Positions 1 through 52,606 of a stretch of DNA of 52,606 nt are shown here, in pieces. Each line of letters starts with the position of its first letter. Within the stretch, counting starts at the first letter, position 1. The translations under genes were made by a program, and so were the position numbers. The stretch is from the NCBI GenBank assembly GCA_903890485.1, contig CAITBM010000068.1, positions 1-52,606 on the forward strand. The letters are read 5' to 3'. The notes below the pieces were generated by a model. The model did not search any database and was not told where the DNA came from. It saw only the letters and a program-made list of their open reading frames with translations. Source of the stretch: an uncultured Opitutaceae bacterium (GTDB lineage Bacteria > Verrucomicrobiota > Verrucomicrobiia > Opitutales > Opitutaceae).

Positions 1-779
1 ACCAACGGCAGGTCGGCCTCGTTTCGAAGATAAATCTTGAAATGTCTTTTGCACGCTGCGCCCGATCCCAGGTGGGCGCCCAAGCCGCAGGCCTCGAAAA
101 TGAGCCGCAAGTTTTCAAAAGTGCAGTCGACCTGGCGGGCCGTGTCGCCGGGCGCGATGGTTTCGTTTCCCTTTACCGAAGAGGTTCCCGAGATGTAGGC
201 GTCTAGGGTCCCTGCCCCGCTGACTACCGTGGCGCGGGAAAAGCTGGGAGATCGGGGGCCGTGCTCCTGGGGGTACTCGTAGGCGGGAAGCTGGCTCGGG
301 TTCTCATGGTGGCGAACCGGACTATCGCCCGCCAGGAAGACCACCCTCAGGATATCCCCGGCGGTTCCGACGGCCGATGCCGCCGGAAGGATACGGGTGA
401 ATCCGCGGCCGAAAGCGGCCTCAAAAGCAATCGATCGGCCTAGGCAGAATGCCCTGTAATTCTCGAGACCCCCGGGACCGGTCCCGTTTATATCAGGGAC
501 AAAATTCCATATGCGGTGGAGCGTAAGATGGCCTGAAGAGCGGAGAAGTGCACTGTATACCTCCTGCGTTGCACCCTCGAGGTCCCCCGGCCGTTCGACC
601 TCCGCATAGCCCGCCATGGTTGTGCTGGTCTTCCAAATCCAAAGGGGGCCGGTACGCTCCGGTGATCCCACACCCCTAACGAGTGCCTCGAACCTATCGC
701 CGCAGAGCAGCGGCAGACCTGTGGCCACAAGGCCCCCGTCGGGTTGGCCTATCCCGCCCAGGTCAAATTGCACGATCAT
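1..779 (-). CDS. FkbO/Hyg5/XanB2-type chorismatase, 5' part only (runs off left edge)
   Basis: An open frame runs without a stop from 779 to the window edge (259 codons). The protein has the look of the chorismatase family that cleaves chorismate to pyruvate plus a hydroxybenzoate or dihydroxycyclohexadienoate: RIWNFVPDIN, ENYRAFC, LPAASAVGT, NPSQLPAYEYP, HGPRSPSFSRA, YISGTSSVKGNET, and a RidA-like tail with KIYLRNEADLP. About 260 residues are visible and the family is roughly 330-350 long, so only the C-terminus is missing. The start could be ATG at 779 or GTG at 773; GAGGAG at 786-781 sits 7 nt before the GTG and only 1 nt before the ATG, which favours GTG. In Xanthomonas XanB2 makes 3- and 4-hydroxybenzoate for aryl-polyene pigment and ubiquinone. 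The product type cannot be told from this fragment. It is divergent from the deacetylase at 914. Confidence 0.8.
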   Translation of the reverse strand, partial: MIVQFDLGGIGQPDGGLVATGLPLLCGDRFEALVRGVGSPERTGPLWIWKTSTTMAGYAEVERPGDLEGATQEVYSALLRSSGHLTLHRIWNFVPDINGTGPGGLENYRAFCLGRSIAFEAAFGRGFTRILPAASAVGTAGDILRVVFLAGDSPVRHHENPSQLPAYEYPQEHGPRSPSFSRATVVSGAGTLDAYISGTSSVKGNETIAPGDTARQVDCTFENLRLIFEACGLGAHLGSGAACKRHFKIYLRNEADLPL

Positions 780-913
780 GCTCCTCGACCTACGCCCACT
801 GCGGCTTCGCTCACAAGCAATTTCCGGCTTGGTATTCGGGACTGCTGGTCCCTACGGTGTGCCGCGTTGCATGCCCAAAACCACGACCCCTGCAGAGGAC
901 CGATAGACCTGCC

Positions 914-1699
914 GTGAAGCTGTGGCTCAAGGTCGTACTGGGTTTTAAGGTCTGCGCGGCAGCGCTGTGGATCCTAGGCGACCCCCACGTCGCCCTCATT
1001 GTCTTTTTCTTACCCGACCCGTGGGTATTCCTCCAATTTGTTCTGCCGAGGCAGCAGGCGTTCCGGCCGGCGGCGACCGTGTTTGAGACGCCACGGCGGG
1101 AGGTTTGGCTCACCATTGACGACGGCCCCGATCCGAAAAGCACGCCCAAGGTCCTCGAGCTCCTTCGTTGGCACCGGGCCAAGGCCACATTCTTCGTGGT
1201 CGGAAGGCAGGTCGAGAAACATCCGGAACTGGCGCGCCAAATCGTCGCCGAGGGGCACACTATTGGAAACCACACCCATACCCACCCTTCGTGGAGCTTC
1301 TGGTCCGCGTTCCCCAGCAGAACTGCAGCCGAGATCGACGGATGCGTGGGGGCGCTCCTCTTGGCCGATGCTCCCTTCGAGCACTACTTCCGACCGCCGG
1401 TCGGGGTGCGCAATCCCTTCCTGGCGGGCGAACTTGCGGCGAGGGGAATGGTGCTGGTCCTGTGGGAGGCGCGCGGCCTGGACGGTGGCAGGCGTGCGCC
1501 AGCGGCTGCGCTCAGGAGCATCGCCGGACAGATACGCCCCGGAGGAATACTCCTCTCCCATGAGGCGGGAATCCGTCCCGAGCAGCGTCTCGAATTCGTG
1601 ACGCTACTGCTTGAGCACCTCTCCAACGAGGGCTACGCGTGCGTCTTGCCCGAAAGAGGCTCGCTCAGGCAATCCCGCGCCACCCTACCTGACGCTTAG
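914..1699 (+). CDS. Polysaccharide deacetylase (NodB domain), membrane-anchored
   Basis: 261 residues from a GTG start. One or two hydrophobic N-terminal segments (about residues 4-45) precede a NodB/CE4 domain. Motif 1 is TIDDGPDP (D69, D70), motif 2 is GNHTHTH (H120 and H124 as metal ligands), motif 3 is FRPPVGVRNP, motif 4 lies around WEARGLDGG and motif 5 is GGILLSHEAG. The metal site therefore looks intact. A longer open frame extends upstream, but the conserved hydrophobic N-terminus begins at the GTG and the upstream codons are low complexity. A purine-rich GAGGA lies 13 nt upstream. Family members remove N- or O-acetyl groups from glycans or small amide/ester substrates; the substrate here is unknown. 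Divergent placement next to a chorismatase may mean a shared pigment or cell-envelope role (inference). Confidence 0.8.
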   Translation: MKLWLKVVLGFKVCAAALWILGDPHVALIVFFLPDPWVFLQFVLPRQQAFRPAATVFETPRREVWLTIDDGPDPKSTPKVLELLRWHRAKATFFVVGRQVEKHPELARQIVAEGHTIGNHTHTHPSWSFWSAFPSRTAAEIDGCVGALLLADAPFEHYFRPPVGVRNPFLAGELAARGMVLVLWEARGLDGGRRAPAAALRSIAGQIRPGGILLSHEAGIRPEQRLEFVTLLLEHLSNEGYACVLPERGSLRQSRATLPDA

Positions 1700-1735
1700 T
1701 TTCGCGATCAGGACGTCGGCCGACGACCGCCCGAC

Positions 1736-2599
1736 CTACGGAGACTCATCCTCTCGCATCTTGAAGGTCATGACGACCGTCTCGCTTCGCCCGTCCGGGC
1801 GGGCGCCGATAGAATGGGTGTGCTCACAGGCGTCGAGCACCGAGCGGTCGAAGTCAGGGTTGCCTGAGGAGTGCGCGATGCGGACGTGGGAAAGCGAGCC
1901 GTCGATCGCGACCATGAACTCCACCTTCGCCACGAGGCTGTCGCTCACGCCCTCCGGGGGGTTGTGATTCTCCTTAATGCGGGCCTTCAACAGGGAAAAG
2001 TAAGCCTCGAGCTCGCTGCCTTCCTCGCGGGTCAGTGCCTTGCCCCCGGCTCCGCCGGTCTTGTTCTTGGTTGATCCCCCGATCACCCCCTCCCTGATCC
2101 CCTCGGCGTCGACATGGGAGACCTTGCCTCCGGCCTTTGCCGCGGCCTGCTGCTTTAGGAATTCCTCCTGGGTGATCCGTTTCTGCTCGGCCTCCTTCTC
2201 CTTCTTGTAGCGCTCCTCGAGGCGTCTTTCGCGTCGCGCCTCGACCCGCTTGAGTTCAGCAACCATGTCGACCGGCTTGGCTGGTTTTGCCGGCTTTGGA
2301 GGTGCAGGCACGGCTTCCATGGGGGCGGATTGAATGGGCGGAGCCTCAGCCGGGGCCGGCGTGGGAATGGGTTCCGCGCGCGTAACCGGGGGCGTATCGA
2401 GTTTGATACCCCCGGGACTTCCGAGTGCAGGCGCCTCCGTGGCGGCGTAGTTGTCCCCGGCGCCCGCTACGAGCTCCAGGATCTTCGGGTTGTCATCGCT
2501 AATCTTCGTCGCCGCGTAGCTGAAAAACAGGATGAGTCCCGCGGCTGCGCCGTGGATCAGCACGGAGATTCCGTATGCTCCGGGGGACGTTGCGCTCAT
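1736..2599 (-). CDS. TonB/TolA-type energy transducer
   Basis: 287 residues. A single hydrophobic segment (about residues 8-28) is followed by a Pro/Ala/Lys-rich region (about 70-110) and a charged probable coiled coil (about 110-150, rich in Lys, Glu and Arg) that would span the periplasm. The C-terminal ~80 residues resemble the TonB/TolA C-terminal fold, with EFMVAIDGSLSHVRIAHSSG and FDRSVLDACE. It overlaps the upstream exbD-like gene by 4 bp (ATGA), so the three genes form one unit transferring proton-motive force to the outer membrane. The long charged linker is more TolA-like than the short TonB linker, so it could serve either a Tol-Pal or a Ton system; no receptor or pal gene is present here to decide. 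Confidence 0.82.
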   Translation of the reverse strand: MSATSPGAYGISVLIHGAAAGLILFFSYAATKISDDNPKILELVAGAGDNYAATEAPALGSPGGIKLDTPPVTRAEPIPTPAPAEAPPIQSAPMEAVPAPPKPAKPAKPVDMVAELKRVEARRERRLEERYKKEKEAEQKRITQEEFLKQQAAAKAGGKVSHVDAEGIREGVIGGSTKNKTGGAGGKALTREEGSELEAYFSLLKARIKENHNPPEGVSDSLVAKVEFMVAIDGSLSHVRIAHSSGNPDFDRSVLDACEHTHSIGARPDGRSETVVMTFKMREDESP

Positions 2600-3030
2600 T
2601 TAGAGGCGGCTTGGGTGTCGAAGGTGAACTTTAGCAGGTTGGCCTTCTTCAATTCATCCATCAAGGCGACGATCTTCTCGTACGGGACATGGGCATCGCC
2701 GCGGATGCGAATGACCGGCGGCTTCGCCTCAAGTCCGTAGACGTGGAAGCGGGTGCGAAGCTCGGCCAGGCCTACCGGTTTCGGATTGGCGTCGACGTAG
2801 GTGTTGCCCTTTGCGTCGATCGAGATCGCGACAAAATGCGCGCTCTTGTCGACATTCTGCTGCGCGCTCTTGGACTCGGCTGGCAGGTTGACCGGGATCG
2901 TCTGCTCCTGGGTGACCTGGGTCGTGATCATAAAGATGATCAGAAGCGTAAACCCCAGGTCGATCAGGTTCGTCACATTCAATTCAGCGATCGGATGCGA
3001 CTGACGGGGTCTGCGGAATGTACGGGCCAT
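2596..3030 (-). CDS. ExbD/TolR-type biopolymer transport protein
   Basis: 144 residues. It has a short cytoplasmic N-terminus with AELNVTNLIDL, a single transmembrane helix (about residues 22-42) containing the conserved Asp of the family in NLIDLGFTLL, and a periplasmic domain of about 100 residues with VIRIRGDAHVPYEKI. This Asp carries protons through the ExbB/ExbD or TolQ/TolR stator. The gene follows the ExbB-like gene by 18 bp and overlaps the TonB-like gene by 4 bp. ExbD and TolR cannot be separated reliably by sequence alone. Confidence 0.88.
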   Translation of the reverse strand: MARTFRRPRQSHPIAELNVTNLIDLGFTLLIIFMITTQVTQEQTIPVNLPAESKSAQQNVDKSAHFVAISIDAKGNTYVDANPKPVGLAELRTRFHVYGLEAKPPVIRIRGDAHVPYEKIVALMDELKKANLLKFTFDTQAASK

Positions 3031-3048
3031 GGGGGTCTTCTCCCGCGA

Positions 3049-3747
3049 TTACGTCGACTCGAGCTCGATCCTGTCGGCCAGCGAGCTGGCGTAGTTCTCA
3101 AGCTCCGTGATCAGGCGCTTGGTGGAGGCGAAGAGCATGTTGTAGCCGAAGAGGCTCGGGATCGCGACCAACAGGCCGGAAATCGTCGTGAGGAGGGCCG
3201 CAGAGACGCCCGGCGCAAGGGTCTGGATGCTCGCCGTCTGCTGGACAGACACGGCGCTGAACGCATCCATAACGCCCCAGACCGTGCCTAGAAGGCCCAG
3301 GAACGGGGCGCCCGAGACGACAGAGGCCAGAAAGATCATGTTGGACTCATAGCGCAGGGTCTGGCGGGCCAGGGCGCGCTGGAGTGCGTTCTCGGCGTGC
3401 TCCAGCCGGAACCTGGAGTTGTCCAGTCCCTTCTCCTTGCCGATGGCGGCCGCCCGCCAGTAGGCCTCCACGGCGTCGCTAAGGAGGTCGGCGTACGGGA
3501 TGTCCCGTCGCTCTCTAAGGGATTCGGGCAGGTCCAGGAGGTTCTTTTGGTCGCGCAGGTGCCGCTCAAACTGGTGGTTAAGGCGGCGGATCGAGTTGAG
3601 CTCGCTGCGCTTGCCAAACATCACGGCCCAGGCGATCACGCTGCCCACGGCGAGGCCTCCGGTTATGGTCTGACCCACCGGGTCGCAGTGCTGGAACACC
3701 TCGATGATATTAGCGGAAGCAAAAAGGGGGACGAAATGCGCGAACAT
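3049..3747 (-). CDS. ExbB/TolQ/MotA-type proton channel protein
   Basis: 232 residues with three hydrophobic segments: about 28-45, 135-160 and 180-205. The last two hold the family signature VSGAPFLGLLGTVWGVMDAF and APGVSAALLTTISGLLVAIPSLF, which form the pentameric channel around the ExbD helices. It is the first gene of the three-gene energy-transduction unit and is divergent from tmk, with about 90 bp between the two starts. The long cytoplasmic segment between TM1 and TM2 is typical of the family. Confidence 0.9.
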   Translation of the reverse strand: MFAHFVPLFASANIIEVFQHCDPVGQTITGGLAVGSVIAWAVMFGKRSELNSIRRLNHQFERHLRDQKNLLDLPESLRERRDIPYADLLSDAVEAYWRAAAIGKEKGLDNSRFRLEHAENALQRALARQTLRYESNMIFLASVVSGAPFLGLLGTVWGVMDAFSAVSVQQTASIQTLAPGVSAALLTTISGLLVAIPSLFGYNMLFASTKRLITELENYASSLADRIELEST

Positions 3748-3838
3748 GTGCCCAGAGTTGAAGGTTTTTCATGATTCGTCCAATGGATTTCAAAGCGTCC
3801 TCGCCAAATGCGCCCGTTTTGGCCAATTTGATGCCGAC

Positions 3839-4486
3839 ATGGTCCTGAAGTCCAAACACACCGGGAAGCTCATTTCATTCGAGGGGTCGGAGGGAAGCGG
3901 CAAGACCTCTCAGATAGCCCGCCTTGTCGAGCGGCTCCAGAAGATGAAGCGCGATGTCGTGACGGTCCGCGAGCCGGGCGGAACCGAAATCGGCGAGCAA
4001 ATCCGCAATATCATCGTCCACAATTCCAAGGGTGACGAGATGTGCCCTGAGACTGAGCTCCTTCTCTTTGCCGCAGCCCGAGCCCAGCTGGTCCGCGAAA
4101 TCATCGCGCCAGCCCTCATGCGTGGGGCCATCGTCTTGAGCGACCGGTACTTGGACTCCTCCACGGTCTACCAGGGGATTGGCCGCAACCTGGCGGCTGA
4201 CCCGGTGGCCCAGATCAACCGGTTCGCCGTGGGCAATGTGATGCCCAATCTCACCATCGTGATCGACGTTCCGACGGAGGTCGGGCTGGCCCGTATCCGC
4301 CAGAGGGCATCGGACCTGCCGGACCGCATGGAGCGAGAGAATATCGACTTCTACGACAAGATTAGGGAGGGCTATCTGGTCCTCGCCAAGGGCCTGCCGG
4401 AGCGCTTCTTCGTGGTTGACGGCAAGGCGGATGCGGCAAGCACCGAAAAGCGGGTTTGGGAAGCGGTGAAGCCTCTGGTTTCTTGA
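3839..4486 (+). CDS. tmk: Thymidylate kinase
   Basis: 215 residues, normal for the family. Phosphorylates dTMP to dTDP with ATP. The P-loop is FEGSEGSGKT (about residues 14-23), the dTMP-site motif is DRYLDSSTVYQG, and the LID region with RQRASDLPDRME follows. The frame is open further upstream, but ATG at 3839 gives the usual MVLKSKHTGKLISFEG N-terminus and avoids running into the divergent exbB gene. The stop codon overlaps the holB start (TGATG at 4484-4488), so the two are translationally coupled. The tmk-holB pairing is common in bacteria. Confidence 0.95.
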   Translation: MVLKSKHTGKLISFEGSEGSGKTSQIARLVERLQKMKRDVVTVREPGGTEIGEQIRNIIVHNSKGDEMCPETELLLFAAARAQLVREIIAPALMRGAIVLSDRYLDSSTVYQGIGRNLAADPVAQINRFAVGNVMPNLTIVIDVPTEVGLARIRQRASDLPDRMERENIDFYDKIREGYLVLAKGLPERFFVVDGKADAASTEKRVWEAVKPLVS

Positions 4487-5448
4487 TGACTTCCGCCTCG
4501 GTCCCTTGGCCAACGGCGCTGGTGGGCACACCGGCCGTGTCGGTGATCGAGAATGCGATCGAGAAACGGCGCCTTTCGCACAGCCTGCTGCTTGCGGGCG
4601 ATGACTCCGAGATGCTCGCCGCAGCGGCCCTGGCCCTTGCCGACCGGCTGCTCAACCGCGGCACAAAGGTCCCGAGCCCCTACCCTCCCGAGCGCCATCC
4701 CGACTGTTTTCTCGTCCGGCCCGCGGGCCGCTCACGCTCCATTTCGGCGGCTGCCATCAGGGACCTGATCGGGCTGATCAACGTTTCGCCCAGCGTGTCT
4801 AAGTACAAGGTTGTGATCCTGCACGACGCCGACCGGATGAACGCCGCCGCGGCCAACATCCTGCTGAAGACGCTCGAGGAACCCCCCGCCAACACGACCA
4901 TCCTCCTTTTGACGGGAAGGCCGCACGCGCTTTTGCCCACGATCCGCAGCCGGGTCCTGCACTTCAGGTTCCCGGGTGTGGCCACGCGGGTCCCCGCAGA
5001 AGGATGGGAATCCTGGATTGTGGACTACCGGGCCTGGCTTGAAAGGCTTGGGCAAGGCGTTGCCGCCGGCCGCGGTGCCGCCGATGGTGTCTTTGGACTC
5101 TACGGACTAGTGGCGCGCTTTGGGGTGATTCTCGACACGGCTTCAGCCGCCGAGACCACGCGGCGCAAGGCGGCCCTGCCGGAGGGCCTCGAGGACGAGG
5201 AGATCGCCGCAATCGAGGTGGAGATCTCGGTGGGGCTGAGGCTTCGCATGTTCGCCGGGATTGAGGAGGCGACACGCGAGCATGCCTTGAAGCTCCTGCG
5301 CTCCGGGGAGGCCGAGGCACGCAAGCCGCTGATCGCTGCGACTGACGCGCTGGAACGCGCGGCCGGGCTGCTCCGCGTGAACCTGAACGAATCAGCAGCC
5401 CTCGAGGACTTCCTCCTGGCGTCGCTCAGGATTTGGACGAAGCGCTGA
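4486..5448 (+). CDS. holB: DNA polymerase III delta-prime subunit
   Basis: 320 residues. Delta-prime is part of the clamp-loader complex. The AAA+ fold is recognised from RLSHSLLLAG, an Asp-containing segment VVILHDADRMNAAAANILLKTLEEPP (sensor region with the SRC-like IRSRVLHFRF), and the position directly after tmk. The N-terminal P-loop region is degenerate and there is no cluster of four cysteines, so the zinc module of the E. coli protein is absent; degenerate ATP sites are normal for delta-prime. I chose ATG 4486 because it overlaps the tmk stop and gives the conserved beginning. Its 3' end overlaps the convergent ROK kinase gene by 23 bp. Confidence 0.88.
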   Translation: MTSASVPWPTALVGTPAVSVIENAIEKRRLSHSLLLAGDDSEMLAAAALALADRLLNRGTKVPSPYPPERHPDCFLVRPAGRSRSISAAAIRDLIGLINVSPSVSKYKVVILHDADRMNAAAANILLKTLEEPPANTTILLLTGRPHALLPTIRSRVLHFRFPGVATRVPAEGWESWIVDYRAWLERLGQGVAAGRGAADGVFGLYGLVARFGVILDTASAAETTRRKAALPEGLEDEEIAAIEVEISVGLRLRMFAGIEEATREHALKLLRSGEAEARKPLIAATDALERAAGLLRVNLNESAALEDFLLASLRIWTKR

Positions 5449-6334
5449 GGAGAGCCGCGCCAAAGACGCCCGCGCTGTCGCCGAGCGTTGGGCGCAGGAA
5501 CTCCGTACGGATCTCGGTATTGAAGAGGTACTTTAGAACGGCCTTTCGGGTGCTCGCCTCATAGAGAAGGTCAATATTGCCGACCCCGCCTCCGACGATG
5601 ATGGCGTCAGGGTCAAGAATGTTGATGACTGCCGCGATGGCTTCGCCAAATTTTGACTGGAGCCGGCGCAGTGTGGCCCTGGCGGCGGCCTCCCCCGCGG
5701 CAGCGCGGCTCACAATTTCCTGCATGCGTGCAGCGCGGCCGGTCAGGTTCTTGTAGTGGCGCTCGAGGTATGGCCCGGAGATCACGGTCTCAATGCAGCC
5801 CCTGCGTCCGCAGTAGCAGGGAGTTCTTTCGCCGCGAAGCGGGTTGTGGCCCCATTCGCCGGCGATTCCGTGAATTCCATCCAGCACGTTCCCGTCAACC
5901 ACGATGCCGCCGCCACAGCCGGTGCCGAGGATCAGGCCCACGACCACTTTGCGGTTACGTCCCGCCCCGAAACGGGCCTCAGCCAGCGCAAAGCAGTTGG
6001 CATCGTTTGCCATGCGGGGCTCGACTCCCAGGGCCTTGGCCAGGTCGCTTCGCAGCGGCCGGCCATTGAGGCACGTCGTGTTTGAGTTCTTCTGCACGCC
6101 GCTTATGGGGTCGATGACTCCTGGGCTTCCGATGCCGATCACTGGCGGGCGCTTCTCCCCGGACTCCTTCTCGAGCATGCCGACCAGCTTCACCAGCTGG
6201 CCGATGACGTGGTCATAGCCCTTGCCGCCTTCCGTTGGCACGCGCAAACGGCACCTGGCGCGGTCGGGCTGTGCGGGATCCACCACCGCGCCCTCGATCT
6301 TAGTTCCGCCCAGATCAATGCCGAAAAGGCTCAT
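5426..6334 (-). CDS. ROK-family sugar kinase (glucokinase/fructokinase type)
   Basis: 302 residues. The ATP-binding motif DLGGTKIEG is at 7-15, the catalytic Asp is D111 in MANDANCFAL, and the GTGCGGGIV phosphate loop is at about 137-145. The ROK zinc site is WGHNP plus CYCGRRGC (H163, C173, C175, C180). This set fits glucose or fructose kinases rather than transcriptional ROK repressors, since there is no N-terminal helix-turn-helix. It lies 2 bp downstream of the GH1 beta-glucosidase, so glucose released in the cytoplasm would be phosphorylated directly (inference from context). Confidence 0.88.
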   Translation of the reverse strand: MSLFGIDLGGTKIEGAVVDPAQPDRARCRLRVPTEGGKGYDHVIGQLVKLVGMLEKESGEKRPPVIGIGSPGVIDPISGVQKNSNTTCLNGRPLRSDLAKALGVEPRMANDANCFALAEARFGAGRNRKVVVGLILGTGCGGGIVVDGNVLDGIHGIAGEWGHNPLRGERTPCYCGRRGCIETVISGPYLERHYKNLTGRAARMQEIVSRAAAGEAAARATLRRLQSKFGEAIAAVINILDPDAIIVGGGVGNIDLLYEASTRKAVLKYLFNTEIRTEFLRPTLGDSAGVFGAALLSASSKS

Positions 6335-6336
6335 CG

Positions 6337-7698
6337 CTAGACGATTCGGTTTAACTTGATAACCTCTGCGAAATACCGCGACGACAGCTTTGGCGTCCTG
6401 GCCTGGGTCTCAAAGTCCACGTGGACGATGCCAAAGCGCCGGGTGTAGCCGTCGGCCCACTCGTAGTTATCGAGGAGGGACCAGACGAAATAGCCCTTGA
6501 CGGGTACCCCGTCCTGGATGGCGCGCAGCAGCTCGCGCAGGTATCCCCGGAGGAAATCCCGGCGGTGCAGGTCGAGCACCTCATCGTTGACGACGGGCTC
6601 GTCATCGTAACCGCAGCCGTTCTCGGTCACGTAGATTTCCTTCGGGCCGTAGTTCTCGTGCGCGAGGCGAAGCCCCCAGTAGATGGCCTGCGGAGTGATC
6701 TTCAGCCACTTGCTGTCGGCCCGCGGGTAGCTGTCATGAGTGCCCAGGTCCTCGTACTTGGCTCCCGGGCACGCGCGCACGAAGAAACCCGTGTAGATAT
6801 TGAGCCCCAGGAAGTCGGTCGGGGCGCTGATGAGCTCGAAATCCCCGGGCTTCACCGTGGGGGCGTCCTTGCCCACGCGCGCGAGGTAGTCGGGCGAATA
6901 GCTCCCCCGGTAAATCGGGTCCAGGATATGCAGGTTGCGCTCGACGAACCACGCGTTCGCCGCGGCGATGTCCTTTTCGGTTTCAGTGACGGGGATCGGT
7001 GTGTCGCAATTGTCGGTGAGCCCGACCCGCGCGCCCTTGCCCCCATGTGCGCGCACCGCCCGGACACCGTGCCCGTGGCACAGGAGCGCGTTGTGGTAGG
7101 TCTCGTTCAGCTGCTGCGGTGAAACCGTCCGGCCCGGGGCGGCGTTCACCCGCGGACCGTAGGCAAGAATCGTGAAGCAGCGGATCTCGTTCAGCGTGAT
7201 CCAGTTCTTCACCTTGCCGCCGTACTCCTTGACGATCGTGTCCGCATAGGTGGCGAAAGCGTCAACGGTTACGCGGTCTGTCCAGCCCCCGCGGTCCTCG
7301 AGTGCCTGGGGAAGGTCCCAGTGGAACATCGTGACCCAAGGGGTGATCCCGTTCTCGGCGAGCGCGTCGAAGAGCCTGTGGTAGAAGTCGACCCCGGCTT
7401 GGTTCACGGGTCCGTCGCCCTTGGGGAAGATGCGCGGCCAGGCGATCGAAAGGCGGTAATTGCGGATCCCGAGGGAGCGCATGAGGGCGAAGTCCTCGCG
7501 GAATCGGTTGTAGTGGTCGCAGGCCACGTCCAAGGTGTCGCCTTTAAGAATTCTCCCGGGGATCCTGCAGTATCGGTCCCAAATGGACTCGCCTTTCCCG
7601 CCTGCGAAGGCGGCGCCTTCGATTTGGGGGGCAGCTGTGGCGGCGCCCCAGACGAACTGATCGGGAAACGTTGAGTTGGTGGTGGAGAGCGGCGGCAT
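6337..7698 (-). CDS. GH1 beta-glucosidase
   Basis: 453 residues, the usual GH1 length, with no signal peptide, so cytoplasmic. The N-terminus FVWGAATAAPQIEGA is characteristic. The catalytic acid/base is E171 in ITLNE and the nucleophile is E359 in YVTENG. FHWDLPQAL and the C-terminal WSLLDNYEWADGY region line the sugar site. It hydrolyses terminal beta-D-glucosyl residues of oligosaccharides such as cellobiose. It forms a two-gene operon with the ROK kinase downstream. The 200 bp between its start and the divergent ATPase gene contain two inverted repeats that may be operator sites. Confidence 0.93.
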   Translation of the reverse strand: MPPLSTTNSTFPDQFVWGAATAAPQIEGAAFAGGKGESIWDRYCRIPGRILKGDTLDVACDHYNRFREDFALMRSLGIRNYRLSIAWPRIFPKGDGPVNQAGVDFYHRLFDALAENGITPWVTMFHWDLPQALEDRGGWTDRVTVDAFATYADTIVKEYGGKVKNWITLNEIRCFTILAYGPRVNAAPGRTVSPQQLNETYHNALLCHGHGVRAVRAHGGKGARVGLTDNCDTPIPVTETEKDIAAANAWFVERNLHILDPIYRGSYSPDYLARVGKDAPTVKPGDFELISAPTDFLGLNIYTGFFVRACPGAKYEDLGTHDSYPRADSKWLKITPQAIYWGLRLAHENYGPKEIYVTENGCGYDDEPVVNDEVLDLHRRDFLRGYLRELLRAIQDGVPVKGYFVWSLLDNYEWADGYTRRFGIVHVDFETQARTPKLSSRYFAEVIKLNRIV

Positions 7699-7721
7699 TT
7701 GGCTGACTTGTGACCCCCATT

Positions 7722-7751
7722 GGGTGCGGCACGGGTGCTAGAGGCGCACCC
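7722..7751. promoter_or_regulatory. Inverted repeat in the GH1/ATPase divergent region
   Basis: GGGTGCG at 7722-7728 is the exact reverse complement of CGCACCC at 7745-7751, with 16 nt between. It lies 24 bp upstream of the GH1 start. It could be an operator or part of the GH1 leader; no known regulator motif is recognised. Confidence 0.35.
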
Positions 7752-7775
7752 GGCGACATGATAAGGGTTTATGGA

Positions 7776-7797
7776 AGGCAACTGTTTGGTGTTGCCT
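7776..7797. promoter_or_regulatory. Inverted repeat in the GH1/ATPase divergent region
   Basis: AGGCAAC at 7776-7782 and GTTGCCT at 7791-7797 are perfect inverted repeats with an 8-nt spacer, midway between the divergent GH1 and ATPase genes. This is a plausible operator or leader hairpin; there is no T-run on either strand. Confidence 0.35.
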
Positions 7798-7897
7798 GTG
7801 TGAGGCATTCGTTCTGTTTAGCGGGTAAATCGCTTGCAAGGCTCATTTTCCGTCGATCATGAGCTTTGCCATCCCAAGCGGTGCCTCATCCCCATTT

Positions 7898-9028
7898 ATG
7901 GCCCAGGTATTGCTCGAAAACCTCAGCAAGGTCTATCCGGAGAAGAGCGGTCCGGGCGTCACCGCGGTCAAGTGCATCAGTCTGGAAATCGAGGACCGGG
8001 AATTCATGGTCCTTGTTGGCCCGTCCGGCTGCGGCAAGTCGACCACGCTCCGGATGATCGCGGGCCTAGAGGAGATCTCCGGCGGGTCGGTTAAGATCGG
8101 GGGCCAGACCGTCAATGAGGTTCTTCCGAAGGACCGGGACATCGCCATGGTCTTCCAGAACTACGCGCTCTACCCGCACATGACGGTCTACGAGAACATG
8201 GCTTTCGGGCTCAAGCTGCGGAAGTTTTCAAAGGCCGACATCGATTCCAGGGTAAGGGAAGCTGCGGCCATGCTCGGGCTGGAAACCCTGCTGGAGCGAA
8301 AGCCAAAGGCCCTGTCGGGAGGCCAACGCCAGCGGGTCGCGCTCGGCCGCGCCATCGTGCGCAAGCCGAAGGTCTTTCTCTTTGACGAGCCCCTCTCGAA
8401 CCTGGACGCGAAGATGCGGGTGTCGACCCGGACCGAGATCTCGAAGCTCCATGCGCGCCTTGGGGCCACGATGATCTATGTGACCCATGACCAGGTGGAG
8501 GCGATGACGATGGGAGATCGGATCTGCGTCATGAAGGATGGGGACATCATGCAGGTGGCACCGCCGCTCGAGCTCTACAACCGGCCCCAGAATATGTTCG
8601 TCGCCGGTTTCATCGGCTCGCCGCCGATGAATTTCTTCAAGGGAACGTTGCGGCGCGCCGGCGGGCGGCTTGCGTTTGTCGAGGACAACGCCAAGGGGTC
8701 ACCTCTCTCGATCGGTCTTGACGAGAAGCTCGCGGCGAAGTCGGCCGATTACCTGGACAAGTCGGTCGTGTTTGGGATCAGGCCCGAGGCGATCCACGAC
8801 CTGCTGACCGTCGCCTCCCCCGACCCAGCTCTAACGGCCGAGGTGAAGGTCGAGGTTTCCGAGCCCATGGGTTCGGAGACCCTGCTTTACCTCGACACCG
8901 GAGCGACATCGTTTGTGGCCCGGGTCAATCCTACAGACCGGTTTGAGGCGGGCCAAAAGGTCCAGGTCACCTTCGACCTAACCCACGCCCACCTCTTTGA
9001 CCCTGTGACCGAGCACGTGCTCGCCTAG
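7898..9028 (+). CDS. Sugar ABC transporter ATPase (MalK/UgpC/MsmX family)
   Basis: 376 residues from ATG 7898; the frame is open upstream, but [14 protein letters not shown] is the standard family start. Walker A is GPSGCGKST at 41-49, the Q-loop is [12 protein letters not shown], the ABC signature [14 protein letters not shown] starts at 139, Walker B is KVFLFDEP (E164), and the H-loop is [13 protein letters not shown]-terminal TOBE/regulatory domain of about 130 residues follows, as in MalK. No permease or binding-protein gene is in the window. Such orphan ATPases can energise several sugar importers, which may be the case here. It is divergent from the GH1-ROK operon. Confidence 0.92.
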
Positions 9029-9033
9029 CGGGA

Positions 9034-9062
9034 GCCCCTCGGGGCCCAGGGGGCAATGCCCC
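9034..9062. terminator. Two GC-rich hairpins between convergent genes
   Basis: GCCCC-TC-GGGGC at 9034-9045 and GGGGC-AAT-GCCCC at 9050-9062 lie between the ATPase stop (9028) and the stop of the convergent 73-residue gene (9078). No T-run follows on either strand, so they may mark ends only with Rho or as 3' stabilisers. Confidence 0.4.
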
Positions 9063-9077
9063 GTGAGCCCCCATGGT

Positions 9078-9299
9078 CTATTTACCCGTGGCGGGATCCT
9101 TGCCCTTCGCCCGGTTTGCGAGGAAGAGCATCACCCCCCCGAAGACCAGGAGGATCACTCCCCAGATCAGGTTGATGTTGATGTCGAGCGAGCGGTGGTA
9201 CATCGCCGCATCGGAGCGCGTGACAAAGCCGAAGACGGTCATCAATAGGCCGACCAGCGAGAACATGAGGCCAATAGGCCAGCGGATATCGAGTCCCAT
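9078..9299 (-). CDS. Small two-helix membrane protein downstream of SSS symporter
   Basis: 73 residues with two hydrophobic helices (about 8-27 and 43-62) joined by a polar loop DAAMYHRSLDININ, and a basic C-terminus. It starts 13 bp after the symporter stop and has a good ribosome site (AAGGAAA about 5 nt before the ATG), so it is probably translated. I do not recognise a named family. The tight linkage suggests an accessory subunit or stabiliser of the symporter, but that is inference only. Confidence 0.7.
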   Translation of the reverse strand: MGLDIRWPIGLMFSLVGLLMTVFGFVTRSDAAMYHRSLDININLIWGVILLVFGGVMLFLANRAKGKDPATGK

Positions 9300-9312
9300 A
9301 GTATTTCCTTTC

Positions 9313-11250
9313 TTACCAGAATATGAGGTTCAGGACGACGCAGGCGCCCAGGAGGACCGCGCCGATGACGGCGGGCCGTTGGTGGAACGGGACGCCCTCG
9401 TCCTTGATTTTCGGGGTGAGTGAATAGACCAGGCCGGTCAACTCCTGGTCCGTCTTGGTGCGTCGGGTCGCCAGCGAGATACCGCCGGTCAGGATGAAGC
9501 AGACTAGGAAAGCGAATGTCGCCAGCCAGAAGTTCTGCGCCATCTCGCTTGGGAACGTGTGGACGACGCCCAGGTACCCCCCCTTCATGCCGGGGGCGTT
9601 GCCCGTGGCGATCGTGAGGGCGTGGACTAGGCCCGAGGTCGCCGTGCCCCCGAGGAGGCCCAGGAACGCGCCGGTCCCCGTGGTCCTCGCCCAGAACATT
9701 CCCAGCAGGAAAGTCGCAAAGAGCGGGGCATTCACGAACGCGAAGACGAGCTGGATGATGTCCATCGCGTTGTTGTAGAGGGCGGCGAAATACGCGCAGG
9801 CTATGCTGAGCAGGATGCCCACAACCGTGATCGCCCGCGCCATCTTCATGTAGTGTTCGTCGGAGCGGTTCGGCGCGAAGTAGGCCTGGTAAAGATCGTA
9901 GGTCCACACCGTGTTGAATGCGGTGACGTTGCCGGCCATGCCCGACATGAACGAGGCAAGGAGCCCGGTTAAGGCCAGGCCGAGAAGCCCCGGCGGGCAG
10001 TACCGCTTGACAAGCGAGAGGATCACGCCGTCGTAGTCGTATTCGGCGATGGCATTCCAAAGCCGGTCGTGAAAGACCGCGTTGTCCATGGGGCCGGCCG
10101 AGTAGTCCTTGATGAGGGCCGCCACCTTCTCGGGGTCCATCTTCTTCCCCACGGCGGCCGAGACATCCTTGAATGCCTGATCGGCCGGTGCCGAAGCGTC
10201 GGCCACAATGGCCAGTCGCGCATTCTCGTAGGCGGAGTTGTTGATAATCGGCGCCGGTATCCTGTAGCCCTTCGAGGGCACGGTCATGAGGGCGACCGCG
10301 ATCATTCCGGGGAGGATCACCAGGACCGGGAAAAGCATCTTCGGAACCGCCGCCACGAGCGGCGTATTGCGCGCAGCCGTCATGTTTCGGGCGGCCATTG
10401 CCCTCTGGACGACCAGGAAGTTTGTGCACCAGTAGCCAAACGAAAGCACGAAGCCCAGGCCGAAGACCATCGCGAACCAATCGACCCCCATGGGGTTGCT
10501 GGCGGGTCCGGCAAGGAGGGTGCTCCAGGCGCTGGTCCACGCTCCCGAACCGTAGTGGACCCCCTCGGGCCGCAGATTGAGCGAGGAGGGGTTGGTCGCG
10601 ACTCCCTTCAGGAGTTCCGTGAGCTTACCATAGCCGCCCACATCCTTGAGGCCGAGGTAGACCACCGGGGCAAACCCAAGGACGATCATGAAGAATTGGA
10701 GCACTTCCGTGTAGATCGCGGAGGTGAGCCCGCCCTTAAGCACGTACACCAATACGATCGCCGAGCAGATCCAGAGGCTCGCGTGGTAGTTCCATCCCAG
10801 GAGCAGGTTGAGGAGCTTGGCCAGGGCGTTCATCGAGATGCCCGAGGCGAAGACCGTCATGACTGCAAAGGCCGTCGAGTTAAGGGCCCTCACCCGCTCG
10901 TCGAAACGCATCTTCAGGTACTCGGGCACAGAGCGGGCCTTCGAGCCGTAGTAGAACGGCATCATGAAGACGGCCAGGAAGATCATGGCCGGGATCGCCC
11001 CGACCCAGTAGAAGTGGGCGGTGGAGATGCCGTACTTGGCGCCGCTTGCGGCCATGCCCACAAGCTCAAGGGCGCCCAGGTTCGCGGAGATGAACGCGAG
11101 GCCGGTTACCCAGGTGGGAATCGAGCGGCCCGAGGTGAGGAAGTCCGAGGAGCTCCTCATGTATTTCTTCAGCGCGAAACCGATGCCGACGACAAATGCC
11201 GTGTACGTCAGGAGAATCAGGTAATCGAGCCAAGTAAGCGTAACTTGCAT
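9313..11250 (-). CDS. SSS-family sodium/sugar symporter (SGLT-like)
   Basis: 645 residues with about 13-14 predicted transmembrane helices. The sodium/solute symporter family is indicated by WLDYLILLTYTAFVVGIG at the start, SSSDFLTSGRSIPTWVTGLAFISANLGALE, ARSVPEYLKMRF, and FMSGMAGNVTAFNTVWTYDLYQ in the region of TM8-9. A large soluble insertion of about 90 residues (around residues 330-420, VPSKGYRIPAPI to YDGVILSLVKRY) separates two helices, a layout also seen in some SGLT-like transporters. Likely substrates are glucose, galactose or related sugars, given the neighbouring GH1, ROK kinase and sugar ATPase. The gene is followed by a 73-residue membrane protein, apparently co-transcribed. Confidence 0.88.
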   Translation of the reverse strand: MQVTLTWLDYLILLTYTAFVVGIGFALKKYMRSSSDFLTSGRSIPTWVTGLAFISANLGALELVGMAASGAKYGISTAHFYWVGAIPAMIFLAVFMMPFYYGSKARSVPEYLKMRFDERVRALNSTAFAVMTVFASGISMNALAKLLNLLLGWNYHASLWICSAIVLVYVLKGGLTSAIYTEVLQFFMIVLGFAPVVYLGLKDVGGYGKLTELLKGVATNPSSLNLRPEGVHYGSGAWTSAWSTLLAGPASNPMGVDWFAMVFGLGFVLSFGYWCTNFLVVQRAMAARNMTAARNTPLVAAVPKMLFPVLVILPGMIAVALMTVPSKGYRIPAPIINNSAYENARLAIVADASAPADQAFKDVSAAVGKKMDPEKVAALIKDYSAGPMDNAVFHDRLWNAIAEYDYDGVILSLVKRYCPPGLLGLALTGLLASFMSGMAGNVTAFNTVWTYDLYQAYFAPNRSDEHYMKMARAITVVGILLSIACAYFAALYNNAMDIIQLVFAFVNAPLFATFLLGMFWARTTGTGAFLGLLGGTATSGLVHALTIATGNAPGMKGGYLGVVHTFPSEMAQNFWLATFAFLVCFILTGGISLATRRTKTDQELTGLVYSLTPKIKDEGVPFHQRPAVIGAVLLGACVVLNLIFW

Positions 11251-11490
11251 AGCTGGGAGGGGGTTTGGGACGAGGGCCGCGCTGCGCCGGAAAGGGGTAC
11301 CGGGGAGCGCCCAGAAGAGAGGGAAAACTGCGCACCGCTGGATGGGAAATCAAGCACAACGTCCGGGACCGACCCCATCGATACCCGTATCTGGGCGTTT
11401 TATTGCCCTTGCTTATGGAGCCAAGCAGGCCGCTTGGAGGATGCACCCGCCTTGACCGAGGGGCCCCGCGCTCAAATAGTCCCCCTTCTG

Positions 11491-13313
11491 ATGCCCTTCC
11501 TCCGGCCGCGCTTGCTGCTTGCCTGGGCGGCCCTTGCCGCGGGTCTCCTGGCGCTCGGCGCCAAGCTGGTCCTGGTCGCAGATCGGGGCAGCGACCTGCC
11601 GTACATGGACGAATGGAACGCGGTGGGCTCATCACTCCTGGTCCCCGGGGCACACGGAACCCTGGCGGCGGACGGTTTTTTCGCCCCGCAGAATGAGCAC
11701 CGGGTCGTCCTTAGCCGCCTGATCAGCTACGGCCTCATCCGGGTCAACGGGCAGTGGGATGCCTCCTGGAAATGGCCGTCAACGCCGTAATCCACGCGGG
11801 CTTTCTGGCGTGCCTCCTGGTTTTTGCGCGCACGCTGCTGGTTGGGGCGAGGTTCACCCTGGCCGCAATTCTCCTGACCCTGCTCTTTGTCCTAGCCTTT
11901 GACTGGGAGAATACACTTCAGGGGTTCCAATCGCAGTTCTACCTCCTGGAATGGACGGCGTTTACCTCGCTCCTGCTCCTCGCCGGATCAGCCCCCCTCT
12001 CGTCCCGCTGGTTTTTGGGATGGCTGGCTGCTGCGGCGGGACTGGGCACCATGTCGTCGGGATTCCTGGCCCCGGCCGCGGCGATTGCCGTTCTCGTGCT
12101 GCGGGCCTCCTTCCGGCGCACGGTGGGTTGGCGCGACTGGGTCGCCGGACTTCTTCTGGTCCCGCTTTGCGTCGTAGGCCTGGCGACCCTGGTCACGGTC
12201 CCGGGCCATGCAGTTCTCAAGGCCCACACTCTCGGCGAATGGCTCTCTGCCCTGGCGGCGGCTCTCTCCTGGCCCGACCTTGCCCTGCCGGGCGCCTTCC
12301 TGGTGATGCAGCTCCCGTTCTCGGTGCTCCTCTTCAGGAGCCTAAGCCTGCGCCGCGTCGAGGATGGCGAAGCCGGCCTCCTTTCGCTGGGAATCTGGTC
12401 CTGGGTGCAGGCGGCCGTGGTCGCCTACGGCCGCGCCAATCAGGGGATGATCGCCAGCCCGCGCTACTCTGACCTCTTCGCCGTTGCCGCAGCCGTGAAC
12501 CTCCTGGCCCTCGGCAGGCTCTGGCAGCCGGGGCCGAAAGGCCGGGCCTGGGGACTCTTCGCCGCGCTCTGGGGCTGCGCCTACCTCTGCGGGCTGGGGA
12601 CTCTCGAGCGCCGAGCCTATGATTTCTACCTGGGCGACTTCGCCAGGCTTAAGCCCCTCGAAAAGGCCCATGTGCGGTCCTTCCTGGCCTCGGGCGACCG
12701 CGCCCTGCTCAACCAAACGCCCGTGCATGAGCTGCCGTATCCCATGCCGGGCGGGCTCGCGGACCTTCTTTCGGAGCCGGCGATACGCTCCGTCCTGCCG
12801 GCGAGCGTCCGCCCTCCCCTTGCGCTTGAACCCGTACCGGGTTCGAGCGGCTTTCATGTCGAGGTGGATCCCGCGACGGGAGCCCGCACGTGGGAGGCGC
12901 GCCAGGGCCCGGCCAGGTTTGTCAGCTCGGCGTTTCCGGCTTCCATCCTGCCTTTTGTCAGGATTGCCATTCGCGGGAGCCCGGAACTGACCGTTTCGGT
13001 ACTCCGAATTGAGCCCACTGAGGGCGGGCCGGCAGAGCCCGGGCCGAGGCTCAGCCAGGAGCAGTGGACCGTGCGTGAGTTTCCGGTTCCGGAAAGTGCC
13101 TCGGCTCACCTCGTGGTGGAGGTTCCAGGAGGCGCGCATTTCGTGGCGTTCACAGAGCCCGTGGAGTTGGGCGGACTCTCCTGGTTCACCCACTGGATCC
13201 TTCGGCGCTCCCGGACTGTGGAGGCTGCCGAGGCGATCCTGTTTGGGATGGCCCTCACCGCCCTTTTGCTTTTTGACCTCCGGGGCGATAAGGAGCTTCG
13301 AGAGGTGAAATGA
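11491..13313 (+). pseudogene. Polytopic membrane protein, interrupted by a one-base frameshift
   Basis: Two overlapping frames encode one protein. The first (ATG 11491 to TAA 11790) begins with a signal-anchor helix and contains DLPYMDEWNA, FFAPQNEHRVVLSRL and VNGQWDAS, then goes out of frame. The second, read from about 11763 to 13313, continues LEMAVNAVIHAGFL and carries eight or more further helices, then a soluble region and a final helix. Adding one C in the run at 11764-11767 would restore NGQWDASLEMAVNAV, which reads smoothly. The intact product would be about 608 residues, resembling uncharacterised glycosyltransferase-like membrane proteins of surface-glycan loci. The second part overlaps the TPR gene by 4 bp (ATGA). 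It may be a real disruption or a sequencing error; the preserved coding character of both parts favours a recent change or an error. Confidence 0.7.
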
Positions 13314-14806
13314 GCACGGACCCCGAAATCTCGGCCCTTTCCTCGGCCGCGGGGCTTGCCGAGGCGGGCCACGCCTTTGCCCGCGACAAGAAATGGGTGG
13401 AGGCCATCGCCGCGTTCGAGCGGGCGCTGACACTCGATCCGGAAGCGGGCTTGGTGTACGGCGCACTCGGATATTGCTACGAGAAGGCAGGGCGGCTGGC
13501 GGAAGCCGTGGAGGTCTATCGTCGCTCTGCCGCCCTTCTGCCGGACTCTCTGGCCGTCCTCTTTAACCTGGGCAACACCCTTCGCCTGCTCGACCGGATG
13601 GACGAGGCGCTGGCCGCCTACCAAGGGGCGCTCAAGCTCGATCCCCGGCATGTGACCTCTTGGAACAACCTCGGCCTTTCGCTCCACGGGCTGGGCCGGC
13701 ACGAAGAGGCGATCGAGTGCTACGGCCGCGCGCTGGAGATCCGTCCCGAGTACGCCGAGGCAGTGAACAATCTCGGCAGCGCCTATCTGGCTAAAAACGA
13801 CGTGGGATCCGCACTCGAGGCCTACGCCGCCGCGCTCCTGCTCGATCCCGGTCAAACCAAGGTCCGTTTCAACGAGGGCGTCGCCCGCCTGATGGCTGGG
13901 GACTTTGAGGGCGGATGGGCGGGATATGAATTCCGTACCCGCCCGCCGTGGCTTGACGGGCTGACGGGGCCCGCTTGGGACGGCGAGGCCACACTTGAGG
14001 GAAGAACCATCCTGCTACCCTACGAACAGGGGTTCGGCGACACCGTCCAGTTCGTCCGGTATGCACCCCTGGTGGCGGCTCTGGGGGCCGAGGTCCACCT
14101 GCAGGTCCAGCCGAGCATGAAGCGGCTCCTTTCAAGGGTTGGAGGCGTCGCCTCCGTCGTTGCGGCCGGCGAGCCCCTGCCCCAACACGACACCCATTGC
14201 ACCCTGATGAGCCTTCCCCATGCGCTGGGAACGACGCTTTCGACGGTGCCCGCAAAGGTACCCTACCTCTGCGCCCCGCCGGAGCTGGTGGCGCCCTGGG
14301 CTGAGCGCCTGAGCGGCGCCCGCCCGGTCGTGGGCCTAGCCTGGTCGGGAAATCCCGGACACCATCTGGACCGCAACAGGTCGATTCCCCTGGAATCCCT
14401 GATGCGGGCCCTGGGCAACGTGTCCGCGCGTTTCGTAAGCCTTCAAAAGGAGGTGCGGCCGGCGGACGCAGCCTTTATGGCTTCACTCGGGTCCCCTTCC
14501 GACTTTTCCGCTCATCTGGTCGATTTCGCTGACACTGCGGCGCTTCTATCCCAGGTCGACCTTGTGATCTCCGTGGACACCGCGGTTGCGCATCTGGCCG
14601 GCGCCCTTGCGAAACCCGTTTGGATCCTCCTCCCCCACGCGCCTGATTTTCGCTGGATGCAGGGTCGTCAGGACAGTCCTTGGTATCCCACGGCGAGCCT
14701 CTTTCGACAACCTCGCCCCGGGGCCTGGGACCCGGTCCTTAAGTCGGTGCGCGAGGCCCTGAGCAGCTGGATTGGAGGCTTTGTGGCCGGTGGCGCACCG
14801 GACTAG
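13310..14806 (+). CDS. TPR protein with glycosyltransferase-9-like C-terminal domain
   Basis: 498 residues. The first ~210 hold about six tetratricopeptide repeats (34-residue period; examples are AIAAFERALTLDPE, ALAAYQGALKLDPRH, AIECYGRALEIRPEY). The C-terminal half has GQGFGDTVQF-like and heptosyltransferase-like features: PYEQGFGDTVQFVRYAP, VVGLAWSGNPGHHLDRNRSIPL, and SVDTAVAHLAGALAKPVWILLP near the end, as in TPR proteins related to GT9/GT41. It may transfer sugars to proteins or glycans. It overlaps the frameshifted membrane protein gene upstream by 4 bp, so the two probably act together. Confidence 0.8.
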   Translation: MSTDPEISALSSAAGLAEAGHAFARDKKWVEAIAAFERALTLDPEAGLVYGALGYCYEKAGRLAEAVEVYRRSAALLPDSLAVLFNLGNTLRLLDRMDEALAAYQGALKLDPRHVTSWNNLGLSLHGLGRHEEAIECYGRALEIRPEYAEAVNNLGSAYLAKNDVGSALEAYAAALLLDPGQTKVRFNEGVARLMAGDFEGGWAGYEFRTRPPWLDGLTGPAWDGEATLEGRTILLPYEQGFGDTVQFVRYAPLVAALGAEVHLQVQPSMKRLLSRVGGVASVVAAGEPLPQHDTHCTLMSLPHALGTTLSTVPAKVPYLCAPPELVAPWAERLSGARPVVGLAWSGNPGHHLDRNRSIPLESLMRALGNVSARFVSLQKEVRPADAAFMASLGSPSDFSAHLVDFADTAALLSQVDLVISVDTAVAHLAGALAKPVWILLPHAPDFRWMQGRQDSPWYPTASLFRQPRPGAWDPVLKSVREALSSWIGGFVAGGAPD

Positions 14807-14851
14807 ACCCCTTCAAGTGCTTATTGCAGGAGCGACTTGCCGTTCGAAAAA

Positions 14852-14935
14852 TGGTGGTGGAGGTTGGATTCGAACCAACGGTGTCGTAAGACGGGAGATT
14901 TACAGTCTCCGGAGCGGCCACTGCTCAACTCCACC
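14852..14935 (-). tRNA. tRNA-Tyr (anticodon GTA)
   Basis: A class II tRNA folds on the minus strand. The acceptor GGTGGAG (14935-14929) pairs with CTCCACC (14862-14856); the D stem is GAGC/GCTC; the anticodon arm is GGAGA-CTGTAAA-TCTCC with anticodon GTA; a long variable arm follows; the T arm is GTTGG-TTCGAAT-CCAAC. The discriminator A and the encoded CCA (14854-14852) are present. A short T-run follows directly in the transcript direction. Confidence 0.95.
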
Positions 14936-14948
14936 AACGCAAACGCCG

Positions 14949-14977
14949 AAACATTCACGGGCGGGGACTGGGGTCAA
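14949..14977 (-). promoter_or_regulatory. Probable promoter of tRNA-Tyr
   Basis: On the minus strand TTGACC (14977-14972) is followed after 17 nt by ATGTTT (14954-14949). The predicted start would be a few bases before the tRNA 5' end at 14935. The -35 box is good and the -10 box weak. Confidence 0.4.
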
Positions 14978-15046
14978 GGTCCATTTTCGCGTTCGGTCTT
15001 CAGCGGGGAGCGGAACGTGGGCAAAGATGGGGTGATTGCCCTGTAA

Positions 15047-15065
15047 CCCGGCACTTGTGGCCGGG
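15047..15065. promoter_or_regulatory. Hairpin upstream of cardiolipin synthase
   Basis: CCCGGC and GCCGGG form a 6-bp stem with a 7-nt loop, 33 bp before the cls-like start at 15099. It may be a leader structure or a leftover terminator; there is no T-run. Confidence 0.25.
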
Positions 15066-15098
15066 CCGATAAGTGCTTAGTCCTTCATATTGACTGAA

Positions 15099-16535
15099 AT
15101 GAGTGCGCTTAGTCAGTACATCGACCGTTTTGTGCCGGGCGGCCTGCTGGCCCACCTTTCTACGGTGGCGGGCTTTATCCTGGCGTTCTTTCTGATCGCC
15201 CGGCTGATGAGCGAGAGGCGCGCCCCGGCAAATACATTCGCATGGCTGTTGGTGATTGTGTTCATCCCCTGGCTCGGCGTCCCCCTTTACCTCTTTTTGG
15301 GCGGACGCAAACTGCGGCGCCTGGCCCGCGACAAGAAGGTCCTTTTGCCGATCCTTCCCCAGATTTGCGTCTCCGAGACCCACCAGATCTTCGCCCCCGT
15401 CGCAAAAACGGTGAGCGGGGCCGGTGGCTACGATCCGGTGGGTGGCAACCGGCTGAAGCTGCTCGTCACGGGCGAGGAGGATTTTGCGGAATTGGAGCGC
15501 CAGATCCTGGCCGCCAAACACTCCATCCACATCACGACCTTTATCCTGAGCCGGGACTCGACCGGCAGGCGCATCGTGGAACTCCTCGCCCAACGGGCCA
15601 AGGAGGGGGTCAAGGTGAGGCTCCTCTTGGACGCACTCGGCTGTTTCATCTCCTCGCGGGGGTTCGTCGATCCAATCAGAAAGGCCGGCGGGGAGGTCGG
15701 CCGGTTCATGCCGGTCATGCCGTTCACGTCCCGGGGCTCGGCAAACCTGAGGTGCCACCGCAAGATGGCGATCTTTGACGGAACCAAGGCGATTGTGGGG
15801 GGCCGAAACATCGCAAAGGAGTACATGGGCCCGGAGGCCTACTCGAAGCGTTGGAAGGATTTTGGCGCACTCATTGAGGGGCCTGCAGCCGTTGTCCTGG
15901 GCGAGGTATTCATAGCGGATTGGTGCTTCGCGGTGGGCAAGCCCGCGGCAGCCGTGCGAAAGGACAGCCAGGCCGCTGGGGCCCCGCTTGTCGGGGACTG
16001 CGAACTCCAGGTTGTGCCCAGTGGGCCCGACGTGCCTGGCGATCCCCTCTACGAGGGGATCGTTGCGATGATCCAACAGGCCGAGCACGACCTGTGGATC
16101 GTGACCCCCTATTTCCTGCCGGACGAGGTGCTCCTGCGCTCGATGATCGTGAGGGCCCGGGCCGGCTGCAACGTCACCCTCATCATCCCCCAGAAGTCCA
16201 ATCACCCGGTGACCGATTTCGCCCGGCGCAACTTCACGCGTGAACTCACCCAGGCCGGCGGGAAAGTGCTGCTCTACGCCCCCGGCATGCTCCACGCCAA
16301 GGCGATCGTGATCGACGGCCGCGTGGCGATGTTTGGCTCCCCCAATTTTGACCTGCGGAGCCTCTTCGTGAACTTCGAGGTGGGCGTGATGGTCTATTCG
16401 GATAAGGACGTGGCGGGAGTGAGGGCGTGGATTGACGACCTGGCGGCGGCCTGCGTGCCGCCGGTCCTCAGGAAGCGCCACTTGCTCACGAGCGTGGCCG
16501 AGGACCTCTGCCGGCTGCTGGCGCCAATCCTCTAG
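15099..16535 (+). CDS. Cardiolipin synthase (phospholipase D family)
   Basis: 478 residues from ATG 15099; an in-frame TTG lies three codons upstream. Two N-terminal hydrophobic helices (about 15-35 and 45-65) are followed by two HKD catalytic motifs: CHRKMAIFDGTKAIVGGRN (first half) and LHAKAIVIDGRVAMFGSPN (second half), each with His, Lys and Asp in place. This matches the bacterial ClsA-type enzyme that joins two phosphatidylglycerols, or uses related head groups, at the inner membrane. It is preceded by tRNA-Tyr on the other strand and followed 53 bp later by the GH74 gene in the same direction, with no obvious functional link. Confidence 0.9.
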   Translation: MSALSQYIDRFVPGGLLAHLSTVAGFILAFFLIARLMSERRAPANTFAWLLVIVFIPWLGVPLYLFLGGRKLRRLARDKKVLLPILPQICVSETHQIFAPVAKTVSGAGGYDPVGGNRLKLLVTGEEDFAELERQILAAKHSIHITTFILSRDSTGRRIVELLAQRAKEGVKVRLLLDALGCFISSRGFVDPIRKAGGEVGRFMPVMPFTSRGSANLRCHRKMAIFDGTKAIVGGRNIAKEYMGPEAYSKRWKDFGALIEGPAAVVLGEVFIADWCFAVGKPAAAVRKDSQAAGAPLVGDCELQVVPSGPDVPGDPLYEGIVAMIQQAEHDLWIVTPYFLPDEVLLRSMIVRARAGCNVTLIIPQKSNHPVTDFARRNFTRELTQAGGKVLLYAPGMLHAKAIVIDGRVAMFGSPNFDLRSLFVNFEVGVMVYSDKDVAGVRAWIDDLAAACVPPVLRKRHLLTSVAEDLCRLLAPIL

Positions 16536-16588
16536 CGCCCATTCTTCCCGTTTGCCGTCGTTCCGGCTTGGCCCAAGGATCGGCGGGC

Positions 16589-18826
16589 ATGAAGCCCTTC
16601 ACGACCCCCTTCATCACCTCCCTGGCGCTCGCCCTCCTTCTTCCGGCGATGACCCTTCGGGCAAGCGAGGCCCCAGGCGCCGATCGCTATGTCTTTAGGA
16701 ACGTGACGATCGGGGGCGGAGGGTTTGTCACCGGGCTCTTCTTCAATCCCTCGGAAAAAGGCCTGGTCTATGCCCGAACAGACGTGGGCGGCGCCTATCG
16801 CCGGGACTCGCGCTCCGCCCAGTGGGTTCCGCTCCTCGACTGGGCCGGCCAGTCCGACTGGAACCTCTACGGGGTGGAGAGCCTCGCGAGCGACCCGGTG
16901 GACCCGCGCCGGGTCTACATCGCCTCGGGCACGTACACCAACCCCGGTGTCTCCAACGGCGAGATCCTGCGTTCCACGGATTATGGTGCCACCTGGATAC
17001 GGACGCCGATGCCGTTCAAGTTTGGGGCAAATGAGAACGGTCGGAACAACGGGGAGCGGCTGGCCGTCGATCCGAACGACGACCGCGTGCTCCTCCTTGG
17101 GACAAGGTCTGCCGGACTCTGGCGGAGCGCCGACTTTGGGGCCACGTGGGCGCGCGTGGCCTCCTTTCCCACCTATGACGAGGCGATGCCCATGCAGCGG
17201 ACCAATGGCGGCTACGTTCCGCAGGTGGTGGGAATCAACATTGTCTTCTTCGACGGGCGGAGTGGGACGCCGGGCGCCCCTACCCGCACGATCTATGCGG
17301 CGGTTTCGACGCCCAATGCCAGCATCTTCAGGAGCACCGACGCCGGCGCCACATGGGCGCCGCTTGCCGGGCAGCCGCTAGGCCTTCGACCGAACCGTGC
17401 CGCGCTGAGCTCAAGCGGCATCCTGTATGTGACCTACGGCCTGGAGGCGGGGCCCAACTCGATGACCGACGGAGCGGTTTGGCGTCTCGACACCACATCG
17501 GGAAAGTGGAGCAACGTGACACCCGAGAAACCCGGGCCGGGAAGCGCGTTTGGGTACGGCTCCGTCGCTGTGGACGCCGCACACCCGGAGACGGTCATGG
17601 TGGGGACCTGGAGCCATTACAGCCCCTTTGACCAGGTTTACCGCAGCACCGATGGCGGTTCAACCTGGGTCTCACTCCTGGACCGCGCCCAGTGGGACCA
17701 CTCCTCGGCTCCCTACACCAAGCCGATGAACCACCACTGGCTCGCGGACCTCAAGATCGATCCCTTCAATTCCGATCACGCGCTGTTCACAACGGGCTTC
17801 GGGATATGGTCCACACACAACCTGCAGGGCGCCGATTCCGGCGCGCGAACCCTTTGGGCGTTCGAGGACCAGGGGATCGAGGAGACCGTCCCCACCGTCC
17901 TGCTCAGTCCCCCGGCCGGCGTCCACCTCTTGAGCGGCGCGGCCGATGTGGATGGGTTCAGGCACGAGGATTTCTCAGTTTCGCCGGCCGCGGGCCGCTT
18001 TGGGACTCCCGCCTACAAGAATACGGCCCACATGGCGTTTGCCTGGAAGCACCCGGAAGTCCTGGTGCGCTCGGGCAACACCTACCACAACGACCTGGTC
18101 ACAGGAGCCTACTCGCTCGACCAGGGAGTCACGTGGAAGGCATTCCAGTCCGAGCCGCCCGGCACCGTCGGGAAGTACTGGCGGGGCGAGGGCGCGATCG
18201 CGGTATCGTGCGACGGGCGGACGGTCGTCTGGGCCCCCACCGGTGTCGCCCCCCACCTGACCCAGGACTGGGGCGCCTCGTGGTTTCCCTGCGTCGGAGG
18301 CTCGGTGAACCTTGCCGTCGTGGCGGACACCGTGAACCCCTCGAGGTTCTACGCCTACGACACTGAGGCTGGAACGTTGCTCGTCAGTATCGATGGGGCG
18401 CGGAGCTTCAAGGCCCGTGCCGGCGGCCTGGCCCTGATCAAGGGACGATGGGGCCCGGCCCCTGGTATTGTGGCACCGGTTCCCGGCCGGGAGGGTGAGT
18501 TCTGGGTAATTTCAAAGGGATTCCTGATCCACTCGACGGATTCCGGCGCCTCGATATCGGAACTCAAGGGTGTGGACGCCTCGTTGATCGGGTTTGGCAA
18601 GCCGGCACCTGGGGGCACAGGCCCCGCGCTTTTCATCGTGGGGCACGTGTCCGGCGTCGAGGGACTCTTCCGCTCCGACGACGAGGGCAGCCACTGGGTG
18701 CGCATCAGCGACTCAGCCCACGGCTATGGGGACATTCGCTGCATAAGCGGAGACCCAAGGGTCTACGGGCGAGTCTATTTTGGGACGGGTGGGCGCGGGA
18801 TAATCTACGGCGACCGAGCCAAATAG
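16589..18826 (+). CDS. Secreted GH74 xyloglucanase
   Basis: 745 residues from ATG 16589 with a signal peptide ending near residue 27 (hydrophobic SLALALLLPA, cleavage around LRA-SEA). The catalytic domain is a pair of seven-bladed propellers; several Asp-box repeats are visible (STDYGATW, SADFGATW, STDAGATW, STDGGSTW). The first catalytic Asp is D65 in ARTDVGGAY. The second is D453 in AADVDGFRHED, where the more usual form is GDVGGFRHDD, so two neighbouring positions differ. GH74 enzymes cut the beta-1,4-glucan backbone of xyloglucan; released oligosaccharides could feed the sugar genes at 5.4-11.3 kb. No carbohydrate-binding or dockerin module is present. Confidence 0.9.
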   Translation: MKPFTTPFITSLALALLLPAMTLRASEAPGADRYVFRNVTIGGGGFVTGLFFNPSEKGLVYARTDVGGAYRRDSRSAQWVPLLDWAGQSDWNLYGVESLASDPVDPRRVYIASGTYTNPGVSNGEILRSTDYGATWIRTPMPFKFGANENGRNNGERLAVDPNDDRVLLLGTRSAGLWRSADFGATWARVASFPTYDEAMPMQRTNGGYVPQVVGINIVFFDGRSGTPGAPTRTIYAAVSTPNASIFRSTDAGATWAPLAGQPLGLRPNRAALSSSGILYVTYGLEAGPNSMTDGAVWRLDTTSGKWSNVTPEKPGPGSAFGYGSVAVDAAHPETVMVGTWSHYSPFDQVYRSTDGGSTWVSLLDRAQWDHSSAPYTKPMNHHWLADLKIDPFNSDHALFTTGFGIWSTHNLQGADSGARTLWAFEDQGIEETVPTVLLSPPAGVHLLSGAADVDGFRHEDFSVSPAAGRFGTPAYKNTAHMAFAWKHPEVLVRSGNTYHNDLVTGAYSLDQGVTWKAFQSEPPGTVGKYWRGEGAIAVSCDGRTVVWAPTGVAPHLTQDWGASWFPCVGGSVNLAVVADTVNPSRFYAYDTEAGTLLVSIDGARSFKARAGGLALIKGRWGPAPGIVAPVPGREGEFWVISKGFLIHSTDSGASISELKGVDASLIGFGKPAPGGTGPALFIVGHVSGVEGLFRSDDEGSHWVRISDSAHGYGDIRCISGDPRVYGRVYFGTGGRGIIYGDRAK

Positions 18827-18846
18827 CCCGGGCTTCGGACGCCGAC

Positions 18847-20427
18847 CTAGGCCTTCGGTGCAGTCGAGAGGCGATACTCGACTGCCTCCCGGAGCGCCTC
18901 CCACGAGGCATCGATGATGTTGTCGCTCACCCCCACGGTTCCCCAGATCGAGTGTCCATCCCCGCTCTCCACCAGGACGCGGGTCTTCGAGCCCGTGCCC
19001 GTGCCGGCGTTGCCCTCGATGATGCGCACCTTGTAATCGCGCAGGGTCATCGACTGGAGCTGCGGGTATGTCTTCTCGAGTGCGAGGCGAAGCGCCTTGT
19101 CGAGCGCGCCGATGGGGCCCGAGGACTCGGCCACCGTATGGACGGACTGGCCCGCCACGTTCACGCGCACAGTGGCCTCCGACCAGATATCCGCTCCGTG
19201 GCGCTCCACGATCACGCGGTAGCCCTCAACCTTGAAGAACTCCTTGCTCCGGCCGAGCATCCGGGCGACGAGCAGCTTGAAGGAGGCGTCCGCCGCCTCG
19301 TATTCATAGCCGCGGAACTCCCGCTCCTTTAGCTCCTCAATGAGCCCCTTCAGTTCGGGGCTCTTCTCGTCGAGGTCGACGCCAAATTCCCGGGCTTTGA
19401 GCGCCAGGCTGCTGCGCCCGGCCATGTCGGAGACCAGGACCCGCGTCCGGTTGCCGACCAGGGCGGGGTCGATGTGCTCGTAGCTGCGCGCCACTTTCTG
19501 GGCCGCGTTGGCGTGTAGCCCGCCCTTGTGCGCGAACGCCGACTGTCCCACATAGGGGGCCTTTGGATTGGGGCGAAGGTTGGCGAGCTCGTCGAAGAAG
19601 AGCGACAGGTCCCTGAGCTGCGCAAGATTGCCGCCACAGTTGGCCGTCCGCCCCATCTTGAGCACGAGGTTGGGCAAAATCGTGACTAGGTTCGCGTTTC
19701 CCACGCGCTCGCCGTAGCCGTTAACGGTCCCCTGGACGAGCGAGGCGCCCGCCTCGACCCCGGCAAGGGTGACTGCGACCCCAAGACCGCTGTCATTGTG
19801 GCAGTGCACGCCCACCTTCGAGCCGCCGAAGCGCTTCACGGCCTCGGCCGTGATCGCCAGCACCTGGGGTACGAGCTTTCCGCCGTTGGTTTCGCAGAGG
19901 GTGAGATTGGAGACACCGCCGCGGGCCGCCGCCTCGAGGGTGCGCAGCGCGTAGTCGGGGTTGTCGAGGTAGCCGTCAAAGAAATGCTCCGCGTCGTAGA
20001 TCACCTCGCGGCCCTGCGCCACCAGGTAGCGCACGGAGTCCTCGATCATGGCCAGGTTCTCCTCGGGGGTCGTGCGAAGGATCTCCGTGACGTGAAGAAG
20101 CCAAGTCTTGCCCACAATCGTCATCACAGGCATCCCGCTGTCGAGGAGCGTCTTGAGCTGGAGGTCGGCCTCCGCCTTCACGCCGGCCCTCCGGGTCGAG
20201 CCGAACGCCGCCAATTTAGCATGCTTCAACTTCAGGTTCTTCGCCTCGGCAAAGAAGGCGATGTCCCGGGGGTTTGAGCCGGGGAAACCGCCCTCGATGT
20301 AGTCGACCCCGAACTGGTCGAGCCGTTCGGCCACCAGCAGCTTGTCGGCGACCGAGAAGCTGATCCCCTCCCCCTGCGTTCCGTCGCGCAGGGTGGTGTC
20401 GTAAATCTTGATCGCGGATTGGGACAT
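18847..20427 (-). CDS. cimA: (R)-citramalate synthase
   Basis: 526 residues, the length of CimA rather than LeuA. It condenses pyruvate and acetyl-CoA to (R)-citramalate, the first step of a threonine-independent route to isoleucine. Visible features are IYDTTLRDGTQGEGISFS at the N-terminus (catalytic Arg/Asp), GVHCHNDSGLGVA (metal-binding His), VQGTVNGYGERVGNANL, and a C-terminal LeuA-type regulatory domain from about residue 385. It is the last gene of the serA-plsY-hom-lysC-thrC-cimA unit, 11 bp after thrC, and ends 20 bp from the convergent GH74 gene. The C-terminal domain is where isoleucine feedback inhibition acts in the family. Confidence 0.92.
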   Translation of the reverse strand: MSQSAIKIYDTTLRDGTQGEGISFSVADKLLVAERLDQFGVDYIEGGFPGSNPRDIAFFAEAKNLKLKHAKLAAFGSTRRAGVKAEADLQLKTLLDSGMPVMTIVGKTWLLHVTEILRTTPEENLAMIEDSVRYLVAQGREVIYDAEHFFDGYLDNPDYALRTLEAAARGGVSNLTLCETNGGKLVPQVLAITAEAVKRFGGSKVGVHCHNDSGLGVAVTLAGVEAGASLVQGTVNGYGERVGNANLVTILPNLVLKMGRTANCGGNLAQLRDLSLFFDELANLRPNPKAPYVGQSAFAHKGGLHANAAQKVARSYEHIDPALVGNRTRVLVSDMAGRSSLALKAREFGVDLDEKSPELKGLIEELKEREFRGYEYEAADASFKLLVARMLGRSKEFFKVEGYRVIVERHGADIWSEATVRVNVAGQSVHTVAESSGPIGALDKALRLALEKTYPQLQSMTLRDYKVRIIEGNAGTGTGSKTRVLVESGDGHSIWGTVGVSDNIIDASWEALREAVEYRLSTAPKA

Positions 20428-20438
20428 GGTGCCGAGCG

Positions 20439-21797
20439 TCAGGTTACAGCGTGGGATTCTATGAAGGCACGTATTGGGGCGGCGTCAGCCACAATCTTGT
20501 GCCTGACCAGGGGACGAGCCTTGAGGGCCTCAAGCGACGGATGGGTCGCCTGGATCCCGATCGCGCCCATGATCACGTCGGGGAATTTTGCCGGGCTCGC
20601 CGTGGCAAGTATGACGCTCGGGCCATTCCCCAGGTCCTTGAAGGCGCAGGCCGTGTGAGGGTCGAGCACGTAGCCGTGGGCCCGGTGCACCTGCCTGATG
20701 ATGCCTGGGATCTCGACATCCTCGCAGCGGGAGGAGGTGAACGAGTCGCGGTCGAAGTCCCTGAATCGGTACATGCCCTTCGAGGCGAGCTCCTCCATGA
20801 CTGAGCGGACCCGGTCGGGGTCCCGCCCGAGGCTATAGTAGAGGAAGCGCTCAAAATTTGATGCGACCTGGATGTCCATCGAGGGCGCAAGGCTCGGGCT
20901 CACAGCCCCGACCCGGTACTCTCCGGTCGAAAAGAGCCGGTGCAGGATGTCGTTCTTGTTGGTGGCCACGCGAAACCCGTGGATGGGCACCCCCATCTTC
21001 TGGAGCATCCACCCCGCGAGCACGTTGCCAAAATTGCCCGTCGGGACAACGAAGGTGGCCGTCCTGCGCTCAAGGGCGGAAAGGCGGAGCCAGGCGTGCA
21101 GGTAGTACACGCTCTGGGCGAGTATCCTGGCGATGTTGATCGAGTTGACGGCCGAGAGGCGGTTCCCGGCCCGGAAGGCCCCGTCCCCGAACAGCTGCTT
21201 GAGAACCGCCTGCGCGTCGTCGAAGGAGCCGGAGACGGCAAGGGCGTGGACATTGGGGGCCCCGGTGCAGGCCATCTGTCGCTCCTGCAGGGGCGATACC
21301 CTGCCGTCGGGATAGAGGATGAAGATGGCGACCCCGGGCCTGCCCATTAGGCCGTGGATCGCGGCGGCGCCGGTGTCGCCGGAGGTTGCACCAAGGACGT
21401 TGATGGTCTCGCCCCGGATCGCACACTGCCGGGCATACAGGTTGCCGAGAACCTGCAGGGCGATGTCCTTGAAGGCGAGGGTCGGCCCATGGAACAGCTC
21501 CAGCACATGCGCATCGGCGGAGAGCTGAAGGAGGGGGGCGATCTCTGGCCTGTCGAAGACCGCGTAGGAGGTGGCGACCAGCTTTCCGAGCTCGTCGGCG
21601 GGGATGTCCGTCGCAAAATGCGAGAGAAACTGGGTGCAGAGCTCCGGATACCCCAGGCCAGCCCACGCGGCGAGCTTGCCGGAGAGGTCAGGGAGAGCCT
21701 CCGGCACGAAAAGTCCGCCGTCCGGGGCGAGGCCCGCAGCCACGGCGCCCGAGAACGCCACGGGAGGGGACCCACCCCGTGTTGAGACGTAGCGCAT
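20439..21797 (-). CDS. thrC: Threonine synthase
   Basis: 452 residues, PLP-dependent; converts O-phosphohomoserine to threonine. The start RYVSTRGG is typical of the class with the long N-terminal domain. The PLP lysine is K110 in FHGPTLAFKDIALQ; GATSGDTGAAAIHG binds the cofactor phosphate, and VVPTGNFGNVLAGW lies in the large domain. It is 14 bp downstream of lysC and 11 bp upstream of cimA. No thrB (homoserine kinase) gene is present in the window. Confidence 0.95.
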   Translation of the reverse strand: MRYVSTRGGSPPVAFSGAVAAGLAPDGGLFVPEALPDLSGKLAAWAGLGYPELCTQFLSHFATDIPADELGKLVATSYAVFDRPEIAPLLQLSADAHVLELFHGPTLAFKDIALQVLGNLYARQCAIRGETINVLGATSGDTGAAAIHGLMGRPGVAIFILYPDGRVSPLQERQMACTGAPNVHALAVSGSFDDAQAVLKQLFGDGAFRAGNRLSAVNSINIARILAQSVYYLHAWLRLSALERRTATFVVPTGNFGNVLAGWMLQKMGVPIHGFRVATNKNDILHRLFSTGEYRVGAVSPSLAPSMDIQVASNFERFLYYSLGRDPDRVRSVMEELASKGMYRFRDFDRDSFTSSRCEDVEIPGIIRQVHRAHGYVLDPHTACAFKDLGNGPSVILATASPAKFPDVIMGAIGIQATHPSLEALKARPLVRHKIVADAAPIRAFIESHAVT

Positions 21798-21811
21798 GCC
21801 TCCGGTCCGGC

Positions 21812-23029
21812 CTAGACCTTGTCGAGCCCGAACGCGTCGTGGGCGACGCGCGCTGCCTCGTCCGCCCGGTCAAGGGCGACCACGACCGATATCTTGATCT
21901 CCGAGGTGCTGATCAGATCGATGTTGATCCCGGCTCCCGCCAAGGCCTGGAAGAGCGTGGCAGCCACGCCGCTGTGGGTCTTCATTCCGACGCCCACGAC
22001 CGAGAGCTTGGCGATCTTGCCGTGCACGGCGACCTCGCCGCCGCCGTTGCCGGCCAGGACGGGCTCGAGGGTTTTCACGGCTCGGGCCGTGTCGGCCTGG
22101 GGCACCGTGAAGGTGAGGTTTGCAACCCCGTGGCGGCCGACATTCTGCACGATCATGTCCACGACGACATTCGCGTCAGCTAGACAGCGGAATACCCTCG
22201 CCGCGCTGCCCGGCTTGTCGGGGATGTTGCTCACGATGATCTTGGCCTGGTCCTTGTCGACCGCTACGCCACGGACTACGACCTGTTCCATATACTCGAC
22301 TTCTTCTTTCACGATGGTTCCTGGATTGTGGTTAAATGAGGAGCGGACTTCAAAAACGACGCCGTACTTCTTGGCGAACTCGACGGAGCGCGATTGCATC
22401 ACCTTTGAACCCGATGAGGCGAGCTCGAGCATCTCATCGTAGGAGATCTCCGGCAGCTTCCTGGCATTCTTGACGACTCTCGGGTCGGCCGTGTAGACGC
22501 CGTCCACGTCGGTGTAGATTTCGCAGATGTCGGCCTTGATCGCGGCGGCCAGTGCAACGGCCGTCAGGTCGCTTCCCCCGCGGCCAAGGGTGGTGATCTG
22601 CCCCTCCTCGTCGATTCCCTGGAAGCCGGCGACGATCACGACACGGTCCTCCTTCAGGTCCTTCAGGATCGGCTTGGGGTTAACCATCTTCAGCTTGGCC
22701 TTGGTGTGGGCCCGGTCCGTGAAGATCCCTGCCTGGGCCCCCGTGTAGCTGATCGCCGGGACGCCGATTCCATGGAGCGCCATCGCCATTAGCGCGATGG
22801 ACTCCTGCTCCCCGATGGCAAGGAGCTGGTCGAGCTCACGGTCGCTCGGGTCGGCGCAGAGGCCCTTGGCCCGGGCTATCAGCTCGTTCGTGACGCCGGC
22901 GCGGGCCGACAAGACAACGACGATCTGGTGTCCTTCGTCCCGGGCGGCCTTGATCCGCTCCGCGACCTTCTTGATGCGCTCGACGTCACCTACTGAGGTT
23001 CCGCCGTATTTTTGTACGATTCGGGGCAT
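21812..23029 (-). CDS. lysC: Aspartate kinase
   Basis: 405 residues; phosphorylates aspartate as the first step to threonine, lysine and methionine. The N-terminus VQKYGGTSVGD is the classic lysine/ATP motif. FQGIDEEGQITTLGRGGSDLTAVALA binds substrate, and EIYTDVDGVYTADPR is conserved. Two ACT domains fill the C-terminus from about residue 262 and would carry feedback control by lysine and/or threonine. It is a monofunctional kinase; the dehydrogenase is encoded by the separate hom gene 18 bp upstream. Confidence 0.95.
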   Translation of the reverse strand: MPRIVQKYGGTSVGDVERIKKVAERIKAARDEGHQIVVVLSARAGVTNELIARAKGLCADPSDRELDQLLAIGEQESIALMAMALHGIGVPAISYTGAQAGIFTDRAHTKAKLKMVNPKPILKDLKEDRVVIVAGFQGIDEEGQITTLGRGGSDLTAVALAAAIKADICEIYTDVDGVYTADPRVVKNARKLPEISYDEMLELASSGSKVMQSRSVEFAKKYGVVFEVRSSFNHNPGTIVKEEVEYMEQVVVRGVAVDKDQAKIIVSNIPDKPGSAARVFRCLADANVVVDMIVQNVGRHGVANLTFTVPQADTARAVKTLEPVLAGNGGGEVAVHGKIAKLSVVGVGMKTHSGVAATLFQALAGAGINIDLISTSEIKISVVVALDRADEAARVAHDAFGLDKV

Positions 23030-23047
23030 TGTGTTCGAGGAAATCGT

Positions 23048-24370
23048 TTAGTCACCTAGGTCTCCAATGCGCAGCAGCAGCGGCGCCTCGCGGACGCTCG
23101 CCAGGGCCGCCAGGGAGCGGAGTGCGATCCTCATGGAGCGCTCATCGCTCTCATGCGTCGTGAGGACAAGCGAAGCCAGGCCAGCCTCTTCGGAGGGGCT
23201 CTGGATCACGCTGGCGATGCTCATCCTGTTGCGGGCCATGATGGTGGCCACGCGGGCGAGCACTCCGGGAAGGTCCGCCACCGTGAGCCGGACGTAGTAC
23301 CGGCCGCGGATCCTCTCGGGCGGGGCCAGCCGCACCGACTTCGGGAGCTTGGGCCCCTCCTCGCCCATGAGGTGGGCCCCCTTGCCGTGGAGGAGGAGCG
23401 AGACGGCGTCGGCGATGTCGCTGATGACTGCGCTTGCCGTGGCATCCTGCCCGGCCCCGCGACCGATGTAGACGGTCGTGCCGACGACGTCCCCGGTGAC
23501 GGAGATCGCATTGAAGACACCGCTGACCTGGGCCAGGACGCTTCCCTCGGGCAAGAGCGTGGGATGCACCCGCACGACGATCTCGTCCGTCTCAAAATCC
23601 CGGGTGATGATTCCGAGCAGCTTGATCCCGTAGCCTAGGGCGGCGGCGTTCTTGAAGTCCGCTGGAGTGATGCGCTCGATGCCCTCGACGATCATCTGCT
23701 CGGGCCTTACCCAAATTCCATGCGCGAGCCAGGCGAGCACCGACGCCTTGTGGGCGGTGTCCCAACCCTCCACGTCGAGCGACTCCTGGGCCTCCGCGTA
23801 GCCCAGGCGCTTGGCCTCCTTCAGGACGCTTGCGTAGGGCGTGTCGAGCTCCTCCATCTTCGTGAGGATGTAATTGCACGTCCCGTTCAGGATTCCGTAG
23901 ATCCGGGGAAAGCGGTTGGCCACCAGGCCCTCGCGGATCGCCTTGATGAGCGGGATCCCCCCCGCGACGCTCGCCTCGAAAAGGAAGTGCCCGCCGCCCT
24001 TCCTCGCGGCTGCAAAGATTTCCGCCCCGTGGGCGCAGATCAGCGCCTTATTGGCCGAGACGACGATCTTGCCCTTCCTGAGTGCAGCTAGCGTCACCTC
24101 GCGCGCCACCGTTGTGCCGCCCATCAGTTCGCAGACGATGTCAATGGACGGATCGGTGGCGACGTCGAGCGGATCGTTGGTGAGCTTCGAGGCGCCAATC
24201 CGGACGTCCCGGATCTTCTTAAGGTCCCTGACAGCTGCTCGGGCGAGCACAACGCGGGTTCCAAGCCTGCCCTCAAGGTCGGCCCGCATGCGGTTAAAAT
24301 GCTTCCAGACCCCCTGCCCCACGGTGCCCATCCCGCAGAGTCCGATCCTGATCGTGCGTTTCTCGCTCAT
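23048..24370 (-). CDS. hom: Homoserine dehydrogenase
   Basis: 440 residues; reduces aspartate semialdehyde to homoserine with NAD(P)H. The nucleotide-binding loop is GLCGMGTVGQGVW at about 11-23. VSANKALIC and LFEASVAGGIPLIKAI, GILNGTCNYILTKM and LGYAEAQESLDVEGWDTAHK are catalytic-domain motifs. A C-terminal ACT domain starts near residue 358 (YYVRLTVADLPGVLARVATIM), the usual site of threonine feedback. It overlaps plsY by 4 bp and precedes lysC. No asd gene is adjacent. Confidence 0.95.
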   Translation of the reverse strand: MSEKRTIRIGLCGMGTVGQGVWKHFNRMRADLEGRLGTRVVLARAAVRDLKKIRDVRIGASKLTNDPLDVATDPSIDIVCELMGGTTVAREVTLAALRKGKIVVSANKALICAHGAEIFAAARKGGGHFLFEASVAGGIPLIKAIREGLVANRFPRIYGILNGTCNYILTKMEELDTPYASVLKEAKRLGYAEAQESLDVEGWDTAHKASVLAWLAHGIWVRPEQMIVEGIERITPADFKNAAALGYGIKLLGIITRDFETDEIVVRVHPTLLPEGSVLAQVSGVFNAISVTGDVVGTTVYIGRGAGQDATASAVISDIADAVSLLLHGKGAHLMGEEGPKLPKSVRLAPPERIRGRYYVRLTVADLPGVLARVATIMARNRMSIASVIQSPSEEAGLASLVLTTHESDERSMRIALRSLAALASVREAPLLLRIGDLGD

Positions 24371-25026
24371 GGCTTTTCCTCCGGCTTCTTTCTTTCAAAG
24401 CGCTTTTCGGTGCCGCTTAGTAGGCGCGAAATGTTGGAGCGATGCCGAATGACGACAAAGGCCCCGACCGCGCTCGTAACCCAAAGGGCGAGGGCCCCCC
24501 GGTTGAAAAGGTATCCCAGAAACGGCAGGCTCACAGCAGCCAGGATCGAGGCGAGCGAAACGTAGCGGGTTGCGTAGAACACGGTCACCCAGATCGCGCT
24601 TGAGACCAACGTGACGTAGGGCATGAGCACAAGAAGCCCCCCGGTCGCCGTGGCGACCCCCTTGCCTCCCTTAAAGCCCGTGAAGCACGAGAACGAATGG
24701 CCGATCAAGGCCGCGGCGAGGCCCACGTAGCCTAGGATGCCCGGGCTCCCGGACGCCCGCACAGCCTGCCAGACCACCAACAGGGGCCATCCCGCCGCAG
24801 CGGCGCCCTTCAGGGCGTCGAGGACAAACACCGTGTTGCCGGGCCCAGTCCCGAGCACCCTGCGCACATTCGTGGCCCCGGGGCTCTTGCTGCCAACCGA
24901 GAAGATATCCACGCCCCTGGATCGGGCCACAAGGTAGCCGAAGGGCAGCGCCCCAAGCAAATAGCCGCCGCCTGCCGCAAGGATGAGCGGCAGGAGCATG
25001 TCGCTAAAGTCTGGGGACGCCGGCAT
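24367..25026 (-). CDS. plsY: Glycerol-3-phosphate acyltransferase (acyl-phosphate dependent)
   Basis: 219 residues with about five transmembrane helices. PlsY motifs are present: LLGALPFGYLVAR, GSKSPGATNVRRVLG with the conserved Ser/Gly/Asn-Arg, and HSFSCFTGFKGGKGVATATG. It makes lysophosphatidic acid from acyl-phosphate and glycerol-3-phosphate in the inner membrane. It is embedded in an amino-acid operon: the start is 3 bp after serA and the stop overlaps hom by 4 bp. The C-terminal tail is rich in Lys and Glu. Confidence 0.94.
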   Translation of the reverse strand: MPASPDFSDMLLPLILAAGGGYLLGALPFGYLVARSRGVDIFSVGSKSPGATNVRRVLGTGPGNTVFVLDALKGAAAAGWPLLVVWQAVRASGSPGILGYVGLAAALIGHSFSCFTGFKGGKGVATATGGLLVLMPYVTLVSSAIWVTVFYATRYVSLASILAAVSLPFLGYLFNRGALALWVTSAVGAFVVIRHRSNISRLLSGTEKRFERKKPEEKP

Positions 25027-25029
25027 CGT

Positions 25030-26619
25030 CTAGAGGACCACGAATTTTGCCATCCGGATTGCGCGGTGGCCCTTGAGCTCGCGGCGGGCCGCCTCGCTCG
25101 GTTCGCTGTCGAGGTTGATCACCATGAGCGCGGTCTGGCCGGCCTCCTGGCGGCTGAGGGACATGTTCGCGATGTTCACCTTGTCCTTGCCCAGGAGCGT
25201 GCCGACGTAGCCGATCATTCCGGGCTCGTCGCTGTTCTCTATCACGAGCAGCTTGCCCGTGGCGACCACCTCTACGGCGCGGCCGTTCAACGAGACGATG
25301 CGGGGGCTGCTCGCCTTGCCGATGAGCGTGCCCGCGGCGCTGTGGACCGAGCCGTCCTGGCCCGTGGCCTCGATCTGGATCAGCTCTGTGTAGTCGGCCT
25401 CGCCGGTGGACTTGACGACCTCGCAACGGACGCCCAGGCGCTCGAGGAGGAACGGGGCGTTAACGAAGTTCACGCTGTCGCCGCTGATCCGCTTGAGCCA
25501 CCCGCGCAGTATCGCGCGCGTGATGGCGTTGGCGTCCATGTCGACAATCTTGCCCCAGTAGGTGATCTTGATCGAGCTGATCTGCTCCGGGGATATCTGC
25601 TGGACCAGGGCACCGAGCTTCGAGCCCAAGTCCAGGTACGGCTTGAGGACCGCGAGCGTGGCGGCGTCCAGGGACGGCATGTTGACGGCGTTTCGGATGA
25701 CGCCGCCGTTGAGGACGTCGGCTATCTGCTCCGCGACCTCGACGCCTACGGCGTCCTGGGCCTCGGCCGTGGAAGCTCCCAGGTGGGGGGTCAATGTCAC
25801 GTTTGCGAGCGTCCGGAGCTCGCTCGTAGCAGAGAGCGGTTCCTCCTCGTAAACATCGAGTCCAGCGGCGGCCACATGGCCGCTCTTGATGGCTGCCACC
25901 AGCGCAGCCTCCTTGATGATCCCGCCGCGGGCGCAATTGAACAGTCGGACGCCCTTCTTGCACTTGGCGAGCGCCGCCTCGTCGATCATGTAATGGGTGT
26001 CATCGGTGAGCGGCATGTGAACCGTGATGTAGTCGGCCTGCGCGAGGAGCTCGTCGAGCGAGACGGACTCGATCTGCATCGCCTTTGCGCGGCTCGGCGC
26101 CAAGTACGGGTCGAACGCCAGGACGCGCATCCCGAACGCCTGCGCGCGGCGGGCTACCTCGCCGCCGATGCGGCCCAGGCCCACGATGCCCAGGGTCTTC
26201 CTGAACAGCTCGATACCGGAGAACGTCTTTCGGTCCCACTGGCCCGCCCGCATCGAAGCGGCGGCCTGCGGCACGGGGCGGGCCCCGCAGAGGATATGGG
26301 TGAAGGTGAGTTCCGCCGTGGCGATCGTGTTGCCCGAGGGGGTGTTCATTACGATCACGCCCCGCTCCGTTGCCGCATCGACGTCGACGTTGTCGATACC
26401 AACCCCGGCTCTGCCGACCACCTTCAGAAGGGGGGCCGCGGCAATCACCTCCGCCGTGACCTTTGACTCGGAGCGAACGGCGATCGCATGGACATCCTTT
26501 ACCAGCTCCAGGAGCTTGGCCGGAGAGGACCCGTAGGCCTCAACGACATCCAGGCCCGGCTGCTTGCGCAGATAGGCAACACCCTTTGCGGATATCTTGT
26601 CAGCGACGAGTACTTTCAT
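25030..26619 (-). CDS. serA: D-3-phosphoglycerate dehydrogenase
   Basis: 529 residues, long type; oxidises 3-phosphoglycerate as the first step of serine synthesis. ATG 26619 gives the conserved MKVLVADKISAKG start, although the frame is open for 60 more codons upstream. Features: NAD loop GIVGLGRIGGEVARR, catalytic Arg in NCARGGII, Glu in DVYEEEP, His in LTPHLGASTAEAQ, then an allosteric substrate-binding domain and a C-terminal ACT domain (serine feedback) from about residue 455. It is the first gene of a six-gene unit, 3 bp before plsY. The ribosome site is poor. Confidence 0.95.
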   Translation of the reverse strand: MKVLVADKISAKGVAYLRKQPGLDVVEAYGSSPAKLLELVKDVHAIAVRSESKVTAEVIAAAPLLKVVGRAGVGIDNVDVDAATERGVIVMNTPSGNTIATAELTFTHILCGARPVPQAAASMRAGQWDRKTFSGIELFRKTLGIVGLGRIGGEVARRAQAFGMRVLAFDPYLAPSRAKAMQIESVSLDELLAQADYITVHMPLTDDTHYMIDEAALAKCKKGVRLFNCARGGIIKEAALVAAIKSGHVAAAGLDVYEEEPLSATSELRTLANVTLTPHLGASTAEAQDAVGVEVAEQIADVLNGGVIRNAVNMPSLDAATLAVLKPYLDLGSKLGALVQQISPEQISSIKITYWGKIVDMDANAITRAILRGWLKRISGDSVNFVNAPFLLERLGVRCEVVKSTGEADYTELIQIEATGQDGSVHSAAGTLIGKASSPRIVSLNGRAVEVVATGKLLVIENSDEPGMIGYVGTLLGKDKVNIANMSLSRQEAGQTALMVINLDSEPSEAARRELKGHRAIRMAKFVVL

Positions 26620-26923
26620 GGAGGGAAAAATGCATTTAATCGAAGTCGCCAATGCCCCGGCTAGCAAGGAAAAGCGGAGCCTAGGGGCCGTATGACGCGG
26701 ATCCGAAAAACCGGGGTGGATGCGGTCGACGCTCCGGACATCGAGGGCGTAAAAAGCCGGGTTCCCGGCGGCGCCCGGCGTGGGGAAGGATTTCGCCAAA
26801 CTCGTATCCCGCGGCGCATCCTATCTTCAGCGGGGACGTCTGGCGCTAGAAGATGCCCTATTTTCAGAAAACGCAGGATGGAGCATTCGAAGAATTCCTG
26901 CATGATCGTCGGCTCCTCCAGCG
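26620..26923. promoter_or_regulatory. Divergent region between serA and RND permease, with terminator-like hairpin
   Basis: The 304-bp gap must hold promoters for both operons. A GC-rich perfect palindrome GCCGGGTTCCCGGC at 26756-26769 is followed, on the minus strand only, by TTTTT (26755-26751). That is the form of an intrinsic terminator pointing towards serA and lying 132 bp before its start, so it could be a leader attenuator or the end of a small leftward transcript. An 80-codon open frame on the minus strand (26903-26661) has no recognisable protein character. No clear promoter boxes were identified. Confidence 0.4.
26751..26769 (-). terminator. Intrinsic terminator-like hairpin upstream of serA
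   Basis: GCCGG-GAAC-CCGGC followed by five T on the minus strand. The position is within the leader of serA rather than after a gene, which makes attenuation or the end of a small RNA the two main readings. Confidence 0.45.
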
Positions 26924-29900
26924 ATGTGGATCGTAAGACTAGCCCTTAGGCGCCCCTACACCTTCACGGTGATGGCGCTCTTGATCGTCCTCCTTGGCAT
27001 CTTTTCGGCCATGAGGATGGCGAAGGACATCTTCCCGTCGATCGACATCCCCGTGGTGGTGGTGATCTGGCAGTACGGCGGGCTCACGCCCGAGGAGATG
27101 TCCAAGCGCATCGTCACCCTCAGCGAGCGCGCAATGACGACCACGGTGAACGACATCGAGCACATGGAGTCCCAGTCGTTCATCGGAGTCGGGGTGATCA
27201 AGGTGTTTTTCCACCCTGGGGCCAGCATCGACGCTGCCGTGGCCCAGGTGACCGCGATTAGCCAAACGATCACCCGAATACTGCCTCCTGGGGCATCCCC
27301 TCCCCTGGTCATCCGCTTCAACGCCTCCAACGTGCCGATCCTCCAGCTGGGGCTTGGCAGCAAGACCCTCTCGGAGCAGCGCCTCTACGACATCGGGCTC
27401 AATTACCTGCGCGTACAGCTTGCCACCGTGCAGGGCGCCTCGATACCCCTGCCCATCGGCGGGAAGGTGCGCCAGATCATGGTGGACCTGGACCTGAAGG
27501 CCCTCCAGTCGAAAGGACTTTCGCCGTCGGACGTGAACGCGGCGCTCTCCGCCCAGAACCTCACGATCCCCTCGGGGACCGCCAAGATCGGCGACCGGGA
27601 ATACGACGTGCTCCTCAACAGCAGTCCCCCCGACTATTCGGACTTGGGCAATCTGCCGGTCAAGGTCGTGAACGGGTCCGTTGTCTATATCCGGGACGTT
27701 GCACAGGTCCGCGACGGCTTCATCCCCCAGACGAACATCGTGCGCCAGGACGGGACACGGGGCGCGCTCACCATCATCCTGAAGTCCGGTGCGGCCTCAA
27801 CCCTCGATATCATCAACCGGGTGAAGGCTGTTTTGCCCCAGATCAAGACGACGCTCCCCCCGGAACTCGACCTGAAGCCGGAGTTCGACCAATCGGTGTT
27901 TGTCCGCGCCGCCCTTGAGGGCGTCATCAAGGAGGCCGTCCTGGCCGCGCTCCTCACGGCGGCGATGATCCTTCTCTTCCTCGGCTCCTGGCGCAGCACG
28001 CTCGTGGTCGCGCTCTCGATTCCTCTCTCCATCTTCTGCTCGGTCATCTGCCTCTACTGCCTTGGCCAGACGATCAATGCGATGACGCTTGGCGGACTCG
28101 CCCTGGCCGTCGGCATCCTGGTCGACGACGCCACGGTCACGATTGAGAACATCGACCGGAACCATCACATGAGGAAGACCCTTGTGCAGGCCATCCTGGA
28201 CGGGGCTCAGCAGATTGCCGTCCCCGCCTTCGTGTCGACCCTGTGCATCTGCATCGTCTTTGTGCCGATCTTCTTCCTGGAGGGCACGGCCAAGTTCCTC
28301 TTCGGGCCCCTCGCGATGGCCGTCATTTTCGCGATGATGGCGTCCTACTTCCTTTCCCGGACCGTGGTGCCCACCTTCGTTCACTACCTGCTCCTGGGAC
28401 AAAAGGTGCTCCACGAAGGGGGACCGGGCCCGGCCGATGCAGGGGACGTCTTCTGGAGGGTCCACGTGGCCTTCAACCGGAGCTTCGAGCGGTTCCGCTC
28501 CGGTTATGTCGGGATTCTGGACCGGGCCCTGAACCGGCGGAGCCTGGTGCTCTGGATCATGGTTGGCGTCGTTCTCTTGAGCGCGCTCACCCTCCCCTTC
28601 CTGGGGCGAGATTTCTTTCCCCTTGTCGACGCGGGGCAGTTTCGGCTCCACGTCCGCGCCCCCGACGGGACGCGCATAGAGGAGACCGAGCGTTATTTCA
28701 CCCGGGCCGAGGATGTGATCCGAAGCGTCATCCCGGCGCAGGAGCTGGAGACCATAATCGACAATATCGGCCTGCCAAACGGGAGCACGGGCCTTGCCTT
28801 CAGCGACACGGCCACGGTCGGCACGGCCGATGGCGAGATCCTTGTGGCCCTGAAAGCAGGGAATCACCACTCCACGTGGGCGTACGTCCGCGAGATCCGG
28901 GCCCGCCTTAACCGGGAGCTGCCCAGCTGCACCTTCTTCACGCAGCCCTCGGACATTGTGGGCCAGATCCTCAACTTCGGGCTACCCGCCCCTATCGACC
29001 TGCAGATCTCCGGCGGAGACAGCGCCGGCAACTACGCCCTCATCAAAGAGCTCTCGGCCCGGATCTCCACGATTCCCGGCGCGGTGGATGTCCACGTCCA
29101 CCAGGTGGTGAACGCCCCCGCCCTCTCCGTTAACGTCGACCGCACCCGCGCGGACCAATTCGGGATGACCCAGGGCGACGTCGCTACCAACGTCCTCATC
29201 TCGCTCAGTGGAACCGGCCAGATCGCCCCGAGCTACTGGCTCAGCCCGCAGGGGATACAGTACCCGGTGGCCGTCCAGGCGCCCCAGCGATCGATCGACT
29301 CAATCGAGGCCCTGAAGGCCCTCCCCATAGGCAACGTCAGGGGCACGGCGACTCCCGAGACCCTGGGCAACATCGCCTCGATTCACCGGTCGGTGGTGCA
29401 ACAGGTGGTTGGCCACTACAATGTCCAGCCCGTCTTTGACGTCTACGCCAACGTCGACGGCCGCGACCTGGGATCGGTGGCCTCCGCCGTGAGGAAGCTC
29501 ATCCCGGAGTTTGAGAAGAGGCTACCGCGCGGCAGCCAGATACGGCTCAGGGGTCAGGTGCAGAGCATGGACGCCTCGTTCCTCGGGCTCGGGATCGGGG
29601 TCGTCTGCGCCGTGGTCTTGGTCTACCTCCTCATGGTGGTCAATTTCCAGTCCTGGCTCGATCCCTTCATCATCATCATGGCGCTCCCGGGTGCCCTCTG
29701 CGGGGTCGTATGGGCGCTGTTCCTTACGGGCACGACGCTCAGCGTCCCCTCGCTGATGGGGGCCATCATGAGCGTGGGCGTCGCCACGTCCAATTCGATC
29801 CTCCTGATCACCTTCGCCAACGATCTGCGGATCGAGGGCAAGGATTCGCGCGCCGCGGCCCTCGAGGCCGGCCACACCCGGCTAAGGCCCGTGCTGATGA

Positions 29901-30127
29901 CCGCTCTGGCGATGGTGATCGGCATGCTTCCGATGTCGCTTGGCCTTGGAGAAGGCGGGGAGCAGAACGCCCCGCTGGGGCGCGCCGTGATCGGGGGCTT
30001 GGTCGTGGCCACGGTTGCGACGCTTCTCTTTGTCCCCGTTGTCTACGCGACCCTCCGAAAGAAGGCCGGCCACACGCCTGAGGAGGAGATTAGCGAGGAG
30101 CTCCGCGCGTCGCCCGGCGAGGCCTGA
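26924..30127 (+). CDS. RND-family efflux permease (HAE1/MdtB-like)
   Basis: 1067 residues, with an N-terminal helix, two large periplasmic loops and twelve expected helices. RND signs are the start MWIVRLALRRPYTFTVM, ALAVGILVDDATVTIENIDR with the proton-relay acidic pair in TM4, and the repeat helix near VPSLMGAIMSVGVATSNSILLI in the second half. It probably exports drugs or other toxic compounds using proton-motive force, with the adaptor and outer-membrane factor encoded downstream. The order is permease, adaptor, outer-membrane protein, while most operons place the adaptor first. The conserved TM4 acidic pair argues for an active transporter. Confidence 0.92.
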   Translation: MWIVRLALRRPYTFTVMALLIVLLGIFSAMRMAKDIFPSIDIPVVVVIWQYGGLTPEEMSKRIVTLSERAMTTTVNDIEHMESQSFIGVGVIKVFFHPGASIDAAVAQVTAISQTITRILPPGASPPLVIRFNASNVPILQLGLGSKTLSEQRLYDIGLNYLRVQLATVQGASIPLPIGGKVRQIMVDLDLKALQSKGLSPSDVNAALSAQNLTIPSGTAKIGDREYDVLLNSSPPDYSDLGNLPVKVVNGSVVYIRDVAQVRDGFIPQTNIVRQDGTRGALTIILKSGAASTLDIINRVKAVLPQIKTTLPPELDLKPEFDQSVFVRAALEGVIKEAVLAALLTAAMILLFLGSWRSTLVVALSIPLSIFCSVICLYCLGQTINAMTLGGLALAVGILVDDATVTIENIDRNHHMRKTLVQAILDGAQQIAVPAFVSTLCICIVFVPIFFLEGTAKFLFGPLAMAVIFAMMASYFLSRTVVPTFVHYLLLGQKVLHEGGPGPADAGDVFWRVHVAFNRSFERFRSGYVGILDRALNRRSLVLWIMVGVVLLSALTLPFLGRDFFPLVDAGQFRLHVRAPDGTRIEETERYFTRAEDVIRSVIPAQELETIIDNIGLPNGSTGLAFSDTATVGTADGEILVALKAGNHHSTWAYVREIRARLNRELPSCTFFTQPSDIVGQILNFGLPAPIDLQISGGDSAGNYALIKELSARISTIPGAVDVHVHQVVNAPALSVNVDRTRADQFGMTQGDVATNVLISLSGTGQIAPSYWLSPQGIQYPVAVQAPQRSIDSIEALKALPIGNVRGTATPETLGNIASIHRSVVQQVVGHYNVQPVFDVYANVDGRDLGSVASAVRKLIPEFEKRLPRGSQIRLRGQVQSMDASFLGLGIGVVCAVVLVYLLMVVNFQSWLDPFIIIMALPGALCGVVWALFLTGTTLSVPSLMGAIMSVGVATSNSILLITFANDLRIEGKDSRAAALEAGHTRLRPVLMTALAMVIGMLPMSLGLGEGGEQNAPLGRAVIGGLVVATVATLLFVPVVYATLRKKAGHTPEEEISEELRASPGEA

Positions 30128-30161
30128 GCAAAACCCCAGACGCGACCGATCCTTTAAGCCC

Positions 30162-31289
30162 ATGAAGCCATCCCGTATCCCTCTCCTGCTCGCAGCCCTC
30201 TTCGCGATCGTCGTCGGGGCTGCAATTTGGCCACGGCTGCGCGCGGCCCGTGACCTGGAGAGCCGGGCCGCGGCCTCGCTTCGGCCTGTCGTGAGCGTTG
30301 TGGTGGCCGCCAAGAGCACCCGCCCAGCACAGGTGACTCTGCCAGCCGCCATTAACGCGCTTCAGGACACGCCGATCTACGCTCGGACGACGGGCTACAT
30401 CGGGCACTGGAAGGCCGATATCGGCGACCGGGTCCGTGCGGGGGACGTGCTGGCGCAGATCGAGGGCCCCGACTTGGACCAGGAACTGAACCAGGCCAAG
30501 GCGGCCCTTGAGCAGGCGCAGGCCAACCAGGAAATCGCCCGCATCAGCGCGGAACGCTGGCGCGACCTCGGGGCCCAGAACGCGGTCGCCCAGCAGGAGG
30601 TCGACCAAAAGGCAGCCGACTACGCCGGGGCAAAGGCCGCCGTCGGGGCTTCCCGGGCGAACGTGGAGCGCCTCACCCAGCTTAAGGGGTTCCAGCAGGT
30701 CACAGCGCCCTACGATGGGGTCATCACGGCCCGCAACACGGAGGTCGGGGCCCTTATCTCGGCGGGCGCCGGCAAGGAGATCTACCATATCGCGCAGACG
30801 GACGTCCTGCGGATCACCGCGTCGGTCCCCCAGGCCAACGTCCGCTCCCTGAAGATTGGAACGCCCGCCGAGATCCTTGTCCCGGAATTCCCGGGCCGGG
30901 TCTTCCGCGGCGAGATCGCCCGGTTCTCTGGCGCCCTGGACAGCGGATCCCGGACGCTCGAGACGGAAGTGCGCCTGGCCAACCCCACGAACGAGCTCCT
31001 GCCGGGCATGTATTGTGAGGTGCGTTTCAGCTTCCTTGCTGCGCAGCCCGCGATCCTCCTTCCCTCGAACGCGGCTATCATCACCCCGGCCGGCACCCTC
31101 GTGGCGACAGTTGACGCCTCCGACCGCGTGCACCTGCAGCCTGTCACCCTGGGACGCGACTTCGGCAGCCAGATCGAGGTCCTCGATGGCCTGAGTCCCG
31201 GGACGCGCGTCATCGCCGCGCCCAGGGATTCCCTCACCGAGGGCCTTCAGGTCACCCCCTTGGGCGCGGATGGCGAGGCCAAGCCGTGA
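30162..31289 (+). CDS. RND efflux periplasmic adaptor (membrane fusion protein)
   Basis: 375 residues from ATG 30162. An N-terminal membrane anchor (about 7-24) precedes a lipoyl/biotinyl-like half-motif (ARTTGYIGHWKADIGDRVRAGDVLAQIEGPDL), an alpha-helical hairpin of heptads (about 110-170), the returning lipoyl half QVTAPYDGVITARNTEVGALIS, and a beta-barrel domain. This is the HlyD/AcrA-type adaptor that links the RND pump to the outer-membrane channel. It starts 34 bp after the permease stop. Its stop overlaps the start of the outer-membrane factor gene (GTGA at 31286-31289), so translation is coupled. Confidence 0.9.
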   Translation: MKPSRIPLLLAALFAIVVGAAIWPRLRAARDLESRAAASLRPVVSVVVAAKSTRPAQVTLPAAINALQDTPIYARTTGYIGHWKADIGDRVRAGDVLAQIEGPDLDQELNQAKAALEQAQANQEIARISAERWRDLGAQNAVAQQEVDQKAADYAGAKAAVGASRANVERLTQLKGFQQVTAPYDGVITARNTEVGALISAGAGKEIYHIAQTDVLRITASVPQANVRSLKIGTPAEILVPEFPGRVFRGEIARFSGALDSGSRTLETEVRLANPTNELLPGMYCEVRFSFLAAQPAILLPSNAAIITPAGTLVATVDASDRVHLQPVTLGRDFGSQIEVLDGLSPGTRVIAAPRDSLTEGLQVTPLGADGEAKP

Positions 31290-32701
31290 TCAAGATGGAT
31301 CCAATCCTTCGGGTGTTTTGCGCCGCGGCATTGGGCCTGGCGGCAGGCTGCAGCGTTGGGCCCGATTACAAGGCTCCCAGCGTTGCGGTCCCACCCGCCT
31401 ACCAGGAACCCGGACCGTGGAAGGAGGCGAATCCGCGGGACCAGCTTCCCAAGGCCTCGTGGTGGCGGGTCTTTGGGGACCCTACCCTGGACACGCTTGA
31501 GGCGGATGCCGCCCTTGCCAGCCCCACCCTGCAGGCAGCTCTGGCGCGCTACGACCAGGCACTCGCCGTGGCGCGGATAGACCGGGCGCAGCTTTACCCC
31601 TCGCTATCGGTCTCCCCAAGCGCAGTCCGCGAGCGCTTTTCGGGGAACCGCCAGGCCGAGTTCCCCGCGACGCGCTTCGCCTACACCAGCAACTCCTTCG
31701 ACCTGCCGCTCCAGCTGGCCTACGAGGTCGACCTGTTTGGCGGCGTGCGCCGGTCCGTCGAGAGCGCAGCCGCCTCCGCTGAGGCGCAGGGCAGCGCCTA
31801 CCAGGGCGTCCTCCTGGTGCTGCAGGCCGGTGTTGCTCAGAATTACTTCACGCTTCGCTCGCTGGAGAGCCAAAGGGAACTCCTAAAGTCAAACGTGGCG
31901 CTCCTCACCGACGCCCTTGGCCTTGTCCGGAAGCTTCGCCAGGGAGGCGCCAACAGCGACCTGGACCTCTTCCAAGCCGAGGCCGAGCTGGAGACTGTGC
32001 GCAGCAGCGAACTGGCCGTGGAGCGCTCGCTCGCAAAGGCGGAGCACGCGCTCGCCGTTCTTGTCGGCAGGAACCCCGAGGGGTTCAGCATCCCGGTGCG
32101 GCCGCTGGGACGGGAAGTGCCCCCGATCCCGGTGGGGATTCCGAGCGAGCTCCTGGAGCGGCGCCCCGATATCGCGGCCGCCGAGCGCAGGCTTGCCGCA
32201 GCCAATGCCAGGATTGGCGTAGCCAAGGCCGCCTTCTTCCCCTCGATTGGGCTCACCGGGTTTGCCGGGGTCAACAGCGCAGACCTGGACTCGCTCCTCA
32301 AGTGGGGGAGTCGCGAATGGGCGGTCGCACCCTTTGTCTCAATCCCTCTCTTTCGCGGCGGCGCGACCGTCGCCAATTACCGTGAGGCCAAGGCCGCCTA
32401 TGATGAGGCGCTGGCCACCTACCGGGGGCAGGTCCTCGTCGGCTTCCAAGAGGTCGAGGACGGCCTCTCCGACCTCCGGATTCTTGCCGACCAGGCGCAG
32501 GCCCTCCAGGCGGCCGTCGCGGCCGCGGAGGGGGCGAGCCGCCTTTCGACGGTGCGCTACAAGGCGGGATTGGTGAGCTACATCGAGGTGATCGACAGCC
32601 AGAGGACCGAGCTTTCCACGAAGATTGCCCTCACCCAGGCTGAGGCCGACCGGCTTGCGGCTACCGTGTTCCTTATCCGCGCCCTGGGCGGCGGCTGGTA
32701 G
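31286..32701 (+). CDS. RND outer-membrane factor lipoprotein (NodT/OprM family)
   Basis: 471 residues from GTG 31286 (ATG 31295 also possible). A lipoprotein signal ends at the lipobox LAAGC, with lipidated C22, followed by SVGPDYKAP, the standard opening of OprM-like proteins. Two outer-membrane-efflux repeats follow; LELEGAD-like helices are seen in SNSFDLPLQLAYEVDLFGG, LDLFQAEAELETVRSSELAVE, LLERRPDIAAAERRLAAANARIGVAKAAFFPSIGL, and VSYIEVIDSQRTELSTK. It would form the trimeric channel for the permease and adaptor encoded just upstream. Confidence 0.92.
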   Translation: MIKMDPILRVFCAAALGLAAGCSVGPDYKAPSVAVPPAYQEPGPWKEANPRDQLPKASWWRVFGDPTLDTLEADAALASPTLQAALARYDQALAVARIDRAQLYPSLSVSPSAVRERFSGNRQAEFPATRFAYTSNSFDLPLQLAYEVDLFGGVRRSVESAAASAEAQGSAYQGVLLVLQAGVAQNYFTLRSLESQRELLKSNVALLTDALGLVRKLRQGGANSDLDLFQAEAELETVRSSELAVERSLAKAEHALAVLVGRNPEGFSIPVRPLGREVPPIPVGIPSELLERRPDIAAAERRLAAANARIGVAKAAFFPSIGLTGFAGVNSADLDSLLKWGSREWAVAPFVSIPLFRGGATVANYREAKAAYDEALATYRGQVLVGFQEVEDGLSDLRILADQAQALQAAVAAAEGASRLSTVRYKAGLVSYIEVIDSQRTELSTKIALTQAEADRLAATVFLIRALGGGW

Positions 32702-32784
32702 GGCTCAAACGGAGCTTTCCGAAGGGACAAAGCGTGCTATACTCCAGCTGCAACGGTTGATCCTGCAACCGCGCGGCTAGCCCC

Positions 32785-34131
32785 ATGAAAACACCCCACC
32801 CCGTCTGCGTCTCGGCCCTCATCCTCCTCGCCGCGCTCGGACTCAATGCCGAGACCAGCGTCCGCAACGAAAAGCCTGTGGTTCTCGACAGTGTCGTCGT
32901 CGACGCCTCAAAGACACACACCCTGTTCATGGGCGCCGACATTTCGATCAACCTGGACAAGGACCTCTACCCGGTGCGCGACGTCGCCGGGACCTCGTGG
33001 GTGATCGACATCAACGGCAAGGACAAGGTTGTCTCGGCCAAGAAAGGCCCCCTTAACCTGAAGATCACGCCGACCCTCAAACTCACCGAGGTGTCGGCCA
33101 CGATCATGGGGTTCAAGAAGGAGGCGGCGTATTCCTTCGAGAACGACCCGAGCGTGCTCCTCACGAGGGGCCTCTCTGTTTCGGCGGCCCGAAACGCCGA
33201 CCTTCTGGCGATCAAGGCCAATGCCGAGCACCTGGCCGACACGGTATCCAACAAGGCCCTCGGCGGCGCGGCGGTCTTTGCCAGCGCCGACAACCAGTTC
33301 GGCGACAAGGCGCTCGCATTGAGTGCGAAGACGCTTCCCGCAGCCACCCACCCGCCCAAGCCGATCCCGGGGGCGATGGGTCCGCCCCCCAATCCCTTGG
33401 TGGACACATCCCTCATGGATGGCCAGGCGCTGGCGATCCAGCTCTCCAATCAGTGGGTCCAGACTGCGGCGAACCAGACCACCAACGGAAACGAGCCGAT
33501 CGGCAAACTGACGACAGAGGGGCACGATGCGATGGAGGTTGAGTTCGACATCACGTCGGTCAGGCCGCTGCAGAACCCCTACATCGTTACGATGGCGCGC
33601 ATCAAGACCCCGGGGAGCAAACCCGGATACGTCCAGAACCACATCTACGCCCGGGCGCTCGACCCAATTGGCACGCACCTTACCCACGTGCATTTCACCG
33701 AGGAGGGCTTCCCGTTTGAATACCAGCTGGTTGATTTCCAGGTCCACATTTATGACCGCGGCGTCGAGGTGGCCACGAATATGGCCGCCAACCGGGTCGA
33801 ACTTACGCGCGAGGAGGCCTTCGAGTACGTGAAGATGGAGTACATGAGCGTCCACAAGGGCGACACCCTCCCCGCGGTTCCCGTGATGGGGCGGCTTCCC
33901 GCGGAACTGCCCACCCGGATCGCCGCGGGAAAATACGCGGAGACGTTCTACGTGCAGGTGAACAAGGACGGACTGGGCCGCGAGGTCTTCTCCGACCGGC
34001 TCTGCACCCAGAAGATCGAGGACCCGTTCCTGGCGAGTGTCGTCACGGGGATGCGCTTCAAGCCGGCCCTCTCAAGCGGGGCCCCCGTTGACGGCGTTGC
34101 AGCGGTCAACCTGACCAAGCTCCAGTTCTAG
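32785..34131 (+). CDS. Exported protein of unknown function with TonB-like C-terminus
   Basis: 448 residues with a signal peptide (MKTPHPVCVSALILLAALGLNA, cleaved near A22). No family is recognised for most of its length. The last ~90 residues resemble the TonB C-terminal fold seen in periplasmic proteins (FYVQVNKDGLGREV, MRFKPALSSGAPVDGVAAVNLTKL). A second stretch at about 240-320 (GHDAMEVEFDITSVRPLQNPYIVTMARIKTP to VHFTEEGFPFEYQLVDFQVHIYDRG) looks like a beta-sandwich. It begins 83 bp after the outer-membrane factor and is followed 21 bp later by a small lipoprotein gene, so it may be part of the same transcript. Its role is unknown. Confidence 0.75.
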   Translation: MKTPHPVCVSALILLAALGLNAETSVRNEKPVVLDSVVVDASKTHTLFMGADISINLDKDLYPVRDVAGTSWVIDINGKDKVVSAKKGPLNLKITPTLKLTEVSATIMGFKKEAAYSFENDPSVLLTRGLSVSAARNADLLAIKANAEHLADTVSNKALGGAAVFASADNQFGDKALALSAKTLPAATHPPKPIPGAMGPPPNPLVDTSLMDGQALAIQLSNQWVQTAANQTTNGNEPIGKLTTEGHDAMEVEFDITSVRPLQNPYIVTMARIKTPGSKPGYVQNHIYARALDPIGTHLTHVHFTEEGFPFEYQLVDFQVHIYDRGVEVATNMAANRVELTREEAFEYVKMEYMSVHKGDTLPAVPVMGRLPAELPTRIAAGKYAETFYVQVNKDGLGREVFSDRLCTQKIEDPFLASVVTGMRFKPALSSGAPVDGVAAVNLTKLQF

Positions 34132-34152
34132 GCGGCCGGGCTCCCAGGCCCC

Positions 34153-34524
34153 ATGAGATTCCCTCCTTCCTTGGCCATCCTCATGGGCTTCGCCCTAGGG
34201 GGATGCGCCACGGCGCCGGATCCCTTTCCAATCTGGAAAACCTGGGGCTTGGACCTTTCACGGCAGGCCGATGGGAGCGTCACGGTCCCCGACACCCCCG
34301 GCAATTGGAAGAGGTTGTCGGCGCTGTTCACTGAGGAGGTGAAGCGGGAGGCCGCGGGCCTTCCGCCGACCGGGGGCTACACCACCTGGCCCGACTTCTG
34401 GCACAGGAGCTTCTCGGAGATCCGCCAAAGCCACGAGCACCCGGAGCGCTATTTCGCCCTGATCCTGAACCTCAGGCGCGAGCAGTCTCTCCCCGACCTT
34501 CCCCGTGCGGCGATCGCCCCTTAG
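34153..34524 (+). CDS. Small putative lipoprotein, unknown function
   Basis: 123 residues. A lipoprotein signal peptide ends in ALGGC (lipidated C18). The remainder is polar and Trp-rich (IWKTWGLDL, GGYTTWPDFWHRSF), with no recognised family. It is 21 bp downstream of the TonB-like exported protein, in the same direction, which hints that the two work together in the envelope. Confidence 0.65.
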   Translation: MRFPPSLAILMGFALGGCATAPDPFPIWKTWGLDLSRQADGSVTVPDTPGNWKRLSALFTEEVKREAAGLPPTGGYTTWPDFWHRSFSEIRQSHEHPERYFALILNLRREQSLPDLPRAAIAP

Positions 34525-34553
34525 GGCCACGAGACCAGGGCAGAACAGGCGAT

Positions 34554-34576
34554 CAGGGCTAAACTCGGAAGCCCTG
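34554..34576. terminator. Hairpin after the lipoprotein gene
   Basis: CAGGGCT at 34554-34560 and AGCCCTG at 34570-34576 form a perfect 7-bp stem with a 9-nt loop, 30 bp after the lipoprotein stop. There is no T-run, so it may act with Rho or simply protect the 3' end. Confidence 0.35.
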
Positions 34577-34617
34577 GCCGTGCGCTCACCGGGCACCATC
34601 GGGGGTCGAGGACGCAC

Positions 34618-34640
34618 ATTTTTCCACACGACGGAAAAAT
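34618..34640. promoter_or_regulatory. AT-rich inverted repeat upstream of opgC
   Basis: ATTTTTCC and GGAAAAAT are perfect 8-bp inverted repeats around ACACGAC, about 88 bp before the opgC start. It is AT-rich against a GC-rich background, so an operator is plausible. The A-run and T-run flanks could also make a bidirectional terminator. No other structure was found in the 204-bp gap. Confidence 0.4.
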
Positions 34641-34727
34641 CGTTAACCGCATGCTCTTTGGTTATTTGTGCTGAATTGAGCCCAAAGCGCCTAAATCGAG
34701 GTGGTTTTTCGGAATGTGGAACGATTC

Positions 34728-35906
34728 ATGGTACATCCTGTCGGCAAAACTGCATTGAATTCCCATTCCGAAGCGAAGTCTGCGGGCCGCGACCTGCGGT
34801 TCGACACCCTGCGGGGGCTCTTCCTCGTCTTAATGACGATCAATCACTTGCCGACGGAAATGAGGGAGATAACGGACCAGCCGCTGGGTCTTTTTACGGC
34901 TGCCGAGGGCTTTGTGTTCCTTTCCGGTTTGCTCGCCGGTTGGGTCTACACCCGCAGGTACCGCTCGGTTGGCTCGGAGGGCCTGTGGCAGGCGACGGCC
35001 GACCGCGCGAAGAGCATCTACCGCTGGCACGTGGCCGCCCTCCTGGCTTCGTTCATCCTGGTTCAGGCGACCGAGCATTTCCTCGGGTACTGCTCGCCTG
35101 CCGTCCCGAAACTCTTTTTTGAGCACCCACTGGAGGCCCTGGGCCTGGGCCTCTCGCTCCTCTACCAGCCGGGGCTCCTGGACCTCCTGCCCATGTACTG
35201 CGGCTTTGTGCTGCTTCTTCCCATGGTCATCAAGGCCCTGGAAGACGGGAAGCGCTTCCGCGTCCTTGCTCTCAGCGGGGCGGCGTGGCTAGCCGTCCAA
35301 TGGGCGCCTCCGATCGACGGAGCGCCCCTTTACCCCATCAACACCGGGAGCTTTAACCTCTTTGCCTGGCAGTTCCTCTTTGTCGCCGGAGTCGTGGTGG
35401 GCCACGCCCGTGTGAGCGGCTTCGCGCAGGTCGCCCGTCCCAACCGGTGGGTCGTGGGTGCCGCCGCGGCGCTGGCGGTCTACGGACTCGGTGTCCGGCA
35501 CGCCCACTGGCACTCGCTTTGGCCCGAGGCGACCTTCGGCGTCTTCCTGAACAAGCCGGCCCTGGGCCTCCTGCGCCTCGCGGACTTCGGCGCCGTGGCC
35601 TACCTGGTGGCCGCTTTTGCCGAGCGCTTCCCCGCCCTACTCACCTCGCGCACCCTCTCCCTCCTGGGACGGCACTCCCTGCCCGTCGTGGCGGTCCAGA
35701 GCGTGGCCATCATGACCCTCCTGCAGTTCCCCGGCCTATTCCTGAGCTCCACCTCAAGGACCCTTATCGCGGTCGCGGTCGTTGGCCTCCTCTTCGCGGT
35801 CGCAAGGTTCCACGGGCGCTTGGGCTCCACGGCCCCCGCGCCACTCGGCACTCGCCAGGCCGCCCCGCGCGGTCTAGTCGAATCCGATGGAGCACACGCG
35901 ACTTGA
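34728..35906 (+). CDS. OpgC-family membrane acyltransferase
   Basis: 392 residues with about ten transmembrane helices. The OpgC domain, which in its best-known members succinylates periplasmic glucans, is shown by RDLRFDTLRGLFLVLMTINHL, FTAAEGFVFLSGLLAGWVYTRR, YQPGLLDLLPMYCGFVLLLP, and the pattern of helices. ATG 34728 is preferred over GTG 34701 because it keeps the standard N-terminus. It overlaps the downstream HD-hydrolase gene by 20 bp. No glucan synthase (OpgGH) is in the window, so the acceptor is unknown. Confidence 0.85.
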   Translation: MVHPVGKTALNSHSEAKSAGRDLRFDTLRGLFLVLMTINHLPTEMREITDQPLGLFTAAEGFVFLSGLLAGWVYTRRYRSVGSEGLWQATADRAKSIYRWHVAALLASFILVQATEHFLGYCSPAVPKLFFEHPLEALGLGLSLLYQPGLLDLLPMYCGFVLLLPMVIKALEDGKRFRVLALSGAAWLAVQWAPPIDGAPLYPINTGSFNLFAWQFLFVAGVVVGHARVSGFAQVARPNRWVVGAAAALAVYGLGVRHAHWHSLWPEATFGVFLNKPALGLLRLADFGAVAYLVAAFAERFPALLTSRTLSLLGRHSLPVVAVQSVAIMTLLQFPGLFLSSTSRTLIAVAVVGLLFAVARFHGRLGSTAPAPLGTRQAAPRGLVESDGAHAT

Positions 35907-36501
35907 GAAGCAGGTCCAGTTCATCCTCGAGGTCGACCGGCTGAAGGAGATTTTCCGGCAGACGGTCTGCACGCAGAGCCGGCGGGCGGAGAATGACGCC
36001 GAGCACTCCTGGCACATCTGCCTGGCCGTGATCGTGCTGGCCGAGCATGCCAACAGTCCCGGCATGGATGTCCTGAGGGTGCTCAAGATGCTCCTGATCC
36101 ACGACCTGGTGGAGATCGACGCAGGGGACACCTTTGCCTATGACTCGGCGGGGATGGCCGGCCAGCACGACAGGGAGGCCAAGGCCGCGGACCGGATATT
36201 TGGGCTCTTGCCCGTTGACCAGGCCGGCGAGTTCCGTGCCCTCTGGGACGAGTTTGAGGAGAAAAAGTCGCTTGAGTCATGCTTTGCCAATGCGATCGAT
36301 CGCTTCCAGCCGGTGCTCCTGAACACAAGCACGGAGGGATTCGCCTGGCAGCGCCACAAGGTTACCGCTGACCGGGTGATCGCCCGCAATTCCCACATCG
36401 CCAAAGGTTCGGCCGCCCTGTGGGAGGAGGCCCTCAAGCGGATCAACGAGGCCGTGCGGGACCATCACCTGGCCCCCGCCCCCGCTAGCCCAGGTCCCTG
36501 A
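35887..36501 (+). CDS. HD-domain nucleotide phosphohydrolase (YfbR/HDDC2-like)
   Basis: 204 residues. The HD domain has an early His in ENDAEHSWH, the HD pair in LLIHDLVEIDAGD (H72, D73), and a later acidic metal ligand around ANAIDRFQPV. This is the HDDC2/YfbR type that removes phosphate from deoxyribonucleoside 5'-monophosphates. Its neighbours support a role in nucleotide pools: dgt meets it tail to tail with 17 bp overlap, and cdd lies further on. It overlaps opgC by 20 bp at the 5' end. Confidence 0.82.
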   Translation: MEHTRLEKQVQFILEVDRLKEIFRQTVCTQSRRAENDAEHSWHICLAVIVLAEHANSPGMDVLRVLKMLLIHDLVEIDAGDTFAYDSAGMAGQHDREAKAADRIFGLLPVDQAGEFRALWDEFEEKKSLESCFANAIDRFQPVLLNTSTEGFAWQRHKVTADRVIARNSHIAKGSAALWEEALKRINEAVRDHHLAPAPASPGP

Positions 36502-37753
36502 ACGAGCCGAACTCCGGGTCGAAGAGGCGCCGGTAGGTCCTCACGATCATGCCGTCGGTGAGCCCCGCAAGGTAGTCGCAGATCTGGCGGGCCTTGGCGG
36601 GCTTGCCCTTGGCCTCGTCCACCAGCTTTCCAACCGCGGGGGGCAGGATCCGCACGACGCGGCGCCCGGGGGCCACGTAGTTGCTCCAGCAGGAGCCCCA
36701 CAGGTCGAAGAGCACCTTCCTGGCCTTGTGCTCCATCTGCTGGAGCTGGGGGCTCTCGAAGATCACGTCATTGGCGAGCTGCTTGTAGAAGGCGGCCTGG
36801 CGGAGCGCCTCCGGCGCCACGACCAGCTCGTAGCGGTAGCGGTTCGTCCTCTCGGCCATGAACGTGTCCCTTTCCCGGAGCCGGCACGCGGTGATGAACG
36901 ACCCGATCCGCGCGGAGAAGATCGACTCCAGCCGGTCGCTCCGGACCGCGTCCATGAGCTCGTCCAAGAGCCTGAGCCCCTCGGCGTCGCCCACGCTCGC
37001 GTCGGCCCACCTCTCGATCCTCTCGACGGTGAGGAAGCCGGTCTTCACCCCGTCGACGATGTCGTTAAGCGAGTAGGCCGCATCGTCGGCCCAGTCCATG
37101 ATCTGGCATTCGACGCTCTTGAAGGCGTTCAGGCTCTCCCCGGGCGCTAGGGTCCGCGGGATTTTGGCGCCCCCGAAGACGAAGCCGAGCGCCTCCTTCT
37201 GCGAGTCGTAGAGAAAATGGTTGGACGGCGGCTTCTTGAACTGCCCGAAGAGGGTCTTGTACTTGAGGACCCCGTCCAGGAGCGCGCGCGTCGGCTGCAT
37301 TCCTCTGACCCCCGTTCGGTCCTGGTACATTGTCCCGATCAACAGGTGCAGCGTCTGGGCGTTGCCCTCGAAGCCGCCCCACGGGAGCATGAGCTCCTGC
37401 AGCGTCCGCTCCCCCGAGTGACCGAAGGGCGGGTGCCCCAGGTCGTGGGCCAGGCACACGGCCTCGACCAGGTCCCCGTCGATGTAGAAGTCGTCCTCGA
37501 GGGGGCCCTTGAGCGTCCTCAGGTAGTGGCAGATCGAGCGCCCGATCTGGGCCACCTCCATGGAGTGCGTGAGGCGCGTCCGGTAGAAGTCGTACTCCCC
37601 TGACAGGAAAACCTGCGTCTTGGACTGGAGCTTGCGGAACGCATGGGCGTGGATGATCCGGTCCCGGTCGATCTGGAAGGCGTTGCGGTAATCCGTCTTC
37701 CGGTCGCCCCCAAAGGTCTCGCTGTCGAAGGCGCGGTAGAATCGGTTGCTCAT
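36485..37753 (-). CDS. dgt: dGTPase-like dNTP triphosphohydrolase
   Basis: 422 residues from ATG 37753 (MSNRFYRAFDSETFGGDRK). The HD metal site is complete: H63 in RLTHSMEVAQIGR, H103 and D104 in LAHDLGHPPFGHSGE, and the last Asp in IMDWADDAAYSLND. The family splits dNTPs into nucleoside and triphosphate and helps keep dNTP levels balanced. The start chosen is the one with the standard N-terminus; a longer open frame exists upstream. It is divergent from tdh, with 123 bp between, and its 3' end overlaps the HD-hydrolase gene. Confidence 0.9.
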   Translation of the reverse strand: MSNRFYRAFDSETFGGDRKTDYRNAFQIDRDRIIHAHAFRKLQSKTQVFLSGEYDFYRTRLTHSMEVAQIGRSICHYLRTLKGPLEDDFYIDGDLVEAVCLAHDLGHPPFGHSGERTLQELMLPWGGFEGNAQTLHLLIGTMYQDRTGVRGMQPTRALLDGVLKYKTLFGQFKKPPSNHFLYDSQKEALGFVFGGAKIPRTLAPGESLNAFKSVECQIMDWADDAAYSLNDIVDGVKTGFLTVERIERWADASVGDAEGLRLLDELMDAVRSDRLESIFSARIGSFITACRLRERDTFMAERTNRYRYELVVAPEALRQAAFYKQLANDVIFESPQLQQMEHKARKVLFDLWGSCWSNYVAPGRRVVRILPPAVGKLVDEAKGKPAKARQICDYLAGLTDGMIVRTYRRLFDPEFGSFRDLG

Positions 37754-37853
37754 CGTGCGTGGGGACAACAGAGCAAACCCTAGGCGGGCCGGACGCAATC
37801 CCCGAGGTGGGGCCGCCCCCATCGCCGGTTCGGTGTTGTTTCGGGGCCGATTC

Positions 37854-37869
37854 GCGGCAAGAATGCCGC
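37854..37869 (+). promoter_or_regulatory. Hairpin in the tdh 5' leader
   Basis: GCGGCA and TGCCGC flank the loop AGAA, giving a 6-bp GC-rich stem that ends 7 nt before the tdh ATG. No Shine-Dalgarno is visible there, so the hairpin could block or shape ribosome entry. Confidence 0.3.
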
Positions 37870-37876
37870 CACCTAC

Positions 37877-38917
37877 ATGAGCGCCAAGACGATGCGAGCG
37901 ATTTCAAAGCTGAAGGCGGGGCCGGGCCTCGACCTGACAGAGGCTCCGGTGCCCGTGCCGGGCCCCAACGATGTCCTGATCCGGGTCAAGAAGACCTCCA
38001 TCTGCGGCACCGACGTCCACATCTACAACTGGGACGACTGGGCGCAGCGCACGATCAAGGCCCCCATGATCATCGGCCACGAGTTCGTCGGAGTGATCGA
38101 GGAGGTCGGAAGCTCCGTGCAGCGGTTTAAGAAGGGCGACCTGGTGGACGGCGAGGGACACATCGTCTGCGGGGTATGCCGCAACTGCCTGGCCGGGCGG
38201 AGGCACCTGTGCAAGGACACCAAGGGGGTCGGCGTGAACCGAAACGGCGCCTTTGCCGAGTACCTATGCATCCCGGCCTCCAACGCCGTCCCGGTGGACC
38301 CGGCGATCCCGCTCGATGTCCTCTCCTGCTTTGACCCGCTGGGCAACGCCACCCACACCACGCTCCAGTTCGACCTGGTCGGAGAGGACGTGATCATCAC
38401 GGGCGCGGGCCCGATCGGCTGCATGGCTGCCGCGATCGCCAAGCACTGCGGGGCGCGCAAGATCGTCGTGACCGACGTGAATGTGGACCGCCTGGCGCTC
38501 GCCGCCAAGATGGGCGCGACCCGGGTGGTCGACGTCTCGCGCGAGAAGCTCGGGGACGTGCAGGCCGAGATCGGGATGAAGGAGGGCTTCGACGTCGGCC
38601 TTGAGATGTCGGGCAACCCGAGAGCCCTTAACGACATGATCGACAACATGGCCCACGGGGGCCGGATCGCGCTCCTGGGGATCATGCCCGCCTCGGCGGC
38701 CGTCGACTGGAACAAGGTCGTCTTCAACATGCTGACGATCCGCGGCATCTACGGCCGCGAGATGTACGACACCTGGTACAAGATGACCGCCATGATCCAG
38801 AGCGGGCTCGACATCTCCCCGGTGATCACGCACCGGCTGCCCTTCACCGAGTTCCAGCAGGGCTTCGACCTCATGCGCTCGGGAAAGAGCGGCAAGATCG
38901 TGCTCAACTGGGACTAG
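37877..38917 (+). CDS. tdh: L-threonine 3-dehydrogenase
   Basis: 346 residues, zinc-dependent medium-chain dehydrogenase. Catalytic zinc ligands are C43 in [14 protein letters not shown]68 and E69 in IIGHEFVG; structural zinc ligands are C98, C101, C104 and C112. The NAD loop is [16 protein letters not shown]. The HIYNWD segment and [14 protein letters not shown] near the end are specific to threonine dehydrogenase. It oxidises threonine to 2-amino-3-ketobutyrate, which the downstream kbl product converts with CoA to glycine and acetyl-CoA; the two genes are 6 bp apart. Confidence 0.97.
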
Positions 38918-38923
38918 TCGCCG

Positions 38924-40114
38924 ATGCCCCCGTCCTACCGCGAGCACCTGAGGAGGATCCTGGCGGAAATCTCCGCGGCGGGTCTGTCCAAGAAGGAGCG
39001 CGTGATCGCCTCCCCCCAGGGCGCCGACATCTCCGTCTCCGGGGGCGCCCACGTGCTCAACTTCTGCGCGAACAACTACCTGGGCCTTGCCGATCACCCG
39101 GAGGTTGTGAAGGCGGCTCACGCGGCCCTCGACCGCTGGGGATACGGACTCGCGAGCGTGCGCTTCATCTGCGGCACCCAGGAGATCCACAAGGAGCTCG
39201 AGAGGCGCCTCTCCGGGTTCCTCGGGACCGAGGACACGATCCTCTACTCCTCCTGCTTCGACGCGAACGGCGGCGTGTTTGAGACCCTCCTGGGCGAGGA
39301 GGACGCCGTCATCAGCGACGAGTTGAACCACGCCTCGATCATTGACGGGATCCGCCTCTCGAAGGCGAAGCGGTTTAGGTACAAGAACCGCGACATGGCC
39401 GACTTGGGCGCCAAGCTCGCCGAGGCCAAGGCCCTGGGCGCCCGCTTCACCCTGATCGTCACCGACGGGGTCTTCTCCATGGACGGCTTCATTGCGCCGC
39501 TCCAGGACGTCTGCGACCTTGCGGAGAAGTACGGGGCCCTCGTCATGGTGGACGACAGCCACGGCGTGGGGTTCATGGGACCCAACGGCCGGGGCACGCA
39601 CGAGCACCACGGGGTCATGGACCGGGTCGACCTGCTCACCGGAACCCTGGGCAAGGCGCTCGGGGGGGCCTCTGGAGGCTACGTGAGCGGGCGGCGCGAG
39701 ATCATCGACCTCCTCAGGCAGCGCTCCCGCCCGTACCTCTTCTCCAATACCCTTCCCCCGGCGATCGCCGCCGCTTCGATCGCCTGCCTGGACCTGATCA
39801 CGCGCAGCCCCGACCTCCGCCTGAAGCTCCACCAGAACACCCAATTCTTCCGCGAGGGCCTCCAGGAGGCCGGCCTCTCCATAAGGCCGGGCACCCATCC
39901 GATCGTCCCGGTCATGCTCGGGGACGCGGCCCTGGCCCAGCGCTTTGCCGCGCGCATGCTTGAAAAGGGCATCTACGTCGTCGGCTTCTTTTTTCCTGTC
40001 GTGCCGCAGGGTGCCGCCCGGATCCGGACCCAGGTGAGCGCGGCCCACAGTCCGGAAAACCTCTCGGCGGCCATCCAGGCCTTCGGGGAAACCCGAAAAG
40101 AGCTCGCCGGATAG
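38924..40114 (+). CDS. kbl: 2-amino-3-ketobutyrate CoA ligase (glycine C-acetyltransferase)
   Basis: 396 residues, alpha-oxoamine synthase family, PLP-dependent. The PLP lysine is K244 in [21 protein letters not shown] binds the cofactor, and [16 protein letters not shown] and [19 protein letters not shown] are conserved N-terminal stretches of Kbl. It completes threonine breakdown to glycine with tdh just upstream. Length and start are standard. Confidence 0.97.
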
Positions 40115-40143
40115 CCGGGTTTTGGACCATCTCTTTTCCCCCT

Positions 40144-40554
40144 ATGCCGAAGCTCACCGAAGCCGCGATCCGCAGGCTCGAAAAATCCGCCCGGGCCGCC
40201 GCGGGCCGCGCCTACGCCCCCTACTCGAAATTTCCCGTCGGCGCCGCCGTTGTCGGGGGTTCCGGAAAGATCTACAGCGGCTGCAACGTCGAGAACGCCG
40301 CGTTCGGCCTGTGCAACTGCGCCGAGCGAACCGCCATCTTCTCGGCGGTCGCCGCCGGCGAGGGCTCGATCACCGCAGTGGCCATCTACACGCCGACGTC
40401 GCTGCCCACGGCCCCCTGCGGGGCCTGCCGGCAGGTCATTAACGAGTTTGGGCCGGACGCCCTGGTAATCAGCGTCTGCGACTCGAAAAACCGGATCGAG
40501 ACGCGCCTCTCGGCGTTGCTTCCCGCGGCCTTTGGCCCCGGCGACCTCGCCTAG
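40144..40554 (+). CDS. cdd: Cytidine deaminase
   Basis: 136 residues, the small homotetrameric type. Zinc-site residues are C59 and catalytic E61 in NCAERTAIF and C92 and C95 in PCGACRQVI. The N-terminal AYAPYSKFPVGAA and CNVENAAFGL are standard. It deaminates cytidine and deoxycytidine for pyrimidine salvage. The last 21 codons are the left copy of a 68-bp repeat whose other copy lies at 42199-42266, beyond the hipBA genes. The reading frame runs through the repeat intact, so the enzyme should be functional. Confidence 0.96.
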   Translation: MPKLTEAAIRRLEKSARAAAGRAYAPYSKFPVGAAVVGGSGKIYSGCNVENAAFGLCNCAERTAIFSAVAAGEGSITAVAIYTPTSLPTAPCGACRQVINEFGPDALVISVCDSKNRIETRLSALLPAAFGPGDLA

Positions 40555-40556
40555 GC
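40489..40556 (+). repeat. Left copy of 68-bp direct repeat (3' end of cdd)
   Basis: It encodes NRIETRLSALLPAAFGPGDLA and the stop of cdd. Compared with 42199-42266 at a fixed offset of 1,710 bp it differs at seven positions (40492, 40506, 40516, 40518, 40521, 40542, 40548). All seven changes are synonymous. Identity falls away immediately before AAC and after CTAGG, so the ends are sharp. Confidence 0.9.
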
Positions 40557-40584
40557 CGCCTCTTGGCCACGGTTTGTCGGCCGT

Positions 40585-41799
40585 TCAGGCTTTTAGAGCG
40601 GACGAGACGCGTTCGCGAGACGCTTTGGAAACCCCGGCCCTCCGTGCAAAGACGGGCCATCGGCGTACCGAGGACCCGATTTCCTCAAGGATAGCCTTCG
40701 CCCTTGAATCGCTCAGGCCCGCGCCCTTCGCAAGGGCCAGCAACTCCTTTTCGCCCGGCAGTCCATTGCCGGCGACGGTCATGTTGTGCTGCCCGTTAAC
40801 ACCGCTTGAAAACGTGATGTCAAATGCGGGCGAGAGCGCCCACTCGCCACTGGGGGACGCGAGAAATGCGTGATTTTTAACGTGGTCGTCCCGGTTGTGT
40901 GCCAGGACATTGAATGCCGCCCTGCGATAGGCCTGCTCCACCTGCTTGAAGTCGCGCGTGACCCCGAATACGACGGCGAGAAACTCCTGATAGTCCCTGT
41001 TGGGGTGCTGGAAATGGGAATGCACCATTCCCCCGAAGGTGTGCGTGTGGATCAGGGCTCCTTCCGGGCCCATGTCGAAGCGCCGCACACCGAAGAAACT
41101 CCCCTGTTCTGTCACGAACAATCGGGTCGGTGGAACAGTGACGCCGGCGGTCCGTGCCATTTGAGCATAGGCTTCCTCGATGCTCCCTGCGTCCTCGGGA
41201 TCCCCCTTGGATCGGAACTTTACAATCCAATGCTCATATCCGTCCTTCGCATCCAGAATGTCCGTCGTCACCTTGTTTCTCGCCGGGTTAAAGGCGACGA
41301 AAACCTTGGGCCGCGATCCGCTTGACGAACCGCCGGCGGCGCGCAGGGCAGGCAGCGCTTCCTCCGGACTACCTGCGACAATGCGCTCGGCCTGGGCGGC
41401 CACGCTTGCAAGGTCCAGCGCGAGGTCCCGCTGCATCCCGTCGTCATCGGCGGGTTCATAGCAGAGGGCCCCTGCGCCCCGGTTTCCGATATAAGACAAT
41501 CTGTCTAGCGGAGAGAGGTTCTCGGGTGCGATTCCCTTCGATTGAAAGTAACGATCCGTGAGAAGGCGTCCCCACCCGTCGGGGAGCGAGTCGTCGAACA
41601 CGCCGTACAACCCCTCAAAAATCAGCGTTGGTTCACGTTTGAGTCCTGCGCTGAGCGGCAAAAAATACGGGGAGACGGCAAAGCCGTCGGTGAGCCACCG
41701 CGAATCGTATTCAAAATAAATTTCTCGGTTTGGTGTTTCTGCGAGCGTGCCCACGGTCCGGCCGGCAAGGCTAACTTTGAGTTTGCGAAGCGTGCTCAC
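40585..41799 (-). CDS. hipA: HipA-type serine/threonine kinase toxin
   Basis: 404 residues. The N-terminal HipA domain (RKLKVSLAGRTVGTL to about 110) is followed by the kinase core: FEYDSRW, GRLLTDRYF, YIGNRGAGALCYEP, the nucleotide loop region GGSSSGSRPKVFVAFN, HWIVKFRS with the ATP-binding Lys, catalytic loop HNRDDHVKNHAF (D304, N309), and SPAFDI with the metal-binding D327. All key residues are present, so it should be active. Family members phosphorylate targets such as GltX to arrest growth. It overlaps hipB by 4 bp (ATGA), with antitoxin first. It lies between repeat copies of the cdd end and is oriented against cdd. Confidence 0.9.
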   Translation of the reverse strand: MSTLRKLKVSLAGRTVGTLAETPNREIYFEYDSRWLTDGFAVSPYFLPLSAGLKREPTLIFEGLYGVFDDSLPDGWGRLLTDRYFQSKGIAPENLSPLDRLSYIGNRGAGALCYEPADDDGMQRDLALDLASVAAQAERIVAGSPEEALPALRAAGGSSSGSRPKVFVAFNPARNKVTTDILDAKDGYEHWIVKFRSKGDPEDAGSIEEAYAQMARTAGVTVPPTRLFVTEQGSFFGVRRFDMGPEGALIHTHTFGGMVHSHFQHPNRDYQEFLAVVFGVTRDFKQVEQAYRRAAFNVLAHNRDDHVKNHAFLASPSGEWALSPAFDITFSSGVNGQHNMTVAGNGLPGEKELLALAKGAGLSDSRAKAILEEIGSSVRRWPVFARRAGVSKASRERVSSALKA

Positions 41800-42128
41800 C
41801 GAAAGGTTTTACCACGCTTGCGCTCAGGCGGATTTAGCCGCTCCAGCTGCGCCATGGTTTGAGGGACTATGGCCCCAGGCGAAAACAGCTTCTCAAAATC
41901 GGGAACCCCCTCAAGAACCACGGCCAACTTTGCCAGAGTTTCTAGCCCAATTTGCCCGGAAACCTCAAAATGCTTGAGCGTCCACGGGCTTACTCCAGCG
42001 CGTCTCGCGAGTTCTTCCCGCGACCAGCCACGCTGGAGCCGTCTGGCCTTCGCGCGGACGGCTATCCCCTTTGTGATAACCAGCGGTGCTGTGCCAAGAA
42101 AGGATAAGATATTGTCCTTTGGTGTCAT
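41796..42128 (-). CDS. hipB: HipB-type antitoxin, Xre-family DNA-binding protein
   Basis: 110 residues. A helix-turn-helix of the Cro/CI type is seen at about 30-60 (REELARRAGVSPWTLKHFEVSGQIGLETLAKLAVVL). The N-terminal ~20 residues and C-terminal ~30 residues are extra to the core; the C-terminus may contact HipA. It is the first gene of the module, overlapping hipA by 4 bp. Two palindromic sites, one 15 bp upstream of the start and one overlapping codons 3-10, are good candidates for HipB operators. Confidence 0.85.
   Translation of the reverse strand: MTPKDNILSFLGTAPLVITKGIAVRAKARRLQRGWSREELARRAGVSPWTLKHFEVSGQIGLETLAKLAVVLEGVPDFEKLFSPGAIVPQTMAQLERLNPPERKRGKTFR
42099..42120. promoter_or_regulatory. 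Imperfect palindrome inside the hipB start region (putative HipB operator 2)
   Basis: AAAGGATAAGATATTGTCCTTT pairs at 9 of 11 positions around its centre. It shares an AAGG...ATATT...CC pattern with the perfect palindrome at 42143-42156, so both may bind the same dimeric repressor. Confidence 0.45.
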
Positions 42129-42142
42129 TAATAGGATTTAAA

Positions 42143-42156
42143 GGTAATATATTACC
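42143..42156. promoter_or_regulatory. Perfect palindrome upstream of hipB (putative HipB operator 1)
   Basis: GGTAATATATTACC is a perfect 14-bp palindrome, 15 bp upstream of the hipB ATG, in an AT-rich stretch. This is the expected place for autorepression by HipB, which in other systems binds palindromes in its own promoter. Confidence 0.55.
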
Positions 42157-42198
42157 CATTAAGTTCAAGGAAAAGTGCTTCTTTTGGGATGGGATGAC

Positions 42199-42266
42199 AA
42201 CAGGATCGAGACGCGACTCTCGGCGCTTCTCCCCGCGGCCTTTGGCCCCGGTGACCTGGCCTAGGG
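42199..42266 (+). repeat. Right copy of 68-bp direct repeat (orphan cdd 3' end)
   Basis: It still encodes (D)NRIETRLSALLPAAFGPGDLA and a stop in an open frame, but has no upstream deaminase sequence. The stop TAG (42262-42264) overlaps the hisS stop in CTAG. It is therefore probably the ancestral cdd end, displaced by the insertion. Seven synonymous differences separate it from the left copy. Confidence 0.85.
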
Positions 42267-43574
42267 CCCGGAAAAAAACGCGAGGACGCTCTCGGCGACA
42301 GCCGCGGCCGGGAATTCCTGCTCGGAACGGTCGCCGAGGTCCCTGAGCTTAACGACCCCTCGCGCGAGCTCCTCGCTCCCGTAGATCAGCGCCACCTTGG
42401 CGCCGGACTCGACGGCTGCCTTGAACTGCTTTCCAAAGGCGACTTCCTTCATCGGGTAGTCCACGCGGTAGCCGATCGCCCTGAGGGCGAGGATGTCCGC
42501 GAAGGCACTCTTCCTCTCCGCCTCGCCTCCGATCACGCAGTAGACGTCCGGAGCCTGCGAGACCACCGGGGTAAGGCCCCGCTCGTCCAGGAGAAGGGCG
42601 AAGGTCATGTCCCCGATGGCAAAGCCCACGGCGGGCAGGTCCGAACCCCCGAGCTTCCCGACCAGGTCGTCGTAGCGTCCCCCGCCGGCCAGGGCCCTCA
42701 ACTCGCCCTTCCGGTCAAAGGCCTCGAACACGAAGCCCGTGTAATAGGCCAGACCCCGGACGACGCCCAGGTCGACCTGCACGAAGGCGGAGAGGCCCAT
42801 GGCGGAGAGCCCGCCCAGGAGTTTCCTCCAGTCGGCCAGGCGCGCGGTGATCGCCGGGGACGCGCCTGCGCCGAGCGCCGACTCGATCTCGTCGAACGAG
42901 CGGATCGCGAGGAAAGAGAGGACGCGCGCCTTCGTGGCCGGATCAAGCGGACCGAAGCGTTCCTCGTAGCCCTTGAACGCCGCGTCCCCATTTCGCTCAA
43001 ACTTGTCGACGGCACCCAAGAGCGCGCGGATCTTCTCCTCGTCAAGCCCGAGGGAGCCGAGGAAGTGAAACCAAAGATTGCGGTCGCTCAGGCGGATGCA
43101 GAAATCGTCAGGGGTGAGCCCAAAGGCCCGCATGCACTGGATCTGGAGCGCGATCAGCTCAATCTCGGCCTCCGGGCCCGCCTCGCCGAAAATATCCGCG
43201 TTGAACTGGAAGAAACACCGGCCCCTGCCCTTCTGCATCCGCTCGTAGCGGTAGAATTCGGCGATGCTAAACCACTTGATCGGGCGCTTGAGGGAGCCGG
43301 CGCGCTCGCCCACGAGCCTGCAGACGCTCGGCGTCATCTCGGGCCTGAGCGCCACCTCGCGCTTCCCCTTGTCGGTGAAGCTGAAAAGCTGGGCCTCGAT
43401 CTCGTCCCCCGACTTGGCCCGGTAGAGGTCCAGGGGCTCCAGGACGGGGGTGTCGTACTCTACGAAGCCGAAAGCGGCAGCCGTCTGCCGCCAAATGCGA
43501 AAGATGTGGTTACGTTTCGCAAGATCTTCAGGGTAAAAGTCGCGAAACCCGGGCAGGGTCTGAAACATGGCCAT
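42261..43574 (-). CDS. hisS: Histidyl-tRNA synthetase
   Basis: 437 residues, class II. Motif 1 is around FGFVEYDTPVLEP, motif 2 is FYRYERMQKGRGRCFFQFNADIFG, and motif 3 is GFAIGDMTFALLL. The His-specific sequences LGVVRGLAYYTGFVFE and LAGGGRYDDLVGKLGG are present, and a C-terminal anticodon-binding domain starts near 345. It charges tRNA-His. Its 3' end overlaps the orphan cdd-end repeat. Confidence 0.97.
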   Translation of the reverse strand: MAMFQTLPGFRDFYPEDLAKRNHIFRIWRQTAAAFGFVEYDTPVLEPLDLYRAKSGDEIEAQLFSFTDKGKREVALRPEMTPSVCRLVGERAGSLKRPIKWFSIAEFYRYERMQKGRGRCFFQFNADIFGEAGPEAEIELIALQIQCMRAFGLTPDDFCIRLSDRNLWFHFLGSLGLDEEKIRALLGAVDKFERNGDAAFKGYEERFGPLDPATKARVLSFLAIRSFDEIESALGAGASPAITARLADWRKLLGGLSAMGLSAFVQVDLGVVRGLAYYTGFVFEAFDRKGELRALAGGGRYDDLVGKLGGSDLPAVGFAIGDMTFALLLDERGLTPVVSQAPDVYCVIGGEAERKSAFADILALRAIGYRVDYPMKEVAFGKQFKAAVESGAKVALIYGSEELARGVVKLRDLGDRSEQEFPAAAVAESVLAFFSGP

Positions 43575-43632
43575 CGGTGACGGACAGGCTGTTGGACGCC
43601 CCTTGCAGGGCGAACCAAAAGTGGTCCGGCAC

Positions 43633-43652
43633 CCCTCACCCTCAGGTGAGGG
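43633..43652. terminator. Hairpin at the end of the HU/IHF gene
   Basis: CCCTCACC... pairs with GGTGAGGG as an 8-bp stem (43633-43640 with 43645-43652) and 4-nt loop, covering the HU/IHF stop codon. It lies between the HU/IHF gene and hisS, both leftward. No T-run follows, so termination is uncertain. Confidence 0.35.
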
Positions 43653-43953
43653 TAGTCAGATCGAGCTTCTTCAGCTGCTGCTTGAGGATCTTGCCGGCCT
43701 TGAATTTGACGACGGCCCGCTGGGGGATAATGACTGCCGCTTCTGGCTTGTTGGGGTTCCGGCCGACACGCTGTTTCCGCACCTGAACTTCAAGTACGCC
43801 AAAGTTACGCAACTCGACGTTGCGCCCCTCTGACAGTGCTTTCTGTACGATGTCGAGGGTCTGTTGAACCGTGTCGACAATCTGTTTCTGCGGGAATCCA
43901 GCCTTGCGGTAGATCTCCAACACGATCTCGCGTTTTGTGAGGTTCGTGGACAT
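43642..43953 (-). CDS. HU/IHF-family DNA-binding protein
   Basis: 103 residues. Bends and packages DNA as a dimer. The conserved arm and body are seen in LTKREIVLEIYRKAGF, VELRNFGVLEVQVRKQRVGRNPNKPE and VVKFKAGKILKQQL. The PNKPE motif at the arm is IHF-like. A clear ribosome site (AAGGA about 7 nt before the ATG) and a good promoter lie upstream. It is 67 bp upstream of hisS and may share its transcript. Confidence 0.9.
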   Translation of the reverse strand: MSTNLTKREIVLEIYRKAGFPQKQIVDTVQQTLDIVQKALSEGRNVELRNFGVLEVQVRKQRVGRNPNKPEAAVIIPQRAVVKFKAGKILKQQLKKLDLTTLT

Positions 43954-43994
43954 GAATAGTTCCTTTGGGTATAGGCTTTACTGAAGCGTCTTAA

Positions 43995-44022
43995 ATTATT
44001 CGTCTGGGATGAATTGCGTCAA
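43995..44022 (-). promoter_or_regulatory. Probable sigma-70 promoter of the HU/IHF gene
   Basis: Minus-strand TTGACG (44022-44017), 16 nt, then AATAAT (44000-43995). Both boxes are close to consensus, and they lie in the AT-rich 89-bp gap upstream of the HU/IHF start at 43953. Confidence 0.6.
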
Positions 44023-44042
44023 TACTTATCACTGCCCGTCTC

Positions 44043-44741
44043 ATGCCTGATCCCGTAGCCGTAAATTCCATGTTCGGGCGCATCGCCCACCGCTACGACC
44101 TGGCCAACCGGGTTTTGAGCGGTGGAATCGACATTTATTGGCGATTTCGACTCGTAAGGGCAGTCCGTCGGGCCGGTCCTCGGGACGTGCTGGACCTGGC
44201 CACAGGTAGCGGGGATGTCGCCTTTGCGCTCGCCCGCTCCCTCCCCGAAATGACTCCGATAGTCGGCATGGATTTTTGCGCCCCCATGCTCGATGAGGCC
44301 CGGGTCAAGAAGGCCGAGCAGTCCGAGGCGTTCGCCCACGTCGACTTTAGGGAAGGCGACGGCCTTGCGATTCCCCTCCGCGACCAGACCCAGGATGCCG
44401 TAACCATCGCCTTCGGCCTGAGGAACATGGCCGACCGCGCGAAATGCCTCTCCGAGATGCGGCGGGTGCTGCGGCCGGGCGGCCGGCTCTTTGTCCTGGA
44501 ATTCTCGAGGCCCTGGGCCTGGGTGCGCCCGGTCTATTCACTTCTGCTGCGCTTCTTTGTGCCCACGCTGGCGGGGCTACTGACCGGTGACCGCGGGGCC
44601 TACTGCTACCTAGGGGACTCGATCGAGGGGTTTCCCGACCACGTCCGCCTCGCCCAGGAGATCCGGGATGCGGGCTTTGCGGACGTTTACGTCCTCCGGA
44701 TGACGATGGGTATCGTGGCCCTCCACGTGGCCCGGCGCTAA
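44043..44741 (+). CDS. ubiE: Ubiquinone/menaquinone biosynthesis methyltransferase
   Basis: 232 residues. SAM motif I is DVLDLATGSGDVAFALA, with the family stretches MFGRIAHRYDLANRVLSGGIDIYWR (UbiE motif), ITIAFGLRNMADR-like VTIAFGLRNMADRAKC, and MRRVLRPGGRLFVLEFSRP. It methylates demethylmenaquinone or the ubiquinone precursor ring at the membrane. No other quinone gene is adjacent. It is divergent from the HU/IHF gene; no Shine-Dalgarno is seen. Confidence 0.94.
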   Translation: MPDPVAVNSMFGRIAHRYDLANRVLSGGIDIYWRFRLVRAVRRAGPRDVLDLATGSGDVAFALARSLPEMTPIVGMDFCAPMLDEARVKKAEQSEAFAHVDFREGDGLAIPLRDQTQDAVTIAFGLRNMADRAKCLSEMRRVLRPGGRLFVLEFSRPWAWVRPVYSLLLRFFVPTLAGLLTGDRGAYCYLGDSIEGFPDHVRLAQEIRDAGFADVYVLRMTMGIVALHVARR

Positions 44742-44750
44742 GGCGCCCCT

Positions 44751-45068
44751 CTAGTTGAACGACTTGCCGCAGCCGCAGGTCGTGTGGGCGTTCGGGTTCT
44801 TGATCTCGAAGCCCTTGCCGTGCAGGCCGTCGTCAAAGTCAATCGTGGTGCCGTCCAGGTGCTCCAGGCTCTTCGGGTCGACGACGATCGGCACCCCCTC
44901 GCTCAGAAAGGAGGCGTCCCCGGCCTTGGTCTGGTCAAAGGACATCCCGTACTGCATCCCCGAGCAGCCGCCCGTCTCGATGAACAGGCGAAGGTTTTGT
45001 GAGGGATCTCCGGCCTCGGCGCGCATAGTTCTCACCTGGTTCGCGGCCCGTGGCGTCAGTTGAATCAT
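44751..45068 (-). CDS. A-type iron-sulfur carrier protein (IscA/ErpA/SufA family)
   Basis: 105 residues. The three conserved cysteines are C35 in GGCSGMQY and C98 and C100 in TTCGCGKSF. It carries Fe-S clusters to apo-proteins. The start IQLTPRAANQVRTM is typical. It stands alone, convergent with ubiE (9 bp gap), so the exact subtype cannot be given. Confidence 0.93.
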   Translation of the reverse strand: MIQLTPRAANQVRTMRAEAGDPSQNLRLFIETGGCSGMQYGMSFDQTKAGDASFLSEGVPIVVDPKSLEHLDGTTIDFDDGLHGKGFEIKNPNAHTTCGCGKSFN

Positions 45069-45206
45069 GCAGGCACCGTAGGAGAGCGACTGACCTTGTC
45101 AAACGGCGCTGTGGACCGGAATCGGGCGCCCTGCAGCAGAAATCGGGCCGGATAAGAGGAATGTTCACTTGCAAGGCGCGGGGGCGGGCGTTTCCCTAGC
45201 CAAAGA

Positions 45207-46193
45207 TTGGCTGCGATCACCCACATCCTTAACGAGATCAACTACGAGATGGTCCGCATGCTCGCCGAGGGCGGCATGGGTGTCGTCTACGAGGCGCACC
45301 AGCTGGGCGCCGGTCAGTTCCGGAAAACGGTCGCCGTGAAGTTGATCCGCGAGGAGTACTCGGCGATCCCGGAGTTCCAGAAGAATTTCATCGGCGAGGC
45401 GCGCCTGGTTGCCGACCTGATCCACACCAATATCGTCCAGACCTACCACCTGGGCCAGATCCACGGGCAGTACTTCATGGTGATGGAGTTCGTGGGAGGC
45501 CAGAACCTCGAGCAGTTCCTGGAAAAGCACCGCTCCAGCCAGAAACTGGTGCCCGTTGACCTGGCCGCGTTCATCGTCTCCCGGGTCGCCCGCGGCCTGA
45601 CCTACGCCCACCAGAAGAGGGACCGGCAGGGCAACCACCTCAACATCGTCCACAGGGACATCGGCCCGAAGAACATCCTGATGGGATACGAGGGCGACGT
45701 GAAGCTGACCGACTTCGGCATAGCGAAGGCGCTTAACCTGATGTACAACGAGGAGGGCAAGGTGATCGCCGGCAAGGACGAGTACCTCTCCCCCGAGCAG
45801 GCGAGCTACGCCGTCACCGACGCCCGGGCCGACCTCTTTCCCCTGGGAATCGTGCTCACCGAGATCCTCCTCGGAAAGAACATCTTCAGGGACCTGGACC
45901 GCAGCCAGTCGAGGCGCAACATCCTCTCGATGCCGATCCCGCACTTCCAGACGCTCAGGCCCGACATCGACCCCCGGCTCGAGGCCATCATCCAGAAGGC
46001 GCTCAAGAGGGACCGCGACCTGAGGTACCAGTCGGCGGCCGAGATGCTCCACGACCTTGAGGTCTACCTCTACAGCGACGGCTACGGCCCCACCAACGAG
46101 AAGCTCGGACTTTACATGCGGACCCTCTTCAACGTCCGCGACCCCCAACCCATCGTCGCGCTTTCCGCCCTTCCCCGCCCTCCCGAGCCATGA
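45207..46193 (+). CDS. Cytoplasmic serine/threonine protein kinase (Hanks type)
   Basis: 328 residues from a TTG start; the only ATG nearby (45249) would trim the N-lobe just before the glycine loop. Kinase features: glycine loop [15 protein letters not shown] Lys in TVAVKLI, catalytic loop HRDIGPKN (Asp and Asn present, Lys of HRDLK replaced by Gly), DFG in KLTDFGIAK, activation end [12 protein letters not shown], and Asp in [13 protein letters not shown]. The HRDxxPxN form also occurs in active bacterial kinases. There is no transmembrane helix and only about 40 residues follow the domain. It precedes rpoN by 22 bp, so they probably share a transcript. Confidence 0.85.
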
Positions 46194-46215
46194 GGCGTAA
46201 GGCACGCCCAAGCCG

Positions 46216-47718
46216 ATGAGCTCAGGTGGATTCAGCCAGGACCTTCGCCAGCGCCAGACCCAGTCTCTGGTCCTCGCGCCCCAGCTTCGGCAGTCGCTGA
46301 AGATCCTGCAGGTGGCGGCCCTCGACCTGCGCTCCGTCATCCAGGAGGAGCTCCAGTCGAACCCAACGCTCGAGGAGCTCCCCATGGAGGGGATGAGCGC
46401 CGAGAAGCAGGAGCCTGAGTCCGACGAGTCCGACGCGAACGGCGATGACACCGGCGCGAGCGCCGAGGGCACCCCCGACCCGGTCGCCGAGGCCAAGTCC
46501 GAGGAAATGGACTTCTCCAAGGAGTTCGAGATCCTCGGCAAGATCGACGAGGACTGGCGCGACTACATGTCGAGCGCCGGGGGGACCAACAGCTTCACGG
46601 CCGAGGACGCAGAGCGCAGGCAGCATTTTTTCGACTCGGTGGCCACCGAGACCTCGCTCCAGGAGCACCTGATGATCCAGGCCCACATGACGGACCTCTC
46701 CGAGCAGGGATTGGCCGCCATGACGCACCTGGTGGGAAGCTTGGACGACCGCGGCTTCCTCACCGTGAAGGCCGCCGACGTGGCCCTCCAGACGGGCCTG
46801 CCGCTGGACGCGGTCCAGGAGGCCGTTGCCGCCCTGAAGGGATTTGATCCCCCGGGGATCGGCTCGGACAGCCTGGGCGAGTGCCTCCTAGCCCAGCTGG
46901 CCGCCAAGGGCAGGCGCGACTCGCTCGCCTCGCGCATCATCCGCGACTACTTCGACCTGCTGACCCGCCGCAGGATCCCCGAGATCTCGCGCAAGCTCGG
47001 GGCCGCGTCCGACGACGTCCAGGGTGCGATTGAGGAAATCGGCAAGCTTGACCCTGCCCCTGGCCGGCGGTTCGCCGACGACCAGAACCGGGTGGTCGTG
47101 CCCGACGTGATCGTCGAGCACGACGGCAACGAGTGGAAGATCCACCTCAACAACGACTACATCCCGAGGCTTCGGATCTCGAGCACCTACCGGGACATGA
47201 TCGCCAAGGGCACGCTTTCCAAGGGCGAGCGCGACTACCTCAAGGACCGAATCCGCTCCGGCAAGTTCCTGATCGACTCCATCGAGCAGCGCCAGCGCAC
47301 CATCGAGCGGATCACCCGCGAGATCCTGAAGGCCCAGATGCCGTTCTTTGAGAACGGGGTCTCCCAGCTGAAGCCCCTCACCATGACCCAGATTGCCGAC
47401 GTGGTCGGAGTCCACGAGACCACGGTCAGCCGAGCGATCGCCAACAAGTACATCCGCACCCCGCACGGGATCTTCGAGTTCAAGTACTTCTTCACCCCGG
47501 GCTACCAGAACGACAGCGGCGCCTCGGTCTCCAACACGAGCGTCAAGGAGATGATCGCCGACCTGGTCGCCGGCGAGGACAAGGCGGGCCCCTTCAGCGA
47601 CCAGGAGCTCGTGAGCAAGCTGCAGGAAAAGGGGATCAACATTGCCCGGCGGACGGTCGCAAAATACCGCGAGGAGCTCGGCATCCTGCCGAGCAACCTG
47701 AGGCGCGACTACAAGTAG
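46216..47718 (+). CDS. rpoN: RNA polymerase sigma-54 factor
   Basis: 500 residues. Region I is Gln-rich (FSQDLRQRQTQSLVLAPQLRQSLKILQ, about 6-32), region II is acidic (about 65-90), then the core-binding domain and the C-terminal DNA-binding domain with helix-turn-helix (LTMTQIADVVGVHETTVSRAIANKYI) and the RpoN box ARRTVAKYREELGI near 477-490. It directs transcription from -24/-12 promoters with AAA+ activators. No activator gene is in the window. It follows a Ser/Thr kinase gene in the same direction. Confidence 0.96.
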   Translation: MSSGGFSQDLRQRQTQSLVLAPQLRQSLKILQVAALDLRSVIQEELQSNPTLEELPMEGMSAEKQEPESDESDANGDDTGASAEGTPDPVAEAKSEEMDFSKEFEILGKIDEDWRDYMSSAGGTNSFTAEDAERRQHFFDSVATETSLQEHLMIQAHMTDLSEQGLAAMTHLVGSLDDRGFLTVKAADVALQTGLPLDAVQEAVAALKGFDPPGIGSDSLGECLLAQLAAKGRRDSLASRIIRDYFDLLTRRRIPEISRKLGAASDDVQGAIEEIGKLDPAPGRRFADDQNRVVVPDVIVEHDGNEWKIHLNNDYIPRLRISSTYRDMIAKGTLSKGERDYLKDRIRSGKFLIDSIEQRQRTIERITREILKAQMPFFENGVSQLKPLTMTQIADVVGVHETTVSRAIANKYIRTPHGIFEFKYFFTPGYQNDSGASVSNTSVKEMIADLVAGEDKAGPFSDQELVSKLQEKGINIARRTVAKYREELGILPSNLRRDYK

Positions 47719-47732
47719 TCCCGTTCCTGGGT

Positions 47733-50504
47733 CTACTTTGCGATCACTTCCAGGCACACCGGCCCGATGAGGCCCGATTCCATGAGCGGCGAGTCCTTCG
47801 AGTAGAACTTCCACGTCGTGAAAGTGTAGCGGCCCTTCGACGGCCGGGCCGTGCCCGCCGTCAGCCACGCCGGGATCTCCTTCAGCGAATGCCCGAGGTT
47901 CACCTTCTCGGTCGGAGTCTTGCCGATGCCGGTCCAGATGTCCTCAGCGCCCCAGACGCAGTCGTCGGGCTCCTGCTCGTCGCCGATCAGGCGGTTGGGC
48001 CAGAGGTTCGTGATGCGGACCTCGAGCGCGTTCTCCCCGGGCCTTAGGGCTCCGGTGATCTCGACCCGGAACGGGGGCTTCCACAGAATGCCGAGGTTCC
48101 GCCCGTTCACGCTCACGACCGCCACGTTCTTCACGCTACCGAGGTTCAGGAACACCCTGCCCTCCCTAGGCGTCCAGGGGACGCTCTTCGTGTAGACCGC
48201 CGTCCCTGAGTAGTACTTGATCCCGGGGAGCGGGTTCTTCGACCAATCCGAGAGGACCGGGAAGGATGAGCTCGGGGGCCCGCCCCACTTCGGGTCGAAC
48301 GCGACCGTCCATCCGCCGCCCACTTCCTGGGCGCAGGCATAATTTTCCCAGTTGCGGCCCCCGCTGGCCGGGGCGCTTGCGGGAGTCCTGAACACGACGA
48401 ACGTCGAGCCGCTCGGGTCAAAATGGATGGGGAGCGAGGTCGTCACTCCTCCCGTCGAGGAGAAAATCTGCGCGGCGCGCTCTTGGCCCGACGCCGGGTC
48501 CCAGAGTTCGGGCAATCGGCCCGCCACGCGGAATGTGCAGGTCACCTCCCGCTCCTCTCCCCGCTGGTTTGAGACAAAGTACACGTCGGCGCCCTGGATC
48601 CTCCTGTGGATCCAGAGAATCCCCGGCTCGCTCGCCGAGAAGTCGGGCCCGATGCCGTGAGCGGCGAGGACGTCGGTTACCGGGCCCTGGCGGACCGCTT
48701 TCCCGGCTCCCCAAACCTCCGCCGCGATCTTTGCCACCTCGGCGTCGCACGCGGGATAATCCTCCAGGCTCGGCGAGGCCACGGGACGAGGACCGACGAC
48801 TGGAACCCCGGCCGCCACCAGCTCGCGCACCTTGCGCGCCACCGCAGGCAGCATCGCGGGCGAATCGGGCAAAACGACGACGCCGTAGCTCATGCCCGAG
48901 GGGAGCTTGAGCCGGCCGCCGGCGGCGGCGGCCTTCAGGAAGATCTCCACGCTCACGCTGTCCCCGTCGTAGCCCTCGGGCGGCAGCGTCTCGGCCCCCA
49001 CGTACGCGATGTCGCCCACAAAGGTTCCGGCCTGCAGGAGGGTCTGGCAGCGCGAGAGGTACGTGAGCCACGCCGGAGCCTCGTCCCACCACGTCTGGTT
49101 GCGCCCGAAGTGCGTACCCCACGGGCCCATGCCGACGCCCGGCTTCACACCGTTCCAGGGCTGGTGGGCCGAGGTGTGGAGGATGAACTGGCTTATCCCG
49201 AGGCAGTAGGCGCGGTCTCCCGCGGCCTTCAGCGCATAGGGGTCCTGCCGCCACTGGGCGTACTGGGGCTGGCCGGTGAAGGCCTCCGCGCCCACGACCG
49301 ACCTGCCGGTGATGTGGGCGCTCGAGGCGACGGGCTTAAGCGTCGGCCAGCCCCACTCGCTCGGGCTGGCCCAGAATTCGGCGGCCACGTCGTCGACCCG
49401 GGTCCCGGAGGTTACCGTGTCAAAGGGTCCGGTGTACGGCTCGCAGGCGAGCCGGACCCCGGGATACTTGTGGGCGCGCTCGGTCATGTAGCCGTAGTAG
49501 TTGTCGGCAAAGAGGTCCGCGATCGTCTGCGTCCAGTCGCGCTGGAAGCGGGCGGAGAGCTCCTTGCTCTCGACCACCCGGCTGCTCTTCACGACAAGCC
49601 ACGGCACGGGGTCGTAGCCGCGCCTGCGCGTGAACTCCTCCCGGAAGGACGGCGACCAGTCCTGGTCGCCCACCTCATAGCTGTCGATGAAGACGGACTT
49701 GAGCGACCTGCCGGTCGCAGGCCCCGCATTCTCCAGGACCTTGCTGACATAGGCGTCGAAGTGGGCGTCCACGCCCTCGCGGTCGAGTTTGTCGCACTCA
49801 AGCCCGAGGCCCCCCGGGGGCGCCGGCTCGTTCATGGCGCCCGTTGTCGTCCTGCCAAAGCGAAGGATCGCCCAGGAACCGGCCGGTGCCTCCCAGGCGA
49901 GCGAGCCGGCGCCATCCATCCTTGAGGTCAGGTCGATGATCTCCTGGCGCCCAACGGGCGCTGCAGTGTCCCTCACCGCCAGAACGGCGATGTCGCGGTA
50001 GAAGTCCCAGCGCGCGTCGACCTGGGGCCTCTTCAGGGTGCCCTTGAAGGCGCCGGGTCCCTCGAAGCGCTGCTCGCTAAAGACGACCTTCTGCATCGAT
50101 TTCTCGACGGGGATCCACGGGCCCCCGCTCGAGGACCAGCCGGGGCCGTTGTGAAAGCCCAAATCGAGGCCCAGGCGGTCAGCCTCGGTGGCGGCGAACC
50201 TCATGAGGCTCCACCACTCCTCGCTCCGAAACTTGACGGGGCCGTCGATGGGAAGCTGCCCGACGTGAAAGATGTAGGCTCCCCCGAGTCCCACGCGCTT
50301 CATGCTCTCCAGGTCCGCGGTTATCCCTTCCCGGCTCACGCAGCCGCTCATCCAGTGCCACCAGGTCCTCGGCTTCGCCGACTCCGGCGGAGACTGGAAG
50401 GCGGTGGCGATGTCGAGGGGTTCAGGGGCGGGGCTATCGGCTCCGCGTGCAGCAGACGCGCACAGGAGCCCGAGCGCCAACAGGGGTAGTGTCGGGATTC
50501 TCAT
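47733..50504 (-). CDS. Secreted GH106 alpha-L-rhamnosidase-like enzyme
   Basis: 923 residues with a signal peptide (MRIPTLPLLALGLLCASAARGAD, cleaved near residue 22). The N-terminal catalytic barrel is typical of GH106: PRTWWHWMSGCVSREGITADLESMKRVGLGGAYIF, LGLDLGFHNGPGWSSSGGPWI, and KSVFIDSYEVGDQDW. A jelly-roll region near the C-terminus (FLNLGSVKNVAVVSVNGRNLGILWKPPFRVEI) resembles the sugar-binding domain of beta-galactosidase-like enzymes. The family removes rhamnose from pectin side chains and plant or bacterial glycans. It is followed (13 bp upstream of its start) by tsaD, probably by chance. Confidence 0.85.
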   Translation of the reverse strand: MRIPTLPLLALGLLCASAARGADSPAPEPLDIATAFQSPPESAKPRTWWHWMSGCVSREGITADLESMKRVGLGGAYIFHVGQLPIDGPVKFRSEEWWSLMRFAATEADRLGLDLGFHNGPGWSSSGGPWIPVEKSMQKVVFSEQRFEGPGAFKGTLKRPQVDARWDFYRDIAVLAVRDTAAPVGRQEIIDLTSRMDGAGSLAWEAPAGSWAILRFGRTTTGAMNEPAPPGGLGLECDKLDREGVDAHFDAYVSKVLENAGPATGRSLKSVFIDSYEVGDQDWSPSFREEFTRRRGYDPVPWLVVKSSRVVESKELSARFQRDWTQTIADLFADNYYGYMTERAHKYPGVRLACEPYTGPFDTVTSGTRVDDVAAEFWASPSEWGWPTLKPVASSAHITGRSVVGAEAFTGQPQYAQWRQDPYALKAAGDRAYCLGISQFILHTSAHQPWNGVKPGVGMGPWGTHFGRNQTWWDEAPAWLTYLSRCQTLLQAGTFVGDIAYVGAETLPPEGYDGDSVSVEIFLKAAAAGGRLKLPSGMSYGVVVLPDSPAMLPAVARKVRELVAAGVPVVGPRPVASPSLEDYPACDAEVAKIAAEVWGAGKAVRQGPVTDVLAAHGIGPDFSASEPGILWIHRRIQGADVYFVSNQRGEEREVTCTFRVAGRLPELWDPASGQERAAQIFSSTGGVTTSLPIHFDPSGSTFVVFRTPASAPASGGRNWENYACAQEVGGGWTVAFDPKWGGPPSSSFPVLSDWSKNPLPGIKYYSGTAVYTKSVPWTPREGRVFLNLGSVKNVAVVSVNGRNLGILWKPPFRVEITGALRPGENALEVRITNLWPNRLIGDEQEPDDCVWGAEDIWTGIGKTPTEKVNLGHSLKEIPAWLTAGTARPSKGRYTFTTWKFYSKDSPLMESGLIGPVCLEVIAK

Positions 50505-50516
50505 GCGCCTGCTTAA

Positions 50517-51545
50517 TCACAGTTGCGCACTCGGGTCGACGCGGATCGCACTTCCCTGGAAGCGCGCGCAGTCGTCCGGGTCGACCCACGCGTTGAAGGC
50601 GATCATCGCCGCGTTGTCGCCGGTGTGGCACGGCTCCGCGGCGAGGAAGGCGGCCCCGGCGCCGGCTGCGGCAGCCTGTATCCTGGAGCGAAGCTCCAGG
50701 TTGTTGGCGACACCCCCGGAGAGGCCCACGCTGCGGTAGGCCCTTAGTTGCAGGGCCGCCCGGGTCTTCGCCGCCAGTGCGTCCACGACCGCTTCCTGGT
50801 AGCTTGCGCACAGGTCGGACGCCCGGGCGCGCACCTCGCTCTCGGGCATCGCCTGGATCCGGTAGCGCAGGCTGGTCTTGAGCCCCGAGAAGCTGAAGTC
50901 CAGGTCCGCGCGCTTTCCGATGCCGCGTGGAAAATCAAAGGCGGTGGGGCTCCCGCCCCCGGCCAGCTTTTCGACCTCGGGACCCCCGGGGTAGCCAATC
51001 CCCAGGAGCTTGGCGCCTTTGTCCAGGGCCTCTCCGGCGGCGTCGTCCCGGGTGCCCGATATCCGCTCGATCCTCCGGTCGCTCCCGATCGAGAAGAGCA
51101 GCGTGTTGCCCCCGGAAACCAGGAGCCCCAGGTGGGGCAGCAGCCCCTCGATGGCCGGGCTGAAGACCGCCGGGTCCCTTGCGTGCAGTGCAATGAAGGG
51201 CGACCACGCATGGGCCCGCAAGTGGTTCACACCGACAACCGGGAGCGCCCGGGCCAGGGCGACCGCCTTGGCGGCCGCGGTCCCCACGGCCAGGCACGCG
51301 GCAAGCCCGGGGCCCCGGGTCACGGCGACCTTCGTGATCGCCTCCCACGCCCCGCAATCCCGCGCCTTCTCGAGGAGGGGCCCAAAGTGGCGCAGGTGCT
51401 CCCGGGTCGCGATGTCGGGCACCACCCCGCCGTGCTCGGCGTGGAGGGAAATCTGCGAGTGGATCCACTCGCCGGCGATGCCCCGCACCGGATCGAAGAT
51501 CGCGACTGCGGACTCGTCGCAGGAACTTTCAAAAGCGAGGATCAC
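50517..51545 (-). CDS. tsaD: tRNA N6-threonylcarbamoyladenosine synthase subunit
   Basis: 342 residues. TsaD/Kae1 features are ILAFESSCDESAVAI, HAEHGGVVPDIATREHL, the metal-binding HxxxH in VNHLRAH (H108, H112), LLVSGGNTLL, GEALDKGAKLLGIGYPGGPEVEKLA, and LSGGVANN. It makes t6A37 on ANN-decoding tRNAs together with TsaB, TsaC and TsaE. Its start overlaps the ctpA-like stop by 4 bp (ATGA). The length is normal. Confidence 0.95.
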   Translation of the reverse strand: MILAFESSCDESAVAIFDPVRGIAGEWIHSQISLHAEHGGVVPDIATREHLRHFGPLLEKARDCGAWEAITKVAVTRGPGLAACLAVGTAAAKAVALARALPVVGVNHLRAHAWSPFIALHARDPAVFSPAIEGLLPHLGLLVSGGNTLLFSIGSDRRIERISGTRDDAAGEALDKGAKLLGIGYPGGPEVEKLAGGGSPTAFDFPRGIGKRADLDFSFSGLKTSLRYRIQAMPESEVRARASDLCASYQEAVVDALAAKTRAALQLRAYRSVGLSGGVANNLELRSRIQAAAAGAGAAFLAAEPCHTGDNAAMIAFNAWVDPDDCARFQGSAIRVDPSAQL

Positions 51546-52606
51546 CGGCTTAGCGTGCGGGCGACCCTTAGGACGTCCAGAGCGGCCTCCAGCTGCCGGT
51601 CCCGGATCGGCGTGAAGTCGAAGCGCTCCCGGAACTCGGCCGGATCTGTCACATCGGGGCGCGCCACCTGGCGCTCGATCTTCTGGTCCTCGTCCGGCGT
51701 CAGGACGACCTCGACGTGGGGCGCGATGCCCCGGGCGTTGATCAGGACCCCGCTCGGGGTGAAGTAGTGCGCCGTCGTGAGCCTTAGCCCCTCCCCGTTG
51801 CGGAGCTTGAAGATCGTCTGCACGCTGCCCTTCCCGTAGGAACGCTCCCCGACGATAACGGCCCGCCCGGAGTCCTTGAGGGCCCCGGCCACGATCTCCG
51901 CGGCGCTCGCGGTCTGCCCGTTGATGAGGACCGCCACGGGCAGCTTCAGCGGCTCCCCCTCGTTCTCGGAGTAGTAGTTCTCGCGGTCCGCGGGCTTTCG
52001 GCCCTGCGTGTAGACGATCAGGTTCCCCTTCTTGAAGAAGGGCTCCGCCACGTCGACAGCGGCGTCCAGGAGCCCGCCCGGGTTGTTGCGCAGGTCGATC
52101 ACCAGGCTGTCGATCCCCTTGGAGAGGAGTCCGTTCAGGGCCTCGAAGAATTGCTCGCCGGTGTGGTCGGAAAACTCCCGGATCTGCAGGTAGCCGACCG
52201 AGCCGTCCAGGACCCGGGCGCCGCGGACGCTCAGGATCTTCACCACCTCGCGAAGGACATCCACCTCGAAGCGGCGGTCCTCGCTTGGCCGCCGCAGGCC
52301 GACCTTCACGTGGGTGTTGGGCTTGCCGCGCAGGCGGTCCACGACCTTGTCGATCGCCACCCCGTGCTGCACGGCCTTACCGTCGACGTTTAGGATCTGG
52401 TCCCCCTCCCGAATCCCGGCCTTGGCCCCCGGGCCTCCCGCGATCGGGGAGGTCACGGTGAGGATCCCCTTGTTCATCTCGATCTCGACCCCGATCCCGC
52501 CGTATTCCCCGTCCAGGTCCTCGGCCAGATCCTCGTTGTCCTTCACCTCCAGATACTCCGAATGCGGGTCGAGCGACTCGACCATCCCGTGGATGGCCTG
52601 CCTGGA
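51542..52606 (-). CDS. C-terminal processing peptidase (S41), 5' end outside the window
   Basis: 354 residues are visible, beginning within SRQAIHGMVESLDPHSEY; the signal peptide and N-terminal part are beyond the right edge. A PDZ domain spans about residues 35-115 of the visible part. The catalytic pair is Ser in NGQTASAAEIVAGAL and Lys in RSYGKGSVQT; the substrate-binding DLRNNPGGLLDAAV is present. CtpA/Prc proteases trim periplasmic and envelope proteins. tsaD overlaps its stop. Confidence 0.92.
   Translation of the reverse strand, partial: SRQAIHGMVESLDPHSEYLEVKDNEDLAEDLDGEYGGIGVEIEMNKGILTVTSPIAGGPGAKAGIREGDQILNVDGKAVQHGVAIDKVVDRLRGKPNTHVKVGLRRPSEDRRFEVDVLREVVKILSVRGARVLDGSVGYLQIREFSDHTGEQFFEALNGLLSKGIDSLVIDLRNNPGGLLDAAVDVAEPFFKKGNLIVYTQGRKPADRENYYSENEGEPLKLPVAVLINGQTASAAEIVAGALKDSGRAVIVGERSYGKGSVQTIFKLRNGEGLRLTTAHYFTPSGVLINARGIAPHVEVVLTPDEDQKIERQVARPDVTDPAEFRERFDFTPIRDRQLEAALDVLRVARTLSR

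Follow-up and report, generated by a model that had tools for sequence, protein, structure and literature searches.

A hipBA toxin-antitoxin module between two silently different ends of the cytidine deaminase gene in an Opitutaceae genome: a probable scar of one-sided recombination between alleles of related species

How does a toxin-antitoxin module come to lie between two copies of the 3' end of a housekeeping gene that differ from each other at silent positions only? The question is raised by a stretch of 52,606 nucleotides from an uncultured Opitutaceae bacterium (assembly GCA_903890485.1, contig CAITBM010000068.1), analysed here as a whole and referred to as the window, in which open reading frames and Pfam matches give the gene order kbl, cdd, hipA, hipB, hisS, in the orientations that the initial annotation of this DNA had implied. 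The parts of the locus are the following.

40144 to 40554, plus strand: cdd, cytidine deaminase, 136 aa, an open reading frame completed by repeat copy 1 (Pfam PF00383, 4.6e-20)
40489 to 40555, plus strand: repeat copy 1, the last 21 cdd codons, the stop and one further base; the copy in use
40555 to 40584, no strand: spacer of 30 bp from the cdd stop to the hipA stop (15 bp in its counterpart in the relative G008, as judged from sequence)
40585 to 41799, minus strand: hipA, serine/threonine kinase toxin, 404 aa (Pfam PF07804, 2.5e-41; PF13657, 8.6e-17)
41796 to 42128, minus strand: hipB, helix-turn-helix antitoxin, 110 aa, an open reading frame (Pfam PF01381, 1.4e-10)
42129 to 42198, no strand: region of 70 bp upstream of hipB, bordering the orphan cdd end at a putative non-homologous join
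42142 to 42157, no strand: palindrome GGGTAATATATTACCT upstream of hipB, a possible hipB operator by predicted function
42199 to 42265, plus strand: repeat copy 2, the orphan cdd 3' end, with a CTAG common to it and the hisS stop
42261 to 43574, minus strand: hisS, histidyl-tRNA synthetase, 437 aa (Pfam PF13393, 1.2e-50)

A repeat search between 38.5 and 44.5 kb of the window recovers the two cdd ends as the sole outstanding repeat family, a direct repeat with 90% identity (40489-40555 and 42199-42265) that measures 67 nt and not the 68 bp first reported. The rest of that description was correct: the spacing of 1710 bp, the 21 residues plus stop, the CTAG shared with hisS and the position of hipBA between the copies all stand, and a codon comparison of the copies reproduces the seven differences, all of them silent. 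These fall on 7 of the 66 coding bases and are spread over six codons (CGG/AGG, CGC/CGA, TTG/CTT, CTT/CTC, GGC/GGT and CTC/CTG), both copies encoding the peptide NRIETRLSALLPAAFGPGDLA followed by a stop. The orphan lies within no visible gene, its TAG overlapping the hisS stop inside the CTAG, and the flank to its left is unlike the flank to the left of copy 1. An alignment of the cdd tail to the cdd-hisS gap of the window reaches a score of 95, the best of 60 shuffles giving 28; no third copy of the cdd end was found in the 3.1-Mb draft genome to which the window belongs, the third-best match having an E-value of 0.18.

The module enclosed by the repeats has the layout of a type II HipBA toxin-antitoxin system, that is, a two-domain HipA kinase (Couple_hipA and HipA_C) and a gene for an HTH_3 antitoxin in one operon, with the end of hipB overlapping the start of hipA by 4 bp. 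The hipA frame is open and convergent with cdd. The motifs RDDHVKN and LSPAFDI of the protein align weakly (27.9 bits in total, 6 bits for the second domain) with TDGHAKN and LTPFYDI of the solved HipA 2wiu, counterparts that we take to be the catalytic kinase motifs of HipA. Palindromes similar to that of the window are present upstream of hipB in two relatives (G008, GGGTATTGGGATACCC; G033, GGGTAACCAGTTACCC). Because the 70-bp hipB upstream region with its palindrome precedes copy 2, the unit looks complete, and judged by sequence hipBA resembles ordinary toxin-antitoxin pairs, with open frames and with its upstream palindromes retained.

With respect to the origin of the two cdd ends, the simplest account, for which a donor is unnecessary, is a local duplication within one genome followed by drift or by partial gene conversion, and the small number of sites would permit a silent-only outcome. 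However, under a uniform mutation model the probability that an in-place duplication, with the functional copy held to silent changes and the orphan drifting, yields seven silent-only differences is about 0.003 (0.007 when computed by codon), or about 6e-5 if all seven arose in the unconstrained orphan, values that are uncorrected for the fact that the feature was picked because it looked odd. Moreover, the orphan has acquired a minimum of one silent change independently (at codon 18) and shows no missense changes or indels relative to copy 1. Gene conversion, which the initial annotation had offered as an alternative, does not help, as it erases differences and does not make silent ones. We consider a local duplication highly improbable.

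Comparison with related genomes points instead to two lineages. Over the 66 sites, the copies differ from each other at 7 positions, each of them differs from G008 at 11, both differ from G002, G011, G004, G003 and G001 at 12 to 16, and each differs at 19 from G012 when this is placed in register (G012, G010, G007, G009 and G006 are out of register and did not serve as outgroups for polarising codons). Codon 15 reads TTT in both copies and TTC in 6 of 6 outgroups. Because they show the fewest mutual differences and have this TTT in common, the copies are probably each other's nearest relatives, on the weak phylogenetic signal of 66 bp. Copy 2 has the derived state at codon 18, where all six outgroups agree with copy 1; at the first position of codon 10 copy 1 is probably derived, five of the six agreeing with copy 2. 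For codons 6 and 11 the commonest outgroup base is in neither copy, most outgroups having other residues at codon 6 and one of them sharing the base of copy 1 at codon 11. Silent changes have thus probably accumulated on both copies since their split. By a count made by eye, 4 of 14 four-fold codons (29%) differ between the copies, compared with 42 to 50% of the four-fold cdd sites between the genome under study (G000) and eight relatives, where four-fold sites are near saturation; this suggests, from few sites, that the second lineage was nearer than any genome compared here. The silent-only probabilities and the outgroup comparison together favor the proposal of the initial annotation that coding selection in two lineages shaped these ends, both of which probably evolved as working genes and later came together in one genome.

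Which of the two ends belongs to the old junction is indicated by the gene neighborhoods. Many genomes of this family carry cdd next to hisS in convergent orientation, and in four genomes of the same genus (G002, G004, G003 and G001) their stops overlap by 4 bp, as do those of the orphan and hisS in the window. These are relatives free of hipBA in which cdd runs into hisS, as the initial annotation had anticipated, and because they have the same overlap, the orphan-hisS junction is probably the ancestral one. Six more relatives from the genus have both genes within reach, with gaps of 1681 bp (G008), 3164 bp (G012), 27, 14, 10 and -98 bp; G005, in which no cdd was found, and G009, whose contig ends, offer no junction to compare. 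A broader set of 69 relatives comprised these 10 same-genus genomes and 59 of 60 stretches (G030 was left out, its hisS lying outside the stretch). At least 250 bp separate the two stops in 49 of the 69, a share that is not a rate of occupation, the 60 stretches having been chosen by hand among the matches listed with a preference for wide gaps. Judged by eye only, the gaps often hold an ORF of roughly 265 aa that resembles an alpha/beta-hydrolase or one of roughly 670 aa that resembles a metallopeptidase.

The initial annotation had read the repeat as the attachment site of an element that uses the 3' end of cdd, with hipBA as a minimal cargo or one mobilised in trans, and had expected the same repeats around other cargo in relatives. 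After the exclusion of nine relatives with gaps of 14 bp or less, a second cdd end was sought in the cdd-hisS gap of the remaining 60, all with more than 20 nt, and was found in none of them, G008 included, the best relative scoring 31 against 95 for the window. That highest raw score belongs to G035, whose shuffles reach 32; in G178 (28 versus 21, with a 14-bp match) and G146 (27 versus 26) the best match exceeds that relative's own shuffles, and we read all three scores as chance across 60 tests. The wide gap of G012 holds a different ORF, of 971 aa, without the repeat.

The locus nevertheless resembles a site-specific element in some respects. At icd, prophage e14 and phage 21 replace the 3' end of the gene by a silently different one, and both encode an integrase and have a defined att core. 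The cdd locus is like these in the position of the repeat at a gene 3' end, in the gene left complete and in the silent-only differences, and a gene-end direct repeat is indeed present at both ends of the would-be element. In contrast to e14 and phage 21, no recombinase was found at cdd and the repeat is absent from the other occupied sites. Among the 43 window proteins of at least 90 aa, six of which match no family, none belongs to a recombinase family, in agreement with the first inspection, and tyrosine recombinases (PF00589) are encoded at 4 places in the genome, all on contigs other than that of the window. Among the papers listed by a literature search, none pointed to integration at cdd, an absence that carries little weight. 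Searches of viral contigs, phages and plasmids gave no convincing match for a carrier of the stretch, the one weak plasmid match to the 21-residue tail being in Rhizobium (NZ_CP063399.1, 18 residues, E 0.9). Three viral contigs bear Cdd-like genes with 43-56% identity.

A further observation that bears on the attachment-site idea comes from G008, in which hipBA occupies the same junction in the same orientation as in the window with only one cdd end; the initial annotation had itself named hipBA at this site with a single repeat copy as one of the findings that would refute it. The hipA gene of G008 stops 15 bp from the cdd stop and is broken by frame changes, and no residual cdd end was detected in the stretch between hipB and hisS (the whole gap scores 20, against a shuffle mean of 20.7). 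With this single copy, the repeat missing from the 60 relatives and from any third place in the genome, no recombinase family among the scanned window proteins and no convincing carrier, a site-specific element moved in trans is a most improbable explanation. Homology common to two allelic forms of the locus accounts for the repeat better than an att site does, and at cdd the evidence speaks against an integrative element of a new class.

G008 also appears to be a close relative at this locus. The trees join G000 with G008 as sisters for the HD gene (support 100/99), dGTPase (100/97) and hisS from residue 125 (99/97), as well as for kbl (92/89) and tdh (90/91), these last two not starred, and the N-terminal part of hisS likewise places G000 with G008 (77/76). 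The tree of hipA residues 235-403 has the form (G005,(G000,G008)), with support 91/87 and a long G008 branch, as expected of a decaying gene. Because five neighbor-gene trees and the hipA tree join the two genomes, their hipBA copies at the junction are plausibly orthologous. The cdd tree does not recover the pair, its best topology uniting G002 with G008 (44/26), and the pairing is not rejected (AU p 0.276); the ubiE tree, in which G000 stands beside G011 (60/75), and the hup tree contain no G008.

A further possibility that would yield direct repeats around the cargo, with one copy per lineage, is the integration of a circle bearing a cdd end and hipBA by a single homologous crossover of the Campbell type, along the lines of the circle model proposed for rhs tips (PMC2935791). 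Such a circle would have had only about 66 bp of homology available, the stretch has no match among plasmid or phage records, and the module of G008 lacks a second copy; we regard it as distinctly unlikely. The HipA subfamily itself is rare. An exact-peptide-pattern search of genome contigs, a method of low sensitivity, returned only a contig matching G008 and a 40% match from Sphingomonadaceae. Among 252 genomes of the family, an E-value limit of 1e-86, which can miss broken genes and which G008 with its hipA in pieces failed, left only G005 (a piece, 65%) besides the genome itself; at the same limit, 372 genomes of the order gave the own genome only. At more than 60% identity among 150 genomes of the family, the own genome aside, there were only G008 and an 83-residue piece at the end of a contig in G033. 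None of the contig, family and order searches produced a genome close enough to be the donor.

We propose, with a probability of about 0.7, that the window unites an occupied (cdd-hipBA) and an empty (cdd-hisS) allele from related species, joined by one-sided recombination. At least two forms of the junction exist in the genus, an empty one with overlapping stops and one occupied by hipBA lying tail to tail with cdd, and the window would be both forms fused. From the observed junction forms, the observed sister relation of G000 and G008 and the observed silent-only divergence we infer a transfer, the mechanism and direction of which might be as follows. A fragment from a closely related species would enter the cell; one of its ends would recombine homologously, and the other would join non-homologously beside the hipB upstream region. 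For an incomer made up of a cdd end and hipBA, the homologous end would lie within cdd or upstream; for one made up of a cdd end and hisS, it would lie within hisS or beyond. The product would in either case be a complete cdd, then hipBA, then the cdd end of the other lineage with hisS still joined to it. At its right edge, which is the cdd stop, the repeat would mark the point where homology between the alleles is lost, and at its left edge the non-homologous join, so that no attachment site is needed to account for these edges. The features to be expected of such an event are both in place: an anchor present as two diverged alleles that bear the mark of coding selection (66 bp), and an old junction kept behind the new cargo (the 4-bp overlap with hisS).

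The two possible incomers fit the identities and the trees equally well. We lean slightly toward incoming hipBA because an addiction module would tend to be kept once it had arrived. If the two copies are sisters with G008 outside, it would follow that one lineage lost hipBA precisely or that the site was filled repeatedly. An artefact in which contigs of two strains, with and without hipBA, were joined during assembly would give the same arrangement; the genome is a draft of 144 contigs, presumably a metagenome bin, and strains differing in hipBA are implied by one-sided recombination too. However, the window contains no N and the join bears no sign of a seam in its sequence, and we hold an assembly artefact to be very unlikely.

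One-sided recombination between alleles looks like a known kind of event in a new instance, and not like a new mobile element. Rhs tips are displaced to silent positions (Jackson et al., 2009, PMC2935791): as proposed here for cdd, a new end arrives with new cargo while the old one is left farther downstream as an orphan, and the process is confined to close relatives by its need for homology. The cdd locus differs in involving a housekeeping enzyme, an unchanged protein end, a toxin-antitoxin cargo and one event seen. For the arrays of orphan immunity genes of the Vibrio cholerae type VI secretion system, homology-facilitated illegitimate recombination is suggested (PMC5361080); it is shown to occur with a low frequency in Escherichia coli conjugation (PMC3240628), and both papers describe the mechanism as rare. 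One homologous and one non-homologous end, with remnants of the old allele downstream, are what it would have in common with the window.

The closest published pattern for an addiction module that we found is, as conveyed by secondary accounts, the insertion of restriction-modification genes with a long target duplication of about 100 bp (Nobusato et al., 2000, cited in PMC3874152, PMC1643837 and PMC3031569). In those accounts, as here, an addictive module lies between direct repeats of host sequence and is recognized by comparing related genomes. The copies in the window differ silently only, and one of them probably comes from another lineage. A true duplication of the target, the feature that the name of those insertions implies, is not what is found at cdd, where there are seven silent-only differences with changes apparently on both copies, which suggests that the 'duplication' consists of two alleles and not of a target and its copy.

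Silent-only divergence separates an imported allele from an in-place duplication with the use of a single genome, and the same test applied to repeat-flanked addiction modules could expose 'target duplications' as scars of one-sided recombination. We would entertain as a generalization, albeit an unlikely one, that modules like hipBA spread among related species tagged with the end of a neighboring core gene, no recombinase being needed. If that were true, the core-gene end would serve as a homology anchor that is rebuilt silently while the old end is left as a scar, and the long target duplications of restriction-modification genes would be the same phenomenon. Flanking repeats were scored at 29 hipA loci, the window being one of them, with 25 shuffles each (31 loci were tried and 2 were too short). 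Besides the window, four loci score above their own shuffles, namely L043 (52 versus 28), L036 (46 versus 32), L034 (36 versus 29) and L049 (32 versus 29). Of the first three, which were inspected, only L043 plainly has a gene-end repeat, with differences that are not silent-only; this locus, also a hipBA locus from the family and one with a scar at a gene start, could be a further instance.

In the relatives, the convergent ends of cdd and hisS are often separated by additional sequence: among 69 relatives, which were chosen to favour wide gaps, 49 carry 0.25-8 kb of other sequence at this position. Therefore, genes have been gained repeatedly at the cdd-hisS junction, and no gene-end repeats accompany these gains. 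One such occupant, in the same-genus relative G012, belongs to a family of large ORFs for which a single genome of the genus can contain as many as 20 matches (G010); in G005, another member of this family and a hipA from the subfamily of the window are in convergent orientation.

Large-ORF family loci
L054, 4543-7458 (G012:C30), member at the cdd-hisS junction
L127, 1-3158 (G005:C314), member convergent with hipA

The sister genome G008 carries hipBA at the same junction with a single cdd end. Because the hipA match is split over several frames and hipB aligns at full length in a single frame, the toxin seems to be decaying in this genome and the antitoxin to be retained.

Match in G008
L052, 1075-2606 (G008:C318), hipA and hipB matches

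Within the family, a second hipBA, L043, lies between two direct copies of a gene end; here the gene is metallophosphoesterase-like (identified by eye), and its 5' end is the repeated part. The complete ORF of this gene lies upstream of hipB, and an orphan start of approximately 20 codons follows hipA; the differences between the repeat copies are not exclusively silent. At a further hipBA locus, L036, a 23-bp direct repeat without mismatches has one copy between the two genes and the other directly after hipA; this repeat may be dispersed in intergenic regions of genome G141.

Direct repeats at hipBA loci (coordinates in script orientation)
L043, 464-516 and 2787-2842 (G149:C365), metallophosphoesterase-like gene 5' end
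L036, 1396-1418 and 2675-2697 (G141:C208), 23-bp repeat

Cdd-like genes (43-56% identity) are also present in three IMG/VR viral contigs (L142, L143 and L144).
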